Source: a virus. From it: a stretch of DNA of 27,304 nucleotides. The DNA is taken from IMG/VR virus record IMGVR_UViG_3300044641_003184, positions 1 to 27,304 of that record. One strand, written 5' to 3'. The position numbers and the translations under genes are program-made. The notes under the pieces were generated by a model that was not told the origin of the DNA, ran no database searches, and was given only the letters and a program-made list of their open reading frames with translations. Shown here piece by piece: positions 1 to 27,304 of this stretch (the stretch's first letter is position 1; each line of letters starts with the position of its first letter).

Positions 1-29
1 CTGCTGCGACAAGGAACAACAACTGGCCC

Positions 30-2390
30 GTGGCCCTTGTTCCAAACCCCATCTCCAAAAGCTTGAGATTCAATAGCGCCGATAGTGCTTACTTGAACCG
101 TACACCTAGCGTTGCTGGAAACCTTAGAACTTGGACTTGGTCGGGTTGGGTTAAGAGAAGTGCTTTAGGTGGTGCGGTAGTTCGATTGTTTAATGCAAAT
201 GATTCGGGAAGTCCGTTTTTACAAACATCTCTACGATTTGATACAGACCAACTGCGATTTTATAACGATGCAAATAGTACAGCAGATGTAAAATCATCAG
301 CGGTTTATCGTGACGCATCGGCGTGGTATCATATTGTGTGTGCAATAGATACTACACAAGCAACATCTTCTAATAGAGTAAAACTTTATGTCAATGGCTC
401 TCAAGTAACTGCGCTTGCAACTGCTACATATCCAAACCAAAACACGGATATGTATGTTAATGCCGCAAGAGCACATCAAATTGGGTCAAGCGTAACTCCA
501 TCTCAGTTTTTTGATGGCTACCTAACCGAAATCAACTTTGTAGATGGGCAAGCCTTAACCCCATCATCATTCGGCATGACCAACCCACAGACGGGTCAAT
601 GGATTCCTCTTAAGTATTCAGGAACCTACGGGACTAACGGGTTCTACTTGAACTTCAAGGATGCGACCTCGACCACTACGCTGGGCTACGACTACTCTGG
701 CAACGCTAATAACTGGACTACTAACAACTTTAGCGTGACTGCTGGTGCTGGCAACGACAGCCTTACGGATGTACCTACCCCGTGGGTTGCGTATAACACC
801 ACAGGCGATGTAGGCGGGGTTGTAAGGGGGAATTACGCTACTTTGAATCCTTTGATTGCTACGGCCACTTTATCAAACGGAAACTTAGACTTTTCGCAAG
901 GCAACACAAAAACTGCTGCCTCTATGGGTGTTACATCAGGCAAATGGTACTGTGAAGCAACTTGTAACACAACCGCTAATAGGTTGTTTGCGGTCGGCGT
1001 GGCTAAAGTAGGCGATAACTCTGCCTTCAATTTGTTTGCAAGCGGTGTTGGTTATTACGCTGACGATGGGTCTAAATATGTTGATGGTACAAACTCAGCA
1101 TATGGAGCAACTTATACGGCTGGTGACACTATCGGCATTGCTTTAAACATGGATGCAGGAACTGTTACATTTTACAAGAATAATACTAGCCAAGGTTCCA
1201 TTAGCCTTCCAACGTCATCGCAGGGCTATTACCCATTAGCAATTCAGGCGGGAAGCAGCTCTACATCCGCAACTTGGACAACCAACTTCGGTCAACGCCC
1301 ATTTGCGTATACGCCCCCAACAGGATTCCGTTCACTATGTACCACTAACCTACCAGCAACGGCTATTGGCTTTGGGCTGACGAATCAGGCTGGGAAGTAT
1401 TTCAATCCGGTGTTGTACACGGGTAATGGTGGCACGCAAACGGTAAGTGGTGTTGGATTCCAGCCAGATTTGACATGGGTTAAAGACAGGTCAGCGGCAA
1501 ATAGTAATTGGCTTAATGATGCAGTACGTGGTGCTGGCTTATCGCTTTCAAGTAACACAGGCGAAGAAGAAAAGAGTTACGCAGCATACTTCACCGCTTT
1601 TAATAGTGATGGATTTGCATTGGCTGGTGGCACGGGTGGATTTAACGCAAATGGTGATGCTTACGTAGCATGGAACTGGAACGCTGGAGGTTCAAACGTC
1701 ACAAATACATCTGGCTCTATTACCAGTACAGTAAGAGCAAGCACTACTAGTGGGTTCTCGGTTGTTACTTATACGGGTAACGGTTCTGCTGGCGCAACAT
1801 TTGGACATGGTCTTGGCGTTGCGCCAAGCATGGTTATTGTAAAAAATAGAGGTGCAGTTACTGATTGGTTAATCTACCATACCTCTTTAGGCGCAACTAA
1901 AAGTATTGCTTTTGATACAGCAGCCGCAATTACTTCATCAACCAGATGGAACGACACAGCACCGTCTTCTACGCTGATTACTTTAGGAACATCTAGCGGT
2001 GTAAACGGAAGTACTAATACATACGTAGCCTACTGCTTTGCCGCAGTACCGGGGTACTCTGCCTTTGGTTCGTATACTGGCAACGGAAGTGCTGATGGCC
2101 CGTTTGTGTTCTGCGGGTTTAGGCCGAGATACATAATGCGAAAACGCACAGATTCTACAGGTAGTTGGATAGCGCAAGATTCTGCAAGACCGGGATATAA
2201 CGCTACAACACCCTACACAAGCGTTCTTTATCCAAATGCCTCTGATGCAGAGTTAAGTTATAACGAAATTGACATTTTGAGTAACGGTTTTAAGATTCGC
2301 GCCACTGATACGTTCGGCAATGCGTCTGGTGGAACCTACATCTACGCCGCCTTTGCCGAGTCACCCTTTCAATTTGCTAACGCACGATAA
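30..2390 (+). CDS. Tail adhesin: LamG + SPRY + repeated C-terminal domain (5' end uncertain)
   Basis: Probable receptor-binding tail fibre or spike protein at the virion tip. Residues about 9-175 form a concanavalin A/LamG-like domain: an opening SLRFNSADSAYLNRTP block, WSGWVKR near 38-43, then WYHIV and FDGYLTEINFVDG. Residues about 280-430 look like a SPRY domain (SGKWYCE, GVGYYADDG, FYKNN). The C-terminal 330 residues hold three copies of a module starting YTGNG, with F-x-P and K-x-R positions and Y-V-A-W/Y endings, as in marine phage tail proteins. The 786-aa start is a GTG whose nearest Shine-Dalgarno (AAGGA, 11-15) is about 14 nt away, and the frame is open to the window edge. The gene may therefore start upstream and be partial here. 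The family assignment is firm; the ligand is unknown. Confidence 0.8.
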   Translation: MALVPNPISKSLRFNSADSAYLNRTPSVAGNLRTWTWSGWVKRSALGGAVVRLFNANDSGSPFLQTSLRFDTDQLRFYNDANSTADVKSSAVYRDASAWYHIVCAIDTTQATSSNRVKLYVNGSQVTALATATYPNQNTDMYVNAARAHQIGSSVTPSQFFDGYLTEINFVDGQALTPSSFGMTNPQTGQWIPLKYSGTYGTNGFYLNFKDATSTTTLGYDYSGNANNWTTNNFSVTAGAGNDSLTDVPTPWVAYNTTGDVGGVVRGNYATLNPLIATATLSNGNLDFSQGNTKTAASMGVTSGKWYCEATCNTTANRLFAVGVAKVGDNSAFNLFASGVGYYADDGSKYVDGTNSAYGATYTAGDTIGIALNMDAGTVTFYKNNTSQGSISLPTSSQGYYPLAIQAGSSSTSATWTTNFGQRPFAYTPPTGFRSLCTTNLPATAIGFGLTNQAGKYFNPVLYTGNGGTQTVSGVGFQPDLTWVKDRSAANSNWLNDAVRGAGLSLSSNTGEEEKSYAAYFTAFNSDGFALAGGTGGFNANGDAYVAWNWNAGGSNVTNTSGSITSTVRASTTSGFSVVTYTGNGSAGATFGHGLGVAPSMVIVKNRGAVTDWLIYHTSLGATKSIAFDTAAAITSSTRWNDTAPSSTLITLGTSSGVNGSTNTYVAYCFAAVPGYSAFGSYTGNGSADGPFVFCGFRPRYIMRKRTDSTGSWIAQDSARPGYNATTPYTSVLYPNASDAELSYNEIDILSNGFKIRATDTFGNASGGTYIYAAFAESPFQFANAR

Positions 2391-2408
2391 TTTTTTAAGG
2401 AGAACATT

Positions 2409-2984
2409 ATGTTCGCAGTAGTTCAAAACGGTAACATCGTTCAACTCATCCAGCCGGATGTAGCCTTTGTCATTGGCGAGAAGCAATACTCAGCCAGATT
2501 TATCCGCAACGCTACCGAGGCAGAGCGCAAGTCTGTTGGTGTCTACGAGGTCATCTACGGTGAGCAACAAGACCAGCGGTTCTACTGGGTAACTGGCCCG
2601 TCCTACCGTGTCAACGAGACAAACCAGACGGTTGAGGCTACCTACACCGCTACTCCCAAGGCCCTTGAGGACAGGTTAGAGACCAAGGAAGACGGCACGC
2701 CTCTGTTTGTGCAGACCTACAACGCCCAGACCCAACAGATGGAAGATACAACCGAACAGGTTGTTACTAAGGGTCTCAAGTCACAGTGGATCGCACAAAC
2801 CAAAGCCGCTGCTAACTCAGCACTAGCCGCAACCGACTGGATGGTGATCCGCAAGGCAGAAAGAAACATCGACATTCCCGCCGAAGCAGCCGCAGACCGG
2901 GCCAAGATCATCGCTGACTGCACGGCTAAAGAAGCGGCAATTGCTGCCTGCACAACGGTTGAGCAGTTAATGGCTGTAGTCTAA
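2409..2984 (+). CDS. Tail fibre assembly / chaperone-like protein
   Basis: A 191-aa protein directly downstream of the tail adhesin, with a good ribosome-binding site (AAGGAG eight nt before ATG). The C-terminal third resembles the end of phage tail-fibre assembly proteins and DUF4376-like proteins: ATDWMVIRKAERNIDIPAEA followed by an alanine-rich helix. The N-terminal half (FAVVQNGNIVQLI, VYEVIYGEQQDQRFYWV) looks like a small beta domain. Tfa-like proteins help the preceding fibre trimerise or fold and sometimes stay on its tip, which fits the position. It could instead be a minor virion protein. The function is inferred from the C-terminal pattern and gene order, not from a catalytic motif. 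Confidence 0.55.
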   Translation: MFAVVQNGNIVQLIQPDVAFVIGEKQYSARFIRNATEAERKSVGVYEVIYGEQQDQRFYWVTGPSYRVNETNQTVEATYTATPKALEDRLETKEDGTPLFVQTYNAQTQQMEDTTEQVVTKGLKSQWIAQTKAAANSALAATDWMVIRKAERNIDIPAEAAADRAKIIADCTAKEAAIAACTTVEQLMAVV

Positions 2985-2994
2985 GGAGCGGATA

Positions 2995-3207
2995 GTGAAA
3001 GCTATAATTGAAGCAGTAAGCATTGATGGCCAAGTATCTCCAAAGCATGAGTTGGAGATATTTTGTCCAAACTGCGGTCGTGATGTAGACCAGGCAGAGC
3101 TTGCTGCTCAAGTCTGTAGCGACTGCAATTCTAGTCTTTCTGAACCGAAACAAAGCGTGGCAATCCACGTAACTACACTGCCTTCTGCTGGTGGCGGTGT
3201 AATGTAG
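2995..3207 (+). CDS. Small zinc-ribbon protein
   Basis: A 70-aa protein starting at GTG with TAAGGAG just upstream, ten nt after the previous stop. Two CxxC knuckles, CPNC (24-27) and CSDC (41-44), 13 residues apart, are the classic four-cysteine zinc ribbon. The flanks are a short beta-like N-terminus and a glycine-rich end. Nothing else suggests an enzymatic role. Zinc ribbons of this size in phages usually bind nucleic acid or protein. Its place between the tail-fibre chaperone and the lysis genes does not settle its function. Confidence 0.65.
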   Translation: MKAIIEAVSIDGQVSPKHELEIFCPNCGRDVDQAELAAQVCSDCNSSLSEPKQSVAIHVTTLPSAGGGVM

Positions 3208-3209
3208 CT

Positions 3210-3287
3210 ATGGGCTTTTGGGCATTTACTTTTATTGGACTCCTGTTACTGTTAACGTCTTTGTCCTTCTTCACATGGAGCCTTTAA
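3210..3287 (+). CDS. 25-aa single-pass membrane peptide
   Basis: ATG at 3210 lies two bases after the preceding stop codon, and its TAA ends exactly where the ATG of the next gene begins (TAAATG). The 25-residue product is almost wholly hydrophobic (FTFIGLLLLLTSLSFFTW), enough for one membrane span. Its last codons contain the GGAG Shine-Dalgarno of the next gene, so the two could be translationally coupled. It has no strong ribosome-binding site of its own. Tiny hydrophobic ORFs just before a holin gene are common in phage lysis cassettes, so a holin regulator or accessory is plausible but unproven. Confidence 0.45.
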   Translation: MGFWAFTFIGLLLLLTSLSFFTWSL

Positions 3288-3746
3288 ATGTCTCAGTTGC
3301 CAGATCCGGGAAATCCGGCAGAAGTCGCCCGTTCGGCGTTAGGTGGCATAAAAGAAGCCCTCAAGGTTGGTCGAGAGATCAAGGACACGGGCAGGGAAGT
3401 CAGCAACTTCTTGGACGAGGAAGCCAAGGCTAGGGTTGCGTGGAAAAAGAAGCAGTTACAGTTACAAAGGCGGGGCGATTTAGTATTTGTTGATGCAGCC
3501 AACGAGTACCGTGAGGTCCGTAAGATCCGTGCAGCCGAAGAGGGTATGTACCAGGACATGGAGCGGGAGTTTGGCAGGCAGGCGGTCACGGAGGTTAAGG
3601 CTTTAGTTAGCCAGATGCGTAAGGAACGCAAGATGCTTGACCACGAGTTCCAACGAGTACGGCATGAAGAGCGGTTGATTTGGATTTTGATATTTACGGT
3701 TGCGGCAATTTTTTACGGGATTCTTAAAGCGACGGGAGCGTGGTGA
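3288..3746 (+). CDS. Tail-anchored coiled-coil membrane protein in lysis cassette
   Basis: A 152-aa protein with GGAG seven nt before its ATG. Residues about 40-128 are highly charged and helical (RRGDLVFVDAANEYREVRKI, MRKERKMLDHEFQRVRHEER), probably coiled coil. Residues about 130-146 (IWILIFTVAAIFYGILK) form a single C-terminal transmembrane segment, leaving the long helical part on one face of the membrane. The gene sits immediately before the holin. I do not recognise a named family. Possible roles are a spanin-like or holin-regulating lysis accessory, or a small virion membrane protein. Known i-spanins carry the membrane segment at the N-terminus, which argues against a standard spanin. 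Confidence 0.7.
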   Translation: MSQLPDPGNPAEVARSALGGIKEALKVGREIKDTGREVSNFLDEEAKARVAWKKKQLQLQRRGDLVFVDAANEYREVRKIRAAEEGMYQDMEREFGRQAVTEVKALVSQMRKERKMLDHEFQRVRHEERLIWILIFTVAAIFYGILKATGAW

Positions 3747-4186
3747 TGTTACCAATAGCGGCATTGCTATCAATAGGCGAAAAAGTTTTAGACAAGGTTC
3801 TTCCTGACCCCGCCGCAAAGGCAGAGGCTCAGGCCAAGCTCATGGAGATGGCTCAAAAGGGTCAGCTCGCCGAGCTTGAGGCAATGACAAAAGAGATGGA
3901 CTCGGCTCGCAGGCGCGAGATCGAGATTGCCACCAGCCAGTTTGCTCCTACTATAAATAAGATTATTACCCCGGTCTTGGCGCTTGGAACGGTCAGCCTA
4001 ACCTTTATATTGTTCCTGGTCATCATTTTTGCCGAGGTCAATGCCAACTCCAAAGACATTTTGATCTACGTTCTTGGCGCCTTGACCTCTGCCATGACCA
4101 TGGTTTTAGGCTATTACTTCGGCTCCAGTCAGGGCAGTAAGGAAAAATCCTTACAACTTGACGAAATTATGGACAAGAAGAAATGA
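3746..4186 (+). CDS. Holin, 3TM-type (Holin_3TMs-like)
   Basis: A 146-aa membrane protein that would make lesions in the cytoplasmic membrane at the end of infection, freeing or activating the endolysin. The N-terminus is a short amphipathic helix (LPIAALLSIGEKVLDKVLPD), then a charged helix, then two clear membrane spans at about 72-97 (IITPVLALGTVSLTFILFLV) and 104-127 (ILIYVLGALTSAMTMVLGYY), and a charged tail ending MDKKK. This is the layout of the 3TM holin superfamily. I chose ATG at 3746, which overlaps the previous stop as TGATG and has GGGAG seven nt upstream. In-frame GTG codons at 3740 and 3743 are poorer choices. The stop overlaps the endolysin start (ATGA). Confidence 0.8.
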   Translation: MLPIAALLSIGEKVLDKVLPDPAAKAEAQAKLMEMAQKGQLAELEAMTKEMDSARRREIEIATSQFAPTINKIITPVLALGTVSLTFILFLVIIFAEVNANSKDILIYVLGALTSAMTMVLGYYFGSSQGSKEKSLQLDEIMDKKK

Positions 4187-4647
4187 ACTTGACCGCTAAC
4201 TTTACTCTTGCCGAGATGGTAAAGTCTGATACTGCATTGCGGCATGACATGGATAACACCCCTGGGGAGATCGAGATTGAAAACCTTAAAAGATTGGCTG
4301 AGAAGGTTCTTCAGCCTGTTAGAGAACATTACCAAAGAGGCGTCAAAGTCAACTCGGGCTTCCGCCATCCGGACGTCAATGCCAAGGTCGGAGGCTCGAA
4401 AACGAGCGATCACTGCAAAGGCCAAGCAGCGGACATCGAAATCCCAGGCATCCCGAACGCGGACCTCGCCAAGTGGATCACAGAAAACCTCGACTTCACG
4501 CAAGTCATCCTCGAGTTCTACACGCAAGGGGTCCCGGACAGCGGCTGGGTCCACGTCAGCTACGACCCGCAGAACCTCAAAAAGCAAAGCTTAACAGCCG
4601 TCAAAAAAGATGGTAAAACGGTGTATCTACCAGGACTTGTTGCTTAA
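4183..4647 (+). CDS. Endolysin, M15-family D,D-/L,D-peptidase (Peptidase_M15_3-like)
   Basis: A 154-aa single-domain peptidoglycan peptidase with all visible zinc-site residues: H77 and D84 in SDHCKGQAADIE and H124 in WVHVSY, with the conserved SGFRHPDVN block (58-66) and a candidate catalytic acid E111 in VILEF. M15 enzymes of this kind cleave peptide cross-bridges in the Gram-negative sacculus. There is no signal peptide, so export depends on the holin next door, whose stop overlaps this ATG. Within the gene, about 4348-4578 uses almost only C- or G-ending codons, unlike both ends and its neighbours (see findings). The related virion peptidases are alternatives, but the holin-adjacent position favours lysis. 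Confidence 0.88.
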   Translation: MNLTANFTLAEMVKSDTALRHDMDNTPGEIEIENLKRLAEKVLQPVREHYQRGVKVNSGFRHPDVNAKVGGSKTSDHCKGQAADIEIPGIPNADLAKWITENLDFTQVILEFYTQGVPDSGWVHVSYDPQNLKKQSLTAVKKDGKTVYLPGLVA

Positions 4648-6522
4648 ATGGCCTATTTTCGTCTAGCCCTAAAACCCGGCATCGATAAACAGAACACCGA
4701 ATACGGCGCTGAGGGCGGCTGGATCGATGGGGACTACATTCGGTTCCGTTACGGCTTGCCAGAAAAGCTTGGCGGCTGGACCCCGTTTAGTGGCTCAGAG
4801 GTATATCTCGTTGGCATGGCCAGCGAAGTGTTTACTTGGAACGACCTAAACGGCACGCCATATACCATGGTTGGGACGGACAGAAAGCTGTACGTCACCA
4901 GCGGCGGCGCGTGGGCAGACATTACACCTATCCGGGCAACGACCGCTCCGGGAGGCGTGACCTTTGCTGCCACAAACGGAAGCAACATCATTACGGTTAG
5001 TGACCCTGCTCACGGAGCGATTACCGGGGACTTTGTAACGTTCTCCGGCGCCGTGAGCCTTGGTGGGAACATAACGGCCAGTGTATTAAATCAGCAGTTC
5101 CAAATCCAGCAGGTTACTGGATCAGGCACCTACACTATTTTAGCAGGGGCCACGGCCAACGGATCAGACTCTGGTAACGGAGGCGCATCCGTGGTAGGTA
5201 CTTACCAGATCAACGTTGGAGCAGCCGTAAGCTATTTCGACTTTGGCTGGGGCACAGGAACCTGGGGCTTATCTACCTGGGGCACCCCTCGTCCGGCCTC
5301 TGCGGCAACGGCCCTGTATTCAAGGGTTTGGCAGTTTGACAACTACGGCGAAGATGTTATTTGCCAGTTAGTAAATGGTGGAATTTATATTTTTGATACA
5401 AGTGTCGGGGCGCTTGTGGGTAATCCTGCCACGGCTATTGCGGGGGCTCCAACAAAAAGCAAATATGCTCTTGTATCCACGCCCGATAGACACCTGGTGT
5501 GCTTTGGAACGGAAGAAACGATTGGAAGTCCAGGTACTCAAGATCCGATGTTCGTTCGGTTTTCAAACCAAGAGGATATCAATACCTTTACGGAGTCCGC
5601 GACCAATACCGCTGGTGGCCAGCGTCTAACTGACGGAAGCCAGATTGTTACGGCTGTACGGTCTCGTGGACAGATACTGATATTTACCGACACTTCCGTA
5701 CACGGCCAGCAATTTGTTGGGCCACCCTACACCTTCGGCTTTACTCAGCTAGGTGCTAACTGCGGCTGTATTGGCCCGCATGCGGCGGTGGACGTAAACG
5801 GCTTGGCCTTCTGGATGGGCACGGAAGCATTTTACATGTTTGACGGTACGGTCAAAAAGATGCCCTGCACGGTCCAAGACTATGTGTTTAAGGACATTAA
5901 TCTTGTACAAGGGACCAAGACCCATGCTGGGGTCAACTCACAATTTAACGAAGTAACTTGGTGGTATTGTTCTTACACCAGCGACTACATCGACCGTTTT
6001 GTGACCTATAACTACCTTGAAAATGTGTGGTCAATTGGAACAATGCCCAGAAGCGCTTGGGTAGACATCGGCACATACGACAAGCCGCTTGCTTCCGATT
6101 ATTTACAAAATAGCACTGCCACGCCGACGGGAGCGACCATCTATGGGTTGACTGCTGGCCGGTCACTGGTCTTCAACCAAGAGGATGGCGTCAATGGAAA
6201 TGGTTCGCCAATTACTGCATCTATTAGGTCTGGCTACTTTGATATTGGTGACGGTGACAATATGCTCTATATGCGCCGCTTTATCCCAGATTTCAAAAAT
6301 CAGGTGGGCAATCTCACGGTACGTCTGTTGCTGCGACCATATCCTCAAGCCACGGCAAGCCCCTCCTCGCTCGACCCGTATATCATTACGCCGACTACGC
6401 AAAAGGTGGATACCAGAGCAAGAGGACGCCAAATAAGTTTAGGGATTGAGAGCTCTGATCTCAACACAAACTGGCGCTATGGCACGTTGCGGGTTGATAT
6501 CCAACCGGATGGCTTGAGATGA
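4648..6522 (+). CDS. Tail hub / nozzle protein, P22 gp10-like
   Basis: A 624-aa virion protein that probably closes the portal channel or forms the short tail tube. Near the N-terminus, YGAEGGWIDGDYIRFRYG (about 18-36), followed by GGW and repeated Trp/Gly motifs (FGWGTGTWG), suggests a beta-propeller. The C-terminus ends with arginine-glycine and W-x-x-G-x-x-R-x-D patterns (RARGRQISLG, NWRYGTLRVDIQPDG). These patterns recall P22 packaged-DNA-stabilisation protein gp10 and its relatives in podoviruses. The ATG directly follows the endolysin stop (TAAATG) with only a weak Shine-Dalgarno (AGGA, 12 nt away), so coupling is likely. The gp10-like assignment rests on pattern resemblance and no structure search was possible. 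Confidence 0.65.
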   Translation: MAYFRLALKPGIDKQNTEYGAEGGWIDGDYIRFRYGLPEKLGGWTPFSGSEVYLVGMASEVFTWNDLNGTPYTMVGTDRKLYVTSGGAWADITPIRATTAPGGVTFAATNGSNIITVSDPAHGAITGDFVTFSGAVSLGGNITASVLNQQFQIQQVTGSGTYTILAGATANGSDSGNGGASVVGTYQINVGAAVSYFDFGWGTGTWGLSTWGTPRPASAATALYSRVWQFDNYGEDVICQLVNGGIYIFDTSVGALVGNPATAIAGAPTKSKYALVSTPDRHLVCFGTEETIGSPGTQDPMFVRFSNQEDINTFTESATNTAGGQRLTDGSQIVTAVRSRGQILIFTDTSVHGQQFVGPPYTFGFTQLGANCGCIGPHAAVDVNGLAFWMGTEAFYMFDGTVKKMPCTVQDYVFKDINLVQGTKTHAGVNSQFNEVTWWYCSYTSDYIDRFVTYNYLENVWSIGTMPRSAWVDIGTYDKPLASDYLQNSTATPTGATIYGLTAGRSLVFNQEDGVNGNGSPITASIRSGYFDIGDGDNMLYMRRFIPDFKNQVGNLTVRLLLRPYPQATASPSSLDPYIITPTTQKVDTRARGRQISLGIESSDLNTNWRYGTLRVDIQPDGLR

Positions 6523-7946
6523 GCAAGATATTTAACGTTCGTCTACCCGATGCTTTTTCTCCTGAATATGATCCGCAAAAGTTTAACCAGCTTGTGCGGT
6601 CTTTGGAACAAATTGTTCTTCAACTTAATAGCGCATACTCACCTACTGTCACAGAAGACAAGGACACAGCATATGCATGGCACGGGGATGGCGGAGGATC
6701 TATGGATATTAGCGGTTTAACTATTCCTGTTTCTATAGGCGGGACCAACACTGATGCGTTTGGAAGACTGCGCGTTTCCCAGCCCTACACCCTTTTTGAC
6801 AGCCAGAACCGCTACGCGGCTGATAATCAATTTGACGTTGCAACCACTGGAACAGGCACTACGACATTCCTGTCTAATGAAGCCGCTATCAAGATGGAAG
6901 TTACCAGTGGCGGCGTAGGTTCTGTTACACGCCAGTCATTCCGTTCTTTTCCATACCAACCGGGTAAAGGCTTGTTGGTACTTGCTACCTTTGTGATGGA
7001 CAGCAGCACTAGCGCTAATCTGACTCAGAGCGTTGGTTACTTTAACGACAGCAATGGTGTGTTTTTTAAGCGAACTGGATCAACCAATTCGTTTGTGTTG
7101 CGTTCAAATTCAGCACCCACTCCAGGAACTCCAAGCGATGTCCGCACGGTTAACCAGTCTAGTTGGAACGGCGACAAGTTAGACGGATCTGGTCCATCGG
7201 GGCTAACTCTTGACACAACAAAGGCTCAGATTCTATGGATGGACTTTGAGTGGCTTGGGGTAGGTTCGGTGCGTTGTGGGTTCATTATTGACGGGCAATA
7301 CATTGTCTGTCATACCTTTGAAAATGCCAATGAAGTTACTGGCGTCTACATGACCACGGCCATTTTGCCGGTACGTTATTCGATTACTACAACCACTGCT
7401 GCGGTTGCTGCTTCAATGAAGGCTATTTGTTGCACGGTTATATCTGAAGGTGGTTTCGAGCAGACTTCGATTGACCATGTAGCAAGGCGAACCACAGTCT
7501 TTACTAACATAGATACTGCTTCTACTTTTTACCCAATTGTGTCTATTCGTTTAGCATCTGGGCGCACAGGGGCGGTTGTTTTGCCTAACCGGACACAGTT
7601 TTTACCTATTACTAACCAAAACTACGAAGTTGTTCTACTTAAGAATCCAACACTTACCGGAGCAACTTGGGCGGCTACCGTGGATTCAGACACAAACGTG
7701 CAGTATGACGTAGCGGCTACCGCCATTTCAGCCATAGGAACAATCGTCCAGACGGATTACATTACATCCTCGGGCAGTGGTGGGGTCTCCCAAACAAGCC
7801 TTCCGAACGCCTACAACTTTGATTTACAGTTGGGGGCAAGCATTGCCGGGGTAAGTGATATTTATACCCTTGGTGTCCGGACTGTGGACGGAGCCACCAA
7901 AGGAAGCGGGGTTGGGTCTATATCATTCTTTGACTTGACTCAGTAA
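6519..7946 (+). CDS. Virion structural protein of cyanophage/pelagiphage type
   Basis: A 475-aa protein starting ATGA, four bases overlapping the tail-hub stop. The stretches ISIGGT-like (SIGGTNTDAFGRLRVS, about 72-87), PYTLFDSQNRYAADNQFD, YQPGKGLLVLATFVMD and LWMDFEWLGVGSVRCGF form a signature I associate with structural proteins of many marine cyanophages and pelagiphages, where the exact place in the particle is usually unassigned. The body is rich in beta-strand-forming and Thr/Ser residues with no membrane segment or enzyme motif. A role as a tail appendage or decoration protein with a jelly-roll-like domain is an inference from this composition. Confidence 0.6.
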   Translation: MSKIFNVRLPDAFSPEYDPQKFNQLVRSLEQIVLQLNSAYSPTVTEDKDTAYAWHGDGGGSMDISGLTIPVSIGGTNTDAFGRLRVSQPYTLFDSQNRYAADNQFDVATTGTGTTTFLSNEAAIKMEVTSGGVGSVTRQSFRSFPYQPGKGLLVLATFVMDSSTSANLTQSVGYFNDSNGVFFKRTGSTNSFVLRSNSAPTPGTPSDVRTVNQSSWNGDKLDGSGPSGLTLDTTKAQILWMDFEWLGVGSVRCGFIIDGQYIVCHTFENANEVTGVYMTTAILPVRYSITTTTAAVAASMKAICCTVISEGGFEQTSIDHVARRTTVFTNIDTASTFYPIVSIRLASGRTGAVVLPNRTQFLPITNQNYEVVLLKNPTLTGATWAATVDSDTNVQYDVAATAISAIGTIVQTDYITSSGSGGVSQTSLPNAYNFDLQLGASIAGVSDIYTLGVRTVDGATKGSGVGSISFFDLTQ

Positions 7947-7954
7947 GGCTTGAC

Positions 7955-8287
7955 ATGGCAAATAAATATTTTAGGAAATACTCCATACCCAGCGCAGCCA
8001 CTGAGACTACGTTATATACGGTCCCGGCTGCCAATGCCACGGTCGTCAGATCTCTTCGGGTTACAAACGCTGGATCCGGCTCGGCTACCATTACTGTAAG
8101 CCAATACGCCCAGGGAGATGCGACTCCCCATTATTTGCAAAGGGTTAGGCCTTTAGCGGTTAACGCCACATTTGATGTATTTAACGGGATTCCCTGTGTT
8201 TTAGAGGCGGGGGACGTTTTAAAAGTTGAGTCGTCCGTGGCCAGCACCCACTTTTATTTGTCTTATTTAGAGATGGACAGAAACTAA
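7955..8287 (+). CDS. Small beta-rich virion protein
   Basis: A 110-aa protein starting at ATG six nt after a TAAGG ribosome-binding site. The sequence alternates hydrophobic and polar residues (TLYTVPAANATVVRSLRVTN, GSATITVSQY, DVLKVESS, HFYLSYLEMDRN), as expected for a small beta-sandwich. The TVPA...VVxSLxVTN pattern is common in short structural ORFs of aquatic phages, often next to the structural family encoded just upstream. No catalytic residues are visible. It is probably a minor structural or tail-decoration protein, with no specific assignment possible. Confidence 0.55.
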   Translation: MANKYFRKYSIPSAATETTLYTVPAANATVVRSLRVTNAGSGSATITVSQYAQGDATPHYLQRVRPLAVNATFDVFNGIPCVLEAGDVLKVESSVASTHFYLSYLEMDRN

Positions 8288-8373
8288 TGAAATGCGTGAT
8301 AATAACCGCCATATCCGCGTCCTTTCCCGACGCGCGGCCCTATGAGGCTATTGGCACAAACTGGAAAGGATAA
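8287..8373 (+). CDS. 28-aa small ORF fitted between two virion genes
   Basis: ATG at 8287 overlaps the previous stop (TAATG), and the TAA at 8371 lies two bases before the ATG of the next gene. The product (MKCVIITAISASFPDARPYE, then eight more residues ending WKG) has a short hydrophobic start and a Pro/Arg centre. It has no strong ribosome-binding site of its own, so translation would rely on coupling. Its last codons carry the GGAAAGGA Shine-Dalgarno of the next gene. The exact fit favours a real cistron, but a leader region with a chance ORF remains possible. Confidence 0.4.
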   Translation: MKCVIITAISASFPDARPYEAIGTNWKG

Positions 8374-8375
8374 AA

Positions 8376-10706
8376 ATGGAAGACCAAGGAATCATGGCGC
8401 TCCCCGCAGGAGGCATGCAAGCACCAACCGCACAACCCCCAGCACCGGGTTTTGATCCAGCCACAGCGGCTGCCTTTGAGCAGGTTCGTCAGCAAATCGA
8501 TCCTCGTGAGTTCGGCCAGGAGTTACTTTCAGCCGCTGAACAAACTGACCCTGCTGCAGTGCAACAATTTAAACAAGCCATTGAGCGCATGCAGCTTCCG
8601 CCAGAAGTTATTGATGCTCTGGGGCAGATGGTAGATGCGATTCTTGCTGAACCTCAAAATTATGCACAAATTCGCCAGGAATTTATAAACGAGGGCGTCC
8701 CAGAGGATCTGCTTCCACCTGAGTTCGATGCAGTTTACTTTGGTGCCATGAACCTTGCTTTAGACCAGATGTCCGGGTCAATGCAGTCCATGAACGTTCA
8801 AAAGTTTGCTGAGGGCGGGATTGCCACCCTAACCCCGATTGCCAAAATGCTTTCTAGCTACGGCAGAAACGGCGATACCATGCTGGCCCACATCACACCA
8901 GCAGAGGCACGGATGCTTCGCCGTCGAGGGGGCTCAGGCACTATTAATCCGATAACTGGTCTTCCAGAGTTTTTTTTAAAGAAAGTAGCTAAGGCTGTTG
9001 GTAATACCCTTAAATCAGTGGGCAAAGCAGTTAGCGGCGCCGTCAAGGGCATAGTCAATGGGGTCAAGGACTTCGCTAAGTCTTCTGTAGGCAAGATTGT
9101 TACTTCTGTTGCCTTGGGCTTTTTCTTAGGACCCGCTGCGGCAGGTCTTCTGGGCGTTAGTTCAGTAGCGGGTGTTGCCGCAGTAAGTGGCTTTGTTGGC
9201 GGCTTTGGCTCAAGTATTTTGGCTGGAAACAGTTTTAAGGATTCTTTAAAGAATGGCGCGATCGGTGGCGTAACTGCTGGCGCTACGGCAGGGATAACTG
9301 GCGGAATGGGTGCATTTGAATCAGGCTCCTACGCTGGGCCCACCACAGTAGCTGGCCAGTGGGATAAGGCAATAAATAGTGGTAAGTCTCTCCTTGGTAT
9401 TTCAACGCCCTCAACTGCTGGTACCTCCATTTCTGCCGAACAATTAGGAACAGCAGTAGATTCTATTGATGCTGCTGCAGGAGTTCCTACGGTAGAACAA
9501 CTCGCTAACGTTCCTCAGCCAGATTTAACTGTTGGCCAACAGGCTATTCAAGCTCCTGCTAGCGGTATTAGTGGTCCAGGGATTGATGTGGCTGCAGTAC
9601 AAAGCCCTGTTGTAAGTGATGCATCAGGCTCCCTTATTTCGCAAAATGTTCCGGTTGAACCAGTTTATCAACAAACTGCAGGCGAATTTGTGCTTTCAAA
9701 CGAACCGCGTCCTTTTATTACTGGGCCTGAGTTAGGCGCAGACAGACTTGCAGGTGCTCCGTCTGGTATGAATTTTCAAAACTTTGAACCAAGTTATGGT
9801 TCTTTAACAAGGCCGGGAATTAACATGGGGGATGCAGCAATTAATCAAGCAACCCTTGGTGCTAACAACTTAACCCCAGAACAGATTATTCCTCCTAACG
9901 CTTCCTTTGCTCGAGGACCAGTATCTTTGGGACCGGAGCCTAAATCTTTTTTTGGAAAAACAGTAGACTTTTTTAACCCCGCTGCACGCGAAGCCTCTGG
10001 AATAGAAAACGCAGCAGATGTGTTTAATAAAACGTATACAAGAGTCTATGATTCGACTATTGCTTTGCCGGGGCAAACAGCAGCAACTGCCGGGGAAGCT
10101 GCTTTAAAAGCGGCTCAAGCAGCACAAACTTCGGCTTCTCCGGGGATATTTAATAACTATGGCCCAATAGCGGGTGCCGGTCTTGGTGCCGCGTACCTTG
10201 GCGGGGCATTCACGCCAGAAGAGCCGGGTAGCCCGAACCTTGCTCCAAAAGAAACTGGAACAGATCTCTTACGTGCCCAGCCTGGAGTCTATGGTACTAC
10301 CCCAGGTGGCGCAAACGTTACATACGCTTCTTTGCCTACCGGGTATAATTACAGCCCAATGCAAATGTTGTACCGCCCACAGGTAACTATGGGCAATCCA
10401 TACGGCAACATATATGGACAACGACGGATGTTTGCCCAAGGCGGTATTGCAGCAGTGGCTCCGGCTAAATTTAATCTGGGAGGATATGCCTCCGGTGGTA
10501 TTGGTTCGATGGCTAAGAAATATCCTCGCCGCACCGGTCAAATTTCTGGGCCGGGGACAGGTACTTCGGATGATATTCCCGCCATGTTATCGGACGGGGA
10601 GTTTGTGATGACTGCAAAAGCAGTGCGCGGAGCAGGCAAAGGATCTCGCCGAGAGGGTGCAAAGCGCATGTATGCGATGATGCGCAAGTTTGAAGGAAAA
10701 GCATAA
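8376..10706 (+). CDS. Large internal virion / ejection-type protein with Gly-zipper region
   Basis: A 776-aa protein with a strong Shine-Dalgarno (GGAAAGGA). The N-terminal 140 residues are helical and acidic. KFAEGGIA (143-150) is followed by GDTMLAHITPAEARMLRRRG (166-185) and GTINPITGLPEF. Residues about 200-310 are a Lys/Val-rich helix then a long Gly/Ala hydrophobic stretch (SVALGFFLGPAAAGLLG and more), the kind of glycine-zipper segment that inserts in membranes. The C-terminus repeats the theme: MFAQGGIA, then SGPGTGTSDDIPAMLSDGEF and a basic end. These features occur in internal or ejection-type proteins of aquatic podoviruses. The membrane-channel role is inferred. The stop overlaps the next start as TAATG. 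Confidence 0.6.
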   Translation: MEDQGIMALPAGGMQAPTAQPPAPGFDPATAAAFEQVRQQIDPREFGQELLSAAEQTDPAAVQQFKQAIERMQLPPEVIDALGQMVDAILAEPQNYAQIRQEFINEGVPEDLLPPEFDAVYFGAMNLALDQMSGSMQSMNVQKFAEGGIATLTPIAKMLSSYGRNGDTMLAHITPAEARMLRRRGGSGTINPITGLPEFFLKKVAKAVGNTLKSVGKAVSGAVKGIVNGVKDFAKSSVGKIVTSVALGFFLGPAAAGLLGVSSVAGVAAVSGFVGGFGSSILAGNSFKDSLKNGAIGGVTAGATAGITGGMGAFESGSYAGPTTVAGQWDKAINSGKSLLGISTPSTAGTSISAEQLGTAVDSIDAAAGVPTVEQLANVPQPDLTVGQQAIQAPASGISGPGIDVAAVQSPVVSDASGSLISQNVPVEPVYQQTAGEFVLSNEPRPFITGPELGADRLAGAPSGMNFQNFEPSYGSLTRPGINMGDAAINQATLGANNLTPEQIIPPNASFARGPVSLGPEPKSFFGKTVDFFNPAAREASGIENAADVFNKTYTRVYDSTIALPGQTAATAGEAALKAAQAAQTSASPGIFNNYGPIAGAGLGAAYLGGAFTPEEPGSPNLAPKETGTDLLRAQPGVYGTTPGGANVTYASLPTGYNYSPMQMLYRPQVTMGNPYGNIYGQRRMFAQGGIAAVAPAKFNLGGYASGGIGSMAKKYPRRTGQISGPGTGTSDDIPAMLSDGEFVMTAKAVRGAGKGSRREGAKRMYAMMRKFEGKA

Positions 10707-11590
10707 TGGCTGAAATCACCGAACAGATAGTCCGCGAAGCGCCACAGATTGAGGCCTATAAACTAGGCCTCTTGGAGTCTGCTAAAAAGCTTTCAGAGCA
10801 GCCGTTGACGATGCCCGCCTATCAAGTGGCGGGATTGACTGAGGCACAAAAGCAAGCTGGCGCTCTAGCCACACAGGGCATTGGCGCCTACCAGCCGTTC
10901 TTACAGGCGGGCCAGACGGCATTAGAAACGGGCATTGGAACGTTGGGCCAGTCTCTTGGAGCACCGACCACGGCCCAATTACAGCAATACCAAAACCCTT
11001 ACCAAGATCTTGTAACTCAGCAGGCGCTTGCTCAAATGCAACGACAGGCAGACATTGCCCGTCAAGGCACTGCTGCGCAAGCCGTACGTGCTGGAGCATT
11101 TGGTGGAACCAGAGAGGGTGTGCAAAGAGCAGAACTTGAGCGTGGCTTACAAGATGTAATGAGCCAACGCATTGCACAAGACTTGGCTCAAAACTATGCT
11201 CAGGCCCAAAATTTATTTGGTCAACAACAAGGACGTGCTTTGCAAGCGGCTCAACAGTACGGGCAGTTTGGGGTTCAACAGGCCGCTTTGGGCCAGGGCG
11301 CTCAACAAATGGGCCAGCAAGATATTTCTACGTTACTTGGTATCGGTCAGCAACAGCAACAGACCGAGCAAGCAATCCTGGATGCACAACGTGCCACGAC
11401 ATTACAGGCAGCGCTTACTCCATATCAGCAAACGTCCTTCTTGTCAGACATTTATAAGGGAGCACCAGGAACTCAGGTTGCACTGACGGCGCAAACTGCC
11501 CCACAAACGAGCCCCCTACTTCAGGCTGCAGGCCTGGGGATTGCTGGGTTGTCTGCTGCATCGGGAGCTAAAAAAGCTGGGTTGTTCTGA
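10706..11590 (+). CDS. Gln/Ala-rich internal virion protein
   Basis: A 294-aa protein starting one base inside the previous stop (TAATG). It is extremely Gln- and Ala-rich (for example GIGQQQQQTEQAI) and predicted mostly helical. It contains AGAFGGTREGVQRAEL (about 132-147), a motif I associate with an unnamed family of aquatic phage virion proteins. The N-terminus (IEAYKLGLLESAKKLSEQP) is amphipathic and the C-terminal end is hydrophobic (LLQAAGLGIAGLSAASG). Placement among three other large internal proteins suggests a component of the ejected protein set, comparable in position to P22 gp7/gp20/gp16 or T7 gp14-gp16, without clear sequence identity to them. Confidence 0.55.
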   Translation: MAEITEQIVREAPQIEAYKLGLLESAKKLSEQPLTMPAYQVAGLTEAQKQAGALATQGIGAYQPFLQAGQTALETGIGTLGQSLGAPTTAQLQQYQNPYQDLVTQQALAQMQRQADIARQGTAAQAVRAGAFGGTREGVQRAELERGLQDVMSQRIAQDLAQNYAQAQNLFGQQQGRALQAAQQYGQFGVQQAALGQGAQQMGQQDISTLLGIGQQQQQTEQAILDAQRATTLQAALTPYQQTSFLSDIYKGAPGTQVALTAQTAPQTSPLLQAAGLGIAGLSAASGAKKAGLF

Positions 11591-11599
11591 GGAAAACTT

Positions 11600-13918
11600 A
11601 TGAAAAAGCCTGTAACACAACGCAAGATGTTTATGGCTGCCGGTGGCATGTCCGAAACCAACTCCGAAGGAATTATTTCGGGGTTCAACGATGAGGAACT
11701 AGAAGATGAATACGAAAACAGGACTCCTGACAACATTGAAATCATTGCTAACAACCTTCGTGGAGACATTCGTTCAATGGACGAAAGGTATCTGGAGCTC
11801 GCTCAAATGGTCGGCGAGTCAGCTTTCGAAACTCCGGAAGAAGTAATTGCTTTAATGCAAGCGCAGTTTGCGCAACCCCAGGCACCACAACAACCCCCTC
11901 CCGCTGCAGGCAGCGGCCAAGGCATTGCTGGGATCATGCAACCACCCCCTGCTGAGCCGCAAGGAATCATGCAAGGAGTTGCAGAACCCGGCATGGAACA
12001 ACCAATGCCACAACCAGGCATGGAACAACCCGTACAAATGGCCCACGGTGGAATAGTCCATCGCCAATTGGGTAGTCCTCCTACCGGAGAAGTTGCACCG
12101 GGAAGACGTCCGCTTGGATTTATGCGCTTTATGGAACCGGGCTCGATTCCCGATCCACGGTCCATGGGTCCTCGTTCAACCCCTTTTCCACGGGTACAAC
12201 TTGCACCTACCACTCCAATGACTGGTTTGTTAACGGGAGAAGGTGCGCAGTTCTTACAAAGTGGGGCCGCGCGTCCCGGAACATTGCCCCAACAGATTCC
12301 TTTGGCTACTCGTTTGAGCACTAACGTTTATGAAGCAATGCGTAATGCTCCTGGGTTTGCAAGAGAAGTTGGCCGTACGATGATGAGCACTCCTCAAGGA
12401 AGAGCCGCTGCCGTTATCGGCACGGGCGTAACTGCTGCACTTCCTTTCTTGGGTGGCAGAGAGCAAGCTCCTTCTAACCAACCCGCTGTTTCAGAGGTTC
12501 CTGGAGTAGACGCTCAAGGCCGCTATACACCAGTTCCGCTTACTACACCTGTTCGCGGAAAAACCGGAGATGTTGCAACAGATATTGGCGAGCTTCCGAT
12601 GCGAGGCAAGACTGGAATACCTGGCGTGGATATTGGTGAAGAAGAGCCTGCTGCTCCCGCTGTACCGGTCCCAACAACAGCCGTTCCAGCTCCAGCAAAG
12701 GTAGCGGAGAAAGCTGAAGTTCCCGCTCCCAAAGCAAGAGGATTTAAAGAACGAGTTCAAGACAAGATTGCTATTTACAAAGATGTTCTTGGCGACGACG
12801 AGAATATGCGTCAAGCGCAAGCTTTATTCTTATTGGCTGAGGCCGCATTAAATGTAGCCGGAGCCCCAGGCAGATCCACCGCAGAGCGTTTGGCCAAAGG
12901 TCTTAAGGGCTTACCGGCAGGTATGGGCGCATTGGGGGCCGAGAAAGCTAAACAAGATTTGGCAATCCGTTCTGCCGCCGTTAGTTCGGTTGAGCAAGAG
13001 ATGGCCGCTGAATCTAAGCAGGCTACTCAGCTTATGCTCAAGATGGCAGACCTTAACGCTAAGAATGCCGACATCAATACGATGGCGCAGTATCTTGTCG
13101 ATACTGTAAACTTTAGCCCGGATAAAGCAGTTCAAGTTGCTAAACTATCCAAGGCAGGGGCAATTAAGACAAACGAAGCCGGAGAGATGGTTGACTTCAC
13201 TGGCCGTGTAATTAATAGTCCTTATCGTTTAACAGACGGGGATGTCGGCTTCTTGCCCGCTGATGGATCAATGCCTTTTGTTTCGGTTGGCAAACGCAGT
13301 CTTGTCCCGGCAACGGCAAAAGATCGTCCAGCACTGGCCACAGAGCTCGGCAATAACCAGTCTATGGTTGGAGCGATTGAGCGTGTAATGCAATTGCCAG
13401 GGTTTGAATCTATGTTTGGCCCGTTAGCAAAAGTCCAAAGCGGTTTGACTAGCGTTATTACTCCATTCTTTGGCGCAGACGCTCCGTTTACAAACCTGCC
13501 CAAAGACGTCCAAAAGAACATCGCCATGGAACTTAGAAACGAGTTAATTCAGTTAAATGCTCGTAACACCTCTCGTCCTTCTGTTTGGGAACAAAAGCAG
13601 GTAGAGAAGTTTGTTGGCGATCCCAACGCTATCTTGACTTCACCAGAAGAATTCTTTGGCGTCTTAAATAACTTCCGAGTCAAAGCAATTAATCGGGCCA
13701 ACGAAATCGAACACCAGTTGACTGGAGCTCCTCTCAAACAACTTGAGTCTATTCCTCTTGGAACGGCTAAAGATCCATTGCAGGCCAAAGATTCTGGATA
13801 CCTTGGCGAATTCTTCCGCTTACGGCCAAGTGCTTCTATTTACATTCAGTTGCCTAACGAGAAAAATCCGCGCAAACTTACGGCTCAAGAATACTTTAAA
13901 CAAACAGGACAGCAATAA
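11600..13918 (+). CDS. Large internal virion protein with Pro/Gln-rich repeats
   Basis: A 772-aa protein starting ATG with TGAGGAAAAC upstream. It opens with RKMFMAAGGM (8-17), then an acidic helical region. A Pro/Gln/Met-rich low-complexity block (about 90-150) contains repeated GIMQ and GMEQP units and ends in MAHGGIV. A tandem 16-residue repeat at 318-349 (RGKTG....DIGE twice) is followed by an Ala/Pro linker. The last 380 residues are a more ordinary helical domain. No enzyme motif is visible. The shared M-x-GG signatures tie it to the 776-aa protein two genes upstream. It is probably a virion protein carried inside the capsid or tail; function is not assignable. The stop overlaps the next ATG (TAATG). 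Confidence 0.55.
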   Translation: MKKPVTQRKMFMAAGGMSETNSEGIISGFNDEELEDEYENRTPDNIEIIANNLRGDIRSMDERYLELAQMVGESAFETPEEVIALMQAQFAQPQAPQQPPPAAGSGQGIAGIMQPPPAEPQGIMQGVAEPGMEQPMPQPGMEQPVQMAHGGIVHRQLGSPPTGEVAPGRRPLGFMRFMEPGSIPDPRSMGPRSTPFPRVQLAPTTPMTGLLTGEGAQFLQSGAARPGTLPQQIPLATRLSTNVYEAMRNAPGFAREVGRTMMSTPQGRAAAVIGTGVTAALPFLGGREQAPSNQPAVSEVPGVDAQGRYTPVPLTTPVRGKTGDVATDIGELPMRGKTGIPGVDIGEEEPAAPAVPVPTTAVPAPAKVAEKAEVPAPKARGFKERVQDKIAIYKDVLGDDENMRQAQALFLLAEAALNVAGAPGRSTAERLAKGLKGLPAGMGALGAEKAKQDLAIRSAAVSSVEQEMAAESKQATQLMLKMADLNAKNADINTMAQYLVDTVNFSPDKAVQVAKLSKAGAIKTNEAGEMVDFTGRVINSPYRLTDGDVGFLPADGSMPFVSVGKRSLVPATAKDRPALATELGNNQSMVGAIERVMQLPGFESMFGPLAKVQSGLTSVITPFFGADAPFTNLPKDVQKNIAMELRNELIQLNARNTSRPSVWEQKQVEKFVGDPNAILTSPEEFFGVLNNFRVKAINRANEIEHQLTGAPLKQLESIPLGTAKDPLQAKDSGYLGEFFRLRPSASIYIQLPNEKNPRKLTAQEYFKQTGQQ
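11990..12030 (+). repeat. Short direct repeat GGCATGGAACAACC
   Basis: The 14-mer GGCATGGAACAACC occurs at 11990-12003 and again at 12017-12030, a 27-nt period, encoding the GMEQP repeats of the Pro/Gln-rich block. It is a likely site of slippage between related phages. Confidence 0.7.
12551..12646 (+). repeat. Two tandem 48-nt units coding a 16-residue repeat
   Basis: Units at 12551-12598 and 12599-12646 inside the 772-aa virion gene encode VRGKTGDVATDIGELP and MRGKTGIPGVDIGEEE. The protein repeat is clearer than the DNA repeat, because synonymous sites differ, which suggests an old duplication kept by selection on the peptide. Confidence 0.7.
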
Positions 13919-16900
13919 TGCCGATTATTACCTTTGCAGATGGCGTTCAACTAGACACATCTACAGGGCAAGTCGTTGGCCAAGGCGAGCCACAACGTCT
14001 TACTCCCACCGAGGCCCAAAAGCCTACGGTGGATATCCCATCTGAACCGGGCGCTCGTGGTGCATTAGACGCGCTCAAGCAACTGTCTACTGGGTTTAAT
14101 ACAGCACTTTTTGCTTTACCGGACGCTACTATTCAAGCCGTTGGCCGTGCTCTAAATGTACGTGAGGATCAAATCCCCACGTTTACTGCATTCTTTAACC
14201 GTGATGCAAAAGCACCGAAGAACACCGTAGAACGATTCGCTAACGCCATTGGCCAAGGTGCCGGTGGTACGTTACCGTTCACAGGGTTATTAGCCAGTGT
14301 TGCACGGACCAAGGCTCTAACACAGCCCCTGCTTGCCAATGCTTCTGTGTCTCAACGCGTGGCAAAAGATATGCTTGACTTCATCCGTCAAAACCCAAAG
14401 GCTGCGGTTTTGGCTGACATAGGTTTTGGTGGTGCTTATGGCGCTGCAGAACAAGCCGTTGAAGAAGTAGTAGAACCAGGCCAAGAATTAAAGGGCTTAT
14501 TAAAAGCAACGGTTCCGATCGGAGCTACCGTTGCGTTGCCTGCCGCTGGCGCAAAGTTTTTGTCCCTTGCTGGTCGTTTGGCTGAAATCAGCCCAACTGT
14601 TCGAGCAGTTCGTGCCGCTCCAGAAATGTTTGGGGCGCAGACAGCAGAAGGTGTTGCTCAGGACGTCGTGACTCGCTCCATGCCCAAAGTGCCTATCATC
14701 GGTGGCCCGTTAAACTGGGTTGGAAGTAAGTACGCTGCTAATGCAGAAAAGAAAATTACTAATGTGTTGGCTCCTCTTTTCACGGACCCAGCAAAAGCTC
14801 CTCCGGGTGTTGCCGATGCATTGGCAGTTACTAAGCGCATTGAAAGCGACCCAGAACTTAACAATCTATTCTTGTTTACAGCAGGTGAGCAGACGCTTTA
14901 CGCACCACTGATCACGGCCCAGAACAACACCGTTCGCAATCTCTCCGGCGAATTGTTGTCGAACGAACAGGCTCGTGTGGCACAAAACGTAGCCAACATG
15001 GGGAATGCTTTTGATCTGTTTGCACCAAAGGCTGCATTGCCTATTGATACTGCCTTGCGTACTACTTATGCGCAGGCCGTAGACACGATGACCCGTGCTG
15101 CACAGCGCGTAGCCACAACTACCGAAGACGAGGCTTTGCGCATTGCCGATACTTTTGCCATGCAAAACCTAGACGAGATTGGTGATAACTTGCGTCGCGG
15201 AATCTTCGGTCAAATGGATGCGCAATTTAAACGCATGACAAAGGCTCGGCAAGAAGCTATGGGATTAACAGGTATGGATGTCGAGGGCGTACGAACCGCC
15301 GTCCGAGCATCCGGTGAGCCTCTTCCTTATTTCCAAACAGCCAATCTAAAAGATTTTGCTAATAAGTTTACCCAGCGCTTTAAATTGACCCCGGACGAGC
15401 GGATGTTCCCAGAAGGAGCACCAGAGCCTATTCGTTTGGTACAGCGCGAAATGATGCGTTACAACGAAAAAGTTGGCGAAAAGACTGCAGAACTTCTTCC
15501 AGATATTATTGCCAGAGAAATGAGCAAGGATCCTTTCTTCTCTAAAGTAACTTTGGCTGACCGGGAAAGCGCTGCAAGAACTTACGCAGATTCAATTTTA
15601 AAGGGCACAGACAGAGTTAAGCTGCCAGAAGGTATTACTGGCCCAGACACCGCTACCCTTAAACGTGTTTTAGAAGAAGCCAAGGCACAGGCTGCCAAAG
15701 AAGTGGACTTCTCGATCACGATGCCCGAAGCATTGGATCTGTTGAACTCCGCCATGAACTTCCGCAACATGTCCATCTTGCGTGCAAACAAAGAAATGGA
15801 CCTGGGCAATCCTCGCCAAGCAGCTATTGGCATTGTCAATCGTGGCGACGCCGTACTCAAAGACGTAGAGGACTTTGTGTTCTCTTCGTTCAAGAACAGC
15901 CCGCAGATGAAAGACTTCCAAGGCGAGTACAAAGATACTTTTGCTAAAGGCTACGATAAATTATTCCCGTTACTCATCACTAAGAAATCTCCCACCGGTG
16001 ACTTCTATGTTTCCAATGAGCGCGTGGTTAACGAAGCATTAAAGAGCGCAGAAAACGTCCGTAACTTGAGGGCAATCTTCCAGGATGACCCTGAGTTTGT
16101 GTCAACTATGAACAAGGTCATGCTTGACCGTGCTGCACGAGCCGGGGTATTGGATAAAGACGGAACGCTAAGCCGCGCCAAGTACGATCGTTGGCTGCAA
16201 TCAAACAAGAACATCATTGACATGATGCCTCAGTCGGTTCAAAGAAATCTTACTGACGAGGCTAAGTTTGCGGATGATTACGTTGCACGGCTCAAGGACA
16301 TGAAAGACCGGCAAGATCTGGTCAAAGATGACGAGCTCATGTCTCTTTTGCAGAAGTCTGTTCGCCCAGACGCCGATCCAAAGAAGCTGGTCGAGCAAGC
16401 AATTAATGACCCTGCCATCATGCGCAAGCTTGTCAACACGGTGGGCAAGGACCAAGATCGACTAGACGCTCTTCGCCGCCAGGTTTGGTTCTCGGTCAAA
16501 GAATCTTTGTTTGACCCCAAGACTCCAAACTATTTGGCTGAATTTTTAAAGAGAAATAGCAAATCAATTGCTATGCTCTACACCCCAGAACAGCGCCAAA
16601 ACTTAGATCTGCTTGGCGAGATCCAGCGTCGGGTGTACGTAGCCGCTCGTCCAGAAGGCACCCTTAGCGCTTTCCAAAGTGTGGATGAGCAATTGCGCTC
16701 ACAAATCGGTGCGGGAATCGGAACAATTGAATCCACGGCTAGAGCAGCCATGATTCGTCAGATCAGCCCGATTCATGCTGGTGTGTCGTTGCTTACTCGC
16801 TTCATGGGCCGTCAACAAACGGCTATTTATGATGCCATCATGTACAAGGCGCTTACTGATCCTGAGTACGCCCATCAACTGGCAAAGGCCAACGGACCAC

Positions 16901-17265
16901 TAAACACCAAAGAAAACATGAGAAAAATGGGCGAGATCACCACCGCAGCCGGTGGGTTCCTTCCTAATTTGCTCAAGGGTGTTCCTCGTGTGGCATCTAT
17001 CGAAGCATCTCAGGCAGCGATGCCGGAAGAAGAGCGCCCCATTCCTACTCCAGAATTTACTCGTGGTATGCCCCCAGCTCGGGTCGTTCCCCGTATGCCA
17101 GCGCCCCCGGCTCCCGGACCACGGATCAGTCAGAGTCCTGCTGTATCCATGACGGCGCCTCCGCCAGCCCAGGCTGCGGGACGGAACGTTCCTGGGTTTG
17201 CGGAGCAGTATCAGGCTTTGTTTCCAAACGATCCTTTGGTGCCTTTGCTTCAGTCTCGGCAATAG
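13918..17265 (+). CDS. Giant internal virion / DNA-ejection protein
   Basis: A 1115-aa protein, the largest in the window, last gene of the plus-strand late block. The N-terminal 40 residues are polar, followed by Gly/Ala-rich hydrophobic stretches at about 90-220 (AIGQGAGGTLPFTGLLASVA, LADIGFGGAYGAAEQAV, VPIGATVALPAAGAKFLS) that could enter a membrane. The middle 700 residues are charged and helical. The end is a Pro-rich linker (about 1040-1095) and a short hydrophobic terminus (LFPNDPLVPLLQSRQ). Size, order and composition match ejection proteins such as T7 gp16 or P22 gp16 in role. I see no convincing lytic transglycosylase active-site motif. Residues 1070-1115 are encoded opposite the tail of the minus-strand exonuclease gene. 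Confidence 0.6.
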   Translation: MPIITFADGVQLDTSTGQVVGQGEPQRLTPTEAQKPTVDIPSEPGARGALDALKQLSTGFNTALFALPDATIQAVGRALNVREDQIPTFTAFFNRDAKAPKNTVERFANAIGQGAGGTLPFTGLLASVARTKALTQPLLANASVSQRVAKDMLDFIRQNPKAAVLADIGFGGAYGAAEQAVEEVVEPGQELKGLLKATVPIGATVALPAAGAKFLSLAGRLAEISPTVRAVRAAPEMFGAQTAEGVAQDVVTRSMPKVPIIGGPLNWVGSKYAANAEKKITNVLAPLFTDPAKAPPGVADALAVTKRIESDPELNNLFLFTAGEQTLYAPLITAQNNTVRNLSGELLSNEQARVAQNVANMGNAFDLFAPKAALPIDTALRTTYAQAVDTMTRAAQRVATTTEDEALRIADTFAMQNLDEIGDNLRRGIFGQMDAQFKRMTKARQEAMGLTGMDVEGVRTAVRASGEPLPYFQTANLKDFANKFTQRFKLTPDERMFPEGAPEPIRLVQREMMRYNEKVGEKTAELLPDIIAREMSKDPFFSKVTLADRESAARTYADSILKGTDRVKLPEGITGPDTATLKRVLEEAKAQAAKEVDFSITMPEALDLLNSAMNFRNMSILRANKEMDLGNPRQAAIGIVNRGDAVLKDVEDFVFSSFKNSPQMKDFQGEYKDTFAKGYDKLFPLLITKKSPTGDFYVSNERVVNEALKSAENVRNLRAIFQDDPEFVSTMNKVMLDRAARAGVLDKDGTLSRAKYDRWLQSNKNIIDMMPQSVQRNLTDEAKFADDYVARLKDMKDRQDLVKDDELMSLLQKSVRPDADPKKLVEQAINDPAIMRKLVNTVGKDQDRLDALRRQVWFSVKESLFDPKTPNYLAEFLKRNSKSIAMLYTPEQRQNLDLLGEIQRRVYVAARPEGTLSAFQSVDEQLRSQIGAGIGTIESTARAAMIRQISPIHAGVSLLTRFMGRQQTAIYDAIMYKALTDPEYAHQLAKANGPLNTKENMRKMGEITTAAGGFLPNLLKGVPRVASIEASQAAMPEEERPIPTPEFTRGMPPARVVPRMPAPPAPGPRISQSPAVSMTAPPPAQAAGRNVPGFAEQYQALFPNDPLVPLLQSRQ

Positions 17266-17941
17266 CATAGAACTCCTTGACCTTGGCGTTCCAGTGGTCA
17301 AGATAACTTTCAAACTCTCGCCCGCAAGTAACGAACTCTTTAACAAGTCCGTCTTGTGAGGCCATGAGCACTACGCCCTGGCGGATCTCCGTGCCGTACA
17401 TTTCGTTGTGTGCTGCAGCATAGGCTGTTAGCTGTATAAAATAATCGTCAATCCACTCACGTTTCTTCATCTTATTGGCCTGTTTGAAGTCTACAATGGA
17501 TGGTTCTCCTCGATAAACTCCCACCAAATCGGTCGTCCCAGCATAGACACCGCGCCTGTAGACCATGACTTCGTTGCCCCAAACCTCGTCTAGCTCGGGA
17601 AAGTAGGCCTCCATAAGGCTTGCAGCCATTCGATAGGCCTTGTATTGATAGGCATATTTTGCTGGTTGTAATGGACGAAGTTTGACGTGAGATTCGATGT
17701 ATGCGTGCATACATGTCCCTACTGCCGCCGCACTGTTCTTTATTTTCTCGACCTGCTCTTCCCCAACACGATTGGCCCATTCTATTAATTTTGTTTTGTC
17801 TTTAGTTTTATCTAATATGGTAGTCACGCTGGGCAGCTTTTCTCCGTGCCTGTTGACGTAACGACGCCCCTCCGGCAAGTCTTGCCTAGTCAAAGTTTCG
17901 TACTTGTATCGATTTATTTGGTTGATGACTAAATCAGCCAT
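17126..17941 (-). CDS. PD-(D/E)XK exonuclease, RecB/MGME1-like
   Basis: A 271-aa nuclease with the RecB-like fold signatures in order: PSVTTIL (37-43), GTCMHAYIE (75-83, His79), E124 in WGNEVMVY, GTTD (135-138, metal-binding Asp138), IVDFKQ (149-154, D151-x-K153) and Q170-x3-Y174. Enzymes of this type degrade DNA from ends and act in phage recombination, replication-intermediate processing or host-DNA breakdown. ATG at 17941 has GAGGAG about nine nt upstream and lies inside the end of the SNF2 gene (13-nt overlap), so the two form one operon. Residues 226-271, beyond the nuclease core, are Pro/Gln-rich and encoded opposite the end of the 1115-aa virion gene. Confidence 0.8.
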   Translation of the reverse strand: MADLVINQINRYKYETLTRQDLPEGRRYVNRHGEKLPSVTTILDKTKDKTKLIEWANRVGEEQVEKIKNSAAAVGTCMHAYIESHVKLRPLQPAKYAYQYKAYRMAASLMEAYFPELDEVWGNEVMVYRRGVYAGTTDLVGVYRGEPSIVDFKQANKMKKREWIDDYFIQLTAYAAAHNEMYGTEIRQGVVLMASQDGLVKEFVTCGREFESYLDHWNAKVKEFYAIAETEAKAPKDRLETKPDTAPQTQERSVPQPGLAEAPSWIQQDSD

Positions 17942-19371
17942 TCTTTTAACTCCTCTCCCAACACCTGGGTGGCAATGTTGATCTTGTTCTTTAGGGCCGT
18001 AACGATCTTTTCGTCCACAGACTTGGGTGTAATCAGGTCGATATACGTCACAGATTTGGTTTGCCCGATACGGTGAGCACGGTCCTCTGACTGCAGGCGT
18101 ACCTCTAGGTCGTAACTATTGGAGTAGTAAATCATTGTGCTGGCAGCAGTTAGGGTTAACCCGTAGCCCCCTGTTTTGGGCTGCCCAATAAAGAATCTTA
18201 GGTCGCTGTCTGGATCTTGGAACCGGGTCACGATCTTTTGTCGTTCTTCACCTTCAGTAGCCCCGTAGTAGGTAGCCGCACATCCCCCGCCATACGCCTT
18301 TGAGAGCGCCCGCTCGATCGCCAGGATGTCGTGGGTGTAGGAGGCCCATATAATGACTTTCCCTGAGACCTCCTCAATACAGTCAAGGAGGGCGTCAAGC
18401 CGGTTGTTCTTGATCTCGCGAATTTCACCATCGTCTGTCTTTAAATGCCCACAGCATATTTGATGCAGCCGCAGAAGTTGGGTTAACGCAGTAGCCGTGG
18501 TGGTCATCTGCCCGTCTTCGAGCATGGCCAGGGCCATGCGCTTCATTTGATTGTAAAGCTCGGCCTGCTCGTCCGTAAGCAATACCTCCCGCTTGGTGTA
18601 GATCTTTGGAGGTAAGTCCACGCACTCTTCTTTGGTCACCCGAAAGGCAAAGGGATGTAGCTTCTCGCTTAATTCATCCAGCCGCCTGTAGCCCACTACT
18701 TGGTTAAAGGACCTCGGACCCATGGTTTTCTTGACCAAAACGGCGTAACGGGTCTGAAATGCAAAAAAGCTCGAAAAGCCCAATAGGTCGGGGGACAGAA
18801 AAGCGCACTGTGTGTACAGGTCTAGCGGGCTTTTGGTAACCGGGGAGCCGGTTAGGATCCGCCTATATTTGGCAAAGCGGCCTAGCTTATAGATGTTCTT
18901 GGTCCTTTGGGCTGACCCTGTTTTAATTGTGGTGCTCTCATCCACGGACATTATGGCGTTGTGGGAAAGTAGGAATTTTTCCGCAAATTTCACACCCTTT
19001 GGAGTAGAGAATGCCTCTACGTTCATGATCAAAATATGCAAAATATCGTCCGGCTCAAACATAGAGTTCAACGCTATTTCCTGAGCCTTATTGGGATTGG
19101 GCGACCATAGTGCGGTGCGGTACATGACATGGTCGGGAGTGTGCTTAGGAATCTCAAGCTCTGCCCAGTTCCGATAGACACCCTTGGGCGCTATGATGAG
19201 CGCCCCGTTGATTCGTCCATTGTCGTACAGCATGCACATATTGTTGATGAGCATGAAACTTTTGCCCGTACCCATGTCGGCAAACAATGCCGCTTCGGGC
19301 TTATCCCAAAAACGTGCTAGATAAGCCGATTGATGAGCATAAGGCTCATTCTTGAATCGATAGTCCAACAT
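17929..19371 (-). CDS. SNF2-family DEAD/H helicase-like ATPase
   Basis: A 480-aa superfamily 2 protein of SNF2/Rad54 type. From the chosen ATG it has YAHQ (11-14, Q-motif-like), Walker A ADMGTGKS (31-38), a motif II variant DEST (144-147) followed by IKTG, motif III LTGSP (173-177), GGYGLTLT (401-408) and motif VI QSEDRAHRIGQ (427-437), the SNF2 hallmark. Such ATPases translocate on double-stranded DNA and remodel joints or protein-DNA complexes, usually without strand separation. I prefer ATG at 19371, with GAGAGAAAGT upstream, over TTG at 19392. Its pairing with a RecB-like nuclease suggests recombination or DNA-end processing. It is divergently transcribed from the early genes across about 70 bp. 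Confidence 0.85.
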   Translation of the reverse strand: MLDYRFKNEPYAHQSAYLARFWDKPEAALFADMGTGKSFMLINNMCMLYDNGRINGALIIAPKGVYRNWAELEIPKHTPDHVMYRTALWSPNPNKAQEIALNSMFEPDDILHILIMNVEAFSTPKGVKFAEKFLLSHNAIMSVDESTTIKTGSAQRTKNIYKLGRFAKYRRILTGSPVTKSPLDLYTQCAFLSPDLLGFSSFFAFQTRYAVLVKKTMGPRSFNQVVGYRRLDELSEKLHPFAFRVTKEECVDLPPKIYTKREVLLTDEQAELYNQMKRMALAMLEDGQMTTTATALTQLLRLHQICCGHLKTDDGEIREIKNNRLDALLDCIEEVSGKVIIWASYTHDILAIERALSKAYGGGCAATYYGATEGEERQKIVTRFQDPDSDLRFFIGQPKTGGYGLTLTAASTMIYYSNSYDLEVRLQSEDRAHRIGQTKSVTYIDLITPKSVDEKIVTALKNKINIATQVLGEELKEWLI

Positions 19372-19385
19372 ACTTTCTCTCTTTC

Positions 19386-19414
19386 TTGACAAGCTAAAAT
19401 CTTTGCGATAGCAT
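19386..19414 (+). promoter_or_regulatory. Sigma70-type promoter for early plus-strand genes
   Basis: A perfect -35 box TTGACA (19386-19391), a 17-nt spacer and TAGCAT (19409-19414, four of six matches to TATAAT) lie 31 nt before the first early gene. The element sits in the 73-bp gap between the divergent SNF2 and early genes, and its -35 box overlaps the leader region of the SNF2 gene. Host RNA polymerase use is therefore plausible. I saw no convincing opposite-strand promoter, only a TATGCT-like hexamer. Confidence 0.55.
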
Positions 19415-19444
19415 ACACGAACTTATAGAAAGGAGAAAGAGGTA

Positions 19445-19774
19445 ATGGCAAAAGTTTTTGTTGTACAAGAAACCATGCGCCACAACGTGTTGCCTGCGCA
19501 ACAGTTTGGAGACTTGGTGTTCTTACTGCCCCCTCAAGTTCAAATCGGCTTTTCACCAGGACCAATGGTGAATCGCATGAAACGTGTGCTTAGGGATTTT
19601 ACTGATCAAGACTACTTGCTTTTGATTGGAGATCCTGCTGCAATGAGTATTGCCGCTGCAATTGCATCGCAGTACAATAACGGCAAGTTCCGCTTCTTGA
19701 AGTGGGACAAACGGGAAATGAAGTACTATCCCATAGTAGTTGATTTAAACCAGAAAGGAGAAAGTTATGAGTAG
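19445..19774 (+). CDS. Conserved aquatic-phage early protein, unknown function
   Basis: A 109-aa protein, first gene after the divergent promoter, with a very strong ribosome-binding site (AGAAAGGAGAAAGAGGT before ATG). The sequence has VFVVQE at the start, FGDLVFLLPP (21-30), DYLLLIGDPAAMSIAAAIAS (56-75) and FRFLKWDKREMKYYPI (82-97). I recognise this block as a recurrent short protein next to replication genes in marine phage genomes, where it has no assigned role. The central GDP-x-A segment looks like an alpha/beta fold but carries no classic nucleotide-binding loop. Early position and strong translation signals suggest takeover or replication support. Its end overlaps the next gene by eight nt. 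Confidence 0.6.
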   Translation: MAKVFVVQETMRHNVLPAQQFGDLVFLLPPQVQIGFSPGPMVNRMKRVLRDFTDQDYLLLIGDPAAMSIAAAIASQYNNGKFRFLKWDKREMKYYPIVVDLNQKGESYE

Positions 19775-20321
19775 CATTGATTTTGAAACAGACGCACGCG
19801 CAATCACTGTTGAGGATAACTCTTTAACGGCTATTGCTGCTTTAGCAAAGCAGGCTCTTTTGCTTGAAAAAGACATTGAGGAACTCGAAACCACGTTAGC
19901 AGAAAAGAAAGAATCTCTGCGCAACTTGACTGACGAGCGTATCCCCGATGCCCTCAAAGAAATCGGTATGTCAAAGTTTCAGATGACCGATGGATCTGAG
20001 ATAGAAGTAAAACCGTTTTACTCGGCAAGCATTCCGGTTGACCGCCGAGGTGAAGCGTACGAATGGCTTCGTGCCCACGGGTTCGATGACATTATCAAAA
20101 ACACCGTCTCCGTACAGTTTGGTCGTGGCGAAGACGATGCAGCAGGCGATTTGATTAGTTCAATTCGCAAGCAAGGGCTCTTGCCTGAACAGGCAGAGAA
20201 GATCGAATCCCAAACCCTTAAAGCTTGGGTTCGCGAAATGGTGGAAAAAGGCACGGATTTCCCCACGGAGCTTTTTGGCGCTTACACAGGCTTCAAAGCA
20301 AAGATCAAGCGTGCTAAATAA
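19767..20321 (+). CDS. Conserved replication-module protein with N-terminal coiled coil
   Basis: A 184-aa protein with the ribosome-binding site AGAAAGGAGAAAG before ATG. Residues about 25-55 (ALAKQALLLEKDIEELETTL, AEKKESL) form a heptad-like coiled coil. A compact domain follows (MTDGSEIEVKPFYSASIPVD, RRGEAYEWLRAHGFDDIIKN), with a conserved-looking end (FPTELFGAYTGFKAKIKR). I do not recognise a named enzyme family. It sits directly before the SSB-like gene and after the early-module promoter, so it is likely to work with DNA replication or repair, perhaps as a scaffold or accessory to the SSB. This is inference from position only. Confidence 0.55.
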   Translation: MSSIDFETDARAITVEDNSLTAIAALAKQALLLEKDIEELETTLAEKKESLRNLTDERIPDALKEIGMSKFQMTDGSEIEVKPFYSASIPVDRRGEAYEWLRAHGFDDIIKNTVSVQFGRGEDDAAGDLISSIRKQGLLPEQAEKIESQTLKAWVREMVEKGTDFPTELFGAYTGFKAKIKRAK

Positions 20322-20339
20322 CTTAAAGGAACTTTAATC

Positions 20340-21110
20340 ATGAATCAATTAGCAAAGAAAAAAGAAACAGCTTTAGCAGTAGTTGACAACACAATGTTTG
20401 AGCAAGACGCCCATGATGGTATGGACAACATTTCTTCGGAAGATGTGGCGTTACCATTCCTGAAGCTTCTATCCCAACTTTCGCCTGAAATCGAGAACGT
20501 CAAGGGTGCAAAAGCAGGAATGATTTACAACACGGTCTCCGGGGAAGTCTATGATGGCACGCAAGGCATCAAGGTTATTCCTTGTCACTACGAGCGTAAG
20601 TACATCGAGTGGCAACCAAGAGGCTCGGGTTCCGGAGCACCGATCGCGGTCCACCCGGCAACTAGCGACATCATGACCAAGACTTTTCGTAAGCCTGGGG
20701 AAAGCAAGGACTACCTTGACAACGGCAATTACATTGAAAACAGTGCGCAGCACTACGTGATGATTGTTGGCGACGACGGTACTTGTTCACCCGCTTTGAT
20801 TGTGCTGAAGTCTACGCAACTGAAGAAGTCGCGTAAGTGGAACAGCATGATGATGACTTTAAAAATGAATGGCAAGAATGGGCCGTTCACTCCTCCGTCC
20901 TATAGCCATGTCTATCGGCTCACGAGCAGCAAAGAGTCGAACGACAAAGGCACATGGTACGGTTGGGAAGTTGAGCGTGTTGGTCCTGTAGAGGATGCTA
21001 CAGTTTATCACTCGGCAAAAGCGTTTGCGTTGTCTGTTAAGCAAGGCGAAGTAAACGTTAAGCATGATCAAGAGGAAGGTGCTAAAGCAACTTCTGATGC
21101 GCCGTTTTAA
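20340..21110 (+). CDS. SSB-like single-stranded DNA-binding protein
   Basis: A 256-aa protein with AAAGGAAC nine nt before ATG. The centre is beta-rich with aromatic and basic residues (KVIPCHYERKYIEWQPRGSG, HYVMIVGDDG, ALIVLKSTQLKKSRKWNSMM), as in OB-fold proteins. The C-terminus is acidic and ends SDAPF, the kind of acidic tip with terminal Phe that SSB and T7 gp2.5 use to bind polymerase, primase and helicase. It is followed by a terminator and then primase, helicase and polymerase, a fitting neighbourhood. It could alternatively be a recombination mediator. The assignment rests on the tail, composition and context, since no diagnostic motif exists for phage SSBs. Confidence 0.6.
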   Translation: MNQLAKKKETALAVVDNTMFEQDAHDGMDNISSEDVALPFLKLLSQLSPEIENVKGAKAGMIYNTVSGEVYDGTQGIKVIPCHYERKYIEWQPRGSGSGAPIAVHPATSDIMTKTFRKPGESKDYLDNGNYIENSAQHYVMIVGDDGTCSPALIVLKSTQLKKSRKWNSMMMTLKMNGKNGPFTPPSYSHVYRLTSSKESNDKGTWYGWEVERVGPVEDATVYHSAKAFALSVKQGEVNVKHDQEEGAKATSDAPF

Positions 21111-21123
21111 ATTGAGCCCTGCG

Positions 21124-21150
21124 AAGCCGCCCCTTGTGGGCGGCTTTGTT
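21124..21150 (+). terminator. Rho-independent terminator or attenuator after the SSB-like gene
   Basis: Perfect 9-bp stem AAGCCGCCC / GGGCGGCTT with loop CTTGT, followed by TTTGTT. It starts 14 nt after the SSB stop and ends 26 nt before the primase start. The short, interrupted T tract suggests partial termination, which would let some transcripts continue into the primase genes. Confidence 0.75.
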
Positions 21151-21176
21151 GCCTTCATACAGAACCGAGAAAGCCA

Positions 21177-22709
21177 ATGTCGGAAGTAGACATCACACGT
21201 TTTAAACAAATTTTTGCAGGCCTAGACATTGCGTACGGAACGTACAAGATTGAGAAGGAGCGGCAAGATGGAAAGCAAAACGGGAAAGCCACCATTGTCC
21301 GGCAATCTCCCACGGATGACCTTTGGATCAAGCATCTCAAAGGCGTCGAGCCAAGTCTCGGGATCATACCGATTCGAGCCGATAACACTTGCACCTGGGG
21401 TTGTATCGACATTGATATGTACCCCATCGATCACGTATCTATTATCAAAAAAATCAGACGGTTAGAACTCCCGTTAGTTGCGTTTCGTTCTAAGTCTGGT
21501 GGGCTGCACGTATTTATGTTCGCTAGGGAGCCGGTGACTGCGGCCTACATGCAAAAGAACTTGAAGTTGTTTGCCGCATACCTTGGGTATTCGGGGTCAG
21601 AGATTTTTCCAAAGCAAACGGAGATTTTAGTAGAACGAGGGGACACCGGTAACTTTTTAAACCTGCCCTATTTCGGGGGAGACAATGGCACACGTTACGC
21701 GTACAAAGATGACGGCTCTGCGGCCACACTCGAGGAGTTTTATTCCCTTTACGAAACCTATGCCGTTACTGAAGAAACCGTCATCAAAGAACCGGATAAC
21801 GCTGCGGCTACTCCAGACCTCGTTGACGGTCCTCCGTGCTTACAGGTTCTTTGTTCCCAAGGATTTCCGGAAGGTACACGTAATAATGGACTTTTCAACA
21901 TCGGAGTTTTTCTCCGTAAAGCTAAGCCGGATACGTGGGAGAACGAACTTATGGTTTATAACCAAAAGTTTATGTCACCCCCGCTTCCGTTAAACGAACT
22001 TAATTTAGTTTCCAAACAACTCAAGAAAAAAGAATATGGTTATAAGTGCAAAGATTCGCCGATTAACGGACACTGCAACGCATCGCTATGTAAGACTAGG
22101 AAATTTGGTATCGGTCAGTCTGGTGATATGCCAAGTATCTCGGCCCTCTCTAAGTATGCTTCTGATCCCCCGCTTTGGTTTGTTGATGTGGATGGGCATC
22201 GCTTGGAACTTACGACAGAAGAGCTCCAGCAACAGATTAAGTTTCAAGCTGTTTGCATGAACAAAGTCAACGTCATGCCTCCGACGTTGAAGAAACATGA
22301 GTGGGAAGGAGTACTCAATGGTTTACTTAAACAGATGGTGGAGACGCAGGCAATTACGGAAGCGCCGGAGGATACTTCCAGCGACGGGCGATTCTATGAT
22401 CTTTTGGAAGAGTTTTGCACTCACCTCCAGACTGCCATGGATCGCGAAGAAATTCTTATGGGCCGTCCATGGACGAATGAGGAAGAGAAATTAACTTACT
22501 TCCGGATCAAGGACCTTGAGAACTTCTTAAGCCGAAACAAGTTTGTGATGAGCACAGTCAAGATTGCACAGCGTTTGCGTAATCTTAACGGCAGTCCATA
22601 CTCCACTACGGTCAAGAACAGGACCGTACGAACCTGGCGCATCCCTGCGTACGAAAAACAAGACGCTCCCTTTGATGCAACTTTGCCTAACACGGGATCA
22701 CCATTTTGA
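21177..22709 (+). CDS. AEP-superfamily (TOTE-type) primase with PriL-like cysteine cluster
   Basis: A 510-aa primase or primase-polymerase that would lay down primers for replication. Catalytic motifs of the archaeo-eukaryotic primase fold are present in order: CIDIDMYPID (76-85, D78 and D80), SGGLHVF (107-113, His111) and a third acid at about D156 in RGDTGNFLNLPYF. A second domain has C221 (or C226), then RNNGLFNIGVFLRKA (235-249), C291, C300 and C305, the order seen in PriL C-terminal Fe-S domains. The last 150 residues are helical and may be a DNA-binding or helicase-contact module. The C-terminus (DAPFDATLPNTGSPF) is mildly acidic with a terminal Phe. The start has only a weak Shine-Dalgarno. 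The stop overlaps the helicase TTG start. Confidence 0.75.
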   Translation: MSEVDITRFKQIFAGLDIAYGTYKIEKERQDGKQNGKATIVRQSPTDDLWIKHLKGVEPSLGIIPIRADNTCTWGCIDIDMYPIDHVSIIKKIRRLELPLVAFRSKSGGLHVFMFAREPVTAAYMQKNLKLFAAYLGYSGSEIFPKQTEILVERGDTGNFLNLPYFGGDNGTRYAYKDDGSAATLEEFYSLYETYAVTEETVIKEPDNAAATPDLVDGPPCLQVLCSQGFPEGTRNNGLFNIGVFLRKAKPDTWENELMVYNQKFMSPPLPLNELNLVSKQLKKKEYGYKCKDSPINGHCNASLCKTRKFGIGQSGDMPSISALSKYASDPPLWFVDVDGHRLELTTEELQQQIKFQAVCMNKVNVMPPTLKKHEWEGVLNGLLKQMVETQAITEAPEDTSSDGRFYDLLEEFCTHLQTAMDREEILMGRPWTNEEEKLTYFRIKDLENFLSRNKFVMSTVKIAQRLRNLNGSPYSTTVKNRTVRTWRIPAYEKQDAPFDATLPNTGSPF

Positions 22710-24208
22710 GCGTGACAAAAGTATTCGGGCCTCCGGGAACGGGCAAGACTACGTATTTGTTGAACGTTGTTGACGATCTTCTACAAAACGGTACGCCCGC
22801 TTCACTGATTGGATACTTTGCTTTTACTAGAAAGGCAGCACATGAGGCCAAAGAAAGAGCCTACGCTCGCTTTCAGCAACTCGACTTTAAACACGATCTC
22901 GTTAACTTTAGGACGTTGCATAGCCTTGCTTATGCGAGACTGGGCATCCAAGCTTCCCGTATCGCAACGCCGGAGAACTTCAAGGATTTTGCGGCTCTGG
23001 CCAAAATTAATCTCAATATCGATCGAGGAGACGAGTCGTGGGAAGTTCGCGCTGACCATCCAATTCTCAATGTCCTCAACCTTGCCCGACTCAAAGGGTC
23101 TGACCTCCGGGCCGAATACAACAGAAGTAACTTAGACATTGGGTGGCAACACTTTTATTACGTGTATCAAATGTATCGCAAGTACATGAATGATAAAGGC
23201 CTGCTCGACTTCACCGATTTGCTAGAAATGTTCGCCGATGCCGACGACACCTATTACCCCAAGCTCGAGGTCGCTATCATAGATGAGGCTCAGGATTTGA
23301 GCCCGCTGCAGTGGAAAATTGCTGACAGGCTCATAAAACGAGCCACCAAGTCCTATATTGCCGGGGACGACGATCAGGCCATCTTTGGCTGGGCAGGAGC
23401 GGACGTCCGATCCCTGCTCACGTACCCCGGGGATCAGATTGTTTTAAACCAGTCCTACCGCATCCCGAGGGTCGTTCACGAGTACGGCAATAAAATTATC
23501 AATCGGGTGAAATACCGTGTACCCAAGGTTTGGGACTCCCGTCCAGAAGAGGGTGAGTTGCACTTCTACCAACGCTATACCGACGTGGATTTAATCGATG
23601 GGTCGTGGCTTATATTGGCTCCAACAAATTACATGCTCAACAATGTGCATGAGCATTTAAAGAGCATGGGAGTTTTGTTCGAGCGCAATGGCATCCGATC
23701 GATTGGTGAAGGACCGATTGAGGCCGTGTACGCTTGGGAAGCACTTAGAAAGGGGAAAGAGATTGGAAGTAAAGAACTTAAATCACTGTACACGTACCTC
23801 GGATCAGAAGGAATTGCACGGGGCTTTAGAAAGTTTGTCGGAGATCCTGAGCAATCCTACAGCCTTGAAAGACTTAGAGCAGAAGGCGGATTGGTTGCTG
23901 ACGACAGACCATGGTATGAAAGTCTTACAAAACTTTCCGACGCTAACCGAGTGTATATCCGAGCAGCTCTCAGACGCGGACAGTCACTTCGAGGAACTCC
24001 ACGGATACGTCTCTCCACAATACACGGAGCCAAAGGTGGTGAAGCGGATCACGTTATCATTATCACAGATCTATCTTCTCAATTCACTCGCGAGCAAGAA
24101 GTAAACCCGGACGATATCAATCGCTTGTACTACGTAGGGCTTACCCGAACAAGGAAATCCCTACATATCATTTACCCTCAGGACCAATATAAGGCTTTTA
24201 GGCTATGA
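22706..24208 (+). CDS. UvrD/PcrA-like SF1A DNA helicase
   Basis: A 500-aa ATP-dependent helicase, probably 3'-5', that would unwind DNA at the phage fork. All core motifs are visible: Walker A GPPGTGKT (8-15), motif Ia FTRKAAHEA (40-48), motif II DEAQD (193-197), motif III GDDDQAIFGWAGA (220-232), motif IV QSYRIP (249-254), motif V STIHGAKGGEAD (437-448) and motif VI YVGLTRTRK (476-484). It is shorter than UvrD (about 720 aa), mainly because the 2B-type insertion is small. The start is TTG at 22706 overlapping the primase stop (TTGA), or GTG at 22712; both keep the Walker A loop. The stop overlaps the polymerase start by four bases (ATGA), so primase, helicase and polymerase are translationally linked. 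Confidence 0.9.
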   Translation: MSVTKVFGPPGTGKTTYLLNVVDDLLQNGTPASLIGYFAFTRKAAHEAKERAYARFQQLDFKHDLVNFRTLHSLAYARLGIQASRIATPENFKDFAALAKINLNIDRGDESWEVRADHPILNVLNLARLKGSDLRAEYNRSNLDIGWQHFYYVYQMYRKYMNDKGLLDFTDLLEMFADADDTYYPKLEVAIIDEAQDLSPLQWKIADRLIKRATKSYIAGDDDQAIFGWAGADVRSLLTYPGDQIVLNQSYRIPRVVHEYGNKIINRVKYRVPKVWDSRPEEGELHFYQRYTDVDLIDGSWLILAPTNYMLNNVHEHLKSMGVLFERNGIRSIGEGPIEAVYAWEALRKGKEIGSKELKSLYTYLGSEGIARGFRKFVGDPEQSYSLERLRAEGGLVADDRPWYESLTKLSDANRVYIRAALRRGQSLRGTPRIRLSTIHGAKGGEADHVIIITDLSSQFTREQEVNPDDINRLYYVGLTRTRKSLHIIYPQDQYKAFRL

Positions 24209-26070
24209 CAATTTCATTGTTCCCCCAACTTAAAACGGAGTGGATGGCGCCGGAAGTATTTCCGGATTTGTCTTCCGCAGATGCAATTGCAATTGACTTA
24301 GAAACATGCGACTCAGGAATGAAAACGAGCGGCCCGGGATGGCCAACAAAGAATGGCTACATAGTTGGCTTTGCCTTAGCAGTAGATGGTTGGAAGGGTT
24401 ACTTCCCGATCCGCCACGGGGGAGGGGGCAACCTCGACGAGAAGAAAGTCCGCAAGTTTGTCCAAACTGTTTTGGACTTACCCTGCGACAAGATTTTCTT
24501 CAACGCAGCCTACGACGTGGGCTGGCTGAAGGCCGAGGGCTTTACGATCAATGGGCGCATTATCGATGCGATGATTGCAGCGGCACTTATCGACGAGAAT
24601 CGATTTAGTTACAGCCTGAATGCCTTAGGCTTTGATTACCTGCAGGAAACCAAGTCAGAGCAGGGCCTGCGCGATGCCGCCAAAGAGTTTGGCGTGGATC
24701 CCAAGGGAGAACTTTACAAGCTGCCTGCCTTGTACGTGGGTGAGTACGCTGAGCAAGACGCCGCTTTGACGCTCAAGCTTTGGCAGTTCTTTAAGATTGA
24801 AATGATCAAGCAAGAACTCAGCCCAATCTTTGAGCTTGAGATGGAGCTCTGTCCCCATTTAATTGAGATGACCTTTCGTGGGGTTAGGCTCGATCAAGAC
24901 CGGGCCGAGAAGACGAAGAAGCTGTTCCAAACTCGCGAAAAAGAGGCCCTAGCCAAGATTAAGAGCCTTTCCGGGGTTCAGGTAGATATTTGGGCCGCTG
25001 CCAGCATTGCCAAGGCTTTTGACAAACTAGGGATCGAGTACCCCAAGACCGAAAAGGGCGCTCCTTCGTTTACCAAAAGCTTTCTCAACCACCACGCCCA
25101 CCCCATTGCAACCTCTATTGTGGACGCCCGCGAGTACAACAAGGCCAACGGCACGTTCATTGAGGCGCTTTTGAGTTATGCCCAGTACGATGGACGCATC
25201 CATGGGCACATCAACCAACTTCGTTCTGACGATGGGGGCACCGTATCGGGACGCCTGTCCATGGCTAACCCCAATTTGCAGCAAATCCCAGCCCGCCACC
25301 CGGAGATCGGCCCTGCGATCAGGAGCCTCTTTCTGCCGGAGCAAGACGAAATATGGGCCTCCCTCGATTTCTCCCAACAGGAACCACGGCTCGCTGTCCA
25401 TTATGCCAAATTACTGGAATTGAGGGGCGCGGAGAAGGCCGCAGAAGCCTACACCACTAACCCGGATACCGACTTCCACCAAACAATCGCTGACATGGCG
25501 GGCATTGGTCGTAAGCAAGCCAAGACGATTGGCTTAGGCCTGCTCTACGGCATGGGTAAGGGCAAGATGGCCACCGAGCTTGACCTCTCTACAGAGGAAG
25601 CTGGCGAGCTTATTGGCAAGTTCCACGAGCTTGTCCCATTCATGAAGGGCCTTGTCGTGTCGGTTCAGCAACGGGTGGACCATCCTGCCTCAAACGGGTC
25701 CGTTCGTACCCTGCTTGGGCGCCGATGCCGCTTTAATTTGTGGGAACCCATGGAGTTTGGCCTGCACAAGGCATTGCCTAAAGAACAAGCCGTCTTGGAA
25801 TACGGACCACGGCTCAAGCGGGCGTACACCTACAAGGGCCTAAACCGCCTGATTCAGGGGTCTGCCGCCGATCAGACCAAGAAGTCCATGCTGGCCTGCA
25901 TTCAAGGCGGGAAGTTGCCCTTGCTTCAGGTCCACGACGAGCTTTGCTTGTCCGTAGCCTCGATCGATGAGGCAAAAAAATTCGCCCAAATGATGCAAGA
26001 TTGCGTTAAATTAGAGGTGCCTTCCAAGGTGGACGTTGAATGCGGCCCATCCTGGGGCGAAGCAGCGTGA
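24205..26070 (+). CDS. polA: Family A DNA polymerase with 3'-5' exonuclease, Leu at the 762 position
   Basis: A 621-aa replicative polymerase. The proofreading domain is intact: Exo I DLET (31-34), Exo II NAAYD (100-104) and Exo III YAEQD (181-185). Polymerase motif A is DFSQQEP (388-394), motif B R436-x3-K440-x3-L444-x3-Y448-G449 and motif C VHDEL (576-580). There is no 5' nuclease domain, as is usual in phages. L444 corresponds to E. coli Pol I Phe762, a position where aquatic phages carry Phe, Tyr or Leu; here the codon is TTA at 25534. The gene is the third of the primase-helicase-polymerase unit (ATGA junction) and is followed by a strong terminator. Confidence 0.95.
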   Translation: MTISLFPQLKTEWMAPEVFPDLSSADAIAIDLETCDSGMKTSGPGWPTKNGYIVGFALAVDGWKGYFPIRHGGGGNLDEKKVRKFVQTVLDLPCDKIFFNAAYDVGWLKAEGFTINGRIIDAMIAAALIDENRFSYSLNALGFDYLQETKSEQGLRDAAKEFGVDPKGELYKLPALYVGEYAEQDAALTLKLWQFFKIEMIKQELSPIFELEMELCPHLIEMTFRGVRLDQDRAEKTKKLFQTREKEALAKIKSLSGVQVDIWAAASIAKAFDKLGIEYPKTEKGAPSFTKSFLNHHAHPIATSIVDAREYNKANGTFIEALLSYAQYDGRIHGHINQLRSDDGGTVSGRLSMANPNLQQIPARHPEIGPAIRSLFLPEQDEIWASLDFSQQEPRLAVHYAKLLELRGAEKAAEAYTTNPDTDFHQTIADMAGIGRKQAKTIGLGLLYGMGKGKMATELDLSTEEAGELIGKFHELVPFMKGLVVSVQQRVDHPASNGSVRTLLGRRCRFNLWEPMEFGLHKALPKEQAVLEYGPRLKRAYTYKGLNRLIQGSAADQTKKSMLACIQGGKLPLLQVHDELCLSVASIDEAKKFAQMMQDCVKLEVPSKVDVECGPSWGEAA

Positions 26071-26103
26071 CCTCCTTCTCTCGCTGCTGCTTCTTCAAGC
26101 TTT

Positions 26104-26130
26104 GGGGCGGCCTTGCGCCGCCTCCTTTTT
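26104..26130 (+). terminator. Rho-independent terminator after polymerase gene
   Basis: Stem GGGGCGGC / GCCGCCTC (eight pairs, one G-U) with loop CTTGC, then C and TTTTT. It lies 33 nt past the polymerase stop and just before the promoter and palindrome of the RHH gene. The loop and stem resemble the terminator at 21124-21150, so the two bracket the primase-helicase-polymerase unit. Confidence 0.8.
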
Positions 26131-26161
26131 GTGCTACTATCCTGTAAATACAGGAGAGCAC
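26131..26161 (+). promoter_or_regulatory. Palindromic operator / Shine-Dalgarno hairpin
   Basis: A perfect 7-bp inverted repeat TCCTGTA-AA-TACAGGA (26140-26155) is flanked by outer arms GTGCT (26131-26135) and AGCAC (26157-26161). The inner repeat begins at the last base of the -10 box and its right arm carries most of the AGGAG ribosome-binding site of the gene at 26162. As DNA it is a good candidate operator for a dimeric repressor. As RNA it would hide the ribosome-binding site. Confidence 0.6.
26132..26140 (+). promoter_or_regulatory. Extended -10 promoter for the RHH gene
   Basis: TGCTACTAT is an extended -10 element (TG-n-TACTAT), 21 nt before the RHH start codon. A weak TTGCGC at 26113 could serve as -35 with a 16-nt spacer, but it lies inside the terminator stem, so extended -10 recognition is the more likely mode. 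Confidence 0.4.
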
Positions 26162-26401
26162 ATGACCGACGCTACTAGATGGAAATCCGTAATGCTCAGG
26201 GTAGATTCTTACGATCTGCTTAAGCAAATCGCCGTTCGCGATCGTAGATCAATTGCGAGCATTCTCAACGAACTTATACAGAAAGAATGGGAGTGGCATT
26301 TTGGAGTCAAAAACCAAGAAACCCAGCATCAAGTCGTCAAAGACCCAGAGCGACGAGTCAGTAACCACGGACCACGGAACCCGTTCCTCGCACGCGGATA
26401 A
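26162..26401 (+). CDS. Ribbon-helix-helix (CopG/Arc-like) DNA-binding protein
   Basis: A 79-aa protein with AGGAG six nt... before ATG at 26162. Residues 6-46 fit the RHH fold: a basic beta strand (RWKSVMLRVD), helix A (SYDLLKQIAVRD), a turn RRS and helix B (IASILNELIQKEWEWHF). RHH dimers bind palindromes through the strand, and a palindrome lies directly over its own promoter and ribosome-binding site, so autorepression is likely. The last 30 residues (QETQHQVVKDPERRVSNHGP and onward) look disordered and overlap the start of the next gene in another frame. A longer in-frame reading from 26036 would run through the terminator and operator and is rejected. RHH antitoxins are an alternative, but no toxin gene is adjacent. 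Confidence 0.65.
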   Translation: MTDATRWKSVMLRVDSYDLLKQIAVRDRRSIASILNELIQKEWEWHFGVKNQETQHQVVKDPERRVSNHGPRNPFLARG

Positions 26402-26696
26402 GGTCTTGGAGTGGATTGATGAGACCTTTGAAGTCATCATTTACCCGAGTGGCTTTGAGGATTGCATTGTGGGGGTGGGAGAACGATTCGGGGGGCCGCC
26501 GGTGGCCGTACTGGATGTTGAGAAGATGTTTAAAAAAATGGAAAAGGATGGAATGACACGTGAAGAAGCGATCGAATACTTCGAGTTCAACATTTTGGGA
26601 GCCCATGTGGGAGAAGAAAATCCCGTTTACCTCCACATCCCGGACTTTAAAATTGAAACAAAAACTACAGGCAGAAAAGGAGCGCAGACAGAATGA
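26301..26696 (+). CDS. Conserved phage protein of unknown function
   Basis: The conserved-looking part starts about 26390: HADKVLEWIDETFEVIIYPS, GFEDCIVGVGERFGGPPVAV, then KMEKDGMTREEAIEYFEFNI, LGAHVGEENPVYL. This DGM-x-x-EEA-x-E-x-FEFN pattern recurs in small proteins of many aquatic phages and has no known function. No ATG lies near the 5' end. I chose TTG at 26301 because GGGAG sits seven nt upstream, giving 131 aa and a 101-nt overlap with the RHH gene. TTG at 26253 (147 aa) and TTG at 26406 are alternatives. The stop overlaps the next start (ATGA). Confidence 0.6.
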   Translation: MESKTKKPSIKSSKTQSDESVTTDHGTRSSHADKVLEWIDETFEVIIYPSGFEDCIVGVGERFGGPPVAVLDVEKMFKKMEKDGMTREEAIEYFEFNILGAHVGEENPVYLHIPDFKIETKTTGRKGAQTE

Positions 26697-26899
26697 CTAC
26701 AGAATTATCGAGCATCTTGGACCAGGATTATTCTGAAGCAATGATCCGCATTCAACAGTTGCACAAGCAGTTACAGAAAGAGTTGCGCGAAAGCAATTTT
26801 GTTGCAGCACGGAACACGGCCCGTAAGGTTGCGGTTGACGCAATGCTAATAGGCATATGGTGTAGAGAATTTGTTGACAAGCGCGAAAATCAGAAGTAA
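26693..26899 (+). CDS. Small helical early protein
   Basis: A 68-aa protein with AAAAGGAG upstream and an ATGA overlap with the preceding gene. The sequence is helical throughout (DYSEAMIRIQQLHKQLQKEL, NFVAARNTARKVAVDAMLIG) with charged heptads and no membrane span or enzyme motif. I do not recognise a family. The small size and placement in a cluster of short, coupled genes suggest an early host-takeover or regulatory factor, with no direct evidence. Confidence 0.5.
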   Translation: MTTELSSILDQDYSEAMIRIQQLHKQLQKELRESNFVAARNTARKVAVDAMLIGIWCREFVDKRENQK

Positions 26900-26902
26900 T
26901 CT
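26874..26902 (+). promoter_or_regulatory. Weak promoter candidate before the 47-aa membrane gene
   Basis: TTGACA (26874-26879) with a 17-nt spacer to TAATCT (26897-26902, three of six matches). The nine bases TTGACAAGC are identical to the start of the stronger promoter at 19386. It lies over the end of the preceding coding region, so chance is possible. Confidence 0.25.
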
Positions 26903-26929
26903 ATTTGCATACTTTAGAAAGGAGAAAGC

Positions 26930-27073
26930 ATGAATAGCACTAATATCAGCCCCTACGTTGTAGATGCTTGGGTGCGTAGTGGCAAAGCAGCAGAAACCGC
27001 ACAAGAGCTTGCTTGGTTCGTTGCAATTGTTTTTATCGTCGTCGGCTTTTTAGCTTGGCGAGGAGATAAGTAA
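26930..27073 (+). CDS. 47-aa single-pass membrane protein
   Basis: ATG at 26930 follows the strong ribosome-binding site AGAAAGGAGAAAG, and the stop overlaps the next ATG (TAATG). The N-terminal 27 residues are polar (MNSTNISPYVVDAWVRSGKA and AETAQEL), residues about 28-43 (AWFVAIVFIVVGFLAW) make one transmembrane helix, and the end RGDK is charged. The positive-inside pattern would put the short RGDK tail in the cytoplasm, though SGK near the N-side makes this uncertain. It may be an early membrane-acting phage protein, such as an exclusion or host-modulating peptide. No family is recognised. Confidence 0.7.
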   Translation: MNSTNISPYVVDAWVRSGKAAETAQELAWFVAIVFIVVGFLAWRGDK

Positions 27074-27276
27074 TGCCCGTACACATTGATCCCAAAGACG
27101 AAAAGATTTGGAAGTATCTCGTGGAGCACAAGACTCCCGTGACACAAGAAAAGATGGCGAAGTATTTCTTGATCAGCAAAAGTCACGCAAGCCGCGCTCT
27201 TAATTTTTTTGTAGAAAGTGGCTTGGCAGAAATCATCAAGGTTGGCACAACTAAACTTTATCGAGTAAAGGAATGA
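27073..27276 (+). CDS. Small winged helix-turn-helix protein
   Basis: A 67-aa protein that is essentially one winged-HTH domain: IWKYLVEHKTPVTQEKMAKY (helices 1-2), FLISKSHASRALNFFVESGL (recognition helix and helix 4) and AEIIKVGTTKLYRV (wing). It resembles the DNA-binding half of MarR/ArsR-type regulators but lacks any dimerisation or ligand domain. It starts one base inside the stop of the 47-aa membrane gene (TAATG), so the pair is co-translated. It is probably a phage transcription regulator, and the target is unknown. Confidence 0.65.
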   Translation: MPVHIDPKDEKIWKYLVEHKTPVTQEKMAKYFLISKSHASRALNFFVESGLAEIIKVGTTKLYRVKE

Positions 27277-27304
27277 ATCCCATGCTAATAGCTGCGATTT
27301 CCGG
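27273..27304 (+). CDS. Start of a further gene, truncated by window end
   Basis: ATG at 27273 overlaps the preceding stop (ATGA) and opens a frame reading MNPMLIAAIS to the window edge. A second ATG at 27282 has AAAGGA nine nt upstream and may be the true start. Too little is present to say what it encodes. Confidence 0.45.
   Translation, partial: MNPMLIAAIS

Follow-up and report, generated by a model that had tools for sequence, protein, structure and literature searches.

Organization of the locus downstream of the DNA polymerase gene

We analysed a 27.3-kb viral DNA fragment (27,304 nt; IMG/VR record IMGVR_UViG_3300044641_003184), the whole of which is hereafter referred to as the window. 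The last of its replication genes (24205-26070) codes for a DNA polymerase of family A; among named phages, DSL-LC04 (64 %) and Pelagibacter phage HTVC023P (54 %) have its nearest relatives. Elsewhere in the window, a phage primase carrying the AEP domain of TOTE conflict systems (PF22548, 6.8e-11) is encoded at 21177-22709, flanked by genes for a Pam3 gp34-like protein and for a UvrD helicase.

On the 3' side of the polymerase gene lie, in this order, an intrinsic terminator, a T-tract, an extended -10 element, a palindrome with AGGAG in its right arm, and the ATG of a small gene. The terminator hairpin (26104-26124, plus strand) and the adjoining T-tract (26126-26130) close the polymerase operon. 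The extended -10 element TGC-TACTAT (26132-26140, plus strand; hexamer 26135-26140) ends on the base at which the palindrome begins. The palindrome, a putative operator, spans positions 26140-26155 and is composed of TCCTGTA (26140-26146), a central AA (26147-26148) and TACAGGA (26149-26155), the right arm holding the Shine-Dalgarno signal AGGAG (26152-26156, plus strand). The gene that follows (26162-26401, plus strand; ATG at 26162, stop at 26401) encodes an Arc-like ribbon-helix-helix (RHH) protein of 79 amino acids. The coordinates given in the initial annotation were right, and its extended -10 box, AGGAG within the right arm, RHH gene and preceding terminator were all correct by sequence.

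The promoter is devoid of a good -35 element: a TTGCGC located by eye at 16 bp overlaps the terminator hairpin, and a generic sigma-70 scan did not include the RHH promoter among its listed promoters. Given a spacing of 6-8 nt from the -10 hexamer, transcription is predicted to start at 26146-26149 (plus strand), i.e. at the palindrome centre.

The RHH protein and its family

Assignment of the protein to the RHH class, as first proposed from the sequence, was right, though weak by standard libraries. The profile PHROG 3180 (‘Arc-like repressor’) matched the window protein with E = 5.7e-5, as well as 9 of 14 family members. No Pfam match was found above cut-off (RHH_4 reached just 0.067, in 2 of 5 members), and a comparison with solved RHH structures gave no sequence match above cut-off. 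The structure model, a low-confidence monomer (pLDDT 66), shows extended residues 9-13 followed by helices at 14-27 and 31-57; a model built from 5 sequences had made the ribbon helical, and the use of 14 sequences brought partial improvement only. Foldseek matches to the model were mostly RHH proteins (Arc, AtaR, TacA, KacA, AvtR), each of them non-significant on its own (E > 3). Membership of the RHH class is thus supported, the basis being a single profile match of modest strength and models of low confidence.

The putative ribbon, WKSVMLRVD (residues 7-15), is identical in all seven proteins encoded next to the palindrome and differs in the RHH proteins of phages devoid of it. Proteins starting with MTDxxK[WY]KS define a wider RHH family, present in 163 IMG/VR stretches (L111-L184); several of its members display A+T-rich palindromes overlapping a -10 box. 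No RHH relative was recovered by a single-sequence IMG/VR protein search, by tblastn in named phages or by a scan of GTDB genomes.

Conservation and copy number of the palindrome

As a bare palindrome, the site is unremarkable. The whole window contains 22 arm pairs (arms of at least 7 bp, spacer of at most 6) vs 12.5 +/- 3.5 in shuffles, and such a pair is expected by chance in about 1 % of 45-nt stretches preceding a gene, as estimated from shuffled stretches. A fortuitous palindrome, created by a strong ribosome signal lying beside a promoter tail that happens to match it, had to be considered, palindromes of such size being common in the window. The significance of the site comes from its conservation and not from its rarity.

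Six close relatives (L004, L005, L009, L010, L044 and L045) were gathered through an IMG/VR polymerase search combined with an RHH search; together with the window they make seven sequences, representing only about four independent clades. The palindrome is found at the equivalent place in 6 of 6 relatives. It is unchanged in L004, L005, L009 and L010, and the left arm reads TCCCGTA in the sister sequences L044 and L045, this being the sole change over the seven sequences (15 of 16 columns invariant). Its register is likewise fixed in 7/7, always between a TGnTAnnnT box, itself kept throughout, and the RHH start, and AGGAG is invariant. In the adjacent polymerase gene, four-fold-degenerate sites have reached saturation over the same seven sequences, with pairwise identities of 40-75 % and 13 % of sites invariant. 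The stretch CCtGTAAAT, covering left half and centre, is dispensable for the ribosome signal, and 8 of its 9 columns are invariant; at 0.128 per site, such invariance has a probability of about 6e-7, a rough and post hoc figure. That the site has been kept despite saturated divergence, down to left-arm bases for which no other role is known, disfavours a chance origin and makes it very unlikely.

The initial annotation had suggested a search for further TCCTGTA/TACAGGA sites, and none turned up: each record contains one exact copy, also where the contig is 60 or 65 kb long, and no second copy with at most 2 mismatches exists elsewhere in these phage records. When a degenerate promoter-plus-operator pattern was run over IMG/VR, an RHH gene was matched only in the close-relative group. 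A broad scan of TATCCTGTANNTACAGGAG returned matches with no RHH gene behind them, and these were not accepted as related. The exact promoter motif TTTTGTGNTANNNT occurs once per record in L002, L004, L010 and L045, always before the RHH gene and immediately past the polymerase terminator, records without the palindrome included. A testable consensus of the putative operator for this RHH family is TCCYGTA-AA-TACAGGA.

Since the site overlaps a host-type promoter, it might serve a host regulator instead of the RHH protein. We regard this as unlikely, because the site always adjoins the RHH gene and occurs nowhere else in the phage records. Additionally, the LexA box of gamma- and betaproteobacteria is CTGT-N8-ACAG, a spacing that CTGT-N4-ACAG does not fit.

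DNA site versus RNA hairpin

In RNA reading through the terminator, the palindrome arms may be part of a larger stem-loop (26131-26161, plus strand), in which they are flanked by outer arms GTGCT (26131-26135) and AGCAC (26157-26161). The read-through RNA (26126-26185) folds at -14.5 kcal/mol (z -2.4), and at -15 to -18 in four relatives. The stem-loop is predicted in 6 of the 7 read-through leaders; L044 folds no better than shuffles. A leader starting at 26147, i.e. from the RHH gene's own promoter, is predicted to form no hairpin over AGGAG: with its start at the palindrome centre, this mRNA would be deprived of the left arm, so that masking of the ribosome site would be possible only in transcripts that have read past the terminator. 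As the terminator is conserved, little read-through is expected.

The inner stem displays no compensatory change (0 of 6 pairs), and one pair is broken by a C-A mismatch in L044 and L045. In contrast, the terminator hairpin, kept in 7/7 sequences with 100 % of cells paired, shows compensatory changes in 4 of its 8 stem pairs. Covariation visible in the palindrome is limited by the right arm, which is held by the ribosome signal; nevertheless, the AA loop is invariant and it is the identity of the bases, not mere pairing, that is conserved, which favours recognition of the bases. RNA-level masking of the ribosome site, as initially put forward, is therefore weak. A purely RNA-based element, in which the hairpin would hide the ribosome site and the DNA would hold no operator for a protein, would agree with the stem-loop predicted in most read-through leaders; we judge it very unlikely given the predicted loss of the left arm from the own-promoter mRNA, the lack of inner covariation, the invariant loop and the pair broken in one clade.

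The outer arms had also been proposed to extend the symmetry of the palindrome. They are ruled out as part of a DNA dyad, GTGCT standing 4 nt from the left arm and AGCAC 1 nt from the right one, and in L005, L009 and L010 they do not form a clean inverted repeat. At the RNA level, pairing of the native outer arms exceeds that of random arms drawn under promoter and Shine-Dalgarno constraints (P 0.004 over all seven sequences; P 0.001-0.08 with one sequence per clade) and that of swapped arms (P 0.03), which is suggestive of pairing slightly above chance.

These values are among the arguments for a dual lock as in T4 I-TevI, with the site acting as an operator at the DNA level and folding over the ribosome signal in read-through RNA. 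The same 16-bp sequence would then have two selected functions, and the autorepressed promoter would be the only productive source of repressor. Such a layout matches that of I-TevI, gene e and others in T4 (PMC2988022, PMC3014915), and the read-through RNA folds well whereas the own-promoter RNA does not. Against it stand the inner stem with its mismatch and without compensation, the L044 fold at shuffle level, a loop and arms conserved base by base, and a terminator that should leave little to read through. We hold this dual lock to be a tentative possibility, doubtful on balance. From the two-level switch that the initial annotation had read in one sequence, the DNA operator is retained; the RNA level is weak, and both levels cannot share one transcript, so that a double lock would possibly act on two different transcripts.

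Range of the site and organization of the operon

In phage DSL-LC04, the terminator, a TTTTGTGnTAnnnT promoter and a small RHH-like gene are kept after the polymerase gene; the palindrome is absent and the RHH-like protein is only about 17 % alike. Marine relatives, with polymerases 50-53 % alike, have a similar RHH gene after the polymerase gene, without the palindrome or the terminator-promoter unit. In the clade with polymerases 73 % alike, the polymerase gene is not directly followed by an RHH gene, and one of its contigs carries an RHH relative elsewhere, again without the palindrome. The expectation that relatives keeping the RHH gene also keep the arms thus holds in 6 of 6 close relatives and fails in more distant phages with a similar RHH gene, from which we conclude that the site is specific to one lineage. 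The phages bearing both the gene and the palindrome are a little-studied group of water phages.

Two distant RHH genes, in L161 (2948) and L162 (1456), have a TTGACA promoter. Close to its -10 position, at some distance from the ribosome site, lies the palindrome CCCATA-TG-TATGGG. The half-site CCYRTA resembles the putative operator described here, a post hoc likeness that we mention as a lead.

The RHH gene is followed by a second operon gene (26301-26696, plus strand) that overlaps it in another frame, about 100 nt being coding in both. This gene starts with TTG, about 8 nt downstream of a conserved GGGAG, and both start codon and signal are kept in 4 relatives. Its relatives occur in large Bacillus phages (34-38 % identical, E down to 8e-9) and in many IMG/VR contigs; one from a Bacillus phage is annotated, probably wrongly, as ‘RNA polymerase sigma-G factor’. 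An RHH gene stands upstream of them only within the close-relative group. In L103, a run of about ten small genes begins with the RHH gene. This position at the operon head, together with the single copy of the site in 60- and 65-kb contigs, suggests that the RHH protein is likely to limit its own operon rather than run a regulon.

Proposed mode of action

Altogether, we consider it probable that the palindrome is the operator through which the RHH protein represses its own small-gene operon, with or without an additional lock on read-through RNA. This reading is favoured by the conservation of the site, its position, its single copy and its co-occurrence with an invariant putative DNA-reading ribbon, features that also lend good support to the DNA autorepression proposed at the outset; the fact that promoter, Shine-Dalgarno and hairpin constraints share the palindrome bases counts against it. 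Host RNA polymerase would initiate at the extended -10 element just past the terminator of the polymerase operon, approximately at the palindrome centre, and would produce an mRNA with a short leader, covering the RHH gene and the about ten small genes behind it. As the RHH protein accumulates, two dimers, one per TCCTGTA half, would cover the -10/start region; once bound, they would stop initiation and cap expression of the operon. The original observation is confirmed and its interpretation partly supported: the site probably serves as a simple and well-conserved operator for autorepression, in an RHH family that is new.

Comparison with known systems

Arc-type RHH autorepressors (e.g. P22 Arc and Mnt, plasmid CopG and MobC, RHH antitoxins such as RelB) provide the first term of comparison, the likeness being a small RHH-like gene with a palindrome immediately in front of it, over its own promoter; here such a site lies over the -10/start region in seven phages. 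The putative operator has a sequence of its own. Unlike in some of the Arc-type systems compared, no toxin or antisense partner of the RHH gene was seen.

The closest precedent for a combined control is I-TevI of phage T4: its protein product acts as a repressor of the late promoter, and the ribosome site is closed off by a hairpin in upstream transcripts only (PMC2988022; PMC3014915). For I-TevI and gene e, the own-promoter transcript loses the 5' arm of the ribosome-site hairpin, as is predicted here. The differences are that the regulator is an RHH protein here and a homing endonuclease in T4, that the promoter is of the host -10 type instead of a T4 late promoter, that a terminator intervenes, and that the RNA side is a prediction. 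Pairing upheld by compensatory change was not observed (0 of 6 inner pairs, with weak support for the outer arms), and we therefore do not claim the I-TevI-like part. If the read-through lock were true, phages unrelated to T4 would have a control that is compact and I-TevI-like; otherwise, the locus illustrates ordinary phage gene control. The gene and its site are a familiar type of switch, ordinary in kind. The analysis yields a testable, moderately useful putative operator for a family encountered in many aquatic phages, for which no Pfam entry passes the cut-off.
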